Source: an uncultured Fidelibacterota bacterium
GTDB taxonomy: Bacteria; Fidelibacterota; Marinisomatia; Marinisomatales; Marinisomataceae
Assembly (NCBI GenBank): GCA_902578385.1
Contig: CACHCR010000002.1
Span: 62,001 to 126,000, forward strand
DNA: 64,000 nucleotides
Direction of reading: 5' to 3'
In this document: positions 1 to 64,000 of the stretch, in pieces
Layout of the letters: the number at the start of each line of letters is the position of its first letter
Position numbering within the stretch: position 1 is the first letter of the stretch
Translations under genes and position numbers: made by a program
Notes under the pieces: generated by a model
Told to the model about the DNA's origin: nothing
What the model saw: only the letters and a program-made list of their open reading frames with translations
Databases searched by the model: none

Positions 1-255
1 ATTAAAATTTCTTTTTCAGGAAATATAACATTTAAGAATGCAACAAATACAGAAGTGGTAGAAGAAATTTCGCTTGATGATTTTATGCTGGAAACTGATT
101 GTCCATTTTTAGCACCTCACCCATATAGAGGAAGTAAAAATGAACCAAAGTATGTTTTAACAATAGCTGAAAAAATTGCTGAATTAAGAGGAGAAACGTT
201 AGAATTGATTGCATTGTCTACTTCAAAAAATGCTGAACAATTTTTTAATATATAA
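1..255 (+). CDS. tatD: TatD family DNase, C-terminal fragment (5' end outside window)
   Basis: Frame 1 is open from base 1: IKISFSGNITFKNA...LETDCPFLAPHPYRGSKNEP...; metal-site and C-terminal motifs typical of TatD. Confidence 0.85.
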   Translation: MKISFSGNITFKNATNTEVVEEISLDDFMLETDCPFLAPHPYRGSKNEPKYVLTIAEKIAELRGETLELIALSTSKNAEQFFNI

Positions 256-1017
256 ATGGTTTTTGCAAAAAAGAAATGGGGACAGAATTTTCTAGTTGAT
301 AATAATCTATTAGAAAAAATTATTAAAACTATTGATATTAAAAAGGATGATGAAATATTAGAAATAGGCCCAGGGCATGGAGCTCTTTCTGAAAAAATTA
401 TACAAAAAACTAAAGCATTAAAAATGGTTGAGATTGACCCTGAATTGATTCAAGTAATCTGTCAAAACCCCCTGCTTTCACCATTTGAAATTTTTAATCA
501 AGATATTCTTAAAACAAATCTTAAGGAATTAGGTTTAAATAGTCCAAAAGTCATTGGAAATATTCCATATAATATTACCTCTCCAATTATATTTTGGCTT
601 ATTGATCATTTGCCTTTTTGGAGTGAATCATATTTGATGGTTCAAAAAGAGGTTGCTCAAAGATTAATAGCAGATATCGGAACTAAAGATTATAGTCGAA
701 TAACAGTAATGACTGGCTTGTATTTTAATATTAAAATATGTTTTTATATTTCTCCCAATGTATTCAATCCAAAGCCAAAAGTTGAATCAGCGTTTATCTC
801 GATAAAAAAGAATGATAAATATGATTTAACTAAAATTGATTCAAAGAAATATAGTCAGGTAGTTCGTATGGCTTTTAATCAAAGAAGAAAAATGCTAAGA
901 AATTCTCTCTCTGCATTGGAAATTAATAGAGATGAGTGTGGCGTTGATTTTCAAAGAAGACCAGAACAGCTTACAATCGACGAGTTTTTAGACATTTCTA
1001 ATAATATTATATCCTAA
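256..1017 (+). CDS. rsmA: 16S rRNA (adenine1518-N6/adenine1519-N6)-dimethyltransferase
   Basis: KKKWGQNFLVD start, EIGPGHGALS SAM motif, NIPYNITSPI catalytic motif. Confidence 0.95.
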   Translation: MVFAKKKWGQNFLVDNNLLEKIIKTIDIKKDDEILEIGPGHGALSEKIIQKTKALKMVEIDPELIQVICQNPLLSPFEIFNQDILKTNLKELGLNSPKVIGNIPYNITSPIIFWLIDHLPFWSESYLMVQKEVAQRLIADIGTKDYSRITVMTGLYFNIKICFYISPNVFNPKPKVESAFISIKKNDKYDLTKIDSKKYSQVVRMAFNQRRKMLRNSLSALEINRDECGVDFQRRPEQLTIDEFLDISNNIIS

Positions 1018-1054
1018 TTGGCATTTTTGAATTTTATCACTAAGTTTCCGCACG

Positions 1055-1249
1055 ATGATTGAAGTAAACATAAAAGACAATGAATCTTTAGAGAGAGCAC
1101 TTAGACGTTTCAAAAAGAAATGGGAACGCTCTGGTGTACTTAAAGACGTTAAAAGAAAAGCTTTCTATGAAAAGCCTAGCGTCACAAAGAGAATTGCCAA
1201 AAAACAAACCATCAGAAGAGCAGTAAGACTAGCAAAGTTTAATAAGTAA
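1055..1249 (+). CDS. rpsU: 30S ribosomal protein S21
   Basis: 64 aa; IEVNIKDNESLERALRRFKKKWERSGVLKDVKRKAFYEKPS is typical of S21. Confidence 0.95.
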   Translation: MIEVNIKDNESLERALRRFKKKWERSGVLKDVKRKAFYEKPSVTKRIAKKQTIRRAVRLAKFNK

Positions 1250-1300
1250 TTGTCTATAACTCCTCTTTCAATTCTAATAAAAAAGTTCTAATCTACAACT

Positions 1301-2614
1301 ATGTTAATTAGAAGTGCATCCGGTCTTAGAGGAATAGCAGAAGATCATTTTACCCCCGAATTAATCGATCAGTATATTTTAGCATTTATTACCACTCAAA
1401 ATATTAAATCATGTGTTATTGGAAGAGATGGTAGGCCCTCCGGAAAACAGATTGCTCAGTGGGTGATTGATTCGTTACATAAAAAAGGAATAAATGTTGA
1501 TAATTGTGGTCTTGCTACAACTCCTACAATGCAAATTATGACTGAAAATGAAAATTATGATGGTGGAATTGTAATTACAGCCAGTCATAATCCATCTGAG
1601 TACAACGGATTAAAGTTCCTTCAAACTGATGGGACATTTTTAAGTCCTGATCAATGTGAAGAATTATTTAAAGCAGTCGATCAAAATGTTTCAATAAATC
1701 CGCCTGATTCACTTGGAGTAGTTTCAGATTATTCAACAGCAAATGAGGAGCACATTGAAAAGGTTTTAGCTGCAAAGTGTATTGATGCTGATAACATCCG
1801 AAAAAAGAAGTTTAAAGTTGTCATTGATGCTGTAAATGGTGCTGGATCATTTATTTTACCAATTCTTTGTGAACATTTAGGGTGCGAAGTTGTAACAATG
1901 AATTGTAATGGAGATGGTAATTTTAATAGAGAAGCAGAGCCTTTGGCTGAAAATTTAAATGAATTAGAACAAAAAGTTTTAAGTGATAGAGCAGATATTG
2001 GATTTGCTACAGATCCTGATGGAGATAGACTATCGATAGTTTCAAATAAGGGAAAGGCAATTGGTGAAGAGTACACATTGGTTCTAGCAGTGAAAAATTT
2101 TATAAATAGTCAAGAAAGTATGGTTGTAACTAATTTATCAACCTCAATGATGCTTGATAACATTGCAGATAAAACTATAAGAACTAAAATTGGTGAAGCG
2201 CATGTTGTTAAAAAAATGAATGAATTAAACATTGCAATTGGTGGTGAAGGAAATGGAGGAGTGATTCTTAAAGAAGTTCACTTAGGAAGAGATTCATTAG
2301 TGGCAATTTCTATGATTCTAAATTTGTTATCTTCGTCAGGAAAATCAATTAGTGATGAAATTAGCAACATACCAAAATATTTAATGATAAAAGACAAGAT
2401 ACATATAGATAGTAAAATTGATTTTGATAGTCTTGAAAATATATTTGATTGTGACGAAATTAATAAGATTGATGGAATAAAATTTAGTTGGCCAAACAAA
2501 TGGATTCATATAAGACAATCTAACACTGAGCCAATTATAAGAATTTTTGCTGAAGCATCAACACAAGATGAAGTTGATGAGTTAATCAATACATTAAAAA
2601 ATTATTTAAAATGA
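1301..2614 (+). CDS. Phosphomannomutase/phosphoglucosamine mutase family (phosphohexomutase)
   Basis: TASHNPSEYNG active-site serine loop, DPDGDR metal loop, C-terminal RQSNTEPIIRIFAE. Confidence 0.9.
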   Translation: MLIRSASGLRGIAEDHFTPELIDQYILAFITTQNIKSCVIGRDGRPSGKQIAQWVIDSLHKKGINVDNCGLATTPTMQIMTENENYDGGIVITASHNPSEYNGLKFLQTDGTFLSPDQCEELFKAVDQNVSINPPDSLGVVSDYSTANEEHIEKVLAAKCIDADNIRKKKFKVVIDAVNGAGSFILPILCEHLGCEVVTMNCNGDGNFNREAEPLAENLNELEQKVLSDRADIGFATDPDGDRLSIVSNKGKAIGEEYTLVLAVKNFINSQESMVVTNLSTSMMLDNIADKTIRTKIGEAHVVKKMNELNIAIGGEGNGGVILKEVHLGRDSLVAISMILNLLSSSGKSISDEISNIPKYLMIKDKIHIDSKIDFDSLENIFDCDEINKIDGIKFSWPNKWIHIRQSNTEPIIRIFAEASTQDEVDELINTLKNYLK

Positions 2615-5235
2615 AGCTATTAGATAAAAAACATAATCCTTCAGATATTGAGAATAAGTGGTATAAGCATTGGCTTGAAAAACAATACTTTTCAAGTCAA
2701 GAGTCTGATAATCATTATACAATTGTAATTCCACCACCTAATGTTACTGGAAAGCTTCATATGGGGCATGTTCTAAACAATACTATTCAAGATATTTTAA
2801 TTAGAAAAGCTAGAATGCAAGGCAAAAATGCATGTTGGATTCCTGGTACAGATCATGCGTCAATTGCTACTGAATCAAAAGTAACTAAGATGCTTGAAGA
2901 GAAGGGAATTAATAAAAAAGATTTAACCAGAGAAGAATTTTTAAAGCATGCGTGGGAATGGAAGGAAGAATATGGCGGTACTATCATTAATCAACTTCAA
3001 AAACTAGGATGTTCATGTGATTGGGATAAAACTAGTTTTACTATGGATGAAAATTATTCTAAAGCGGTCTTAGAGTCTTTTGTTCAATTATATAATAAAG
3101 GATTGATTTATAAAGGTAGTAAGCTAGTAAACTGGTGTCCAAAATCACAGACCGCTTTAAGCGATGAAGAAGTTATGTTCAAAGAGGTGAATGGAAATCT
3201 TTGGTACATTAAGTATGCTATTAATGAATCTGACGCATTTATAGAAATCGCAACAACTAGACCGGAAACAATGTTAGGTGATACAGCAATAGCAGTGAAT
3301 CCTAGTGATAAAAGATATAAAGATTTGATTGGTAAGACAGCATTATTGCCTTTAGTTGGTAGAAGTATTCCTATTATAGCAGATAATATGGTAGATCCTG
3401 AATTTGGAACAGGCTGTGTTAAAATTACACCTGCACATGATTTGAATGATTATGAGGTAGGAATGAAGCATAATCTTGAAATAATTAATATTATGAATGC
3501 TGATAGTTCTATTAGCGATAAAGCACCAGAAAAGTATAGAGGAATGTCCAGAGAAAAGGCTAGAAAGCAAATAGTCTCCGATTTAAAAGATGCAAATCAT
3601 TTAATTAAAGAAGAGGATTATTTTCATAAGGTTGGATATTCAGAAAGAGGAAATGTACCAATTGAATATTATTTATCAGAACAATGGTTTTTAAAAATGG
3701 AAGACTTAGCTAAGCCAGCTAGTAAAGCGGTTAAAAATAATGAAATTAATTTTTATCCAAATCATTGGGTTAAAACTTACAATCATTGGATGGATAACAT
3801 TCAAGATTGGTGCATAAGTAGACAACTTTATTGGGGTCATCAAATTCCTGTTTGGTACAAAAAAGATACTGATAGATCTAATCCGGATAATTGGTTTGTT
3901 TCGATTGTGCCGCCCAAAGATATAGAAAATTGGGAGCAAGATAATGATGTTTTAGATACATGGTTTAGTTCATGGTTATGGCCTTTTGCGGTTCATGGAT
4001 GGCCTGATGTAAAATCCACAAAATATTTTCCAACTAATACACTTGTTACTGGTCCAGATATCATTTTCTTTTGGGTAGCTAGAATGATTATGTCAGGATA
4101 TGAGTTTATGGGAGATTTACCATTTACTGATGTTTATTTTACAAGTATTTTAAGAGATAATAAGGGTAGAAAATTAAGTAAGTCATTGGGGAATTCACCT
4201 GACCCAATCACTCTTTTTGAAAAATATGGTACGGATGCTACCAGGTTTTCTATTATGCTCATGTCTCCTCAAGGCTCTGATGTTTATTTTTCTGAATCTG
4301 GAATTGAGGTAGGAAGAAATTTTATGACAAAGATTTGGAATGCCAGCAGATTCATTATCTTAAATCATGATGAATCATTTTCGAATGAAATTAATTTTGA
4401 ACAATTAGACAATTTTGATCAATGGATACTTGATTCGTTAGATGAAACTATTATTGAAGTAAATAAATCTTTTGATAAATATCAGTTTAATGAAGCAATA
4501 AAGAAAATTTATGATTTTACTTGGAATGAATTTTGTAATTGGTATCTTGAAATTGTAAAACACAGATTCCAAAATGGTGATTACATTACCAAAAGCAATT
4601 CCTTTAATATTTCTAAGTATGTTATAAAAAAAGTTTTACTACTATTGCACCCAATAGCACCATTTATATCAGAAGAAATTTGGAATCATCTAAAAGATAA
4701 AGATGAAGATGATATTATTATATCTAAATGGCCTACATTAGTAGATAATGACTTCTCTTATGACAAAAATCAAGTAGCAGATTTAAAAGAAATAGTTACT
4801 TCTATAAGAACTATAAGATCTGAATTAAATGTTCCACCATCTAAAAAAATTATCGTATTTGCTTATGCTAAAAATCAATCTGTAGAAAATGAAATAAAGC
4901 CTTTAATAGATTTAATTAAATCATTATCAAATACAGAAAATTTCGATTTAGGATTAAAAAAGATAAAGACAGATAATGCAGCAGTTGCAGTTTGCAAATC
5001 AGTTGAATTATATATTCCATTGGGAGATTTAGTTAATAAGGACCAAGAACTATCTAAGCTAAATAAAAGGCTAGAAGAGTTAAATAAACTTATTCTTTTA
5101 ATTGAACAAAAATTATCAAATAAAGAATTTGTCAGCAAAGCACCTGAAGATGTTATTAATGGTGAAAAAAACAAACTAAACGATTTTATTATTGAAAGAA
5201 CAAAAATTCTTTCTAATATTGAGGTATTAAAATGA
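2611..5235 (+). CDS. valS: Valyl-tRNA synthetase
   Basis: PPPNVTGKLHMGH (HIGH) and GRKLSKSLGNSPDP (KMSKS-like), editing-domain TTRPETMLGDTA, C-terminal coiled coil. Confidence 0.97.
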   Translation: MKLLDKKHNPSDIENKWYKHWLEKQYFSSQESDNHYTIVIPPPNVTGKLHMGHVLNNTIQDILIRKARMQGKNACWIPGTDHASIATESKVTKMLEEKGINKKDLTREEFLKHAWEWKEEYGGTIINQLQKLGCSCDWDKTSFTMDENYSKAVLESFVQLYNKGLIYKGSKLVNWCPKSQTALSDEEVMFKEVNGNLWYIKYAINESDAFIEIATTRPETMLGDTAIAVNPSDKRYKDLIGKTALLPLVGRSIPIIADNMVDPEFGTGCVKITPAHDLNDYEVGMKHNLEIINIMNADSSISDKAPEKYRGMSREKARKQIVSDLKDANHLIKEEDYFHKVGYSERGNVPIEYYLSEQWFLKMEDLAKPASKAVKNNEINFYPNHWVKTYNHWMDNIQDWCISRQLYWGHQIPVWYKKDTDRSNPDNWFVSIVPPKDIENWEQDNDVLDTWFSSWLWPFAVHGWPDVKSTKYFPTNTLVTGPDIIFFWVARMIMSGYEFMGDLPFTDVYFTSILRDNKGRKLSKSLGNSPDPITLFEKYGTDATRFSIMLMSPQGSDVYFSESGIEVGRNFMTKIWNASRFIILNHDESFSNEINFEQLDNFDQWILDSLDETIIEVNKSFDKYQFNEAIKKIYDFTWNEFCNWYLEIVKHRFQNGDYITKSNSFNISKYVIKKVLLLLHPIAPFISEEIWNHLKDKDEDDIIISKWPTLVDNDFSYDKNQVADLKEIVTSIRTIRSELNVPPSKKIIVFAYAKNQSVENEIKPLIDLIKSLSNTENFDLGLKKIKTDNAAVAVCKSVELYIPLGDLVNKDQELSKLNKRLEELNKLILLIEQKLSNKEFVSKAPEDVINGEKNKLNDFIIERTKILSNIEVLK

Positions 5236-6560
5236 AAAACATAATTTTATTCTTTTTATCGCTTAATTTGGTATTTGCCCAACAAGAATCTTCAACTAGA
5301 TCTCTGACAATTTATAAAGATAGTTTTGCAGTTATTAATGAGCCAATTGTATGGAGTTTAAAATCTGGTAAAAATATTACTTCATTTACCAATGTTTCAA
5401 AGAATATACTTTTTGATTCTCCTGTGTTGAGTTTACAGGGCGTAGATATTCTATCTCAGACTCTTAATAAGAATTTTACTTCATCAGATAATTTTTTGAA
5501 GAAGAGTATTGGTTCAGTTATTGAAATTGTTCCAATCAATGGTAGTCGAACTGAAGGTTTATTGATGGATATTAATGGTTCTAGTATATCTATTAAAACT
5601 GGTAAAGGCTTAGTTGTTTTTCAAAGAAGTCAACTTTTATCATTCACGTTAAGATCTGGTAATGTACAAGACAAATTTACTCCAGAACTTATTTGGGAAC
5701 TAAATTCTGAAGAAGAAAAATCAATTAATGCAGAATTATCCTATATATCATCAGGTTTTTCATGGAAACCAATTTATACTTTAACTATTAATGGGGATGA
5801 TTCTTCTGCCACTTTATCTATCAATGCTGAGATTACAAATAATTCAAATGTTAGTCTTTTTGCTACAAAATTGAGCGTAGTTGAAGGAAATGTTCCTTTA
5901 AATTCTTCCTCAGTAAATCCTTCTTATCAGATGATTGAATCCAGAAGTTCAATGGAAAATAGAAATCTTTTAGGAGATTTCTATATTTTTGATATTGCAT
6001 CTGAATTAAATCTTGATTCTATGCAAACAGTTCAACTGCCTATGATGGAAAAAAGAAAAATTATTTATGATAAAAAGTATGTATTCCAAAATTCTGAAAG
6101 AGACCAGGGAGATGAACCATTAAGTGTTGAAGTTTCTTTCGAAAATTCAGCTTCTAACAACCTTGAATTGCCATTACCATCTGGTGTTTTATATTTGTAT
6201 GAGAAAGATGATAATAGTTCAATGAGATTTATAGGTAGGAATTCACTTACGCAGATATATAAGGGCGGCATTGCTATTTTAGATGGAGGGAAAGCCTTTG
6301 ATATTATTGGCAAGCGCAGAATTCTAAACTTTGACAGACAATCAAATAGTGAAGAATCTACAATTTCACTTCAAATTTTAAATACCAGTGATAAGTCTAT
6401 AAAGGTAAAATCCGTAGAGAAGATTTTTGGTGACTGGGTCATTAAAGAATCTTCATCAATGTATATAAAAGAAGACGCTTCCACAATTTACTTTCCTTTA
6501 GAAATTGAACCTGGACAATCTGAGTTAATTACCTATACATATAAAAAAGAATGGAAGTAA
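5232..6560 (+). CDS. Secreted DUF4139-like domain protein
   Basis: Signal peptide; ...ELSYISSGFSWKPIYTLTINGDDSSATLSINAEITNNSNVSLFATKLSVVEG matches the DUF4139 pattern. Confidence 0.65.
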   Translation: MKNIILFFLSLNLVFAQQESSTRSLTIYKDSFAVINEPIVWSLKSGKNITSFTNVSKNILFDSPVLSLQGVDILSQTLNKNFTSSDNFLKKSIGSVIEIVPINGSRTEGLLMDINGSSISIKTGKGLVVFQRSQLLSFTLRSGNVQDKFTPELIWELNSEEEKSINAELSYISSGFSWKPIYTLTINGDDSSATLSINAEITNNSNVSLFATKLSVVEGNVPLNSSSVNPSYQMIESRSSMENRNLLGDFYIFDIASELNLDSMQTVQLPMMEKRKIIYDKKYVFQNSERDQGDEPLSVEVSFENSASNNLELPLPSGVLYLYEKDDNSSMRFIGRNSLTQIYKGGIAILDGGKAFDIIGKRRILNFDRQSNSEESTISLQILNTSDKSIKVKSVEKIFGDWVIKESSSMYIKEDASTIYFPLEIEPGQSELITYTYKKEWK

Positions 6561-6566
6561 TGTCTT

Positions 6567-8666
6567 TTGAGCAAAGTTTTACAAGATTCTAATTCTTTAG
6601 ATACACCAATACAATTTATCAAGGGCGTTGGTCCAAAAAGAGCTAAAGTTTTAGAATCATTAAATATTTTTACAATTAAAGACCTTTTGTATTATTTCCC
6701 TAGAAAATATTTAGACAGAACTTCTCTTTCAACAATCGGATCCATAAATGAAGGAGATGAAGTGAATCTGGTTGGAAGAGTCAAATCTGTAAATCTAAAA
6801 AAAATGAAAAAAGGTAATTTTGTAACAGCAAATGTTGCAGATCATACTGGCTCTATTATGTTGATGTGGTTTAATGCAGCTGATTACATTCATCAATCAT
6901 TAAAAGTTGGAGATTTATTAGCAATGCATGGAAAAGTTGCAACTTATCAAGGAAGCCCACAAATAGTGCACCCAGAGTATGATAAATTAAATGCAAATGA
7001 GATTTCTTTAACTACTGGGTTTATCATTCCAGTTTATCCATTAACTGAAGATTTAAAAAAATCAGGACTTGATAACAGAAATTTAAGAAAAATAATTTAT
7101 TTAGCTTTACAATCAGTTGAAGATATTGAAGATCATTTTGATAAAGATTTAAGAGATAATTTTGAAATAGAAGATTTAAATATTTCATTAAGAAATATTC
7201 ATTATCCAAAAAATTTTGAATCATTAGATAAATCAATTCATAGATTAAAATATGATGAACACTTTTTCTTGCAATTATTACTTGCTTTAAGAAAGCAAAA
7301 AATTAAAGAAAATAAGTATGACTCAATAAAATTCAAGACTATTAGTTATAATAAAATACTAAAAAATTTAGATTTCGAATTAACTGGAAGTCAGCAACTT
7401 TCATTGCGAGAAATCGTTGATGATTTTTTGTCAGAAAATCCTATGAATCGAATGATACAAGGCGATGTTGGATGTGGGAAAACAATTGTCTCAATTCTTG
7501 CATCAGCAATTGTTGTTGATAATAATTATCAAGTTGCAATAATGGCTCCTACAGATCTTCTTTCAAAGCAATTATATAAAAATTTTAAATCTTACTTTGA
7601 TTCTATTGGAATTGAATGTTCTTTATTAGTTGGAAGCTTAAAATCAAAAGAAAAAAATAATGTTTTAGAGGAAATTAAATCTGGAAATTCCAATATAATT
7701 ATTGGAACGCATGCACTTTTTCAGAATGATGTTAAGTTTAAAAATTTAGGTTTTGTTGTTATAGATGAACAACATAGATTTGGTGTCAATCAAAGGCAAA
7801 AATTGTTGGCGAAATCTACAAACCCAAATCTTATGGCCATGACAGCAACTCCTATTCCAAGAACATTAGCAATAACATATAATGGCGATATGGATTTATC
7901 AATTATTGATGAATTACCGAAAAATAGGCCTGAAATTCATACATCATATATTGATAAAGATAATTTATCAACTGCATTTAATTTTATTAGAGAAAAAGTT
8001 GAAGATGGTGGACAGACAATAATAGTTTACCCTTTAATCAATGAGAGTGAAAAACAAGATCTATCAGCTGCTGTTGAATCTTATGAATATTTAAGGGATA
8101 ATATTTTTCCTGATATTAAAGTTGGTTTAATGCATGGAAAATTAGACGATGAAAATAAGAATAATGAGATGCAAAGTTTTATGAAAGGTGATATAGATAT
8201 TTTAGTTTCAACTACAGTTGTAGAGGTTGGAATTGATAATCCTAATGTAAATGTAATGCTTATAAATAATTCTGAGAGATTTGGTTTGAGTCAACTCCAC
8301 CAGCTTCGCGGAAGAGTAGGAAGAGGAACATTAGAAAGTTATTGTCTTTTATGTAGTGATAGTGAATCACCTACTACAAAAGAGAGATTAAGTATTATTG
8401 TAAACTCAAGAAATGGATTTGAAATTGCAGATGAGGATTTAAAATTAAGAGGTCCTGGGGAGTTTTTTGGAGAAAAACAAAGTGGATTTGTCAAATTTAA
8501 AATTGCAGATTTAATTACGGATGGTCCAATTATAAGAAATGCTCGAATGAATGCTTTTGAAATTATAAAGAATGATGCAAATTTGACCCAAAATAATCAT
8601 TTAATGATTAAACAAAAATTTGATGATGAATATTTACAACTTTTTTTAAAAACAACAGTAAACTGA
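6567..8666 (+). CDS. recG: ATP-dependent DNA helicase RecG
   Basis: Wedge domain plus helicase motifs MIQGDVGCGKT, DEQHRFGV, TATPIPRTLA, QLRGRVGRG; TTG start. Confidence 0.97.
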   Translation: MSKVLQDSNSLDTPIQFIKGVGPKRAKVLESLNIFTIKDLLYYFPRKYLDRTSLSTIGSINEGDEVNLVGRVKSVNLKKMKKGNFVTANVADHTGSIMLMWFNAADYIHQSLKVGDLLAMHGKVATYQGSPQIVHPEYDKLNANEISLTTGFIIPVYPLTEDLKKSGLDNRNLRKIIYLALQSVEDIEDHFDKDLRDNFEIEDLNISLRNIHYPKNFESLDKSIHRLKYDEHFFLQLLLALRKQKIKENKYDSIKFKTISYNKILKNLDFELTGSQQLSLREIVDDFLSENPMNRMIQGDVGCGKTIVSILASAIVVDNNYQVAIMAPTDLLSKQLYKNFKSYFDSIGIECSLLVGSLKSKEKNNVLEEIKSGNSNIIIGTHALFQNDVKFKNLGFVVIDEQHRFGVNQRQKLLAKSTNPNLMAMTATPIPRTLAITYNGDMDLSIIDELPKNRPEIHTSYIDKDNLSTAFNFIREKVEDGGQTIIVYPLINESEKQDLSAAVESYEYLRDNIFPDIKVGLMHGKLDDENKNNEMQSFMKGDIDILVSTTVVEVGIDNPNVNVMLINNSERFGLSQLHQLRGRVGRGTLESYCLLCSDSESPTTKERLSIIVNSRNGFEIADEDLKLRGPGEFFGEKQSGFVKFKIADLITDGPIIRNARMNAFEIIKNDANLTQNNHLMIKQKFDDEYLQLFLKTTVN

Positions 8667-8673
8667 GGATATA

Positions 8674-8988
8674 ATGAAAGAAAAACCAACAGAAAAACAA
8701 CTATTTGACGCGTTAATTTCTCAAACAGCATACGGAATTTGGGTTTCATTAGGGAAGCTACAAAATCCTGTAAGCGGAGAAACTTCCGTTGATCTTGATC
8801 AAGCTTCAATTCAGATAGATATGCTAGATATGATTAATAATAAAATGCATGCAAGCCTTACGGAAGAAGAAAGAGAATATATTGATAAAGTTTTAGCAGA
8901 ATCAAAAATGAACTTTCTTGAAGTTGAAAAAAGCAAAGCTGGGAAAGAAGATTCTAGTGAAGATACTAAAGAAGAAACTGAAGCATAG
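8674..8988 (+). CDS. DUF1844 domain-containing protein
   Basis: QLFDALISQTAYGIWVSLGKLQNP...QIDMLDMINNKM matches the DUF1844 pattern. Confidence 0.8.
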   Translation: MKEKPTEKQLFDALISQTAYGIWVSLGKLQNPVSGETSVDLDQASIQIDMLDMINNKMHASLTEEEREYIDKVLAESKMNFLEVEKSKAGKEDSSEDTKEETEA

Positions 8989-8990
8989 CA

Positions 8991-11870
8991 TTGAGCTTTT
9001 TTACTACCTATAGCAAAAAACTAGAAAATTTAATTGCAGTAGTTATTTTCATTATAACTTTTGCAATTTATTTTTCAACAATGGCCCCAACTGTATCTTT
9101 TTGGGATACTGGAGAGTTTATTGCAACCTCATACATCCTAGGAGTTCCTCATCCACCTGGAAGCCCTCTATTTTTATTAGTTGGAAAATTTTTCAGTTTA
9201 CTTCCTATCAGCAGTGATATTGCATTTAGAGTTAATATTTTTTCGCCAATAATTAGTGCTTTAACTATTAGCCTTCTTTTTCTCATATGTAATCAATTTA
9301 TAGATAGAGTAAATCCAAATGATAATAATAAATTTTTTAAAATGTGTTCTTCACTTACAGCATCTTTGACTTTTGCATTTACTCATAGTCATTGGTTCAA
9401 TGCAGTTGAAACAGAGGTATACGCTTTTAGTGGATTTATGACAGCATTGGTAGTTTATTTAATTATGATATGGTCAAGAAAAATTCATACTTCAAACCAC
9501 ATCATTTATTTAATTATCATCAGTTATATTATTGGTTTAGCAACTGGACTTCATTTATTAAACTTATTAACCATCCCTTTTATTGGTCTAATTATATATT
9601 TTTCAATTGGGAACTTAAATAGTAAAAACTTACTCTTTACACTTCTAATTTCATTAATTATTTTTTTTGGTATTCAACGTTTTATTATTCAAGGGTTACC
9701 TCAAATTACAGAATCGATAGGCCTTATTGGATTAACATTTTTACTGATATCTTTAATCATTATTTGTGCATATTCAATCAAAAATAATAAAGGGTTGATA
9801 TCTATTATTTCGACTTCAATAATTCTAATTATAATCGGTTATTCCACTTATTTTTCTATTTTTATTAGATCTGGTCAAGACCCTAATATTGATGAAAACA
9901 ATCCTGAAACTGTTTCAGAAGCTATTTCATATCTTAATAGAGATCAATATGGTCAAATGACAATATTACCAAGAAAGTTTGATAATCTTCCTTCTAAAGT
10001 ATCAATTGTAGGTTCTCCATTAAATGAAAATTTAGAATTTTCATTTGACCAAGAAAAAGACTATATGTTGTATGAGATCCCATCTCAAGCAAGATTTCTA
10101 TGGAATTATCAAATTAAAAAAATGTATATAAGATATTTTTTATGGCAGTTTGCAGGTAAGGGAGATAGTGGCGATCCATTTGTAACAGATGTAGGAGCTT
10201 TACCTGATGAAGATGGAGTGGACTGGAGACAATTTGGCTTACCTCTTGCATTGATTATGGGTTTTATTGGGATAGGTTATCATTTTAGAAAAAACAAGCA
10301 TGATGCATTTTCTTTATTGGTCTTATTTTTAATGACAGGTGTAGCAATCATCTTTTATTTAAATCAAGATGCTCCTCAGCCTAGAGAGCGAGATTATTCT
10401 TATGTAGCAAGCTTTATGACTTTCTCTGTATGGATTGGTCTTGGTATTTATGCATTTATTAATTTTATAACTGATTCTTTACTTGAAAAGTCAATTAAGC
10501 ATAAGTCGTCATATTTTATGATTGTTTTATTTATTCTATTTATGCCAACTAGAATGTTAATTGCAAACTATCATGAACATGATAGAACTGGAAATTATAT
10601 CGCTTGGGATATGGCATATAATATGCTTCAAACATGTGAACCAAATTCTATTTTATTCACTAATGGTGATAATGATACATTCCCACTATGGTATCTTCAA
10701 GAAGTTGAAAAAATAAGAACGGATGTTGTTGTTGCTAATCTTAGTCTTTTAAATACTCCATGGTATATTCAACAATTGAAAGATCGTCACAAGACTGATC
10801 CATTTATTAAAATGAGTGAACAAGAAATACAAGGTCTTGATTTTAGAAGATGGGAATCAAAAAATATTTCAATTAATGCGCCTAAAGATCAAAACAATAT
10901 AAATGGTAAAATTGAGTGGGAGCTAAAACCTACTTATTTAGGTGTGGCGCTAAGAATACAAGATTTAATGGTTTTAAAAATTATAAATGATAATAATTGG
11001 AATAGACCAATATATTTTGGAGTAACTGTTTCTCCAACAAGTATGTTAAATCTTGATGATTATTTAAGAATGGAAGGTTTAGCATATCGTTTAGTTAATA
11101 ATTCTAATGATGTTGTTGACCAAAGGAAGTTAACAGATAATTTATTATCATTTGTTGGCGAAAACTCATGGTTCAGTGATTATGACTCTAATAAAAATAA
11201 TTATTCAACATTATCTGTTTCTAAAGACTATCAAAGAGGGTATATCTACAGAAATTTGGCTAATCCTAACGTTTATGTTGACCCTCAATTAGGCAGATTA
11301 GTTCAGAACTATAGAACTGGATTTGTAAGATTATCGATTTCACATTATCTAGATAAAAATTTTCAAGAAGCAGAGAATGCGTTACTAAAAATGGAAGAAA
11401 TTATGCCAAGTAATGTTATTCCAATTCCTTCAAAACAATTGCAGTACCAAATCGCGCAAGTTTATAACGGTGTTGGTAATCAAGTCAAAATGAAATATCA
11501 TATGAAAGAGCTAGTTGAAAGAACAGATTTAGAGCTTAATGATTATATATTGTATGGAAAGTCATTTATTCAATTATTAGATGATTACAATGAATCAAAA
11601 ATAATTTTTGAGACTATTTATCAAAACTATAAAGTTATAGAAAGATCAATTTCAAGAAGAGGATTTACTGCTACAAAAATATCACAAAGCGAGTGGCAAG
11701 AGTGGCAAAAATCACTTCCTGAAATAGTTTATTTATTATTTTTAAGTTATAAAAATCTTGAGATGTATGATGAGGCAAAAACTTTACTAACAGATTGGAT
11801 GGAAAAAAATCCAGCGGATGATAATGCTCAAAAGTTGCTTGATGAACTCTCCAAAATAGAATCTTCTTAA
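8991..11870 (+). CDS. DUF2723 membrane protein (putative protein O-mannosyltransferase-like), with C-terminal TPR-like region
   Basis: TMAPTVSFWDTGEFIATSYILGVPHPPGSPLF motif, multiple TM segments, QDAPQPRERDYSYV; TTG start. Confidence 0.85.
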   Translation: MSFFTTYSKKLENLIAVVIFIITFAIYFSTMAPTVSFWDTGEFIATSYILGVPHPPGSPLFLLVGKFFSLLPISSDIAFRVNIFSPIISALTISLLFLICNQFIDRVNPNDNNKFFKMCSSLTASLTFAFTHSHWFNAVETEVYAFSGFMTALVVYLIMIWSRKIHTSNHIIYLIIISYIIGLATGLHLLNLLTIPFIGLIIYFSIGNLNSKNLLFTLLISLIIFFGIQRFIIQGLPQITESIGLIGLTFLLISLIIICAYSIKNNKGLISIISTSIILIIIGYSTYFSIFIRSGQDPNIDENNPETVSEAISYLNRDQYGQMTILPRKFDNLPSKVSIVGSPLNENLEFSFDQEKDYMLYEIPSQARFLWNYQIKKMYIRYFLWQFAGKGDSGDPFVTDVGALPDEDGVDWRQFGLPLALIMGFIGIGYHFRKNKHDAFSLLVLFLMTGVAIIFYLNQDAPQPRERDYSYVASFMTFSVWIGLGIYAFINFITDSLLEKSIKHKSSYFMIVLFILFMPTRMLIANYHEHDRTGNYIAWDMAYNMLQTCEPNSILFTNGDNDTFPLWYLQEVEKIRTDVVVANLSLLNTPWYIQQLKDRHKTDPFIKMSEQEIQGLDFRRWESKNISINAPKDQNNINGKIEWELKPTYLGVALRIQDLMVLKIINDNNWNRPIYFGVTVSPTSMLNLDDYLRMEGLAYRLVNNSNDVVDQRKLTDNLLSFVGENSWFSDYDSNKNNYSTLSVSKDYQRGYIYRNLANPNVYVDPQLGRLVQNYRTGFVRLSISHYLDKNFQEAENALLKMEEIMPSNVIPIPSKQLQYQIAQVYNGVGNQVKMKYHMKELVERTDLELNDYILYGKSFIQLLDDYNESKIIFETIYQNYKVIERSISRRGFTATKISQSEWQEWQKSLPEIVYLLFLSYKNLEMYDEAKTLLTDWMEKNPADDNAQKLLDELSKIESS

Positions 11871-12883
11871 TGAAATTATCAATTGTCATACCTCATCACA
11901 ATGGTAAAAAGCTCATTTTTGAGTGCTTAGAATCTTTATTTAGAAATACTTCAATTCAAAATTTTGAAACGATAGTAGTTGATAACTTATCTACTGATAA
12001 TTCAGCAGATCAGGCAAAAGAAAATTTTCCTCAAATCAAATTATTAAAAGCAGATTCTAATCTTGGTTATAGTGGGGGTTGTAATTTTGGAGCAAAGATT
12101 GCAAAAGGAGAATATATTATATTTTTGAACAATGATACTCTTCATACAAATAACTGGATTGAAGAGTTGATTAGTTTTCTTGATAATAATCCTCATGCTG
12201 GTGCTGCTCAACCAAAAATTTTAAATGCGATAAATAAAGATACATTTGATTATGCTGGAGGCGCAGGAGGTTATATTGATAAATATTGTTTTCCGTTTGT
12301 AAGAGGTAGGTTATTTAATACCTTGGAAAAAGATTCAAATCAGTATGAAAATGCAAAGAAAATTTTTTGGGCATCAGGAGCAGCATTTATAATTAGAAGA
12401 AAATTATTAACCGAGTTAAACTATTTTGATAATATTTATTTTGCTTACATGGAAGAAATTGATTTATGTTGGAGACTTCAGGCAATGGGATGGGGAGTTT
12501 GGAATGTGCCAACTTCAAAAATTTATCATTATGGGAAGCAAACAATTAAAGAGAATTCATTTAAATCTCATTACTTAAATCATAGAAATTCATGGATTTT
12601 ATTTATCAAAAATTCCCCATCTTTTGAAAAGGGTTTTATGATTATTAAAAGATTTATTTTAGATCAAATGGCTGTAGTATATTCAATCTTTTCATTTGAT
12701 GTTAATAGATTATTAGCAATTTTTGCTTCACACATATGGCTAATTTTGAACTTAAGATTATTAATTAATGCTCGTTTAAATAATCACTTAAGGCACCACA
12801 AAATAGATTTGATATATAAAAGGAGTATAGCTTTAGATTATTTTTTTAAACGTAAAAAATATTTTCATCAAATATTTGAGTAA
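11870..12883 (+). CDS. Glycosyltransferase family 2
   Basis: LSIVIPHHNGKKLIFECLESL, NNDT DXD-like motif, EEIDLCWRLQAMGW. Confidence 0.92.
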   Translation: MKLSIVIPHHNGKKLIFECLESLFRNTSIQNFETIVVDNLSTDNSADQAKENFPQIKLLKADSNLGYSGGCNFGAKIAKGEYIIFLNNDTLHTNNWIEELISFLDNNPHAGAAQPKILNAINKDTFDYAGGAGGYIDKYCFPFVRGRLFNTLEKDSNQYENAKKIFWASGAAFIIRRKLLTELNYFDNIYFAYMEEIDLCWRLQAMGWGVWNVPTSKIYHYGKQTIKENSFKSHYLNHRNSWILFIKNSPSFEKGFMIIKRFILDQMAVVYSIFSFDVNRLLAIFASHIWLILNLRLLINARLNNHLRHHKIDLIYKRSIALDYFFKRKKYFHQIFE

Positions 12884-13737
12884 AAATCTTTATAAATATT
12901 TGATCTTTGTGAATCTAAATATTGCATTTTTTTTAACATCTCTTTTTGACCTAGTTTTTCCATTATTTCAGCAATTTTAGGCCCATGATATTTCATAAAC
13001 ATATTTGTATAGTTTTCTTGGGAATAATTATCAAAAATTTCATCAAGATTATTAATCAATTCTTCTAAAGATTGTACGCATTCATCAACATTACCATTTT
13101 CAAAGAGTTCATAGGACAAGTAAGTAGAAAATCTAAGCTTTCTTAGTCCAATATTATCTGTTAAAAGATTTATTAGTAATAAGCGTTGCTCCCATCCTCT
13201 GGAAAAATTAGATGCACTTGCACGCACAGCAATGCTCCTTGCTTTTTCATAGTGCTGACTACCACCAAGAAAGCTCCATGTATCAAGCTCTGCTCCTAAA
13301 ATAATATTTCCATAGAATCCTAACAGGCTTGAAAGTGGATCATAATAAACACTATCATAATAAAGTGATGAATTTTGATTTAATGCAAATTGAGATCCTT
13401 TATCAAAAAAATGTAGATCAACATTATTACTAAAAAGAGATTGAATTAGATAGGCTTCTGAGCTACCTGTATTTGCATTACCTTCAAAAATAATTTGAAT
13501 ATTCAAATTAAGCTCTAAGTCACGATATTCATCATTCCAAACTGTATCAACATAAAATTTCGTCATGCTATTTTTTAAATTAAACAATGAAGATTTTTCG
13601 TCATCTCGCAAGAGTCTATCATCAAAAGTAATGGCTGCATCTTTAAATTGAGCATTTAATCCAGTGCAGATAGATAGAATAATAGCATATTTAACTAACT
13701 TCATTAGAGAGACAATTTTAATTTGTTTTCTTAGCAT
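12868..13737 (-). CDS. DUF4835 family protein
   Basis: Signal peptide; LLGFYGNIILGAELDTWSFLGGSQHYEKA resembles DUF4835; convergent overlap with the preceding gene. Confidence 0.7.
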   Translation of the reverse strand: MLRKQIKIVSLMKLVKYAIILSICTGLNAQFKDAAITFDDRLLRDDEKSSLFNLKNSMTKFYVDTVWNDEYRDLELNLNIQIIFEGNANTGSSEAYLIQSLFSNNVDLHFFDKGSQFALNQNSSLYYDSVYYDPLSSLLGFYGNIILGAELDTWSFLGGSQHYEKARSIAVRASASNFSRGWEQRLLLINLLTDNIGLRKLRFSTYLSYELFENGNVDECVQSLEELINNLDEIFDNYSQENYTNMFMKYHGPKIAEIMEKLGQKEMLKKMQYLDSQRSNIYKDFYSNI

Positions 13738-13767
13738 AAAAGACCTATATATTTTTTAATTTACAAA

Positions 13768-15189
13768 ATGACCTTAATTAAAGACATAATTAACCAAAAC
13801 AAGAGATTAGCAAAGATATCAAAGATTGTATCTGACTTAAGTACAGAGTCAAATATAAAATCTTATCTAGTTGGAGGGTGTGTAAGGGATTTGATGCTTA
13901 ACCCTTCAGCTGATTCGATTGATATAGATATTATGGTTGAGGGAGATGGTATTAGTTTTGCAAAATTGTTAGCTAAAAAAATGAATGTTCCTAAAGTCGT
14001 TCCTTTCCCAAAGTTTGCAACTGCAAAAATTCCATATCATGAATATGAAATAGAAGTTGCTTCTGCAAGACTTGAATCATACGATAAATCCTCAAGGAAT
14101 CCTTCATCTATTCAAATATCTAATATTCAAGATGATTTATTAAGAAGAGATTTTACCATTAATGCAATGGCTATTTCATTAAATGAAAATAATTTTGGAG
14201 AATTTTTTGATCCTTTCAATGGAATGGAAGATTTAAAAAATAAAATTTTGAAAACACCCTTAAATCCCGATAATACATTTTCTGATGATCCATTAAGAAT
14301 GATGAGAGCATGCTATTTTGCATCTAAACTTTCTTTAGAAATTGAGCCTGAGTGTTTATTATCAATACAAAATAATTCTGAGAGAATTTCAATTGTTTCT
14401 CAAGAAAGAATTACTAATGAGTTGTTTAAGATTCTAGGAACTGACAGACCATCTATCGGATTAAATATTTTGCAACAATCCGGATTAATGGAATATGTTT
14501 TCCCAGAAATTTCAATAATGTATGGCTTAGATCAATCAAATGAGTATCATCATAAAGATATATTTTATCACACGCTAGAAGTTGTAGATAATGCCGCAAA
14601 ATTATCTAATAATGTTGATTTAAGACTAGCAGCTCTAGTTCATGACATTGCGAAACCGAAAACAAGAAGGTTAAGCAAATCTAAAGGTTATACATTTTAT
14701 GGGCATGATGATGTTGGTGCTAGAATGTTAAAGGGCGTAGCTGAAAGCATGAAATTTTCAAATTCTACCAGAGATTTTATTACAAAACTGACGGCATTGC
14801 ACCTGAGACCAATTAGTTTAGCAAAAAAAGAAGTAACTGATTCTGCTATAAGGAGGTTAATTGTAGATGCTGGAGAAGAAATTGATGATTTAATGACATT
14901 ATGTAGAGCTGATATCACTACTAAAAACCCAAAAAATATTTCAAAGTATTTAGCAAATTTTGATAGAGTTGACAAAAGAATAAAAGAGGTTACAGAGATC
15001 GATAAATTGAAAGCTTTTCAATCTCCAGTAAGAGGTGATGAAATAATGAAAATGTTTAATCTCTCCCCCGGGAAAGAAGTTGGAAAGATTAAAACTATGA
15101 TAGAGGATGCAATTATTAATGGAGAAATTAAAAATGATTATTCCTCTGCAATATCTTTTTTAACCAAAATTAAACAAGAAAAAAAATAA
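13768..15189 (+). CDS. cca: CCA tRNA nucleotidyltransferase / poly(A) polymerase family with HD domain
   Basis: SYLVGGCVRDLML, RRDFTINAMA, RMMRACYFASKL; HDIAKP HD motif. Confidence 0.9.
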   Translation: MTLIKDIINQNKRLAKISKIVSDLSTESNIKSYLVGGCVRDLMLNPSADSIDIDIMVEGDGISFAKLLAKKMNVPKVVPFPKFATAKIPYHEYEIEVASARLESYDKSSRNPSSIQISNIQDDLLRRDFTINAMAISLNENNFGEFFDPFNGMEDLKNKILKTPLNPDNTFSDDPLRMMRACYFASKLSLEIEPECLLSIQNNSERISIVSQERITNELFKILGTDRPSIGLNILQQSGLMEYVFPEISIMYGLDQSNEYHHKDIFYHTLEVVDNAAKLSNNVDLRLAALVHDIAKPKTRRLSKSKGYTFYGHDDVGARMLKGVAESMKFSNSTRDFITKLTALHLRPISLAKKEVTDSAIRRLIVDAGEEIDDLMTLCRADITTKNPKNISKYLANFDRVDKRIKEVTEIDKLKAFQSPVRGDEIMKMFNLSPGKEVGKIKTMIEDAIINGEIKNDYSSAISFLTKIKQEKK

Positions 15190-15305
15190 CTTTGCTTTCA
15201 AAAATGTAAACTTTACTTTACTTGTCCTAAAATAATATTATTTATTGGGATGAAAGATGGAAACTTTTCGATGTAAATTACGTCTATAAAGTGACAAGGG
15301 AATAA

Positions 15306-16574
15306 ATGAAAATAAAAGTATTACTTATATTACTATTTTGTTTGGTAAATGCACAAACATTGAGCGTCGATGAAGCTGTTAGAATTGCTTTAGAGAATAA
15401 AGCTGCTATCACTAATGCAGAAAAAGATGTTACAATTGCTAAGCTCAATAGAAATTCTACAGCATCTCTTTTATTACCCTCTATAAATGCAAGTAATTCA
15501 TTTAGGGAAACTACATATGGTAATTCCATACTTTCAGGATCAGAATCATATTCTGGTGGGGTTAATTTATCTCAAAGCTTATTTAATTTTGGCGGCAAGG
15601 TTAATTCAGTTCGTCAAAGTGATAATTCTTATCAGATTTCAAGAATTCAAAAGAGAAGTACTACTTCTAGGATAATCCTAAATGTTTACACTTTTTATTA
15701 TGATTATTTAAAAAATTCAGAATTATATGAAATTGCAAAAGAAGACTTACAACTATCTCAAAGACAGCTTGATTTAGTTAAACAGCAATTTGATCTTGGA
15801 GCTGTTAGTAAGACTGATTATTTAAAAGCTACTGTAAGATATGGTACTGCAAAATCAACTTTATTAAATAGAGAACTAAGTTTTAATAATTCTTTTAAAA
15901 ATCTTAGAAATAGTATGGGGCTTATTGGTACAGATACATTAATCAATCTTCCTAAAAAAGTTGAAATAAATTTAATCATCCCTTCATTTGATGAGGCTTA
16001 TCAGTTAATGTTATCTAGCAGTCCAAGTTTAAATATTTTAGATAGAAGAGTTACATCAGCAAAAATTGGTGTTAAGCAATCATGGGCTTCAAGTTTACCA
16101 AGCTTAAATATGAGCCTTGGATATAATGCTACATCAAGTGACCAAGTTACAAAACAGTATTTTGAAGATAATTATATAAAAAGTGCAAACTTGACTCTTA
16201 GTATTCCACTTTTTAATGGTTTTAGACAAAGAAATGATATAAAAATTTCTAAACTACAGTTATCTCAAGAACAAGCCTCATATAGTTCTGCTATCAAAGA
16301 TGCTGAAGTAGATCTTTATTCTTTGCTTAATCGATTAAATAATTATGAAGAATTAATCCCTATTCAAGAAGAAGTATTATTATCTGCCGAAGAAGATTTA
16401 AAGCTGGCTCAACAAAAGTATGAACTTGGCTCTGCAGATATTCTTGAGTTGTTGGATGCACAATTAGCTGTTATTCAAGCAAGTTCATCATTAGTATCAA
16501 CAAAATATGATGCAGCTATTCAGCTAGCGAATCTTGATGATCTCATTGGAACACTAGATAAAAAATATAAATAA
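15306..16574 (+). CDS. TolC family outer membrane efflux protein
   Basis: Signal peptide, LSVDEAVRIALENKAAI start, duplicated coiled-coil pattern, C-terminal YELGSADILELLDAQ. Confidence 0.92.
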   Translation: MKIKVLLILLFCLVNAQTLSVDEAVRIALENKAAITNAEKDVTIAKLNRNSTASLLLPSINASNSFRETTYGNSILSGSESYSGGVNLSQSLFNFGGKVNSVRQSDNSYQISRIQKRSTTSRIILNVYTFYYDYLKNSELYEIAKEDLQLSQRQLDLVKQQFDLGAVSKTDYLKATVRYGTAKSTLLNRELSFNNSFKNLRNSMGLIGTDTLINLPKKVEINLIIPSFDEAYQLMLSSSPSLNILDRRVTSAKIGVKQSWASSLPSLNMSLGYNATSSDQVTKQYFEDNYIKSANLTLSIPLFNGFRQRNDIKISKLQLSQEQASYSSAIKDAEVDLYSLLNRLNNYEELIPIQEEVLLSAEEDLKLAQQKYELGSADILELLDAQLAVIQASSSLVSTKYDAAIQLANLDDLIGTLDKKYK

Positions 16575-16583
16575 GGAGAATTT

Positions 16584-17843
16584 GTGAAGAATTTAATTGA
16601 AAAAATTATGCAACATAAAATGAAAGTTTTAGGACTTTTGATAGTTGTCTTAGGATTATCGTTTTTTTCTGGAAATGGTGATGATGCAACATTAGAAGTT
16701 TCAGTGCAAAAAGTGCAAAAAAAAGATCTTTCAAGTAAAGTAGTTGCAGACGGAGTTTTAACCCCTGAGACCGAAGTAAAGCTTAGCGCTAATAACACAA
16801 CTTACATTACTGAAATTGCAGTTAAAGAAGGCGATTTTGTCAAAAAAGGTGATTTTTTAATGTCACTGGATGATCGTCAACAAAAAGCTGCAACAGAAGC
16901 TTCAAGAGCAAGTTTAGAGGCAGCTAAAGTTCAGTTAGAACAAAGAAAAGCACAGCAAGAAAGGCAAGCAAAATTATATGCTCAGGGACTTATTTCTGAT
17001 CAAGAAATGGAATCTACAAATTCTTCATATGCCTCTGCTTTAAGTGCTTTTAATGGAGCACAATCTAGATTAATTCAAGATGAAGATGCATTAGCTAAGC
17101 TAAGATTAATTGCTCCTCAGGATGGAACAATCACTTTTATTGATGGAGAAGTAGGTGATTTGGCTCAAGGTGGAATGTTTAATCCTAGCGTTCTATTAAA
17201 ATTATCTGATTTATCTAAAATGGAAGTTTATGTTAATGTAAATGAAAATGACATTGCTGATATATCCTTAAATGATTCAGCTTTAATTCAAGTAGACGCT
17301 TATCAAAATAGAAAATTTAAAGGTCTTGTTAAAGAAGTTGCATATGCTGCTACTACTTCTAGTGGCGGATCATCTCAACAAGTAACGAATTTTCAGGTCA
17401 AAGTTCAAATGTTAGAAGTGGTAGAAGGTATGAGACCGGGAATGAGTGCTACTGTTGATATTGTTACAGAAGAAAGAATAGGAGTAATTGCTATTCCTAT
17501 TCAGGCATTGACTACACCAAGATCGCCAAAAAAGTCTGAAAATAAGTCGGGATTTTCTGCTGAAGTTAGCGTGAATGGAGACTCACAATGGTCCAATAGA
17601 AATCAATATGGAGATAAAAAAAGTAAATCAACTGTTGTTTTTATTTTAAAGAACGATAACACTGTCGAAGAGCGTGTTGTTGAAGCAGGTATTGTTGGAG
17701 ATAGAGATTATGAAATTATCTCAGGTTTAGATGAAGGTGAAACAATTGTTACTGGAAGTTTTATAGCAATTAGTAGAGAATTATTTGATGGAGCAGTTGT
17801 GAAGGTTAAAGAGAACTCTAGACCAAATCGTAAACGTGGCTAA
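16584..17843 (+). CDS. Efflux periplasmic adaptor subunit (HlyD/MacA-like)
   Basis: Lipoyl-like [20 protein letters not shown], coiled-coil hairpin, beta-barrel; GTG start; inside efflux operon. Confidence 0.92.
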
Positions 17844-18525
17844 ATCAAAAAAAGAAATTATATCCATTAAATCAGTTTCTAAGATATATAACTTAGGAGA
17901 AACAGTCGTTAAGGCTTTAGATAATGTATCTTTAAGTATTTATGATAATGACTACATTTCTATCATGGGTCCTTCAGGATCTGGAAAATCAACATTGATG
18001 AATATTATTGGATGTTTAGATGTTCCAACAAAGGGAAAATACAAATTTAAGAATGAGTTGATTTCAGAAATGGACGACAATCAGCTTGCTAATATAAGAA
18101 ACGAAAAAATTGGATTTGTTTTTCAAACTTTTAATCTTCTTCCAAAACTTAATGCAATGCAAAATGTTGAAGTTCCTTTAATTTATTCTTCCCTAGGAAG
18201 AAAAGATAGAAAAGAACGAGCAGAAGAAGCTTTACACATTGTTGGATTGCAAGATAGGATGACTCATAAGCCGAATGAATTATCTGGAGGTCAAAGACAA
18301 AGAGTTGCTATTGCAAGAGCATTAGTAAACAAGCCATCTATTATTTTGGCTGACGAACCTACTGGTAATTTAGATTCAAAAAGCGGTAATGAGATTTTAA
18401 AGTTTTTTACTAAACTTCATAAAGATGGAAATACAATCATTATGGTAACACATGAAGAGTCAGTAGCCAAGCTTTCAAAAAGAAGAATTGATATTTTTGA
18501 CGGAAAAATTGCCAGAGATGAATAA
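17836..18525 (+). CDS. ABC transporter ATP-binding protein (MacB/LolD type)
   Basis: [16 protein letters not shown] Walker [16 protein letters not shown] signature, [11 protein letters not shown] Walker B; GTG start. Confidence 0.96.
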
Positions 18526-19759
18526 TTTTTTAAAAAATATTATTATTGGTTTATTCTCTGTGAGGTCAAATTTAACTCGAGTTATTTTAACTGCATCTGG
18601 ATTAACTATTGGTATTTTTACTGTAAGCTTAGTTTCTGCTGCTGTTTCAAGTATTGATAAAGAATTTGCTAAATCAATGGATTACTATGGAAATGATAAA
18701 GTATATGTAGGAACATGGCCGTGGTCTTTTGATTTTGACTGGTGGAAATATAGAAATCGTCCAAAAATTGAAGAGTCTTCATTAGAGTATATTTCTCAAT
18801 ATAGTGAATACATTACAGATGTAAGTATCAAGAAAAATACTTGGACTAAAGCTACTTATGGGAATAAAGCTTCTTGGGTTCAGCTGAACGGAGTGTATCC
18901 AAGCTATCAAGATATGTTAAGTGGAACTAAGATTGAAAATGGAAGATTTTTCTCACAAAATGAATGGGACTTACAAAGAAGAGTTATCATTGTTGGAGGA
19001 ACAGTAAGGGATGGGTTTTTTCAGGGTAAAAATCCTATTGGTAAAAAAATAAGACTCAATAATGTTACTTTTGAAATTATCGGTGAGCTGAAAAAGCAAG
19101 GGATAGGAATGGTTCCTGGCGGAACATTAGATAATTTAGTAATTATGCCTTCAACCACTTTTGAAAGAATACTTACAAGATGGGGATTTGATGAATTGGT
19201 TTTACAAACTAATCCAGAAGATATTCCTTTAGCTAAAGAAGAGGTTGGAATGATTATGCGTGTTGCTAGAAAAATTCCACCAGGAGATGATGATAATTTT
19301 GCTGTTAATTCTGCTGATGCATATATGGAACAATTTAATACAATGAAAAATGCAATAGCAGGTATGGGATTTCTTGTTACAGGAATCTCTCTAGTGGTTT
19401 CTGCAATAGGTATTATGAATGTAATGTTTGTTTCTGTAAGAGAACGGACAAGAGAGATTGGTTTAAGAAAAGCAATGGGAGCTACAAATTTTAATATTTT
19501 GACTCAATTTTTAAGTGAAGCAGTAGCGATAGCAATTATTGGTGGTACAGTTGGTATTGCACTTATAAGATTAACTGTTTTTGGACTTTCTTCTTTTCCA
19601 ATACCTAATTTTAATGGATCTACACTTCCAATAAGCTTTGACCTAGTTCTTGTATTCTATACTTTCAGCATTTGTGTTGTTATCGGTATTTTGGCAGGTA
19701 TGATTCCAGCTAGAACAGCAGCAAATCTAAATCCTATTGACGCATTAAGAGATGAATAG
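18518..19759 (+). CDS. ABC transporter permease (MacB/FtsX fold), first of a tandem pair
   Basis: [18 protein letters not shown] motif; start chosen at ATG 18518 (overlaps upstream stop) rather than ORF-track start 18488. Confidence 0.92.
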
Positions 19760-21023
19760 AATAATAAATTATTTAATTGATGCTATCGGAGGAGTCCTTT
19801 TTTATTTTGGACAAACAAAATTAAGAACTGCACTAACTCTTATGGGTATTACTGTAGGAGTTTCTTCTATTATTGCAATTATGACTGTTTTAGAAACTTT
19901 TGAACAGTCTACTGAATCTCTTGTTTCAGATATGAAAACAAATATTTTTTACATTACAAAAGATAATCCTGTTCAAGTACAATTTGGTAATGATGCAGGG
20001 TGGGGTAGGCAAAAAATACCGAGAATCACGTGGGACGAGTATGAACAACTAAAACGAAATCTTACCTTAACAACAAACATGGCTGCTACAACAGCTGAAG
20101 AACCTAGCGATAGAACAATATCTGTTGGAAAAGAAGAGTTAAAAAGTAGGCTATCAAGTTTTTGGGGTTCTGATGGTGACGTTTTATCTGTTTCTAAATA
20201 TGATATTCTTGATGGAAGAAATATGCAAGATGTAGATATTGAAAATGCTAGCCGAGTTGCTATTGTAGGATACTACATTAAAGAACAGCTTTTTCCGTAT
20301 TCTAACCCAGTGGGTCAAAGTATAGAGATTGATAATATTCCATTTGAGATAATTGCCTTAACTGAACCTAAAGGTGAATTATTAGGGCAAAACATGGACG
20401 CTATGATAGGTATTCCTATAAGTACATATATAAAATACTTTGGAGGTAAAGGATGGAGGGGAAGACCTGATCTTCAACTTATTTTAGAAGCTGAATCAAT
20501 GGATGCTTTAGAAGATGCAACTGATGAAGCCATTGGAGTTTTTAGAGCTATAAGAAAAATTGCTCCAGGCGAACCAAATAATTTTTATATCGCGACCAAT
20601 GATCAATTGATGGATACTTTTGGAAGTTTTACATCATCATTAAAAATCTTTGTTGGTTTGGTTGCAGGTATTTCTTTAATAGTTGCTGGAATTGGTATTG
20701 CTAACATCATGCTTGTATCTTTAACTGAAAGAATTAAAGAAATTGGAATTAGAAAAGCATTGGGGGCAAGAAGAATAGATATTTTTTTGCAATTCTTGAT
20801 TGAGGCAGTACTCATTTCCGTTCTTGGTGGAATTGTAGGAATTATTTTAGGGTTATCATTCGGGAATGTTGTAGCAACATTTCTTGATCAAGATCCTGTT
20901 ATTCCTTATGAATGGGTTTTTTATAGTTTACAAATTTGTGCTTCTATGGGAATAATATTTGGTTTATATCCTGCAATCAGAGCCTCAAAATTGAATCCAA
21001 TTGACTCAATGAGATACGACTAA
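19752..21023 (+). CDS. ABC transporter permease (MacB/FtsX fold), second of a tandem pair
   Basis: VSLTERIKEIGIRKALGARR, ITVGVSSIIAIMTV; tandem paralogue of preceding gene. Confidence 0.92.
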   Translation: MNRIINYLIDAIGGVLFYFGQTKLRTALTLMGITVGVSSIIAIMTVLETFEQSTESLVSDMKTNIFYITKDNPVQVQFGNDAGWGRQKIPRITWDEYEQLKRNLTLTTNMAATTAEEPSDRTISVGKEELKSRLSSFWGSDGDVLSVSKYDILDGRNMQDVDIENASRVAIVGYYIKEQLFPYSNPVGQSIEIDNIPFEIIALTEPKGELLGQNMDAMIGIPISTYIKYFGGKGWRGRPDLQLILEAESMDALEDATDEAIGVFRAIRKIAPGEPNNFYIATNDQLMDTFGSFTSSLKIFVGLVAGISLIVAGIGIANIMLVSLTERIKEIGIRKALGARRIDIFLQFLIEAVLISVLGGIVGIILGLSFGNVVATFLDQDPVIPYEWVFYSLQICASMGIIFGLYPAIRASKLNPIDSMRYD

Positions 21024-21083
21024 ATTTCATAGCCTTTTTCTTGCTGTAATGTTTCTAATCATCTAAATTGTCAAAAATAATTT

Positions 21084-21391
21084 ATGTCTAAAAAAAATAA
21101 AATTTCAGCACAAGAAGTTAAAAAAATCGCAGAATTATCGAGGCTGTCCTTATCGAGCGATGAGTTAAAAAAACGAACAGAAGATATGAATAATATTCTC
21201 AATTATATGGACACTTTAAATGAGATTGATACTGAAGATGTTGAAGAGCTGTATAATGTTCATGATATGAATAATTCACTAAGGGAAGATAGTTTTGATA
21301 CTTCTTTAGATAAAAAAGATGTTTTAAAAAATAGCCCTAACTCTAATAATGACTATATAGAAGTTCCACTTACTGTTAAAAAGGAAAGCCA

Positions 21392-21395
<4 letters not shown>
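21084..21395 (+). CDS. gatC: Asp-tRNA(Asn)/Glu-tRNA(Gln) amidotransferase subunit C
   Basis: ISAQEVKKIAELSRLSLSSDEL...LNEIDTEDVEE...LREDSFD typical of GatC. Confidence 0.9.
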
Positions 21396-23672
<2,277 letters not shown>

Positions 23673-23674
23673 AA

Positions 23675-24496
23675 ATGAATAAAGTCATATTAGATAAAGT
23701 TACATTTGGTGATAATTCTATACCATTGATCGGTGGTCCATGTGTTATTGAAAGTAGAGATCATTGTTTGGGAATGGCTGAAAAAATCACTGAAATTACT
23801 ACAAAATTAAATATTCCATTTATCTTCAAAAGCTCATTTGATAAAGCAAATAGAACATCTATATCATCTTTTAGAGGAAATGGTTTAGATGATGGACTTA
23901 AAATTCTAGAGGAGATTAAAAGAACATTTAATATTCCAATAACAACAGATATACATCTTCCTGAGCATGCACAGGCAGTTAGTGAAGTTGTTGATATTAT
24001 TCAAATCCCAGCATTTCTTTGTAGACAAACTGATTTATTAATTGCAGCTGCTAAAACTGGTAAAGTAGTAAATGTTAAAAAAGGACAATTTTTATCTCCC
24101 TATAAGGTTGAAAATATCATTAATAAATTAGAAGAAAATGGAAATAAGAATATCTTAATTACAGAGAGAGGAAATACCTTCGGCTTTGATAGCTTAGTTA
24201 CTGATTTAAGATCAATCCCAATTATGAAAAAATTTGGTTATCCAGTTGTATTTGATGCAACACATAGTGCTCAAATTCCTGGAAATCATGAAAATAATAC
24301 TGGCGGGAATAGAGAGTATATCCCATCACAAACTTTTGCAGCAGTATCAGCTGGAGCAGATGGAATTTTTATGGAAGTGCATGATAACGTAGATAGTGCA
24401 TTAAGTGATGCGAGTACTCAATGGCCCATAGAAAAATTAGAAAATACTCTTCAGTCTATTCTTGCTTTTAGAAAAACATATTTAAATCATGGATAA
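23675..24496 (+). CDS. kdsA: 3-deoxy-8-phosphooctulonate synthase
   Basis: IGGPCVIESRDHCLGMA, FKSSFDKANRTS, DIIQIPAFLCRQTDLL. Confidence 0.97.
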   Translation: MNKVILDKVTFGDNSIPLIGGPCVIESRDHCLGMAEKITEITTKLNIPFIFKSSFDKANRTSISSFRGNGLDDGLKILEEIKRTFNIPITTDIHLPEHAQAVSEVVDIIQIPAFLCRQTDLLIAAAKTGKVVNVKKGQFLSPYKVENIINKLEENGNKNILITERGNTFGFDSLVTDLRSIPIMKKFGYPVVFDATHSAQIPGNHENNTGGNREYIPSQTFAAVSAGADGIFMEVHDNVDSALSDASTQWPIEKLENTLQSILAFRKTYLNHG

Positions 24497-25031
24497 AAAA
24501 TTAAAAAAACAACTTTCTGAAATTAAGCTATTGATATGCGATATTGATGGAGTTTTAACTGATGGTTCTTTTATTAAAAGTACTTCAGGTGATGAGTTGA
24601 GATCTTTCAATGCTCTCGATGGTGTTGGTTTTGTAATGTTAAGACTATTAAATCTACATATTAAAACTGCATGGATAACTGGTAGAGAATCACTAACAAC
24701 AACTCAAAGAGCTGAAGAATTACAAATTGATGATGTATATAACGGAGTTATTAGAAAAATTGATGCATATGATGAATTAAAGAAAAAATATAATCTATCT
24801 GATCATGAAATATGTTTTATAGGAGACGATATTATTGATATTCCAATTTTAGAAAAAGTAGGATTTGCTGTATCAGTACCAAATGCTCCAAAGTATATAT
24901 CTAATTATTCACATTACGTTACTTCGCTTGAAGGAGGTAAAGGGGCGGTAAGAGAAGTCATTGATTTATTGATTGAATCAAGAGGAGATTTTACTTCAAA
25001 ATTAGATGAACTACTTAATGAACTTAGATGA
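24489..25031 (+). CDS. kdsC: 3-deoxy-manno-octulosonate-8-phosphatase (HAD IIIC family)
   Basis: LLICDIDGVLTDGSF HAD motif I, TGRES, GDDIIDIPIL. Confidence 0.93.
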   Translation: MDKKLKKQLSEIKLLICDIDGVLTDGSFIKSTSGDELRSFNALDGVGFVMLRLLNLHIKTAWITGRESLTTTQRAEELQIDDVYNGVIRKIDAYDELKKKYNLSDHEICFIGDDIIDIPILEKVGFAVSVPNAPKYISNYSHYVTSLEGGKGAVREVIDLLIESRGDFTSKLDELLNELR

Positions 25032-25558
25032 TTATTAACTTTAATAAAATATTCTCAATTTATTTAATTCTAATTTTATTTTCATGTTCAAAAAGTGAAT
25101 TAAGTGATAATCTTGCAAAAGATGTACATGATCAATTATCAACAAATGTTGAAATTACACTTACAAAAAAAGGGAATATTACTGCAAAAATTAAATCAGA
25201 AATTCTAAAGAAAAATAATCAATCTCTTCAGCTAGAATTATATAATAACGTTAATGTCAATTTGTTTGATGAAAGTTTTCAGCAAAAATCTTTAATAAAA
25301 TCCGAATCAGCGATGGTTAATGAAAAAGAAAATAAAATAAAAGCCTATGGAAATGTTGAGGTTATTTCAGATGATGGTAAAGTTTTAAAAACAGATTCTT
25401 TATCTTGGGATAACAACTCTGACAGAATTTATACCAATGCAAACCTAGAGTTTATTACTTCAAATACAGATACTTTATATGGTACTGGTTTTGAATCCAA
25501 TATTGATCTAACCGATTGGAATATTTTAAAACCTAAAGGTAGTATTAAAAATGACTAG
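25028..25558 (+). CDS. lptC: LPS export system periplasmic protein LptC
   Basis: Lipoprotein-like N-terminus (FSCS), KSESAMVNEKENKIKAYGNVEVISDDGKVLKTDSLSWD; between kdsC and lptB. Confidence 0.8.
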   Translation: MIINFNKIFSIYLILILFSCSKSELSDNLAKDVHDQLSTNVEITLTKKGNITAKIKSEILKKNNQSLQLELYNNVNVNLFDESFQQKSLIKSESAMVNEKENKIKAYGNVEVISDDGKVLKTDSLSWDNNSDRIYTNANLEFITSNTDTLYGTGFESNIDLTDWNILKPKGSIKND

Positions 25559-26282
25559 AGTTCTTCAAGCTAAAAATCTCGTAAAGAGATATGGAGATTT
25601 TTATGCAGTTAATGATATTGATTTAAATTTGCATAAAGGTGAAGTAGTTGGACTTTTAGGACCAAATGGTGCTGGTAAAACCACAACATTTTATATGATA
25701 ACAGGTATGATAAGACCCTCATCTGGCAGAATAATTTTTGGTGATGAAGATATAACAAAATCTCCAATGTATAAAAGAGCGCGTATGGGTATTGGATATT
25801 TAGCTCAAGAACCATCAATTTTTGGGAAATTAAGTGTTGAAGATAATCTTAAAATTGTTCTTGAAACCATTATTCCTGACAAAGATGAGCAGGATGAATT
25901 AATTAACCAATTATTAACTGAATTTAATATTTCTCATATAAGAGATAATCTTGGAGCTGGCTTGTCTGGCGGTGAAAGAAGAAGAGTTGAAATATGTCGT
26001 ACATTAGCACTAAAACCTGACTTTGTTTTACTGGATGAACCATTTGCAGGTGTTGATCCTATTGCAGTGGAAGATATCCAACAAATGATTATTTCACTTA
26101 AAAAACAAAAAATAGGAGTTTTAATTACAGACCATAATGTTAGGGAGACCCTATCAATCACTGATAGATCGTATTTGTTATATGGTGGTAAGATTTTAAA
26201 ATCTGGGAATGCTCAGACTCTTGCCAATGATGAAGAAGTCAGAAGAATATATTTGGGTAAAAATTTTAAATTGGATCAATGA
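25551..26282 (+). CDS. lptB: LPS export ABC transporter ATP-binding protein LptB
   Basis: LGPNGAGKTTTFYMITGMIRPSSGRI, ARMGIGYLAQEPSIF, LSGGERRRVEICRTLA. Confidence 0.96.
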   Translation: MTRVLQAKNLVKRYGDFYAVNDIDLNLHKGEVVGLLGPNGAGKTTTFYMITGMIRPSSGRIIFGDEDITKSPMYKRARMGIGYLAQEPSIFGKLSVEDNLKIVLETIIPDKDEQDELINQLLTEFNISHIRDNLGAGLSGGERRRVEICRTLALKPDFVLLDEPFAGVDPIAVEDIQQMIISLKKQKIGVLITDHNVRETLSITDRSYLLYGGKILKSGNAQTLANDEEVRRIYLGKNFKLDQ

Positions 26283-27565
26283 GTAAATTTTCTACAAAGC
26301 TCAAACAAAAACAATCTATAGTTCCTCAGCAAATTATAAAATCAAGATTACTTGAGCTATCTATAGATGAGTTAGAAAAAGATTTAGAAACCGAAATTCA
26401 GATTAATCCTGTTTTAGAAGAAAGGAACATAGAAGAATCAAAATCAGGAACTCATACAGATCCATTTCCTGATCAAAGTAGTTATGAATTATTTCTAGCT
26501 AATATTCCTGCAAGCATAGACATAAGCGATGAGCTAACATCGCAAATTGATACATCTGATTTGGATGATAAATCAAAAGCAGTAGCCAAAGAGATTATCT
26601 ATAATTTGGATAAAAATGGATTCTTAGATATTGAACTTGAATTAATTGCAGATAATCATGGATTAGATATTAATGATATAGATAAAATAAGAAGAAAAGT
26701 GATGCAGCTTGTTCCTTCCGGAGTTGGAAGTAAAGACCTGCAAGAATATCTTATATATCAAATTGGAGATTCAAGTACTTTAGCTAATGAAATAGTGCAA
26801 GATTATTTTGATGAATTCTTAAATCAAGAAACAAATACAATAAAAGAAAAAATCAAGTGTAGTAACGAAGAGTTGGAAAATGCTCTCTTATTTATCTCAG
26901 AGCAAAATTTTTCTCCTATCTTAGATAATGATTTGGGGAATGAAAATGTTATCCCTGATGCAATAGTCAAACAAAAAGATAATCAATGGTTAATTTTAAT
27001 TAATGATAGATTCCTAAATAAATATCAGATTTCTCAAGATTATTTTGAGGCTGCAATGAATTCTAACTCATCCAAAGAAGAAAAAACATTTTTAAAGAAT
27101 CATATTAGTAATGCACAAAACATTTTAGATACATTAGACTATAGATCTAATGTTCTTAAAAGTGTAATAGAGCAAATTTTATTAGCGCAGGGAGATTATT
27201 TGATTGGCAAATCAGATTTTTTAAATCCACTTAAATTGGAGGATATTGCAAAGGTTATTGATAAAGATATTTCCAGTGTAAGTAGAATTATAAAAAATAA
27301 ATTTATTGATTCTCCTCTTGGATTAATTAGCTTAAAGAGTTTATTTTCAAATGCCCTTATTAAAAAATCTGGAGAAGTTACTTCATCAAACGAACTCAAA
27401 AAAACTATAAGTAATTTGATTGATGAAGAGGATAAAAAAAATCCACTTTCAGATTCAGATTTAGTGGATAAATTAAAAGAAAATGACTTCCTAGTTGCTC
27501 GAAGAACAGTCGCAAAATATAGAAAATTATTAAACATTAAAAATGCAAATCAAAGGAAAGAATAA
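26279..27565 (+). CDS. rpoN: RNA polymerase sigma-54 factor
   Basis: N-terminal LKQKQSIVPQQIIKSRLLELS activator domain, C-terminal LKENDFLVARRTVAKYRKLLNI RpoN box. Confidence 0.95.
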   Translation: MSKFSTKLKQKQSIVPQQIIKSRLLELSIDELEKDLETEIQINPVLEERNIEESKSGTHTDPFPDQSSYELFLANIPASIDISDELTSQIDTSDLDDKSKAVAKEIIYNLDKNGFLDIELELIADNHGLDINDIDKIRRKVMQLVPSGVGSKDLQEYLIYQIGDSSTLANEIVQDYFDEFLNQETNTIKEKIKCSNEELENALLFISEQNFSPILDNDLGNENVIPDAIVKQKDNQWLILINDRFLNKYQISQDYFEAAMNSNSSKEEKTFLKNHISNAQNILDTLDYRSNVLKSVIEQILLAQGDYLIGKSDFLNPLKLEDIAKVIDKDISSVSRIIKNKFIDSPLGLISLKSLFSNALIKKSGEVTSSNELKKTISNLIDEEDKKNPLSDSDLVDKLKENDFLVARRTVAKYRKLLNIKNANQRKE

Positions 27566-28506
27566 TGAGTGTAAGACACTGTATAAAAGTTGATGACTTT
27601 AGTTCGAATGAAATTTTAGACTTATTTCAACTTGCATCAGAATTAAAATCAAAATATCGCAGTAAAGAAAGTTATCAACCTTTTAAAGATAGATCCATGG
27701 CAATGATTTTTGCTAAACCATCTGCAAGAACTAGAGTTTCTTTTGAAACAGGTTTTGCTTGGATGGGTGGACATGCAATTTATTTGGCACCACAAGATAT
27801 TGGTTTAGGTACTAGAGAAAGCGCTTCAGACTTAGCACAACTTTTTAGTAGATATAATGATATGATTATGGCAAGAGTTTTTAGCCATAGCGATATGCTC
27901 GAATTTGAAAAGCATGCAACTGTTCCTGTTATCAACGGATTAACTGATTATAATCATCCTTGCCAGATTCTTACGGATATGTTTACAATTTGGGAACAGA
28001 AGAAAGATAGTTTTCAAGATTTAAAGATTGTTTATGTTGGCGATGGTAATAATATTGTTAATTCATGGATCAGGCTTGCTTCAATTTTACCTTTTGAGTT
28101 TACATGTGTTTGTCCTGAAGGATATGAGCCAGATAAAGACACAATATCTTATGCCAAATCTAAAAACTTATCTACAATCAATATTTCACATAATCCTGAA
28201 GATGGCGTGAAAGATGCAGATGTAATTTATACAGATGTATGGGCATCAATGGGTCAAAAAGAAGAGATTGATGAAAGAATCAAAATATTTTCTCCTTTAC
28301 AGGTTAATAAAGAATTGGTGAAGCATGCTAAAGATAATTATATGTTTATGCATTGTTTACCAGCAGAGAGAGGTAGAGAAGTTACAGATGAAGTAATTGA
28401 TTCTTCTAATTCAGTAGTATTCGAGCAAGCAGAAAATAGATTGCATACTCAGAATGCTATTATGGTTACTCTTTCAGATAAATTATCGCCTTGGAATAGA
28501 TTTTGA
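27565..28506 (+). CDS. argF: Ornithine carbamoyltransferase
   Basis: KPSARTRVSFETG, HPCQILTDMFT, MHCLPAERGREV. Confidence 0.95.
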   Translation: MSVRHCIKVDDFSSNEILDLFQLASELKSKYRSKESYQPFKDRSMAMIFAKPSARTRVSFETGFAWMGGHAIYLAPQDIGLGTRESASDLAQLFSRYNDMIMARVFSHSDMLEFEKHATVPVINGLTDYNHPCQILTDMFTIWEQKKDSFQDLKIVYVGDGNNIVNSWIRLASILPFEFTCVCPEGYEPDKDTISYAKSKNLSTINISHNPEDGVKDADVIYTDVWASMGQKEEIDERIKIFSPLQVNKELVKHAKDNYMFMHCLPAERGREVTDEVIDSSNSVVFEQAENRLHTQNAIMVTLSDKLSPWNRF

Positions 28507-28760
28507 AGTGGATTGAAATAGTTGATAGAAAAGACGGTCATACTCTAAGAGTTATAAATCTTAGCTACGTAACTAGCATTGATTTTGAGTTTGTACATCG
28601 TAAAAAACCAAAACTTTCTAAAGAAATTATTGTAACAATCTCTGATTGTAATAATGAAACTCAAAATTATTATTTTGGACCTAATTCAAATCATATTTGG
28701 TCAAACGATAAATTAATTCAACATAAGTTGGATAAATGTCTTGAATTTCTTAATAAGTGA
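28503..28760 (+). CDS. Hypothetical protein (85 aa)
   Basis: ORF with TTG start overlapping argF stop; no family recognised. Confidence 0.55.
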   Translation: MKWIEIVDRKDGHTLRVINLSYVTSIDFEFVHRKKPKLSKEIIVTISDCNNETQNYYFGPNSNHIWSNDKLIQHKLDKCLEFLNK

Positions 28761-28766
28761 ATTAAT

Positions 28767-29498
28767 CTATAATCTTTTGACAGAAATAGATTCACCGTCA
28801 TATTTAGCATAGTTAAAATCTTCTTCAGAACAATCATCAAGAATAATTAATTGCTTTTCGTTATCAATAAAATTAAATGAATGATGGTAGTGACCCATAA
28901 TAACTATATCGCATCCTTGATTCCATTTTGACTTTGCATAATTAATCAATTCTGCATGAATATTATCTAATTTTTCCTGGTTCACTATGTGAGAGTCTTT
29001 TCTTTCATATGAAATTTTCTTTGCAATGTTTAAAGCAAGCTTCTTTGGTAATAATGAGTAGAAAAACCTAAAAATTCTGCTTCTTAAAATTAATTTTAAT
29101 ATCCTATATCCTCTATCCCATGATAAGATGCCATCGCCATGAGTGACATATATTTTCTTTTGACCAATAGATAAAGTTTGATCAGTTAAGAATGTTTGAT
29201 TTGTTAGAGAGCGAAACTGACTTCCAATCCAATAATCATGATTACCTGCAATAAAATAAATTTCAATTCCTTTATCTCTAATTTGTTTAAGTACTAAAAA
29301 AACTTCTTCAAAATAATTGGGATTATTTTTTTTGTATTCAAAGTAATAATCAAAAAAATCACCCATAATAAATACGCTTCCACTGTTATATTCGATTGAA
29401 TCTAAAAATTCCTTCATTTTTTTTATTTTTTTTTCATTTGATGGTGAGGAAACAGGAGAGAAATGATTATCTCCAAAAAAATAGATTGGTAATTGCAT
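28767..29498 (-). CDS. Metallophosphoesterase, UDP-2,3-diacylglucosamine hydrolase (LpxH)-like
   Basis: GDNHF, GDFFDYYF, AGNHDYW, THGDG, GHYHH calcineurin-like motifs. Confidence 0.85.
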   Translation of the reverse strand: MQLPIYFFGDNHFSPVSSPSNEKKIKKMKEFLDSIEYNSGSVFIMGDFFDYYFEYKKNNPNYFEEVFLVLKQIRDKGIEIYFIAGNHDYWIGSQFRSLTNQTFLTDQTLSIGQKKIYVTHGDGILSWDRGYRILKLILRSRIFRFFYSLLPKKLALNIAKKISYERKDSHIVNQEKLDNIHAELINYAKSKWNQGCDIVIMGHYHHSFNFIDNEKQLIILDDCSEEDFNYAKYDGESISVKRL

Positions 29499-29591
29499 TT
29501 AAAAACTTAATCTTTTATAAAAATTGCATCAATGAATTAATAATTTAAATTTTTTGTTTTAAATTATACTATCTTTGACAATAAAAATTAT

Positions 29592-32500
29592 TTGAAACAT
29601 AATCAAATTTTTAACTTATATAACCATATGCGCATTGTACTAATTATACTATTATTTATTAATCAATTATTCTCTCAGAGTTTTGGACAAAATAAAGTTC
29701 AATATGATTCTTTTGATTGGGATTATATTGTTAGTCCTAATACAAATGTATACTATTACGGAGATAACTATGATCTTGCTATCTTTACGTCAAAAGTAGC
29801 TGAAAAATCTATAGAGCAAATTGGTAAACACTTAAGATGGAGAAGTAGTACACCAATAAAGATAATAGTTTATACCTCTCATAATGATTTCCAACAAACT
29901 AATGTTGTAAATGTATATATGTCTGAAGGTATTGGTGGTGTAACTGAATTGTACAAGAATAGAATTGTTATTCCTTTTGAAGGATCATATGAGCAATTTG
30001 AACACGTAATACATCACGAATTAGTTCACGCTGCTATTAACCAATTAGTTTATGGTGGAAATGCTCAAGGTTTGATTAGTGGAAGAATTAGAGTCCAAGT
30101 TCCTTTATGGGCAAATGAAGGTTTAGCTGAATACCTTTCAGTTGATTGGGATACAAATTCAGATATGGTATTAAGAGACTTAGCTATTGAAGATAATTTA
30201 CCTTCAATTCCAGAGCTTAATTATTCAATATTAGCATATAAAGGCGGACAATCTGTTTGGCAATATATCACTCAAAAATATGGAAGAGAAAAAGTTGGAG
30301 AGATTTTTCAGGAAATGAAAAGAGCTCAGGATGATGAGCGTGGTTTTGAAAGTGCCCTAGGAGTAGATTATGAAAAATTAACTGAAGATTGGCAGGATTT
30401 TGTTAAAAGAGAGTACTGGCCTGACTTAGTTAATAGAGAGAATTTTGATGATTTTTCAACAAAAATTACCGATAGATCTCAATCAAGAAATTTTTACAAT
30501 GTTAGTCCAGCATTTTCACCTGATGGTAATACAATTGCATATTTTTCAGATCAAGATGGTTATATGGATTTAATCCTTTATGAAGTGGATTCTGAAAAAC
30601 AAAAACGAAGGCTAATTAGAGGTAATACCACCCCAGATTTTGAGGAGTTAAAATGGTTACAGCCAGGAATTTCATGGTCACCTGATGGAGAATCCATTTC
30701 TTTTGCTTCTAAAAGTGGAGAACAAGATTCAATTATCATTGTAGATGTTAAATCTGGAAAATATAAAAAAATTCCAATTGATTTGGATGGTGTATTTACC
30801 ACCTCATGGCATCCATCAAAAGAAATCATAGCCTTTATGGGTCATAAAGATGATTCAAGTGATATTTATGTTATTGATCTTAACTCAAAAGAAGTTACTA
30901 ATGTAACCAATGATATTTTTTCTGAATCATCACCAAGCTGGTCTTCAAATGGAGAAGTAATATATTTTACCTCAGACAGAGGGAATAGTTTGCAAGCTGA
31001 AAATATGTTTGAAATTGACTTTTCTCAAACTGATATTTTTCAGTATAGTTTTTTAACAAATAAAATTACCCAATTAACAGATACTGAATTTAATGAAAAC
31101 TATCCAGTTGCAAGTTTAGATGGCAATTTATTTTATACTTCGGACTACAATGGTATTACAAATATTTTTAAACATAATCTCTCTAATAATGAATCCTATC
31201 CAATTACAAATGTTATTACAGGTGTTCAACAAATTGACTTAGATGGTAGTAATAATTTAGTTTTTTCAGGATTTAAAGAAAGAGGGTGGGATTTATATTT
31301 AATGAATAATTTGGATATGGCTTCTGAAAAAGAAATTAAGCCCACAAAGTTTTTTGATAGCAAAGGAGAAAATAATGATTTTGAAGATTTGAGATCATTT
31401 ACTTCAACTAAAAAAACCACAATTCAGGAAGATTATTCTAAATATATTTTTGCAAGAAATTATCAATATAGAAACAGTAAAAAAGAAGTTAATGAAGAAG
31501 TTGAAGTTGATTCTTTACGATTTCAAGATGATTATATAGCGAGAAAATATCAAACTGATTTCTCTGTTGATTATATAGCTACATCTGCAACAATTGATAA
31601 TCTTTTTGGAACCAGAGGTGTCGCAAATTTATCATGGAGCGATGTCATGGGCGATCATCGTATAAATATAGGAACTAACCTCGTTTTAGATTTAAATAAT
31701 AGCGATCTAGTTGTTCAATATGCGTATTTAAAAAATCGGACTAATTATTATACTACGCTTTTTCAGCAAGCAAACACTTTTGGTTTAGGCTATAATTTGA
31801 CATATGATTTTATTGGACAATTAAGAGACTATGGAATAGGATTTTTTGGTCAATATCCTTTTTCTAAATTTACTAGACTTGATTTTGGAGCCACAATTAG
31901 AAATGTTGATTATGAAATTAAGCAATTTGATATTTTTACTTATCAAACCACTACTAATTATAAAGAAAATTTAAAAGCAGTTGTCCCAATGACAAGTTTT
32001 GTTTTTGATAATTCTACAAATGGCTACACTGGACCTGTTGATGGATTCAAGCAGTATTTAACATTTCAATTTAGTCCAGACATAGGCACTAATTCTATCC
32101 CATTTCAAACTCTAAAGTTTGATATGAGAAAGTATTATAAAATTAGTAGAAATTATAGCTTAGCAGCTAGATTGATGTTGGGTAAAAGTGTTGGAGACAA
32201 GCCTCAAAAATTCTTTTTGGGTGGAAATTCGCAAATGATGATTTTCTCAGATACGCAAACCGAAGGTAGAGATGATTCAGGATTCTATGCGCAAAGGGTT
32301 TTGGATTATGATAATACAAGTATTCTAGAAGATGTATACTTTAGTGAATATGTTTTTCCGTTAAGAGGTGCTAGATATAGAGAAAGAGTTGGCGAGAATG
32401 TAGCAGTAGCTAATTTTGAATTTAGATTCCCATTTGTTAACTATGTTGATGTTAGTTTTCCCGCAAGAATAAGATTTGGTAATATTTTTGGTCATTTATT

Positions 32501-32735
32501 TGTAGATGTTGGTGCTGCATGGGATTCTTCTGATGAGTTTGATAATAGTGAATTAGTTAGAAATAAATATGGACTTACAGATCCTAAGGCGTCTCCAATT
32601 TTAACTACTTTCGGTATTGGAACAAAAATTTTCACTCCTTTTGCTTTAATTAGAATTGATACTGCATGGGACAAATACCCCAGTGGAGGATATTCTAAAC
32701 CACAATATATTGTATCCTTTGGATATGATTGGTAA
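29592..32735 (+). CDS. Secreted multidomain protein: HExxH-type metallopeptidase-like domain + TolB/PD40 beta-propeller + C-terminal outer-membrane barrel-like domain
   Basis: HHELVHAAINQ and WANEGLAEY; repeated PAFSPDGNTIAYFSD-type blades; C-terminus alternating barrel-like and ending YIVSFGYDW. Probable true start ATG 29628 (MRIVLIILLFINQLFS signal peptide). Confidence 0.8.
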   Translation: MKHNQIFNLYNHMRIVLIILLFINQLFSQSFGQNKVQYDSFDWDYIVSPNTNVYYYGDNYDLAIFTSKVAEKSIEQIGKHLRWRSSTPIKIIVYTSHNDFQQTNVVNVYMSEGIGGVTELYKNRIVIPFEGSYEQFEHVIHHELVHAAINQLVYGGNAQGLISGRIRVQVPLWANEGLAEYLSVDWDTNSDMVLRDLAIEDNLPSIPELNYSILAYKGGQSVWQYITQKYGREKVGEIFQEMKRAQDDERGFESALGVDYEKLTEDWQDFVKREYWPDLVNRENFDDFSTKITDRSQSRNFYNVSPAFSPDGNTIAYFSDQDGYMDLILYEVDSEKQKRRLIRGNTTPDFEELKWLQPGISWSPDGESISFASKSGEQDSIIIVDVKSGKYKKIPIDLDGVFTTSWHPSKEIIAFMGHKDDSSDIYVIDLNSKEVTNVTNDIFSESSPSWSSNGEVIYFTSDRGNSLQAENMFEIDFSQTDIFQYSFLTNKITQLTDTEFNENYPVASLDGNLFYTSDYNGITNIFKHNLSNNESYPITNVITGVQQIDLDGSNNLVFSGFKERGWDLYLMNNLDMASEKEIKPTKFFDSKGENNDFEDLRSFTSTKKTTIQEDYSKYIFARNYQYRNSKKEVNEEVEVDSLRFQDDYIARKYQTDFSVDYIATSATIDNLFGTRGVANLSWSDVMGDHRINIGTNLVLDLNNSDLVVQYAYLKNRTNYYTTLFQQANTFGLGYNLTYDFIGQLRDYGIGFFGQYPFSKFTRLDFGATIRNVDYEIKQFDIFTYQTTTNYKENLKAVVPMTSFVFDNSTNGYTGPVDGFKQYLTFQFSPDIGTNSIPFQTLKFDMRKYYKISRNYSLAARLMLGKSVGDKPQKFFLGGNSQMMIFSDTQTEGRDDSGFYAQRVLDYDNTSILEDVYFSEYVFPLRGARYRERVGENVAVANFEFRFPFVNYVDVSFPARIRFGNIFGHLFVDVGAAWDSSDEFDNSELVRNKYGLTDPKASPILTTFGIGTKIFTPFALIRIDTAWDKYPSGGYSKPQYIVSFGYDW

Positions 32736-32741
32736 AATGCT

Positions 32742-33863
32742 TTGAAATTTTCTGTTTTATCTGAAGATAATCACTCTTTAGCAAGGACTGGTTTAATTGA
32801 AACTGAACATTCAAAAATTGAAACTCCTGTATTTATGCCAGTTGGTACCCATGGAGTAGTAAAGACATTATCACCTGATGATTTAAATAATTTGAATGTG
32901 AATATAATGCTTTCAAATACATATCACCTTTATTTAAGACCTGGTACAGACATTATTCATAAAAATAATGGTCTTCATAAATTTTTAAATTGGAATAAAA
33001 GTATTTTAACAGATAGCGGTGGATATCAAGTATTTTCATTGAGCAATATGAATGAAATTGCTAATGATGGAGTAAAGTTTAGATCTCACTTAGATGGAAG
33101 TGAACATTTATTCACTCCTGAAAAATCAATGGAAGTTCAAAGACAATTAGGTTCTGATATTATTATGGCATTTGATTATTGTCCGCCAGCTGATTGTTCA
33201 TCTAAGGAGTTAAAGAGGGCATCTTTTTTGACTGAAAAATGGACAAGAATAGCTTATGAGTATTTATCTGATAAAAAAGGTATTTATGGACATGAACAAA
33301 CACTTTTTCCAATTATTCAAGGAGGTATTAATCCAGACGAAAGAATAAAATGTCTTGAACAAATGCTTCCATTTGCTGAGTGCGGCATCGCCATTGGAGG
33401 TCTTTCTGTTGGAGAAAAAAAAGAGCCAATGTTGGACATTGTTGAATTACTTGGAGGTAAAATGCCTAAAGATCAACCGAGATACTTAATGGGTGTTGGT
33501 AAGCCAACAGATTTAGTTAAGTCAATTTTACGTGGTGTGGATATGTTTGATTGTGTTTTACCTGCTAGAAATGCTAGGAACGGACAAATCTTTACACATG
33601 AAGGTGTTATTAATATTATGAATAGTAATTATAAAAATGATACTTCACCTATTGATAAATATAGTTCAATAGAATTTGCTCAGATTTTTTCAAAATCTTA
33701 CTTAAGACATCTTTTTAAAGTTAATGAAATGTTTGGGCTAAGAATTGCAACCTTAACAAACATAGCATATTACTTAGATTTAATTGATGAAATAAAAAAT
33801 GAAATTAATAATAATACTTTTGTAAAATGGTCTGAAAAGTATTTAAAAAAATATGATAAATAA
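32742..33863 (+). CDS. tgt: Queuine/preQ1 tRNA-ribosyltransferase
   Basis: PVFMPVGTHGVVKTLSPDDL, LTDSGGYQVFSL, GGLSVGEKKEPM, FDCVLPARNARNGQ; TTG start. Confidence 0.96.
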   Translation: MKFSVLSEDNHSLARTGLIETEHSKIETPVFMPVGTHGVVKTLSPDDLNNLNVNIMLSNTYHLYLRPGTDIIHKNNGLHKFLNWNKSILTDSGGYQVFSLSNMNEIANDGVKFRSHLDGSEHLFTPEKSMEVQRQLGSDIIMAFDYCPPADCSSKELKRASFLTEKWTRIAYEYLSDKKGIYGHEQTLFPIIQGGINPDERIKCLEQMLPFAECGIAIGGLSVGEKKEPMLDIVELLGGKMPKDQPRYLMGVGKPTDLVKSILRGVDMFDCVLPARNARNGQIFTHEGVINIMNSNYKNDTSPIDKYSSIEFAQIFSKSYLRHLFKVNEMFGLRIATLTNIAYYLDLIDEIKNEINNNTFVKWSEKYLKKYDK

Positions 33864-33866
33864 ATT

Positions 33867-34322
33867 ATGCTCAAAGTAGGTCAAAAAGCTCCAGATTTTT
33901 CATTGCCTAATCAAGATGATATTAATATATCATTAAAAAATTATAAGGGAAGAAAAATTTTGATATGGTTTTTCACAAAAGCTAGTACAGGGGGCTGTAC
34001 TAAGGAGGGGATTGGTTTTAATGATGAGATACTTAATTTTAAAAAAGAAAATATTTCTATTATTGGAATAAGCAAAGATTCAATCAAAGCTCAAAAGAAT
34101 TTTTGCTTAAAAAATGATTTTAAATTTGATATTTTGTCTGATACAGAATTGACTGTGCTCAAGTCTTATAAAGCCTGGGGATTGAAAAAAATGTATGGAA
34201 GAGAATATGAAGGTATTCTGAGAATATCTTATTTAATTGATGAAAATGGCAATATTGAACAAGCTTATAGCAAAGTAAAAACACTAACACATGCAACCGA
34301 TGTTCTTGAATCTCTCAAATAA
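33867..34322 (+). CDS. Peroxiredoxin (Bcp/AhpC-TSA type)
   Basis: VGQKAPDFSLPNQDD, FFTKASTGGCTKEG, IGISKDS. Confidence 0.9.
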   Translation: MLKVGQKAPDFSLPNQDDINISLKNYKGRKILIWFFTKASTGGCTKEGIGFNDEILNFKKENISIIGISKDSIKAQKNFCLKNDFKFDILSDTELTVLKSYKAWGLKKMYGREYEGILRISYLIDENGNIEQAYSKVKTLTHATDVLESLK

Positions 34323-35343
34323 TAAAAATCTATTTATATTTTCATTAATATTATTTTCATGTGCATCTGTTAAAGCTCCTCAAGGTGGTCCTTTGGATTT
34401 AATTCCACCAATATTAGAATCAACTACTCCAAGTGTTTTAACAGGATTACAAAAAAATCAGAAAATTATTCTTTCATTTAATGAGTTTATAAAAGAAGAA
34501 TCATTAAAAAATGCTATAGAAATTTTTCCAAGTGTTGATGAAAAAATTGATTATGAATATCAAGGTAAAAATATTGTGATTACTCTTCCTTCAAGTTTAG
34601 ATAAAAATAAAACATACGTATTGTCATTAAACTCTAATTTTTCAGACGAACAAAATGTTAGATTAAAAAATAATATTATTATTCCTTTAAGCTTGTCTAA
34701 TTCAATAGATAGCGGAAAAATAAGCGGAAAAATATTTGGATCATTCAAACAGCCTTCGATATTATTATGGAAAGATAAAATTGATAAAGATGTAATGATA
34801 AATCAAAAACCTGACTATATATTATCTTCATCAAATAGTTTTAATTTTGACTATTTGCCGGAAGGAGCCTATTCAGTATTAGCTGTTGATTTATATAATA
34901 GAAGGTTGCCGCTTAATGAAAATAAAATATCATTCTATAATCAAAAATTTATTGAAGTTGGAAATAATAGCTTAAACATTAATTTCTATTTTAATAATAT
35001 TTCAGTTTCAGATTCTTTAAATATTGAAAAAGATAGCATTGAAAAGACTGCAAGTTTATTTGGAAATTTAAAAGGAAATTTTATTTTACCGATCATTATA
35101 GAACTAAATGGCAAGGAAGATAGTTTTGAATCTGAGTTATCTATGAATGGTTCTTTTAGAATTGATGATGTTGAAAGTGGAAAATATCAATTGCTAGGTT
35201 ATTTTGATAGAAATAATAATAAAATGCTTGATACTGGTGCTTTTGATAATGAAAATTTATCAGAGAAATTTTTTGTATATCCTGATTCATTATCATTAAG
35301 GTCAAATTGGGAGTTAGAAATTCAAGATTGGGAAATTGAATAA
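34291..35343 (+). CDS. Lipoprotein with Ig-like (SbsA-type) domain
   Basis: Lipobox LFSC, APQGGPLDLIPPILESTTPSVLTG...IILSFNEFI; carboxypeptidase-like C-terminal GSFRIDDVESGKYQLLGYFDRNNN. Confidence 0.75.
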   Translation: MQPMFLNLSNNKNLFIFSLILFSCASVKAPQGGPLDLIPPILESTTPSVLTGLQKNQKIILSFNEFIKEESLKNAIEIFPSVDEKIDYEYQGKNIVITLPSSLDKNKTYVLSLNSNFSDEQNVRLKNNIIIPLSLSNSIDSGKISGKIFGSFKQPSILLWKDKIDKDVMINQKPDYILSSSNSFNFDYLPEGAYSVLAVDLYNRRLPLNENKISFYNQKFIEVGNNSLNINFYFNNISVSDSLNIEKDSIEKTASLFGNLKGNFILPIIIELNGKEDSFESELSMNGSFRIDDVESGKYQLLGYFDRNNNKMLDTGAFDNENLSEKFFVYPDSLSLRSNWELEIQDWEIE

Positions 35344-35753
35344 TGAAAAAAGAAGTAATTGTAGCAGTAAGTGGGTATTTTGATCCAATTCATGTTGGTC
35401 ACCTTGAGTATTTAAAATTAGCAAAAAATCTTGGAAACAAATTAATTGTTATTATTAATAATAATCTTCAAGCTGAGCTAAAAAAAGGTGAATTTTTTAT
35501 GCATGAAAAAGATAGAATGGAAATTGTTGCTGCACTTCGGTTTGTAGATGAGGTATTTTTAAGTGTTGATACTGATGGTAGTGTTTGTAAGAGCTTAGAG
35601 ATTATTAAACCTGATATTTTTGCTAATGGAGGGGATAGATCTTTAGATGAAATTCCAGAAACCGCAGTAATGAAAAAATATAATATTAAAATGGTTGATG
35701 GATTGGGAAGTAAAATAAGAAGTAGTAGTGACCTTACTGGAATCGGAAAATGA
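35343..35753 (+). CDS. Adenylyltransferase/cytidylyltransferase family (RfaE2-like)
   Basis: GYFDPIHVGHLEYLKLAKNLG, ANGGDR. Confidence 0.85.
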   Translation: MKKEVIVAVSGYFDPIHVGHLEYLKLAKNLGNKLIVIINNNLQAELKKGEFFMHEKDRMEIVAALRFVDEVFLSVDTDGSVCKSLEIIKPDIFANGGDRSLDEIPETAVMKKYNIKMVDGLGSKIRSSSDLTGIGK

Positions 35754-36034
35754 AAAGAAAACCAAGTAAAAAGAAACTTCAATTATTAGAAGATTTTTTA
35801 GAGTTAGGTGAAAAGTGTAATATTAAAATTATTCATGACAAGGGTGATTTTAACGGAGATAACTGTTTACTTTTTTCAAATGATACAATAGTAATTAATA
35901 AGCATAAACCACTTGAGCAAAGATTATATGTTTTAGCAAAGTGTTTTAGTCAAATTAACCTTGAGAATGTTTATATTAAGCCATTATTAAGAGATTTAAT
36001 AAATCAAGCAAAAACAGATAAAGTATATGACTGA
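35750..36034 (+). CDS. Hypothetical protein (94 aa)
   Basis: ORF in overlap-coupled operon context; no family recognised. Confidence 0.55.
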   Translation: MKRKPSKKKLQLLEDFLELGEKCNIKIIHDKGDFNGDNCLLFSNDTIVINKHKPLEQRLYVLAKCFSQINLENVYIKPLLRDLINQAKTDKVYD

Positions 36035-36524
36035 TCAAAAACATTTATGGGCTCCATGGAAAATGGATTACCTGAAAAATAAAAAACAGGATTCTCAAAA
36101 GATTTTTTCTGATTTTGCTAATGAAGAAAATGACAAAAAGAACCTTATTTTGCATCGTGCAAAATATTGTTACGTAATTATGAATTATTACCCATATAAC
36201 AATGGACATTTAATGGTTATTCCATTTAATGAAGTTGATAAATTTGAAGATTTAGAAGATAATGTTTTATCTGAGGTAATTACATTGTCAAAAAAAGTAA
36301 TGAAAATTTTAAGAACTAACTTTAATTGTGATGGATTTAATTTCGGGGCAAATATAGGTGAAGGTTCTGGCGCTTCAATAGAATCTCATCTACATTTTCA
36401 TATAGTCCCGAGATGGAAATCAGATACATCTTTTATGCCAGTTATTGGAAATACAAAAGTTATGCCACAAACCTTAGAAGATACTTTTGAACAACTATTA
36501 AAATTATTTAAGGAAGAATTGTAA
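36027..36524 (+). CDS. HIT family hydrolase
   Basis: LWAPWKMDYL; HLHFHIVPRW histidine triad. Confidence 0.93.
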   Translation: MTDQKHLWAPWKMDYLKNKKQDSQKIFSDFANEENDKKNLILHRAKYCYVIMNYYPYNNGHLMVIPFNEVDKFEDLEDNVLSEVITLSKKVMKILRTNFNCDGFNFGANIGEGSGASIESHLHFHIVPRWKSDTSFMPVIGNTKVMPQTLEDTFEQLLKLFKEEL

Positions 36525-36808
36525 TGGATTTATTTTCACATTCATGGCTTCCATTCATATATCAGTATGGATTCGGTATACTTATTTTTGGTGGAGGTCT
36601 TTTTGCTATATTTAAAGCATATGGCGGAAAAGAATTTTGGAATCAATATAAAATATGGATTCAAATTTTGATATGGGGATTCATTTATGTTACATCAATT
36701 CATTTACTGATGACTATCTCAGCGCTAAATGATTATCCTCAACTTTATATAGTTATTTTATCCTTATACATATTTAATGTGTTTTTATTAACTAAGAAGA
36801 TCACATGA
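36524..36808 (+). CDS. Small membrane protein of unknown function, coupled to symporter gene
   Basis: About three hydrophobic segments; overlaps neighbours at both ends. Confidence 0.6.
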   Translation: MDLFSHSWLPFIYQYGFGILIFGGGLFAIFKAYGGKEFWNQYKIWIQILIWGFIYVTSIHLLMTISALNDYPQLYIVILSLYIFNVFLLTKKIT

Positions 36809-38673
36809 ACACGATACCTACATCAGAATTATTTTGGGTGATTTTAACTGCTTATGTTTTCTTTGTCTTAGGTGCTGGATTATTCTTTGCTCGAAACAAT
36901 CAATCAACGGAAGATTTTTTCTTTGGTGGTAGAAGATTTTCCTGGTGGTTAATTGGAATGTCGATGTTAGCAACCGGAGTTGGTTCTCACAGTTTTGCTA
37001 AATATGCATCCAAAGGCTTTGAGTATGGATTTTCATCTACAATGACCTATATGAATGATTGGTTTTTTATGCCATTGTTATTATTTGGTTGGATTCCAAT
37101 TATTTACTACATGCAAGTCAACTCTATTCCTGAATATTTTGAAAGAAGATTTAATTCCACTGTTAGAAATTTATCTACTATTACGATGCTTTTATATCTT
37201 ATCGGATATATCGGTATTGGGTTATTAGCTCTCGGGTCTTTATTACAACCAATATTGGGATGGGAAATCAATACGATTATTATTGTGGTTGCTATTATCT
37301 CTGGTACTTATGTATCTCTAGGTGGACAAACGGCTATCATCTTTACAGATTTTTTACAAGGAGTTATTCTATTATTTGCAGGGTTATTAATTTTTGGTTT
37401 AGGTCTTGCATATATAGGCGGATTTGATCTTTTCTGGAGCAATTTATCAACAACAAATAAATTACCATTAGCTGATTTTAATTCACCACCTGACTTTAAT
37501 TTTGTTGGAATTTTCTGGCAAGATGGTGTAGTAGGTTCAGTGGGATTTGCATTTATGAATCAGGCTGTAATTATGAGATTCTTAGCCTCACGATCTGTTA
37601 TTCATGCTAGAAGGGCAACCATGATGAACGTATTGGTTTTCTTGCCAATTGGAACAGTAGCTGTTTCAAATTCTGGTTGGCTTGCTAGGGCTATTGAGAA
37701 TATATCCCCTGGATTAATTACAGATTTACTTCCCAATGGAAATGCAAATGGTGTATTTACAGTGGTTGCATCTTTAGTTGCAAATTCAGAAGCAATCTTC
37801 GCATTTTTGGTTGCTGCGGTAGTAGCAGCATTAATGTCTAGTTTGGACTCTCAAATTAATGCATCAGCAGCTGTTGCTGTAAACGATGTATACACGCCAC
37901 TGAGTAAGAATCCTTCTGAAAAAACACGCTTAAGAGTGTCAATGTTTACTTCTTTGCTTGTCACTTTTGTTGGGATTCAAGCAGCATTTTTATTTGCACA
38001 ATATGGCACTATTTATGAAGCTCATGGAGCATTTCATAGTGTAGTAACTCCACCAATGGTTACGGTTATTTTCCTTGGCATTTGCTGGACACGTTATTCA
38101 TCAAAAGCAGCTGTGTTAACGTTTGTGCTAGGTGCAGCATTCATTTTTCTTGGGATCGAGTATCCTCAAACATTAGTTCAGCCTTTTTCTCATGGGATAG
38201 AATATGTTGAAGCAAAACCATGGTCGTATATTAGAGCCTTATATAATGTTGTCGCATGTGTTTCAATAGGAATTATTGTAACCCTACTTACTACAAAACC
38301 AAATCAATCGCACTATGAACAAATTAAAGGATTAACTCTTTGGACTATTAAAGATGGCCCAACATTCTTTAAAGGTTCAGAGGTGAATGAAAATTCAGGA
38401 AGTAAAATCACCTTTGATGGCGATATGATTAAAGTTGTCGATGACACAGAAAATAAAATATATTTACCAGCAGATTTGATGAAAGATCTTGGTGCAAAAG
38501 AAGGAGATTTTGCATATATATCTGATACAAGATGGTACTTGGGTGGAATTAAGTCAACTCACGCCTACATTGGAAAAATGTCATCAGGTAATAAAATCGA
38601 GATCTCTAAAAATGTACAGAACCATGGTCAATTCGATCCTTCAAAAAAATTATTTATTGAACTCGAATTATAA
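36805..38673 (+). CDS. Sodium:solute symporter (SSS/SLC5) family with extra soluble C-terminal region
   Basis: DFFFGGRRFSWWLIGMSMLATGVGSHSF..., VSLGGQTAIIFTDFLQG, multiple TM; C-terminal ~120 aa hydrophilic. Confidence 0.85.
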   Translation: MNTIPTSELFWVILTAYVFFVLGAGLFFARNNQSTEDFFFGGRRFSWWLIGMSMLATGVGSHSFAKYASKGFEYGFSSTMTYMNDWFFMPLLLFGWIPIIYYMQVNSIPEYFERRFNSTVRNLSTITMLLYLIGYIGIGLLALGSLLQPILGWEINTIIIVVAIISGTYVSLGGQTAIIFTDFLQGVILLFAGLLIFGLGLAYIGGFDLFWSNLSTTNKLPLADFNSPPDFNFVGIFWQDGVVGSVGFAFMNQAVIMRFLASRSVIHARRATMMNVLVFLPIGTVAVSNSGWLARAIENISPGLITDLLPNGNANGVFTVVASLVANSEAIFAFLVAAVVAALMSSLDSQINASAAVAVNDVYTPLSKNPSEKTRLRVSMFTSLLVTFVGIQAAFLFAQYGTIYEAHGAFHSVVTPPMVTVIFLGICWTRYSSKAAVLTFVLGAAFIFLGIEYPQTLVQPFSHGIEYVEAKPWSYIRALYNVVACVSIGIIVTLLTTKPNQSHYEQIKGLTLWTIKDGPTFFKGSEVNENSGSKITFDGDMIKVVDDTENKIYLPADLMKDLGAKEGDFAYISDTRWYLGGIKSTHAYIGKMSSGNKIEISKNVQNHGQFDPSKKLFIELEL

Positions 38674-38747
38674 TTTTTCTTTTTAATCTAAAATAAAAGT
38701 AATAATACTTGTTTTTTCGATAATAATATTAAAAATTTCTACCATCT

Positions 38748-38820
38748 TCCGGAGTAGCTCAGTTGGTAGAGCGAGTGACTGTTAATCACCAGGTCGGGGG
38801 TTCGAGTCCCTCCTCCGGAG
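38748..38820 (+). tRNA. tRNA-Asn (anticodon GTT), CCA not encoded
   Basis: Acceptor TCCGGAG/CTCCGGA, D-arm GCTCAGTTGGTAGAGC, anticodon loop CTGTTAA, T-arm GGGGGTTCGAGTCCCTC. Confidence 0.95.
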
Positions 38821-38825
38821 CATCT

Positions 38826-39521
38826 ATGTCAGATAAAAAAAATATAAAATTAGTGATTATTGAAGATGACAAAGATATTCGCGAATTACTTTCATATAAT
38901 ATTTCAAGTTTAGGCTACCAAGTGCATTCATTTTCAAATGGAGAATCTGGACTAAAGTATCTTAGAAATAATAAGTCCAATTTGGTTCTTTTAGATTTAA
39001 TGCTTCCAGGTATTAATGGATACGATATTTGTAGAATTATCAAAAGTGACCCCAAATTAAAAAATCTTTTGATAATAATGCTTACAGCTAAAGGAAGTGA
39101 AGCTGACATTGTAAAAGGTTTGGAATTGGGAGCAGATGATTACATAGTTAAACCATTTTCTGGTTCAGTTCTTTCTGCTAGAATTGCTGCTGTTTTGAGA
39201 AGAGTCAAAAAAACAGATTCAAAAATTTTAAACTTTGGTAGCTTAAAAATAGATATTGGTAAACATCAAGTCAGTGTAAATAATTCTATAATAGATTTAA
39301 CATTTAGTGAGTTTGAAATTTTAAGTATGCTTGCCCAAAATCCTGGTTTGGTGTATACCAGATCTCAAATAATTGACTCTATTAGAGGAGATAATTATCC
39401 TGCTACTGATAGAACAATTGATTTTCAAATTGTAGGATTAAGAAAAAAATTATCTACTGCAAAAAAATATATTAAAACTATTAGGGGTATAGGATATAAG
39501 TTTAATGATGAAAAAGATTAA
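38826..39521 (+). CDS. phoB: Response regulator, PhoB-like (OmpR family)
   Basis: VIIEDDKDIRELL, LLDLMLPGINGYDI, KPFS receiver motifs; winged-helix C-terminus VYTRSQIIDSIRGDNYPATDRTIDFQIVGLRKKL. ORF-track start 38763 lies in the tRNA; real start ATG 38826. Confidence 0.93.
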   Translation: MSDKKNIKLVIIEDDKDIRELLSYNISSLGYQVHSFSNGESGLKYLRNNKSNLVLLDLMLPGINGYDICRIIKSDPKLKNLLIIMLTAKGSEADIVKGLELGADDYIVKPFSGSVLSARIAAVLRRVKKTDSKILNFGSLKIDIGKHQVSVNNSIIDLTFSEFEILSMLAQNPGLVYTRSQIIDSIRGDNYPATDRTIDFQIVGLRKKLSTAKKYIKTIRGIGYKFNDEKD

Positions 39522-40545
39522 TACTTCGATTAATGATTTAAAGTCAGTTCTTGATACTATACAATCGGGTGTTATTTCTATAAATAAAGATAAATTTTTA
39601 ATTTTTTATAACGATAAAGCAAAAAGAATATTTTCTTTATCTGAAGCATTCATTGGAAAACCAATATCAGGTATTGTTAGAAATCCCAAAATATTAAACT
39701 TCATTGAGCAATCAATGAAAGCTATTGAAAATCAAAATGAAATTAAAACCTTTGAAGAAGACTTTTTTATTGATGCTTCTCAATCCTTTGATGCAAAAGT
39801 AACTTTTTTGAAAGTTGAAGCATCCGCTAAGACAAAATATTTAATTGTTTTTAATGATATATCATCTATCACACAAGCACAGAACTCACAAAGAGAGTTT
39901 GTTGAAAATGTATCTCATGAACTTAGAACTCCAATCACTTCTATTTTAGCAGCGACTGAAACTATTCCTACAGAAACCCCATTTAGAGATATAATAATTA
40001 GACAATCTTTGAGAATGAATGAAATAATTGATGATTTGTTGCAGCTTTCTATGCTAGAAAACAATTCTGATTTTAATATTCATAAAGAAGAGATTAGTCT
40101 GAGCGATTTAATTTTATTTTCGGTTGAATCTGTAAAACACCTCGCGGATAAAAAAAATATAGATATTGAACAGCCTAAAGATTTTAATTGTTGCAATTTA
40201 AAGGTTGATATAAGCCTTATTCAAAATGCATTATCCAATATTTTAAAAAATGCAATTATGTATTCAAATCAAAATAGCAAAATCAATATTATTTTGTCCA
40301 GTCAAAAAGATTCATGCATTATTGAAATAATTGATAATGGAAAAGGCATAAAAAAAGAAAATATTAAGAATATATTTAATAGATTTTTTAGAGAAGAGTC
40401 CTCAAGAAGTAGAGATTATGGAGGTTTAGGCTTGGGATTACCAATTGTAAAAAAAATTCTGAATCTACACAATGGAGATATCACCATACATAGTGAGATA
40501 GACAAAGGAACTTCTGTAAAAATATTTTTACCCATTCAAATGTAA
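39505..40545 (+). CDS. phoR: Histidine kinase, PhoR-like (PAS + HisKA + HATPase)
   Basis: FVENVSHELRTPITSI H-box, IIDNGKGI, GGLGLGLPIVKKI; overlaps phoB. Confidence 0.92.
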   Translation: MMKKINTSINDLKSVLDTIQSGVISINKDKFLIFYNDKAKRIFSLSEAFIGKPISGIVRNPKILNFIEQSMKAIENQNEIKTFEEDFFIDASQSFDAKVTFLKVEASAKTKYLIVFNDISSITQAQNSQREFVENVSHELRTPITSILAATETIPTETPFRDIIIRQSLRMNEIIDDLLQLSMLENNSDFNIHKEEISLSDLILFSVESVKHLADKKNIDIEQPKDFNCCNLKVDISLIQNALSNILKNAIMYSNQNSKINIILSSQKDSCIIEIIDNGKGIKKENIKNIFNRFFREESSRSRDYGGLGLGLPIVKKILNLHNGDITIHSEIDKGTSVKIFLPIQM

Positions 40546-40578
40546 TCCTAACATAAGCTTTTTACATTTCTGCAAATT
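40535..40578 (+). promoter_or_regulatory. Putative Pho-box-like direct repeats, 11-bp period
   Basis: TTCAAATGTAA|TCCTAACATAA|GCTTTTTACAT|TTCTGCAAATT; overlaps phoR 3' end, precedes TonB receptor. Third unit is poor. Confidence 0.5.
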
Positions 40579-40595
40579 TAAAAGGAGATGTAAAA

Positions 40596-43451
40596 TTGAG
40601 AATACTTCAAGTATTATTTTTATCGTTAAGTTTCGTTTTTTGTCAAGATTTATCTGTTCTAACTGGTACTGTCACCGATAAGGACTCCGGAAAAGCACTA
40701 GTCGGTGTAAATATCATTATTGAAGATTCAGATAATGGTACTGCTTCCGATTTAAATGGCTCCTATACAATTTTTATTCAACCTGGTGAAGTTGTATTAA
40801 ATGTTTCTTATATAGGTTATAAGTCAGAAAGATTCTCAATAGGTCTAATCGAAGGACAAAATAATTTTAATATTGCTTTATCAATAAATGCCGTACAGTT
40901 ATCTGGGGTTGAGGTGACTGGTCAAGCAGTCGATGGTAGCGATATAAGCATGATGATTGACAGAAAAGAATCATCTAATGTTGAAGATGCAATTAGTTTA
41001 GAAAGAATGTCTAAAGCGGGGGATTCTAATGCAGCAGACGCTTTTAGAAGAGTGACTGGAGTTTCTGTAGTTGATAATATTGTTGCTGTAAGAGGACTGG
41101 GTGATAGGTATACAAATACCCAATTAAATAATTCTGATTTAGCTACCCCAGAACCTGAAAAAAGAGCTGTTCCTTTAGATCTTTTTTCCATTTCAATTAT
41201 TTCTGGATTGAGTGCAAAAAAAACTTTTACTCCTGACTTACCTGGAACTTTTGCTGGAGGGGTTGTAAATATTAAAACTTTAGCATATCCAGATAGAAAA
41301 ATAATGAAGCTAAAATTTGGCGCTGGTACAATATCATCAATTGATAATAGTAGATTTAGAACTTCGAATAATGGAATTAATTTCTTTGGTATAGATGGAA
41401 ATGACAATAAAATGCCTGACGTTCCAAAAGATTTTTGGTTGTCAGAGTTTAGATATCCATTAACATCTGGATCAACTAATCCACAAAACTATACTTCTTC
41501 ACAATGGCGTGAATTACTATCAATAAATACAAATAAATTCAAACAAAATTATCGTTTTAAATCAAAAAGTACCAGTCCTCAGATTTCATTTGGTGTTGAA
41601 AATGGTCAAAAGTTTAATAGTTCAAATGGTAATTATGAGTATGGATACTTTATAAATTATTCCTTTGGTAATTCTTATGATTTTGAAGATGAAAATATTG
41701 GTAGATATTATGATAATACAACACTATCAAGATATTTAAATCTCCAAAGAGAAACATCAATTTATAATGCCAACCATGTATTAAACATGAGTACAGGTTT
41801 AAAATATTTACAAGATCACAAGTTTAAATTATCTTTTTTATTTAGTCATAAAGCTAGCGATAAATTATCTTATGCTTCTGGGGTACTTAAAAATTTAGAA
41901 GATGCAGTATCTATTCAACATTATTATAGTGAAAAATCTCTATCAAATTTGTCTCTGGAAGGGAATAGCATATTTTATTCTTCAAATCCAAGTGAACTTG
42001 ATTGGTCAATAAATTTAGGTTCTGCCTCATTGTACGAACCAGATGTTGCCTCTCATACTTACTCTAGACAAAGCACATTAAATCCTTACACCGTTGATGT
42101 AAGCAGTACGTCACCTGGTTTAAGATTTTGGGCTGATGGAGATGATACAAATAATAGTTTAGATTTGTCTTACAAAGTTCAATTTGAAAACTTTCAATTG
42201 AAAAGTGGACTTAGAATTCAACAAAGAGATAGAACTTTTAAGAAAAGAATTTTTTATTATACTCATTCCACCGGGACATGGCCAAACAATATTCTTGAGG
42301 TTAATGATAATGATTTTGGAAGATCATTTGACGAAGCAAACTTTTTTGATGGGAATAGTGGTTTAATTATTGTTGAAGAAGCAGCTCAGCTTGCAAGAGC
42401 TGCATACAATGCGGATGAAAAGACAAATGCAATTTTCTCAATGATTGAAAGAAAATTTGATTCTTTTGATATACCAATTACTTTTATTGGTGGTATTAGA
42501 TATGAAATGTATACATTAGACCTTAGGCCATATAATACCGTTACTGGTCAAACGTATGTTAACCCTTACAACAATCCTACACAAGAGCCAACACTTGTAG
42601 ATATTGATGAAAATTATGTACTTCCTTCTATCAATTTTATTTTAGATACTTCAAAGGATTCAAAAGTACGATTTTCGTTATCTCAAACTGTTGCAAGAGC
42701 AGAATTTAGAGAATATGCACCTCTTGAATATCAGGCATTTTATGGAGATGATCAATATATTGGAGTCCCGACACTAGAGCAATCAGAAGTCACAAATTTT
42801 GATCTAAGATACGAGGCATATCCATCCGTAGGTGAAGTATGGTCGGTTTCATTATTTGCTAAAGATATGCAAAAACCCGTTGAAGAGGTATTATTAGTAA
42901 ATGTTGAAAGATCATATAGTATGTATAATAATGCAAAATCTGCAGAGATTTATGGATTAGAGTTTGATATTAGGAAGAAGATAAATTTATTTCCATCATC
43001 AAGCGCTACCCAAATTTTAACTGCAAACGCTACACTATCATCATCAGATGTTGAGGTAAATGATTTTGTGGTTTCTCCATTTGCAGTGACTCCAATTGAA
43101 GATCAAACTAATAGGCCATTAATGGGTCATTCAGAATTTTTAGGGAATCTTTCCTTGGATACAATTCTTAGTTCAGGATATGAAATTTCACTTTCTTATA
43201 ATGGTTTTAGTGAAAGAATTATTAAAGTAGGGGATGTAACAGGACATTATTTTGAAGCACCTTTTCATTCTTTAAATTTTACTTCAAAGAAAAAATTTGA
43301 AAATGGATTATCAGTTAGTGTTAAAGCAAAGAATCTTTTAAACAGCAATATTAAACACTATCTAAAAACTGATACTGGAAATAAGTTAGATACAAAGATG
43401 CTTGAACCAGGTATATCTATATCTTTAAGTATGACTTACGATTTTAATTAA
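40596..43451 (+). CDS. TonB-dependent outer membrane receptor with CarboxypepD-like N-terminal domain
   Basis: LTGTVTDKDSGKALVGVNIIIEDSDNGTASDLNGSYTI; plug-like NVVAVRGLGDRYTNTQLNN; C-terminal beta-barrel; TTG start with AGGAG. Confidence 0.92.
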   Translation: MRILQVLFLSLSFVFCQDLSVLTGTVTDKDSGKALVGVNIIIEDSDNGTASDLNGSYTIFIQPGEVVLNVSYIGYKSERFSIGLIEGQNNFNIALSINAVQLSGVEVTGQAVDGSDISMMIDRKESSNVEDAISLERMSKAGDSNAADAFRRVTGVSVVDNIVAVRGLGDRYTNTQLNNSDLATPEPEKRAVPLDLFSISIISGLSAKKTFTPDLPGTFAGGVVNIKTLAYPDRKIMKLKFGAGTISSIDNSRFRTSNNGINFFGIDGNDNKMPDVPKDFWLSEFRYPLTSGSTNPQNYTSSQWRELLSINTNKFKQNYRFKSKSTSPQISFGVENGQKFNSSNGNYEYGYFINYSFGNSYDFEDENIGRYYDNTTLSRYLNLQRETSIYNANHVLNMSTGLKYLQDHKFKLSFLFSHKASDKLSYASGVLKNLEDAVSIQHYYSEKSLSNLSLEGNSIFYSSNPSELDWSINLGSASLYEPDVASHTYSRQSTLNPYTVDVSSTSPGLRFWADGDDTNNSLDLSYKVQFENFQLKSGLRIQQRDRTFKKRIFYYTHSTGTWPNNILEVNDNDFGRSFDEANFFDGNSGLIIVEEAAQLARAAYNADEKTNAIFSMIERKFDSFDIPITFIGGIRYEMYTLDLRPYNTVTGQTYVNPYNNPTQEPTLVDIDENYVLPSINFILDTSKDSKVRFSLSQTVARAEFREYAPLEYQAFYGDDQYIGVPTLEQSEVTNFDLRYEAYPSVGEVWSVSLFAKDMQKPVEEVLLVNVERSYSMYNNAKSAEIYGLEFDIRKKINLFPSSSATQILTANATLSSSDVEVNDFVVSPFAVTPIEDQTNRPLMGHSEFLGNLSLDTILSSGYEISLSYNGFSERIIKVGDVTGHYFEAPFHSLNFTSKKKFENGLSVSVKAKNLLNSNIKHYLKTDTGNKLDTKMLEPGISISLSMTYDFN

Positions 43452-43454
43452 AAA

Positions 43455-43487
43455 TTCAAACATAATTCTAACAAACTTCAAATAGCA
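43455..43487 (+). promoter_or_regulatory. Putative Pho-box-like triple direct repeat, 11-bp period
   Basis: TTCAAACATAA|TTCTAACAAAC|TTCAAATAGCA, in the intergenic region before 43562. Confidence 0.55.
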
Positions 43488-43561
43488 AACTCAATTTGTA
43501 AATCTATTTTTTCATAGTGGAATTTTTCCGCACATTTTAATGGTAAAAAAAGGATAAGAAA

Positions 43562-45145
43562 ATGAATAGTAAAAAAATCATATTATCGATTTTTGCAAGT
43601 GTATTTCTTTTTACATCATGTGAAGACGATTCAGAGACTGTAGATAATACTACTCTTCCTCCATCTGCACAGGCATTCAACGCTGAGCATGTGATGGGAA
43701 CATTAACCTATAATTTTTCTATTTCAGATTCTCAGGCTGCATCTGTTGGTACTGGTACTGGAGTAGCATATTCATGGGATTTTAATGGTGAAGCAACTGC
43801 TGTTGCTGCAAGTGGTTCACACACATTCTCTTCAAGAGGTTTAAAAACTGTTACATTAACAGTTACTACAACCGGTTTAGATGGTACTACAACTTTGACA
43901 GATTCATATTCAATGGATATGAATGTTGAAAGAAGTTTGTACGGAGATGTTACTTCAGATTTAGATTTAGATGGTGATTATGTACTTTCTGGCCAACTTC
44001 AAGTCAAAGATGGTGCAACCTTAACAATTGCAGCTGGATCTAACATTTATGCATTATCAGATGATGGTAATGGAAACGCTCCTGCAATCGTAGTATGGCA
44101 AGGTGGAATGATTGAAGCAGTAGGTACTGCTAGTGCTCCAATTATCATGACATCAATTATTGCAAGAGACGAACCAGACAGACTTCCAATTGTTGGTGGT
44201 AGAGCATGGGGTGGATTAATTGTCTGTGGTTATGCACCAATTCAAGGCGGTGGAACTAGAACCGTTGAGGGTGTTGCTTCAGTACCTTATGGAGGTACAG
44301 ATGCTGCTGATGACTCTGGAACATTAAGATATGTTTCAGTTCGTTATGGTGGTAGAGCAATTGCTCCAGATAATGAAATTAATGGTATTACATTAGCTGG
44401 TGTTGGAACTGGAACAGAAGTTAGTTACTGTGAAGTAGCTTATAACTTTGATGACGGTTTTGAAATGTTTGGTGGAACTGTTGATTTAAGATACTGTATG
44501 GTATACAAAGTTGGCGACGACGGATTTGATACAGACACCGGATACCAAGGAACAGGACAATTCCTAGTTGTAGTTAGAGGAGCAACCTCAAATAGAGGTC
44601 ATGAAATGGATGGAAGAAACAGCAGCCAAGCTGCAGACGATTCATTTCCTAAATTTTCTAATGTAACAATTGTAGGAAATAACAGCGGATCTTCTGAAGA
44701 TGAGTCTTTAAGATTAAGAGAAGGAACTGCTGGCCAATTCCAAAATTATATGTTAGTAAATCAGCAAAGAAGAGGCTTCCGTGCAACTAATGAAGATGGA
44801 AATTTAGATGGAACATTTGTTGTAAATGGTTCAACTCCTCCTTCAGATGATGCTGATGGAAGATACATCTGGTTAGACCCTTTAAATGTTATGGATGATG
44901 TACCTGAGCCTGCAACAGTTGCAGCTACTGATGGAACAGATCCGGGTGCTAGCTTTACATTTAATGTACAAGATGGTAATACTGGTGTAACAGAAGCAAA
45001 CTTGCTTCCAACAACCGAGTTTACAGGATCAACTCCAACTGAAGCTAGTATGGATGCATCTGCAACATTTGTTGGTGCTTTAAAAGCTGGTTTCAACGAT
45101 GATGCTTTTGATGGCTGGACAGTATGGTCGGAAGAAAGTCAATAA
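43562..45145 (+). CDS. Secreted lipoprotein with PKD-like N-terminus and right-handed beta-helix-like repeats
   Basis: Lipobox LFTSCEDD; AYSWDFNGEATAVAASGSHTFSSRGLKTVTLTVTT (PKD-like); LRYVSVRYGG...VSYCEVAYNFDDGFEMFGGTVDLRYCMVYKVGDDGFDTDTG repeats. Confidence 0.75.
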   Translation: MNSKKIILSIFASVFLFTSCEDDSETVDNTTLPPSAQAFNAEHVMGTLTYNFSISDSQAASVGTGTGVAYSWDFNGEATAVAASGSHTFSSRGLKTVTLTVTTTGLDGTTTLTDSYSMDMNVERSLYGDVTSDLDLDGDYVLSGQLQVKDGATLTIAAGSNIYALSDDGNGNAPAIVVWQGGMIEAVGTASAPIIMTSIIARDEPDRLPIVGGRAWGGLIVCGYAPIQGGGTRTVEGVASVPYGGTDAADDSGTLRYVSVRYGGRAIAPDNEINGITLAGVGTGTEVSYCEVAYNFDDGFEMFGGTVDLRYCMVYKVGDDGFDTDTGYQGTGQFLVVVRGATSNRGHEMDGRNSSQAADDSFPKFSNVTIVGNNSGSSEDESLRLREGTAGQFQNYMLVNQQRRGFRATNEDGNLDGTFVVNGSTPPSDDADGRYIWLDPLNVMDDVPEPATVAATDGTDPGASFTFNVQDGNTGVTEANLLPTTEFTGSTPTEASMDASATFVGALKAGFNDDAFDGWTVWSEESQ

Positions 45146-45198
45146 TATTAATTTAACTTATAGTAATATAACATCTCCTATTGTGAATATTACTTAGA

Positions 45199-45230
45199 AA
45201 AGAGGGAAGATTTTTCTTCCCTCTTTTTTT
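45199..45230 (+). terminator. Rho-independent terminator
   Basis: 12-bp perfect stem AAAGAGGGAAGA/TCTTCCCTCTTT, TTTT loop, trailing T-tract. Confidence 0.92.
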
Positions 45231-45237
45231 ATTTCAA

Positions 45238-45259
45238 TCCTAACATAATCCTAAATATT
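45238..45259 (+). promoter_or_regulatory. Putative Pho-box-like direct repeats, 11-bp period
   Basis: TCCTAACATAA|TCCTAAATATT, 29 bp before phoU. Confidence 0.55.
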
Positions 45260-45287
45260 TTTTTGTACTTTTCCTATATTATGGAGT

Positions 45288-45941
45288 ATGAATTTGCCTG
45301 ACAGAATACAAGATTTAAACTATAATTTATTAAAACTAAGCTCGTTAGTTGAAACGAATATTAAAGATGCGTTTAGTGCAATAGAAAAAAAAGATTTAGA
45401 TAAATCTAAAACTGTAGTCAATGTTGATTCTAAAATAAATATGATGGAAGTCGAAATAGAAAAAGAAGTCAACGAAATTATTGAAAAATTCCATCCTACT
45501 GATTCAGATTTGCGATATTTATTAGCTGCTTTGAAAATTAATAATGAGCTTGAAAGAATAGGAGATTATGCAACCAATATAGCTAGAAATACCCAGTTTA
45601 TGGTTGAAAATCCAGATTTAGAATTACCTAAAATTCTAGCACATTCAGCTGAAACTTTAACTTCAATGTTAAATGATGTTATTAATGCCTTTATTTTATC
45701 AGATGAAGCAAAAGCATTTAAAGTTATTGAAATGGATGATATTATTGATAACAATAATAGAGAGATATTTACTCTTTTTAAAGAGAAAGCCAAAAGTAAT
45801 TCCGAATTCTTAAGACAATTTATTGTTTTTACGAACATTTCTCGATACGTTGAAAGAGCTGCAGATCACACAACTAATATAGCTGAGGATATTATTTTTC
45901 AAATTAATGGTAAAATAGTAAGACACGATGAAACAATTTAA
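45288..45941 (+). CDS. phoU: Phosphate uptake regulator PhoU
   Basis: All-alpha repeat pattern; LRYLLAALKINNELERIGDYATNIA and NISRYVERAADHTTNIAEDIIF. Confidence 0.93.
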   Translation: MNLPDRIQDLNYNLLKLSSLVETNIKDAFSAIEKKDLDKSKTVVNVDSKINMMEVEIEKEVNEIIEKFHPTDSDLRYLLAALKINNELERIGDYATNIARNTQFMVENPDLELPKILAHSAETLTSMLNDVINAFILSDEAKAFKVIEMDDIIDNNNREIFTLFKEKAKSNSEFLRQFIVFTNISRYVERAADHTTNIAEDIIFQINGKIVRHDETI

Positions 45942-45962
45942 ATATTTAATAATCAGCTTATA

Positions 45963-46946
45963 ATGGACTTTTTAACATTATGGTCTTTTTTAGGATTTTT
46001 GTTTGCTGTGTATGCAGTTACTGCGAATGATAGTATTCAGACTCTAGGTACTTACATCGCATCTAACAGAGCTGACGTCAAGTGGTACTGGATGTTTGCT
46101 TATATGGGATCAATTTTTGTATTTACTATGATTCAAGGCTTTAATGCTGGAGACCCTGCTTTTGGTAGATTAACCGAATTCCCAGAAATTGAAATCATGT
46201 GGTATCATGCATTAGCACCACTTGTTTTAGTTGTTTTAACTAGAGTAAAAATTCCTGTATCAACTACTTTCTTAGTTTTATCTGTTTTTGCTGCTAGCGT
46301 TGATGGTCTTATGGAAAAAATGCTTTTAAAAAGTTTTGTTGGATATGGAGTTTCATTTGTTTTTGCATTTGCTGCATGGTATTTCATAAGTAAATATATT
46401 TTATATGAGGGTGAAAAAGGTAATAATAAGTACAATAATTACTGGAGAACTGCCCAATGGATTACAACTGGATGGCTTTGGTCAACTTGGCTTTCACATG
46501 ATATGGCAAACATTATGGTTTTCTTACCAAGATACTCATCAGTCCCTACATTAGGTTTTCAAATACTTGTAGTTGGAATGATGTTACTAGGATTAGCTTT
46601 TATGTTTTATGAAAGGGGTGGAAAAATACAAGAAATTGTATTAACTAAAACCAACACAAGATATGTTCGTTCTGCTACTTTAGTTGATTTAGTATATGTA
46701 TTTGTACTTTATTACTTTAAAGAAGTCAATGACCTTCCTATGAGTACTACATTTGTATTTATGGGCATGTTAGCAGGAAGGGAAATTGGTATTATCTTTG
46801 CTCAAGGCTATGGAACTCTTAGGTATACCAATAAAAACGTAAAAGCTATTTTTCCAATGCTTTATTCTGACTTTTTTAGACTTATGCTTGGCTTAGCTAT
46901 TAGCGTTTCTCTTGCTTATGGAATTCAATGGTATTCCAACCTATAA
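45963..46946 (+). CDS. Inorganic phosphate transporter (divergent PiT-like)
   Basis: Two half motifs: ANDSIQTLGTYIASN with PVSTTFLVLSVFA, and SHDMANIMVFLPR with PMSTTFVFMGMLAG; multiple TM; follows phoU. Confidence 0.75.
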   Translation: MDFLTLWSFLGFLFAVYAVTANDSIQTLGTYIASNRADVKWYWMFAYMGSIFVFTMIQGFNAGDPAFGRLTEFPEIEIMWYHALAPLVLVVLTRVKIPVSTTFLVLSVFAASVDGLMEKMLLKSFVGYGVSFVFAFAAWYFISKYILYEGEKGNNKYNNYWRTAQWITTGWLWSTWLSHDMANIMVFLPRYSSVPTLGFQILVVGMMLLGLAFMFYERGGKIQEIVLTKTNTRYVRSATLVDLVYVFVLYYFKEVNDLPMSTTFVFMGMLAGREIGIIFAQGYGTLRYTNKNVKAIFPMLYSDFFRLMLGLAISVSLAYGIQWYSNL

Positions 46947-46962
46947 TACTCTATTTTATCAT

Positions 46963-47796
46963 ATGAATCTTAAAAATAAACTTGTTCTTATTACAGGAGG
47001 AGCTAAAGGTATAGGTTTAGCTACTGCACAAAGAATTCTAAATGAAGGTGGAAAAGTAATACTTTGGGATTTCAAGGAAGATGATCTAAACACAACTGTT
47101 AACAATTTTAAAGAGCAAGGATTCGATGTTTTTTCACAAATTTGTGATGTAACAAACAAAGAACAAGTTTATAACAATGCAAATATCATTAAGGAAAAAT
47201 TTGGTGGTATTGATATCTTAATTAATAATGCTGGTACTGTTTATACAGGATATATGCTGGATAGAAGTGATGAAGAGCTTGAAAATCTTATTAATGTCAA
47301 TTTCACATCAATGATATATACTATTCGCGCATTTATGCCAGGTATGCTTGAAAAAAACTTTGGACATATTATTAATATTTCTTCAGCATCTTCTATGACT
47401 GGAGCACCTAAGTTAGCAGTATATGCTGCTACTAAATGGGCAGTTGCAGGATTAACTGAATCTTTAAGACTTGAAGTTCAAAAAATGGGTAAACCCGGTG
47501 TAAAATTTTCTTCTATTCACCCCAACTTTCTTAAAAAGGGATTATTTGAAGGAACCAAACTTAATTTATTAGGACAGTTACTAGCTCCAGGGGTAAAAAG
47601 CCATGACGCTGTAGCTAAAGTCATTGTAAATCGTGCAATTAAGCTTGGCTTTCATTCTCCAAAAGTGCCATGGATCATGAACCAGGTTGTTTTACTAAGA
47701 GCTTTATTGCCAAGTTCATTATTAATAAAATTTAGTAGTCTTTATGGTCTATATGATATGATGGATGATTATAAGGGCTATAATGATGGTAGATAA
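46963..47796 (+). CDS. SDR family oxidoreductase
   Basis: LITGGAKGIGLATAQRI, NNAG, YAATKWAVAG (YxxxK); start at ATG 46963 preferred over 46912. Confidence 0.92.
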   Translation: MNLKNKLVLITGGAKGIGLATAQRILNEGGKVILWDFKEDDLNTTVNNFKEQGFDVFSQICDVTNKEQVYNNANIIKEKFGGIDILINNAGTVYTGYMLDRSDEELENLINVNFTSMIYTIRAFMPGMLEKNFGHIINISSASSMTGAPKLAVYAATKWAVAGLTESLRLEVQKMGKPGVKFSSIHPNFLKKGLFEGTKLNLLGQLLAPGVKSHDAVAKVIVNRAIKLGFHSPKVPWIMNQVVLLRALLPSSLLIKFSSLYGLYDMMDDYKGYNDGR

Positions 47797-47818
47797 TTTT
47801 TTTATAAAGGAATAATGA

Positions 47819-48577
47819 ATGAAATATTATAAAAATCTATGGCTAATTATAGCATTTGCTTTTTCTATGTTTGGTTGCTCTAATCAAGATGCACAATCTT
47901 CTGATGCTGATAAGGAGTTGATGGTAACTTTTGAAGATTCCTTAAGCTACTCTATTGGAGTTAATATTGGAAAAAATTTACCTGAAACAGAATTTAATCA
48001 AGAGCTATTAATTGAAGGTCTTACTGATTATTGGAACCAAGAGGAGCCAAGATTAAATGCAGCTACTAGAAATGAGGTTTTAAGAGCATTTAACATAATG
48101 AATTCACAATTAGAACGTGATAACATGAAGACAATGAGTGAAAGAGCATTGAAGCTTTCAAGAGAAAATAAAATGAAAGGTCAAGAATTCTTAGAAAACA
48201 ACAAAACTGCAGAAGGTGTGAGAGTTTTTAGTAGAAGTCAAATTCAGTATAAGATTATTGCAGAAGGAGAAGGAGCAATTCCTGACTATGACGATGTTGT
48301 CAAGGTACATTATAATGGATATCTTATTGATGGGCATAAGTTTGATAGCAGTTACGATAGAGGAGAGCCAGCTACATTTGGAGTCAGTGCTGTAATTCAA
48401 GGCTGGACAGAGGTTCTTCAAAAAATGAAGGTTGGTTCTAAGTGGGAAGTTTTCATTCCTCAAAATCTTGCTTATGGAACAACTGGAGTTGCTAGCGATC
48501 CTAAAAAGGGAGAGTATGTTATTCCTCCATCATCAACACTTATTTTTGAAATTGAATTATTAGAAATTCTGGATTAA
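47819..48577 (+). CDS. FKBP-type peptidyl-prolyl cis-trans isomerase lipoprotein
   Basis: Lipobox MFGCS; DVVKVHYNGYLIDGHKFDSSYDRGEPATFGVSAVIQGW, PSSTLIFEIELLEI. Confidence 0.93.
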   Translation: MKYYKNLWLIIAFAFSMFGCSNQDAQSSDADKELMVTFEDSLSYSIGVNIGKNLPETEFNQELLIEGLTDYWNQEEPRLNAATRNEVLRAFNIMNSQLERDNMKTMSERALKLSRENKMKGQEFLENNKTAEGVRVFSRSQIQYKIIAEGEGAIPDYDDVVKVHYNGYLIDGHKFDSSYDRGEPATFGVSAVIQGWTEVLQKMKVGSKWEVFIPQNLAYGTTGVASDPKKGEYVIPPSSTLIFEIELLEILD

Positions 48578-48579
48578 AA

Positions 48580-49527
48580 ATGAATTTTAATAAGTTATTT
48601 CTATCATTTATTGCAATCTTAATTTTTAGTTGCAACCCCAGTCATCAAGTTATTGTGTTAGATAATCCAATGTTTGCAACTGATCCTGTAGAAGATGCTG
48701 GAATGGATAGTATAGGATTTTTAATGAGAAAGCATGTCATTGTAGTTACTGTAAAAGATAAAAATGAAATTCATGTTTATAATGCAATGAACGGAGAATT
48801 TAAAAAATCAATTAAAAGGGATAATGCTTTTCCAAACGGAGTTACTACAATTAATGACCAGTTTGTATTGGTTACAGAAAGAGATAATAAACAGGTTGCA
48901 GTCTTTAACTCTTCAATGGATTTTCTTGGAACGTTTGGAAATGATGAGTTGCGTAGTCCATATGGAATTACATTTTATAAACAAGAAGAGGGATTATACA
49001 AAGTCTTAGTTACTGATAGTTACGAGTATAATAATCCTAGAGAAGATAGAATACTCACTTGGGATTTCACAATTGATAATGAAAGTTTTAATGTCAGCTC
49101 TGCTACCGTTTTAGGCAATCCAACTCTATACCAAGTTGAAAGCATTTATGCTGATCAGCATTACCAAACCTTATTAGTTGCAGAAGAGATGCAGGAGCAT
49201 CATAAAGTGATGGCTTTAGATTTAATGACAGGTGAAGTCAAAAAAGAAGATTTAGGTAATTTTAACAGAGGAAATGACCCTGAAGGTATTGCTTTAGTAA
49301 TTAATAAAGATAACAATGGATATTGGATTTGTACTGAGCAAAGTAAAACAGATAATCGTTTTCATTTGTATGATCGCAAAACGTTAGAATATATGAATAC
49401 TATGTACTTAGATAATGTTTCCTACACAGATGGTATTGCTACCGCTTATATGCATGGTAAATGGTTTCTATATGCAGTAGATAATGATGCTAGGGTTGTT
49501 GCATTTGAATTACCAGAAATCAATTAG
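48580..49527 (+). CDS. Phytase-like beta-propeller lipoprotein
   Basis: Lipobox IFSC; resembles BPP phytase pattern: VESIYADQHYQTLLVAEE, DPEGIALVINKDNNGYWICTEQ...LYDRK, SYTDGIA. Confidence 0.65.
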   Translation: MNFNKLFLSFIAILIFSCNPSHQVIVLDNPMFATDPVEDAGMDSIGFLMRKHVIVVTVKDKNEIHVYNAMNGEFKKSIKRDNAFPNGVTTINDQFVLVTERDNKQVAVFNSSMDFLGTFGNDELRSPYGITFYKQEEGLYKVLVTDSYEYNNPREDRILTWDFTIDNESFNVSSATVLGNPTLYQVESIYADQHYQTLLVAEEMQEHHKVMALDLMTGEVKKEDLGNFNRGNDPEGIALVINKDNNGYWICTEQSKTDNRFHLYDRKTLEYMNTMYLDNVSYTDGIATAYMHGKWFLYAVDNDARVVAFELPEIN

Positions 49528-50394
49528 ATGAACATACTGTATTTTCTAATATTTTTTTTCACTTTTCTTATTATCATATATTTTTTAAGAAATTCAATTA
49601 TTCTAAACATTTACAAGCTACCTTTAATAAGAAAATCTTGGCAGCTTCCCAATATGGATGCACATAGTGTTAATCTAGTTAATAATGATAAACCTGTAGT
49701 TGTTTGTTGTGGAGACAGTATTACTCATGGACATATCGGCTATGATTGGGTGAGTTCCTTACGAGAGAAAGATGATTCTAAGATTTACATAAATGCAGGT
49801 GTAAACGCTGACCTTACATGGAATTTAAATCAAAGAGCTGATGATATCATAAAACATAACCCAGATTATATTACCATATTAATTGGTACAAATGATGCAA
49901 TTGGAAGTCAGCCTGTCAAATTAATTCAAGATTACTATATCCAGACAAAAAATCTTCCTCAAACTCCTTCAATAGATTGGTTTGAAGAACAAATTGAAAT
50001 CTTTGTGGATGAGATTAAAAAAAATACTTCTGCTAAAATTGCAATCACTACACTGCCGTGGTTAGGAGAGCAAGAAGATGCTACTATTATTAATGTCATT
50101 AAGAATCATAATAAGATAATTAAAAGAATTGCTTTGAAATATGATATATCAATTATTGATTTGTTTTCAAAATTCAAAGAAAAAATAAATCATAATGATA
50201 GCGTTCCATACACTACTTCTGAACTTAGAAGATTAAGGGGTCTTAGAGCTGTTATACTTTATTATGTATTTGGCTGGAGTTGGAATAGAATAGGCATGAA
50301 ATATAAGCTTCAACTTCTTTGTGATCATATTCACTTGAATGAAAGAGGTGGAAGCTTAATAGAAAATGAAGTGAAAAGATTCTTGTCTAAATAA
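49528..50394 (+). CDS. SGNH/GDSL hydrolase family protein, N-terminally membrane anchored
   Basis: CGDSITHG block I, INAGVNAD, LIGTNDA block III, CDHIHLNERG block V. Confidence 0.85.
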   Translation: MNILYFLIFFFTFLIIIYFLRNSIILNIYKLPLIRKSWQLPNMDAHSVNLVNNDKPVVVCCGDSITHGHIGYDWVSSLREKDDSKIYINAGVNADLTWNLNQRADDIIKHNPDYITILIGTNDAIGSQPVKLIQDYYIQTKNLPQTPSIDWFEEQIEIFVDEIKKNTSAKIAITTLPWLGEQEDATIINVIKNHNKIIKRIALKYDISIIDLFSKFKEKINHNDSVPYTTSELRRLRGLRAVILYYVFGWSWNRIGMKYKLQLLCDHIHLNERGGSLIENEVKRFLSK

Positions 50395-50473
50395 ATTTAG
50401 AATCTCAATCATCGCCCATACTACTTATAATCTGCCATGCAAGAATAATAAATAGTATTTCCATATTTAAAAG

Positions 50474-50755
50474 TTAGTCTAATTCTTTTAATGCCTCAAC
50501 TAATTGATATTCTTTTTCAAATATTTTTTCCATACCACCTTCTTCTTTTAGCAAGATATATCCATAAGATTTTGAACCAATTGCAATTTTATCTCCATAG
50601 CGAGTGTCATACCAATATTGGTCACCTTTACTGTCGATAATTACTTGATATCTACCATTTTGATTTTCTTCATCATGATCATCAAATCCCATTAATAAAA
50701 ACATGTTTACTGTTGCTAATATTCCAATGATAAAACTTTTAATATCTAATTTCAT
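50474..50755 (-). CDS. Hypothetical membrane-anchored/secreted small protein
   Basis: 93 aa with N-terminal hydrophobic helix; AGGAG-like SD upstream on minus strand. Confidence 0.6.
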   Translation of the reverse strand: MKLDIKSFIIGILATVNMFLLMGFDDHDEENQNGRYQVIIDSKGDQYWYDTRYGDKIAIGSKSYGYILLKEEGGMEKIFEKEYQLVEALKELD

Positions 50756-50821
50756 ATTTTTCTCCTTATTAGTTATTGTAAAATTAATGGTTTTAAGAAA
50801 TAAAGGGAGGGAATATTATTG

Positions 50822-50895
50822 TACCCCGGACAGGATTTGAACCTGTGACCTACGGATTAGAAATCCGTTGCTCTATCCAGCTGAGCTACCGGGGC
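50822..50895 (-). tRNA. tRNA-Arg (anticodon TCT), CCA not encoded
   Basis: Reverse complement GCCCCGGTAGCTCAGCTGGATAGAGCAACGGATTTCTAATCCGTAGGTCACAGGTTCAAATCCTGTCCGGGGTA folds as a cloverleaf. Confidence 0.95.
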
Positions 50896-50976
50896 ATGGG
50901 CCAAATTTAACTAAATAATAAAAATTTTAAAGCTTTTTTGTAAAATTCTTCCGACGAGTCCCCGACGAGAAATTTC

Positions 50977-51005
50977 TTGCAAAAAATCTAGTTTAGTATT
51001 AGAAT
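50977..51005 (+). promoter_or_regulatory. Putative sigma70-type promoter for the small protein gene
   Basis: TTGCAA (50977-50982), 17 bp, TAGAAT (51000-51005). Confidence 0.5.
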
Positions 51006-51047
51006 ATTGAAATAAGCTTATTCACTAAACTTTTTAAGGAGAATAAA

Positions 51048-51275
51048 ATGGCTGAAAAAGTAAAAACATGTGGTGTTAGTAAAGAAAAAGGCTATCTATA
51101 TTACTTAGGTAAAGATGGTAATGTATGGCGCTCAGGTATGTCAAGAGGCGGATCTGGTGGCGGTAATGCAGAAAAAGTTGCTGACGCAGGCGTAACGCGT
51201 GAAAGTGGTTACCTATACTTCATCGATAAAGACGGTGATGTATCTCGCGCACCTATGGCTAGAGGTAGAGGTTAA
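51048..51275 (+). CDS. Small protein (75 aa) with internally duplicated GYLY-x2-DKDGDV-S-x-MxRG motif
   Basis: EKVKTCGVSKEKGYLYYLGKDGNVWRSGMSRG duplicated as EKVADAGVTRESGYLYFIDKDGDVSRAPMARG; AAGGAG SD; clearly less AT-rich than surroundings. Confidence 0.85.
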   Translation: MAEKVKTCGVSKEKGYLYYLGKDGNVWRSGMSRGGSGGGNAEKVADAGVTRESGYLYFIDKDGDVSRAPMARGRG

Positions 51276-51302
51276 TAAACTTTTATCTTTTTAGGTTTAA
51301 TT

Positions 51303-51334
51303 AAAAAAGGAGCATTTCGATGCTCCTTTTTTTT
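51303..51334 (+). terminator. Rho-independent terminator with UUCG tetraloop
   Basis: AAAAAAGGAGCAT TTCG ATGCTCCTTTTTTTT. Confidence 0.92.
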
Positions 51335-51953
51335 ATTTTACTATAGAATTTTTATGACTACCAACAATTCCGCTTGAAACAATCATTCGGAATCCTTCTT
51401 CAACATTAACATCTGCTGGTGTAGTATCTTCTTTGGCTATAATTACAAAATATCCAGAAGTAGGATTAGGTGTTGTTGGTACAAATAAATGGTAGAATTG
51501 CTCGTTAATTTCATTTACAGATTCTCCAGTAACAAATCCTAATGTCCACATTCCTTTTCTAGGATATTCAATATAAACAACTTTTTGGAATGACTCAGTT
51601 TGAGACCCGGATAGTGTTTCAATTATTTGTTTTGTTGTTGCATAAATTGAATCGATTAAAGGAATTTTTTTGAAGATGCCTTCCATCCAGTTTACAACTC
51701 TTTTGCCAAAAACATTTCGTGCTAACGCTCCAACAATTATCAAAGCTAGAAATACAATTAGCAATCCAACCAATGAGCTCAGCAATCCGAAACCAGGGAA
51801 ATTAGCATTAACAAACCTTTCTAATGGTTCAGCAACAGTGCCACCAAGCCAAATTGTGACCTCTAAAGTAACTTGAATTACATAGACAGTCAGAGCTAAT
51901 GGTACAATAGTTGCAATACCTGCTAATAGATTTGATTTAATTTTTTCAATCAT
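51333..51953 (-). CDS. DUF502 domain-containing membrane protein
   Basis: LLAGIATIVPLALTVYVI, GFVTGES, LFVPTTPNPTSGYFVI. Confidence 0.9.
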   Translation of the reverse strand: MIEKIKSNLLAGIATIVPLALTVYVIQVTLEVTIWLGGTVAEPLERFVNANFPGFGLLSSLVGLLIVFLALIIVGALARNVFGKRVVNWMEGIFKKIPLIDSIYATTKQIIETLSGSQTESFQKVVYIEYPRKGMWTLGFVTGESVNEINEQFYHLFVPTTPNPTSGYFVIIAKEDTTPADVNVEEGFRMIVSSGIVGSHKNSIVK

Positions 51954-51978
51954 AATTTAATTTATTAAAAAATAGATT

Positions 51979-52860
51979 CTATTTCCTATATATAAGTACA
52001 GAACTGCCAAGAATAAATAAGGTACCTATAATTTCTTTTGTTGATAACACCTCTCCTAAAAAAACCCATCCAAGAAAAATCGCAACAATTGGAGGAAAAA
52101 TTGCAACATATGTTACTTGAGTAACATTTAGATGTTGATATAGCCAAAAATAAATCCCCCAAGATATAAACCCCCCGAAAATAATTAAGTATAACGTTGA
52201 AAGAATAAGTTCATTTGTCCAAATTATAACTGACAGATCTTCTTGAGCAAAAGATGACATCGAAAGCATAACTACACCTGTTAATACTTGGCATACAGCA
52301 TTCATTTGGAATGGGCCAACTTCATCATTATGTTTTTTATATTGAACACTTGGATATGCCGCAATAATAATTACTGTGATTAAAACGATTATAGCGGAAA
52401 AAGATTGAGAAGCTAAGTCAATTTCTTGATTAGTACTCATAATAATAACTCCTAAAAGTCCTGTAAAAAGTGCTGCAATTTTATTTTTATTTAATCTTTC
52501 ATTGGGATCATCTTTTATCATAAAATGAGCCATTAAACTTGTAAATAATGGGAATAAGCCCCATAAAATTGAAGATATGCTTGAATATATATATTGAGTT
52601 GCCCAGTAGGTCATTCCGTAAGATAAACTAAAGTTTAAAAGCCCAAAAGATAGATATAGTTTTATAGCTTGAGGAGTAGTAGGAATTGAAAGCCTCTTAT
52701 AGTATATGTAAAAAAAGAATATAATTCCTGAAAAAAGAAATCTAAGTCCAACTCCATAGAATGGAGGTACTCCAGCATTTAAAGAGATTTTAATAAAATA
52801 CCATGTTGAACCCCAAATCAAGCATAGAGCTATAAAAGGAAATAAAATTTTATTATTCAT
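51979..52860 (-). CDS. DMT/EamA family transporter
   Basis: LIWGSTWYFIKISL...FLFSG; two EamA repeats, ~10 TM. Confidence 0.9.
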   Translation of the reverse strand: MNNKILFPFIALCLIWGSTWYFIKISLNAGVPPFYGVGLRFLFSGIIFFFYIYYKRLSIPTTPQAIKLYLSFGLLNFSLSYGMTYWATQYIYSSISSILWGLFPLFTSLMAHFMIKDDPNERLNKNKIAALFTGLLGVIIMSTNQEIDLASQSFSAIIVLITVIIIAAYPSVQYKKHNDEVGPFQMNAVCQVLTGVVMLSMSSFAQEDLSVIIWTNELILSTLYLIIFGGFISWGIYFWLYQHLNVTQVTYVAIFPPIVAIFLGWVFLGEVLSTKEIIGTLFILGSSVLIYRK

Positions 52861-53780
52861 TATTTTGAAGATTGATATATGGTTGCAAGCAATGCACTTG
52901 CAATGTAAATACTAGAATATGTACCTACGATAACACCTATCAACATAGTAAATGAAAATGGCCTAATAACTTCTCCGCCATATATAAGCAAAACAATAAT
53001 CACAAATAATGTAGTTAATGAGGTGATTAATGTTCTACTTAAAGATTGATTGATACTTTTATTAATTGTTGATTCAAACATCACAGTACCAGAAGATTTC
53101 ATATTTTCTCTAATTCTATCAAGAATAACAATTGTATCATTTAATGAATAACCCACAATAGTTAAGAATGCAGCAACAGTGCTTAGGGTGATTTCAAAAC
53201 CAGTAAATGAGAAAACACCAAGTGTAATTATAACATCATGAACTAATGCTAAAATAGCTCCAAGAGCAAATCTAAATTCGAATCTTACTGATATATAAAA
53301 AAGAATTAATACTAAAGCAGAAATAACAGACCAAAATGCTTTTCCACTCAATTCTGATCCTACTTTAGGACTTACTGAGCCTAGAGATAGAATGAAATCA
53401 TTTTTATTTTCCGGAACTTTTTCAGTCATAGAATTATAAAGATGATTAATTACTAATTGGCCAAAATTTTCTGGTTCATTATCAAGAGATTTTATTTTAA
53501 TCATTACATCGCTTTCGCTTCCAAAATATTTTATTTCTTCACTACTTAAATCTAAAACACTTTCATTTACTGATACCGATTTAAGAGCACTTCTAATCTC
53601 TTGAATTGAAACATCTTCTGAAAAATTTACTCCAATGGCAGTTCCGCCTTTAAAATCGATTCCGAGATTAACTCCCATTAATAGCATTATAATAGAGCCA
53701 AAAGCTAAGACAGAAGAAAGACCAAATCCAAAGGATTTGAATTTCATAAAATTAATTTTTGTATTTTCCATAAATTTCAT
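52860..53780 (-). CDS. secF: Protein translocase subunit SecF
   Basis: GVNLGIDFKGGTAIGV, VGYSLNDTIVILDRIRENM. Confidence 0.96.
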   Translation of the reverse strand: MKFMENTKINFMKFKSFGFGLSSVLAFGSIIMLLMGVNLGIDFKGGTAIGVNFSEDVSIQEIRSALKSVSVNESVLDLSSEEIKYFGSESDVMIKIKSLDNEPENFGQLVINHLYNSMTEKVPENKNDFILSLGSVSPKVGSELSGKAFWSVISALVLILFYISVRFEFRFALGAILALVHDVIITLGVFSFTGFEITLSTVAAFLTIVGYSLNDTIVILDRIRENMKSSGTVMFESTINKSINQSLSRTLITSLTTLFVIIVLLIYGGEVIRPFSFTMLIGVIVGTYSSIYIASALLATIYQSSK

Positions 53781-53782
53781 AA

Positions 53783-55582
53783 TTATATACTGAGTTTTTC
53801 AACATTCTTTCTTGTCGTTATAAAGTCAAAAACAAATCTTGTAACAATAATTGCAGTAAACATACTTACAATAATTCCCCAGAATAATACAGTTGCAAAA
53901 CCTTTTATAGGTCCACTTCCATATTGGTATAAAACTGCAGCAGCTATTCCTGTAGTTAAATTTGCATCTACAATTGTTCTAATGGCTCTTTCATATCCCG
54001 AATCAATCGCTGATCTTACAGATTTACCATTACGCAATTCTTCCTTAATTCTTTCAAAAATAATAACATTAGCATCAACAGACATTCCTACTGTCAAAAT
54101 TAATCCCGCTATACCAGGTAGAGTTAACGTAGCTTCAAGTAACGCAAGAACACCTAATAACAAAATTAAAGTCCATAAAACTGAAAAACTTGCAATTAAG
54201 CCTGATAGTTTATAAAAGAGAACTATAAATAAAACAACAAGCAATAAACCGATTGCCATTGATAATGTTCCTTTACTAATTGAATCAGCCCCCAATGAAG
54301 CACCTACGGTTCTTTCCTCTGCGATTGTAACAGGTACTGGTAATGCTCCTGCTCTTAATACAATAGCAATATCCTCTGCTTCTTCAATAGAATCTAATCC
54401 CTCAATTACTGTACCACCGCCAAATATTTGACCTCTAATAACAGGTGCCATATGAACCTTTCTATCTAAAACTATTGCAATTCTATTATTAATATTAGCA
54501 CCAGTAATTCTAGCCCACTCTCTTGAACCTTCACTGTTCATTTCTACTTCAACAACCGCTTGACCTGCAGTGACTCCTGCTTGACTTAATCTCATTTGAG
54601 CGTCTTCAATAACTCCGCCAGTTAGCTCAGCATTATTAAATAAATGATATAAAGTATAAAATTCTTCTTCTTCACCAATTTCATTAATTAGCTTAATAGA
54701 AGAATCACTTGTTAGAATAGTACTATTAGTTGCTTCCAATATTTGTTTTACATTATCCTGAGCTAAAATTTCTTTCATAGAACCAAGATTCTCTGAAGAT
54801 ATAGCCAAGTTTCCTCCTACTGAAATTAATAAAGATGAAAACCCGAGATTTGAAGAAGTATTAGAATCAAAAAGTTCATTAATTTCACTGTCTTCATCAA
54901 TACTATTTTTGGATGTTGAAGAAGCGGCAATACTATCAATCTGTCTAATCATTGCATTAGTACTTTCAACATCTTTTACAATCATTAATTCTAAAAGCGC
55001 TGTACTTTGAAGAAGATCCCTAGCTCTTTCAGAATCTTCGATTCCAGCTAACTCAACAATAACCCTATTATTTCCTTGTTTTTGTATTGTTGGTTCGGCT
55101 ACTCCAAATTGATCAACACGATTTTGAATGATTTCAATTACTCTTTTAATTGAATCTTCAGATTGTAAGGAGAGTTGAGTAATTATTTGGTCTTTGGTTT
55201 TACCATAGTTAATAAAATATCTAGGTAATTTTAAATTCTTATCATCAGCAATATTTTCAAAAACTGTAAAAAAGTCACTTGATGAATTATTATACTCAAT
55301 TTTTAACTCATCAAGAAAGTCATCAAAATTATTATCTTTATTTTTAGCAAGATTGTCTATTAGCTGAGGAAGATCAACCTCAAGAACAATATAAATTCCA
55401 CCTTTCAAATCTAATCCTTGTTTTAGGCTTCTAGATTCAAAGTAATCTTTTTGTTCAGATGATAGATTGGATATACTTTCGTCATCCATCATTGCATATC
55501 GTATAGATGGAAGTAGTGCATAAATACCTAATCCGAATACAAATAATATTGTTAATAATCTATTTCTAATTGAACTATTCAT
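53783..55582 (-). CDS. secD: Protein translocase subunit SecD
   Basis: GLDLKGGIYIVLEVD, RVDQFGVAEPTIQKQGNNRVIVELAG, GMSVDANVIIFERIKEEL. Confidence 0.96.
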   Translation of the reverse strand: MNSSIRNRLLTILFVFGLGIYALLPSIRYAMMDDESISNLSSEQKDYFESRSLKQGLDLKGGIYIVLEVDLPQLIDNLAKNKDNNFDDFLDELKIEYNNSSSDFFTVFENIADDKNLKLPRYFINYGKTKDQIITQLSLQSEDSIKRVIEIIQNRVDQFGVAEPTIQKQGNNRVIVELAGIEDSERARDLLQSTALLELMIVKDVESTNAMIRQIDSIAASSTSKNSIDEDSEINELFDSNTSSNLGFSSLLISVGGNLAISSENLGSMKEILAQDNVKQILEATNSTILTSDSSIKLINEIGEEEEFYTLYHLFNNAELTGGVIEDAQMRLSQAGVTAGQAVVEVEMNSEGSREWARITGANINNRIAIVLDRKVHMAPVIRGQIFGGGTVIEGLDSIEEAEDIAIVLRAGALPVPVTIAEERTVGASLGADSISKGTLSMAIGLLLVVLFIVLFYKLSGLIASFSVLWTLILLLGVLALLEATLTLPGIAGLILTVGMSVDANVIIFERIKEELRNGKSVRSAIDSGYERAIRTIVDANLTTGIAAAVLYQYGSGPIKGFATVLFWGIIVSMFTAIIVTRFVFDFITTRKNVEKLSI

Positions 55583-55626
55583 AAGTGAGTGAATTTAATA
55601 CATTAACATGCTTTTTCACTATTTTT

Positions 55627-56805
55627 TTAAATAATATTTAGTGCCTTTCCACAATCTTTAAAAGTGTCAACAGCATATACTAATTGTTCTCTTGAATGGA
55701 TTGAAGAAAGCTGTACTCTTATCCTTGCTTGATCTTTTGGAACAACAGGAAAAGAAAATGGAATTACATATATATTTTTTTCTAAAAGCATTTCAGATAA
55801 AGCTACTGCTTTTTTTGCATCATAAATCATTATTGGAACAATCGGATGTGAGTCTCCCTTTATCTCATAACCAATTTCTTTTATTTGCTCTCTAAAAAAA
55901 AGTGTATTTTGTTGAAGTTGTTTTAAAAGATTTTTATTTGAATTAATTATTTCTAAAGCTTTTAAGCATGCCACTACTAATGTAGGAGCTAAGCTGTTAG
56001 AAAAAAGATATGGTCTAGATTTTTGTCTTAAAGTATCAATAATATTCTTTGAAGCTGAAACAAACCCTCCCGAAGCTCCGCCAAGCGCCTTTCCAAAAGT
56101 AGAAGAAATTATATCAACTTTGTCTAAAACATTATAGAATTCACCACTTCCTTTACCATTTTCTCCAATGAAACCTGTGGCATGACAATCATCAACCATT
56201 ACAAGAGCATCATACTTTTTAGCTAACTTAACAATTTCATCTACAGGTGCAATAGTACCATCCATACTGAAAACTCCGTCAGTAACAATAAGTTTAATTC
56301 TCGCTGAAGATTGATTTAGTTTTTTCTCTAAATCGTTCATATCACAGTTTTTATATCTATGTTTTTGTGCTTTACAAAGTCTAACTCCATCAATTATTGA
56401 TGCGTGGTTAAGTTCATCTGAAAATACAGCATCTTTATCACTTAAAATCGTTTCGAAAAATCCGCCATTTGCATCAAAACAAGAAGAGTAGAGAATAGTA
56501 TCATCTTTACCAAGAAATTTGCTAACGGAATCTTCTAATTGTTTGTGAATGGTTTGAGTCCCACATATAAATCTTACTGAACCAAGACCAAAACCCCATT
56601 CTTGAATGGCATCTACAGCTGCTTTTTTAATTTCACTATTATTAGCTAATCCAAGATAATTATTTGCACAAAAGTTGAGTACTGTTTTACCCTTAACACT
56701 GATTTGAGCTTCTTGAGCAGTCTCAATTATTCTTTCATCTTTATAGGTACCTTGCTCTTTAATCTCATTTAATTGAGCATTTAGGATTTGATCAATGTTT
56801 TTCAT
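55627..56805 (-). CDS. kbl: 2-amino-3-ketobutyrate CoA ligase (glycine C-acetyltransferase)
   Basis: LNFCANNYLGLA, FDANGGFFE, VDDCHATGFIG, TFGKALGGASGG. Confidence 0.95.
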   Translation of the reverse strand: MKNIDQILNAQLNEIKEQGTYKDERIIETAQEAQISVKGKTVLNFCANNYLGLANNSEIKKAAVDAIQEWGFGLGSVRFICGTQTIHKQLEDSVSKFLGKDDTILYSSCFDANGGFFETILSDKDAVFSDELNHASIIDGVRLCKAQKHRYKNCDMNDLEKKLNQSSARIKLIVTDGVFSMDGTIAPVDEIVKLAKKYDALVMVDDCHATGFIGENGKGSGEFYNVLDKVDIISSTFGKALGGASGGFVSASKNIIDTLRQKSRPYLFSNSLAPTLVVACLKALEIINSNKNLLKQLQQNTLFFREQIKEIGYEIKGDSHPIVPIMIYDAKKAVALSEMLLEKNIYVIPFSFPVVPKDQARIRVQLSSIHSREQLVYAVDTFKDCGKALNII

Positions 56806-57764
56806 TTTGCCTTATCAATTATATTATCTAAAAAATCTTCTAATTGCATGTTACTTGAAAACTTCCAATATTTTTTTGAGTTGTCACAATTTAAACTAGA
56901 GGGCCATGTATCTGCAACTGATTGAAATTTTTTCTCTTCATTAAATGAAACAGTAAAAGTAGGAAACTTTTGTATTAGCATATCACTTAATTCTTTAACT
57001 GAAAAATTTACTTCTTCAACATTAAATGCTCTAATAATAGAATTAATATTTTTAAAGCTCATAAGCTTCATTATTGAAGAAATAGTTTTATTAATGCTAA
57101 TAAAAGGAAGAGAGGTTTCAGGTAATAAATTACAATCAAAATGTTGTCCTTTTAAAGCCGCATGAATCATCTGTGATGCATAATCTGTGGTTCCTCCAGA
57201 TGGAACAGTGTCATAACTAATTACCCCAGGAAATCTGATTGATCTGAAGTCTAAACCGCAAACTTTTAAATTACTTTTTTCATGCACTCTACTTCCGTAT
57301 TGCTCAATTGCAAGTTTATTATTCCCATAAATAGTATTTGGTTTTATTATATCCTGCTCTGATGCAAACTTAATTTTTCTAGGACCATATACAGCTATTG
57401 AACTAGGGAAGAAAAATTTAGTGATATAATTATTATCAACAGCATTTTGAAAAGCACAATCAATCAAATTTCTGGAAGCATCTTCATTAACTTGAATTGC
57501 AAGTTTAGGATTTTTAGATGCAGTTTGACTTAATAGTGCTGCAAAATGATATACTTCAGAAATATAATTTTTTTTAAAAATGGAATTAATTAAATCATAG
57601 TTGAGGATAGTGTCCTTTATATAGGTCACAGAATTAATTTTTTCTTGAGAATCATTAATATCAATAGCAATCACTTTTTTATTATGTTCTACTAGTTTTT
57701 TAACGATTTTGCTTCCAAGCTCACCATTAAATCCTGTAATTAATACTTTTTGTTCCACATCCAA
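56802..57764 (-). CDS. NAD-dependent epimerase-like L-threonine 3-dehydrogenase
   Basis: VLITGFNGELGSKIVKKL, VYHFAALLSQTASKNPKLAIQVN, SIAVYGPRK, DFRSIRFPGVIS; overlaps kbl. Confidence 0.88.
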   Translation of the reverse strand: MDVEQKVLITGFNGELGSKIVKKLVEHNKKVIAIDINDSQEKINSVTYIKDTILNYDLINSIFKKNYISEVYHFAALLSQTASKNPKLAIQVNEDASRNLIDCAFQNAVDNNYITKFFFPSSIAVYGPRKIKFASEQDIIKPNTIYGNNKLAIEQYGSRVHEKSNLKVCGLDFRSIRFPGVISYDTVPSGGTTDYASQMIHAALKGQHFDCNLLPETSLPFISINKTISSIMKLMSFKNINSIIRAFNVEEVNFSVKELSDMLIQKFPTFTVSFNEEKKFQSVADTWPSSLNCDNSKKYWKFSSNMQLEDFLDNIIDKAK

Positions 57765-57836
57765 AGTTAACCCAGATAAAATGATTTTTTAAAAACTTTG
57801 TATTAGCCTTATTTAGCGTTTAAATTTTTCATTCAT

Positions 57837-58601
57837 ATGAAAAAAATTATCTCAATAATTAATCAAAAGGGAGGTGTTGGAAAAACCACCACAGCCATTA
57901 ATTTAGCTGCAAGTTTAGCAATCTTAGAAAAGAAGACCCTTTTAATTGATTTTGATCCTCAAGCTAATGCTACTACAGGGTTAAATAATTTTGATATTGA
58001 AAATGATTTCTCAATATATGATGCAATGATTGGAAGTGAAAAAATGTTAGACACTATTTCGAATACAAGTCTTGATTTTTTGCATTTTATTAAATCTGAC
58101 ACAAATCTTGTTGGTTGTGAGATTGAATTGGTTACGTTATCAAATAGAGAAAAGCAGCTTTTAAAACTTATTAATAGAGTCAAAAAGAATTATGATTATA
58201 TACTGATAGACTGCCCTCCTTCTTTAGGGTTATTAACTCTCAATGCATTAACTGCATCAACAGATGTATTGATTCCAATTCAAAGCGAATTTTTTGCATT
58301 AGAAGGTCTGAAAAGTCTTCAGGAGACCATAAAAATAGTTAAAGAAAATATTAATAGTAATTTGAATATTCTAGGCCTGCTTATTACAATGCATACAAAA
58401 AGATTGAGACTTTCAAAAAAGGTTGAACGTTTGTTAAAAACAAATTTTAAAAATAAATTGTTTAAGACAAAAATAAGCAGGAATGTTCGTTTGGCTGAAG
58501 CTCCTGATGATGGTAAGCCAGCAATAATGTATGATGTTAATTGTTCAGGAGCCAAAGATTATATGGATTTAGCATTGGAAATTATAAATGAAAAAAGATA
58601 A
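57837..58601 (+). CDS. parA: Chromosome partitioning ATPase ParA/Soj
   Basis: INQKGGVGKTTTAINLAASLA, DFDPQANATTGL, DCPPSLGLLTLNAL. Confidence 0.96.
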   Translation: MKKIISIINQKGGVGKTTTAINLAASLAILEKKTLLIDFDPQANATTGLNNFDIENDFSIYDAMIGSEKMLDTISNTSLDFLHFIKSDTNLVGCEIELVTLSNREKQLLKLINRVKKNYDYILIDCPPSLGLLTLNALTASTDVLIPIQSEFFALEGLKSLQETIKIVKENINSNLNILGLLITMHTKRLRLSKKVERLLKTNFKNKLFKTKISRNVRLAEAPDDGKPAIMYDVNCSGAKDYMDLALEIINEKR

Positions 58602-59418
58602 ACAGCTCGGTCAAGGTTTAGGCGCTCTTCTAACACCCTCAAAATCAAAGCTAGAGGATTATAATCAGAGTAGTATTCTTATTAGTAAAATTAAACCGAA
58701 TCCAAATCAGCCTCGAAAGAATTTTGAGGATAAATCTTTAAAACAATTAGCCCAATCAATTGAAGAAAAAGGATTAATTAGTCCTATCACAGTTAAGAAA
58801 GTTGATAATAAATATATTATCGTAGCTGGAGAAAGAAGGTTTAGAGCTCACAAGTTATTAAATAAAAAAAGAATTCTTGCTTATGTTATTGATGCTGATT
58901 CTAATAAGGATGTAATGTATATGGCTCTTATTGAGAATATTCAAAGAGAGGATCTCAATCCAATTGAAGAAGCAAAAGGATACAAATATTTACAAGAAAA
59001 TTTACAATCTTCAATTACTGAAATAGCAAAAACTGTTGGTAAATCAAGGCCAGCAGTTTCCAATGCTTTAAGACTATTAAAGCTTCCTGATCAAATACAA
59101 GATAGTATCTTAAAAGGTGAAATAAATGCAGGACAAGCAAGAGCAATTTTACAGAGAAAAACTTCTCAAGGCATGCTCCAGATTTGGCAAAAACTATTAA
59201 CAGAGAAGATATCAGTACGTAAAACAGAAAAATTAGCTTCAAAAAGAAAGGTTTCTCCTCAATTACAAAACATGCAAGACAAGCTTTCGAGATTAATTGG
59301 TGAAAAAGTAGTTATAAATCAAAATGCTAAAACCAAAAAAGGTTTTATTAAGATTAATTTCAGTAAAAAAACAGTTGGTAGAGTATTAGATAAGCTAAAA
59401 TCAATTAAGTCTGATTAA
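58588..59418 (+). CDS. parB: Chromosome partitioning protein ParB
   Basis: IKPNPNQPRKNFED, VAGERRFRAHKLL, ALIENIQREDLNPIEEAKGY, HTH VGKSRPAVSNALRLL. Confidence 0.96.
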   Translation: MKKDKQLGQGLGALLTPSKSKLEDYNQSSILISKIKPNPNQPRKNFEDKSLKQLAQSIEEKGLISPITVKKVDNKYIIVAGERRFRAHKLLNKKRILAYVIDADSNKDVMYMALIENIQREDLNPIEEAKGYKYLQENLQSSITEIAKTVGKSRPAVSNALRLLKLPDQIQDSILKGEINAGQARAILQRKTSQGMLQIWQKLLTEKISVRKTEKLASKRKVSPQLQNMQDKLSRLIGEKVVINQNAKTKKGFIKINFSKKTVGRVLDKLKSIKSD

Positions 59419-59422
59419 TTTT

Positions 59423-60157
59423 ATGAAATTAAGTAAATATAAAATTCTATTTATTTCTCCATTTTCTGATAAATCATGGCAAATAGAATTCAGTAGGTTC
59501 ACATTTATTTCATCAATTATAGCATTAGTAACATTATTAATTTGTTCAATAATTCTATTATATTTTTCATCACCGATTGTAAAAGAATATTTAAGAGTTT
59601 CTACAATTAATAAAGAAATTAAACAGCAACAAGAAATAATTAATAATATAGATAAGTCTATTGAAGAGATTGCGATAATGAAATCATACATTGATACTAT
59701 AATTGGTACGGAGCAATCAAACGATTTAAATGAAAACAATATTAGATATATGATTGCAAATAATTTACCATCCGTTAAACCTACGGATGGTTTAATTAGT
59801 AAATTATACGATAAAGAAACAAAGCATTTAGGTATAGATTTAGTAAATGAAGTAGGAACTCCTATCTTTGCGACTGCAAGTGGATTAGTTGTTTTGAGTG
59901 ATTTTTCAGAGGATTTTGGAAATTTTATTATTCTAGATCATCAAAATGGATATATATCCCATTATTATCATAATGAAGAAAATTTTGTCAAAAAGGGTGA
60001 CTTTACAAATGCTGGTGATGTTATAGCAAAATTAGGTAATACTGGAATGTCTACTGGCCCCCATCTTCATTTTGAAATTTGGAAAGATGGTAAATCAATA
60101 AATCCGAATACTTTTTTCGACGATTTTAATTTAAAATCTGATAAATTACCTAAATGA
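59423..60157 (+). CDS. M23 family metallopeptidase, membrane-anchored with coiled coil
   Basis: TM helix, coiled coil, KHLGIDLVNEVGTPIFATASG, GPHLHFEIW. Confidence 0.93.
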   Translation: MKLSKYKILFISPFSDKSWQIEFSRFTFISSIIALVTLLICSIILLYFSSPIVKEYLRVSTINKEIKQQQEIINNIDKSIEEIAIMKSYIDTIIGTEQSNDLNENNIRYMIANNLPSVKPTDGLISKLYDKETKHLGIDLVNEVGTPIFATASGLVVLSDFSEDFGNFIILDHQNGYISHYYHNEENFVKKGDFTNAGDVIAKLGNTGMSTGPHLHFEIWKDGKSINPNTFFDDFNLKSDKLPK

Positions 60158-60498
60158 AGATTCAATCAAAAGCAACCAATAGTCAGACAATTATAGCTGA
60201 AGATGTAGCTATTGACGGAAATATGATTCTTAGTGGGAATGTTACAATATATGGGGAAATCAAAGGTTCAGTAAAAACAGATGGTGCAATCCAGCTTGCA
60301 AAAAGTGGAAAAATTTTTGGCGATGTTCAAGCATCAATGATACAAATCAATGGCTATATTGAAGGTGATGCCCATATTAACGGCCCTGCTGAGCTTTTAA
60401 AAGGTTGTGAATTGGTTGGCAATCTAAAATATAAAGTTTTAACTATCGAAGATGGCGCTCAGTTCTCTGGAAGATGTGATATAATAGTTGATGAATAA
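60154..60498 (+). CDS. Bactofilin (polymer-forming cytoskeletal protein)
   Basis: TIIAEDVAIDGNMILSGNVTIYGEIKGSVKTDGAIQLAKSGKIFGDVQA repeat pattern. Confidence 0.93.
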   Translation: MKIQSKATNSQTIIAEDVAIDGNMILSGNVTIYGEIKGSVKTDGAIQLAKSGKIFGDVQASMIQINGYIEGDAHINGPAELLKGCELVGNLKYKVLTIEDGAQFSGRCDIIVDE

Positions 60499-60685
60499 AA
60501 AAAAGACTTTAAGCTCCATTATGGCTGAAAGTTATTCAGTCTATTTTGAATTTATTGGAATCATTCTTTCTTGGCTTTTAATAGCATTTTTTTTCTTTAA
60601 TGACATTTGGAGAGTTTTTATAATGATTATTGGAGTTTTTCATGCTTCATATCGTGCCTACCAACATGTAAATAATAATAATTGA
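60491..60685 (+). CDS. Small two-TM protein upstream of atp genes, AtpZ/AtpI-like by position
   Basis: 64 aa, two hydrophobic helices, immediately before atpB. Confidence 0.5.
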   Translation: MNKKKTLSSIMAESYSVYFEFIGIILSWLLIAFFFFNDIWRVFIMIIGVFHASYRAYQHVNNNN

Positions 60686-60739
60686 GATTTCCACTTTTTT
60701 TTCTGTTTTTCCTTATAACTTTCTATTTATATTTCGGCG

Positions 60740-61913
<1,174 letters not shown>

Positions 61914-61931
61914 TCAAAATAAGGAAATAAT

Positions 61932-62438
61932 ATGAATCCATTATTAACGCCAGAACTAGGCACATATGTCTGGTCATTAGTTATTTTTTTAACTGTACTT
62001 TTCGTTTTAAAGAAGTATGCATGGAATCCTCTTCTTGATTTTTTAGAAGAAAGAGAAAAGGATATTGCTGAATCTTTGGAAATGGCTGAGAGTGCTAAAA
62101 CTAATCTTGAAAAAATTAAAGATGAGTCTGAAAAAATACTTAATAAGGCAAAAAAAGAAGGCAAAACTATTGTAAGCGATAGCAAATTAAGAGCTGAAGA
62201 ATCTGCAAATAAAATCCTTGATGATGCTAAAGCAAAATCAAATGAATTTCTTGATGACGCAAAATCAAAAATTGAAATTGAGAAAAAGCGAGCAATTAAA
62301 GAAATTAAGGAAGAGGTTGTAGATTTAAGTTTAGAACTTGCTACAAAAGTTTTGCAGCGTAATGTTAAGGATGATGATAATAATAAGTTTATTAAATCAT
62401 CACTTGAGGCAGTAAAGGCAGATGAAGCAAAATCTTAA
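61932..62438 (+). CDS. atpF: F0F1 ATP synthase subunit b
   Basis: TM near N-terminus then charged coiled coil; FLEEREKDIAESLEMAE; operon position. Confidence 0.95.
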   Translation: MNPLLTPELGTYVWSLVIFLTVLFVLKKYAWNPLLDFLEEREKDIAESLEMAESAKTNLEKIKDESEKILNKAKKEGKTIVSDSKLRAEESANKILDDAKAKSNEFLDDAKSKIEIEKKRAIKEIKEEVVDLSLELATKVLQRNVKDDDNNKFIKSSLEAVKADEAKS

Positions 62439-62964
62439 AAAAGTAAATATTTACTCGAACCTTTTAAATGATGCAGTTAATTCGTTTGATGATTTTAATA
62501 GCGTCAGTATTGGGTTAGAAGAATTTAATTCTTCATTAAGAAGAGATTTATCTATTAATACATTTTTCAAATCTAAGACAATTGATAGTTCGACCAAAAT
62601 TAGTCTTTTTGAAAAAGCTGTCTCTCAATCAATGAATGGAATATTAGTTGAGGTGTTAAAAGTAGTAATTGAAAATGAAGATACTAATTTAGTTAATGAT
62701 ATTTTTAAGAGCTTTATTACACTTTCAAAAGAGAAACTAAATATAGCATTTGTTGATGTTACTTCTTCTGCTGAAATAAATAATAGTCAACAAGAAGATA
62801 TAACAAGCTCTTTAAGTGATCTTATTAATAAGAAAATCAATATCAATTTTGATGTTGATAAAAATTTAATTGGGGGACTTAAGATTAAAGTAGACGATAC
62901 TCTATATGATAGTAGTCTGCAAACAAAATTAGAAAAAGCAAAATCAAAATTGGTAGGGGTATAA
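62422..62964 (+). CDS. atpH: F0F1 ATP synthase subunit delta
   Basis: Operon position; C-terminal DKNLIGGLKIKVDDTLYDSSLQTKLEKAK. Confidence 0.93.
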   Translation: MKQNLKKVNIYSNLLNDAVNSFDDFNSVSIGLEEFNSSLRRDLSINTFFKSKTIDSSTKISLFEKAVSQSMNGILVEVLKVVIENEDTNLVNDIFKSFITLSKEKLNIAFVDVTSSAEINNSQQEDITSSLSDLINKKININFDVDKNLIGGLKIKVDDTLYDSSLQTKLEKAKSKLVGV

Positions 62965-64000
62965 ATGGATATTAAAACAAATGAAATTGGAGATTTGTTA
63001 AGAAGTCAAATCAAAAACATCAATGAAAATGTTGATGTAAATGAAGTTGGCGAAGTTTTAGAAATTGGTGATGGTGTTGCCCGCACAAGTGGTCTGGGCA
63101 GCGTTATGAGTTCTGAGCTAGTTGAGTTCCCAAATAATGTATTTGGTATGGCATTGAATTTAGAAGAAGAAAATGTTGGTGCAGTTCTATTTGGAGATAG
63201 TAGTCTTGTTAAAGAAGGTGATACTGTTAAGCGAACTGGTAAGGTTGTTGAGGTTCCTGTTGGAAAAGAATTACTTGGGCGCGTAGTTGATCCTTTGGGA
63301 CAGCCAATGGATGGAAAGGGACCTGTCAATGCTAAAGAAACTTTACCAATCGAAAGAAAAGCTTTAGGTGTTATGCAAAGATTCCCAGTTAAAGAACCCC
63401 TACAAACTGGATTAAAATCAATTGATAGCATGATTCCAATTGGCCGCGGTCAAAGAGAGCTAATAATTGGAGATAGACAAACTGGTAAGTCAGCAATTGC
63501 TATTGATGCTATTATTAATCAAAAATCAACTCATGATTCTGATAGCCCAGTATATTGTATTTATGTTGCCGTTGGTCAGAAAGCTTCTACTGTTGCAAAA
63601 CTAGTTGCAGAGCTTGAAGCTAATGGCGCAATGGAATATACTACAGTTGTTGTGGCAAATGCGTCTGATCCAGCACCCTTACAATATATTGCTCCTTACT
63701 CTGGATGTGCCATGGGAGAATATTATAGAGATAATGGAATGCATGGATTAATTGTGTATGATGATCTTTCAAAACAAGCTACAGCTTATAGACAAATGTC
63801 ACTTGTTTTGAGGAGACCTCCAGGACGAGAAGCTTTCCCTGGTGATGTATTTTATTTGCATAGTAGATTATTAGAAAGAGCTTCAAAACTATCTGAAGAT
63901 TTAGGTTCTGGTTCTTTAACTGCTCTTCCAGTAATTGAAACTCAAGAAGGTGATGTATCTGCATACATTCCAACTAATGTAATTTCCATTACTGATGGAC
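62965..64000 (+). CDS. atpA: F0F1 ATP synthase subunit alpha, 3'-truncated by window edge
   Basis: ATG 62965; frame open to window end: [59 protein letters not shown]. Confidence 0.96.

Follow-up and report, generated by a model that had tools for sequence, protein, structure and literature searches.

Marinimicrobia are bacteria that abound in the ocean and have essentially not been cultivated. In the 64,000-nucleotide stretch of DNA from one of them that we analyzed (hereafter the window; host genome Candidatus Marinimicrobia (SAR406), 0.95 Mb, 76% complete), a short gene encodes a 75-amino-acid protein with an internal repeat. Is this a genuine protein, how widely is it kept, and what could a protein made of two small repeats be doing in these cells?

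The core gene and its transcription unit

We found that the open reading frame at 51048-51275 encodes MAEKVKTCGVSKEKGYLYYLGKDGNVWRSGMSRGGSGGGNAEKVADAGVTRESGYLYFIDKDGDVSRAPMARGRG, in agreement with the translation quoted earlier. The preliminary description of this DNA had seen two copies of about 30 residues joined by a Gly/Ser linker. Both copies and the linker are present: the copies are 31-residue units identical at 17 of 31 positions (55%), and alignment of one half of the protein against the other scores 102, compared with 19.6 +/- 3.9 and a maximum of 39 for shuffled sequences (n = 2000). Between the gene and its close relatives, dS is 0.13-0.27 and dN is 0-0.03, and dN/dS lies between about 0 and 0.15 wherever synonymous divergence is unsaturated. 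Therefore, this is a real protein-coding gene, and it is under strong purifying selection.

The gene also forms a monocistronic unit of its own, as had been proposed from its promoter-like sequence, Shine-Dalgarno sequence and terminator (Table 1). The two promoter boxes are kept in 12 close loci while their surroundings vary, the Shine-Dalgarno sequence is conserved, and an intrinsic terminator is found no more than 130 nt past the stop codon in all 76 testable homologous loci, with a stem sequence that changes between them. A short GC-rich element between the divergent tRNA-Arg gene and the promoter is partly conserved in close relatives and is possibly a regulator site or a promoter element.

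The low AT content of the gene had been read as a hallmark of high expression. The gene is indeed GC-richer than its surroundings (0.436 versus 0.304 for the window), but this does not mark expression, because the excess is confined to the first and second codon positions (GC 0.56 and 0.51); at the third position GC is ordinary, 0.23-0.24 compared with 0.206 for the window median. The high GC content thus stems from a protein rich in Gly, Ala and Arg rather than from codon bias, and so provides no evidence of high expression. A groEL-like codon choice was not significant, being matched by 405 of 5000 simulations; groEL served as the sole codon-usage reference because the 76%-complete genome yielded neither ribosomal L2 nor EF-Tu. 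A literature search returned no usable expression report. The conserved stand-alone unit of promoter, Shine-Dalgarno sequence and terminator suggests high expression indirectly.

Table 1. Coordinates of the core gene, its surroundings in the window and related module loci
Feature	Location	Strand	Remarks
tRNA-Arg(TCT) gene	50821..50895	-	divergent, conserved neighbor; at most 450 nt upstream in 42/75 loci
Short GC-rich element	50945..50970		CCGACGAGTCCCCGACGAG; CCGAGGGGCCTCCG in relatives
Promoter	50977..51005	+	-35 TTGCAA, 17-nt spacer, -10 TAGAAT
Shine-Dalgarno sequence	51036..51041	+	AAGGAG
75-aa two-repeat protein gene	51048..51275	+	ATG start; 225 nt plus stop
Repeat unit 1	51054..51146	+	residues 3-33, EKVKTCGVSKEKGYLYYLGKDGNVWRSGMSR; three predicted strands
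Gly-rich linker	51147..51170	+	residues 34-41; low model confidence; length and sequence differ between homologues
Repeat unit 2	51171..51263	+	residues 42-72, EKVADAGVTRESGYLYFIDKDGDVSRAPMAR; three predicted strands; single-unit phage counterparts of 43-45 aa
Intrinsic terminator	51303..51332	+	13-pair stem with T-run
Own-genome paralogue, 773-aa DUF2779 protein with module inside	L083:2416-4737		PF11074 match
Own-genome island	L161:3941-18732 (G000:C1, about 211941-226732)		PDDEXK_3, DNA ligase, BRCT mini-protein, DUF2779 with module, GmrSD, KAP NTPase, PD-(D/E)XK nuclease
G151 module protein, 185 aa	L123:2028-2582	-	overlaps start of DUF2779 gene
G151 DUF2779 gene	L123:56-2038	-	two adjacent ORFs, 221 and 432 aa

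How widely is the core gene kept? It is present in 136 of the 199 sampled genomes of the phylum: 115 of 125 in the window's class (about 92%), nearly always once, versus 21 of 74 in the other classes. A second search found it in 168 of 245 genomes. In a scan of genome contigs, the best 80 of 332 relatives were all Marinimicrobia or Marinimicrobia-like, and identity to the window protein among these best 80 loci was 78-100%. In one contig labelled Cryomorphaceae (L076), the genes flanking the core gene are ordered as in Marinimicrobia; it probably belongs to a mislabelled or contaminated bin. One genome holds two full copies (G121:C1:69782-70003 and G121:C19:21987-22208), and a same-class genome, G249, gave two weaker matches, the best at E 1e-9. 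We detected no operon linkage of the core gene: its neighbors share no functional theme and differ between clades, and thus the gene stands alone.

Family and fold searches

The preliminary description recognized no characterized family for this protein and suggested an HMM search and a structure prediction. These gave single- and double-unit homologues and a confident all-beta model, with no match to a characterized family, so that the original impression stands. Searches of the core protein against Pfam, NCBIfam, PADLOC and PDB sequences returned nothing above threshold. The best Pfam match, FaeA (PF04703; E 0.0046), scored 17.7 bits against a gathering threshold of 20.7 and covered only 19 residues. 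This stretch, which includes GDVSRAPMARG, fits part of the profile of the FaeA/PapI-like winged-helix regulators, but the core model is predicted to have no helices and thus no helix-turn-helix. We rejected a match to phrog_9154 in PHROGs, a family of unknown function (25 residues at E 0.0003), since it seems pattern-driven and was absent for relatives and controls. A literature search found no paper printing the motif.

The AlphaFold2 model, built from a 32-row alignment, is all-beta (mean pLDDT 89, pTM 0.76) and predicts three strands in each half of the protein (residues 3-6, 16-20 and 26-30, then 42-45, 55-59 and 65-69). Residues 31-40 have a pLDDT of 66, and the linker is flexible in the model. 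Foldseek searches with the core model reached best E values of 0.56 in the PDB and 0.28 among viral models, none of them significant, and matches to the alpha-crystallin fold were discarded at a TM of about 0.3. No described family fits the 75-aa protein, and its predicted fold is without a significant match.

Cold-shock proteins of the CspA family, which are small beta nucleic-acid binders, resemble the core protein in that they are about 70 aa long, basic, all-beta and encoded by a stand-alone gene. The KGYLYYL stretch of the core protein also bears a loose resemblance to the RNP1 motif. However, CspA is a five-strand OB barrel, whereas the core protein is modeled as an internal repeat of two three-strand units. 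The CSD profile had no match among 32 members in an hmmscan against Pfam-A, and neither a CSD nor an OB structure is among the Foldseek matches listed for the core model.

The window protein has a pI of 9.4 compared with a median of 6.0 for the window proteome, in which 2 of 50 proteins are equally basic. Across 78 homologues, net charge ranges from +3 to +11 and the median pI is 9.8. Two copies are exceptions, the divergent L125 being acidic (net -2) and L084 near neutral (+1); basic charge is therefore not universal among module copies. By inspection, the N-terminus MAEKVKTCGVSKEKG (MAEKV...) has no hydrophobic signal segment.

Copies of the module in a nuclease, in islands and in phages

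Divergent cellular copies of the module are few, with three in the window's genus and one elsewhere. The host genome itself carries one such copy, 39-46% identical to the core protein (E 1e-11), within a DUF2779 protein. By prediction, DUF2779 is an RNase H-like superfamily domain with 3'-5' exonuclease activity, and it co-occurs with the PD-(D/E)XK-like DUF83 (PMC3985635). The paralogue is a true member of this family (PF11074; an RNase H-like exonuclease plus a PD-(D/E)XK-like half), scoring 94.3 bits against a gathering threshold of 23.3 (E 8.8e-27), whereas the 75-aa core protein has neither a PF11074 match nor a nuclease domain. The two-unit module occupies approximately residues 183-248 in the nuclease half, between the DIAFQ helix and the next strand. 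Nine further Marinimicrobia DUF2779 proteins aligned with it have a short loop at the insert site and no module. The nuclease-type residues D109, E122-V-K124 and Q158 of the paralogue are invariant in the alignment, and the D...ExK...Q motif is intact. The N-terminal half gave a weak model (mean pLDDT 60), and its PDB matches, including MGME1 and Cas4, were not significant (E 0.75-0.84).

The DUF2779 fusion is part of an island, and in two congeneric genomes the module is encoded by a separate gene. In G149, the gene for an 88-aa version shares a few nucleotides with the start of a QatA-related KAP NTPase gene. The islands of G149 (L163) and of the window's genome (G000, L161) adjoin the same chromosomal flank, the right-hand one in L161, with 93% identical DNA. 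They have in common a homologous KAP NTPase, an approximately 90-aa gene and a PD-(D/E)XK nuclease, and the G000 island holds in addition the DUF2779 fusion, a GmrSD-type protein and a DNA ligase. Judging from gene content, the locus looks like a variable defence-like island. In G151, the module protein has an extra, unrecognized C-terminal extension of about 110 residues (76-185), with nothing similar in the other two islands. The DUF2779 gene that it overlaps is either frameshifted or encodes a genuinely split nuclease.

The module also occurs in phages. Six of the 2.9 million IMG/VR contigs carry it, and searches of 50,697 phage and 72,556 plasmid records, representing cultured phages and plasmids, yielded no homologue; phage matches of a single-unit query at E 2-9 were discarded as too weak. 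In L087/L088 and L139, the phage proteins are single units of 43-45 aa, which indicates that a lone unit can stand alone. The phage versions, of one or two units, lie mostly near genes of DNA metabolism. In L086, the gene overlaps that of a DNA primase and a helicase is next; an exonuclease lies downstream of it in L139, and DNA methyltransferases are found near it in L085 and L088.

What the module may bind

What, then, does the module do? Tentatively, we infer that the 75-aa protein is a small, cytoplasmic, basic, all-beta protein that may bind DNA or RNA through two three-stranded units, and that nucleases and phages have reused it. The hint of nucleic-acid binding in the preliminary description finds circumstantial support in the insertion of the module into a nuclease-type protein, in the defence-like and phage DNA-metabolism genes near its copies and in the basic pI of the core protein. 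The argument from neighborhood is guilt by association, as DNA genes abound in the early regions of phages in any case. Neither sequence nor fold matched the module to any nucleic-acid-binding family in Pfam, NCBIfam, the PDB or Foldseek searches.

If the module does bind nucleic acid, the paired units would present to it a basic and aromatic face built from near-invariant residues (K12/R51, K22/K61, R28/R67, R33/R72 and Y18/Y57), and the one-unit phage versions might pair as dimers. The core protein would then be a general nucleic-acid-binding protein that works like cold-shock or histone-like proteins while being unrelated to them. Nucleases may have borrowed the module as a means of holding or selecting what they cut.

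We ranked four other explanations below nucleic-acid binding. The module could be an adaptor that binds a protein or peptide, docking on a conserved host machine in its core form and on a sensor or effector subunit in defence, in which case its ligand would not be nucleic acid. Separate module genes overlap different partners (a DUF2779 nuclease and a KAP NTPase) and the module is inserted within one; moreover, the aromatic and hydrophobic hairpin residues are conserved, and the two units are conserved to an extreme degree, which suggests that the partner is a fixed one. Yet the core version is strongly basic, phages carry single-unit versions and no conserved partner gene adjoins the core gene, and we consider an adaptor somewhat unlikely. 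A role at the ribosome or in translation, with the core protein binding rRNA, tRNA or the ribosome itself, would explain the near-universality of the gene within the class. It would also suit a small, basic, highly conserved and stand-alone protein whose gene has, at 42 of 75 loci, a divergent tRNA-Arg gene upstream. However, the tRNA neighbor is not universal, the gene is missing in most other classes of the phylum, and the divergent copies accompany DNA-processing and defence genes rather than translation genes; such a role is therefore unlikely.

Does the link with phages and defence point elsewhere? One- and two-unit phage versions near methyltransferases and nucleases, together with the defence-like genes that adjoin the module, could mean that the protein is a phage-derived counter-defence protein, such as an inhibitor of a nuclease or restriction enzyme, that was domesticated and fixed in the host lineage. 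We find this improbable, as the interior of a nuclease is an unexpected place for its inhibitor, a gene that is core to 92% of the class suggests a housekeeping role, and viral contigs with the module number only 6 in 2.9 million. It is highly improbable that the unit is a hairpin repeat binding carbohydrate or choline, or else a detached beta-propeller blade that oligomerizes into an assembly. Its G.hYYh..dG pattern does resemble choline-binding repeats, and choline/cell-wall-binding repeats (PF19127, PF19085) have the hairpin pattern G-x-h-Y-Y-h-x-x-x-G in common with it, with best E values of about 0.02-0.07; DUF5050 and fishelectin also gave weak matches. Nevertheless, all of these matches are insignificant and pattern-driven, the unit is 31-39 residues long rather than about 20, it occurs exactly once or twice per protein, and the protein has by inspection no signal peptide. 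Finally, we give little credence to a reading in which the module is an integrated sensor or decoy, whereby the module of a core host protein would have been copied into defence nucleases and NTPases, island enzymes would detect phage interference by means of this copied protein or its nucleic-acid ligand site, and phages would carry copies of their own. If true, a bacterial restriction-like island would thereby hold a counterpart to the decoys that plant NLR proteins have integrated.

Nucleic-acid binding remains the reading that we prefer. Small proteins that are confined to one lineage and have no known function already form a recognized kind, for example in the FESNov catalogue of novel gene families specific to clades of uncultivated taxa (PMC10849945). 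The core protein is like those families in being lineage-specific, conserved, under purifying selection and of unknown function; beyond such a description, its module also has nuclease-inserted and phage forms. Presence in about 92% of the class, high identity among the best 80 of 332 loci and the lack of a recognizable relative whose function or fold is known mark the protein as a strong candidate for a function that defines the lineage. Moreover, the module is found within a nuclease-type protein of the defence-like island, next to genes for a KAP NTPase and for DUF2779, and in regions of phage replication; these settings lead to a specific and cheap prediction, namely that this small protein of uncultivated ocean bacteria would bind nucleic acid.
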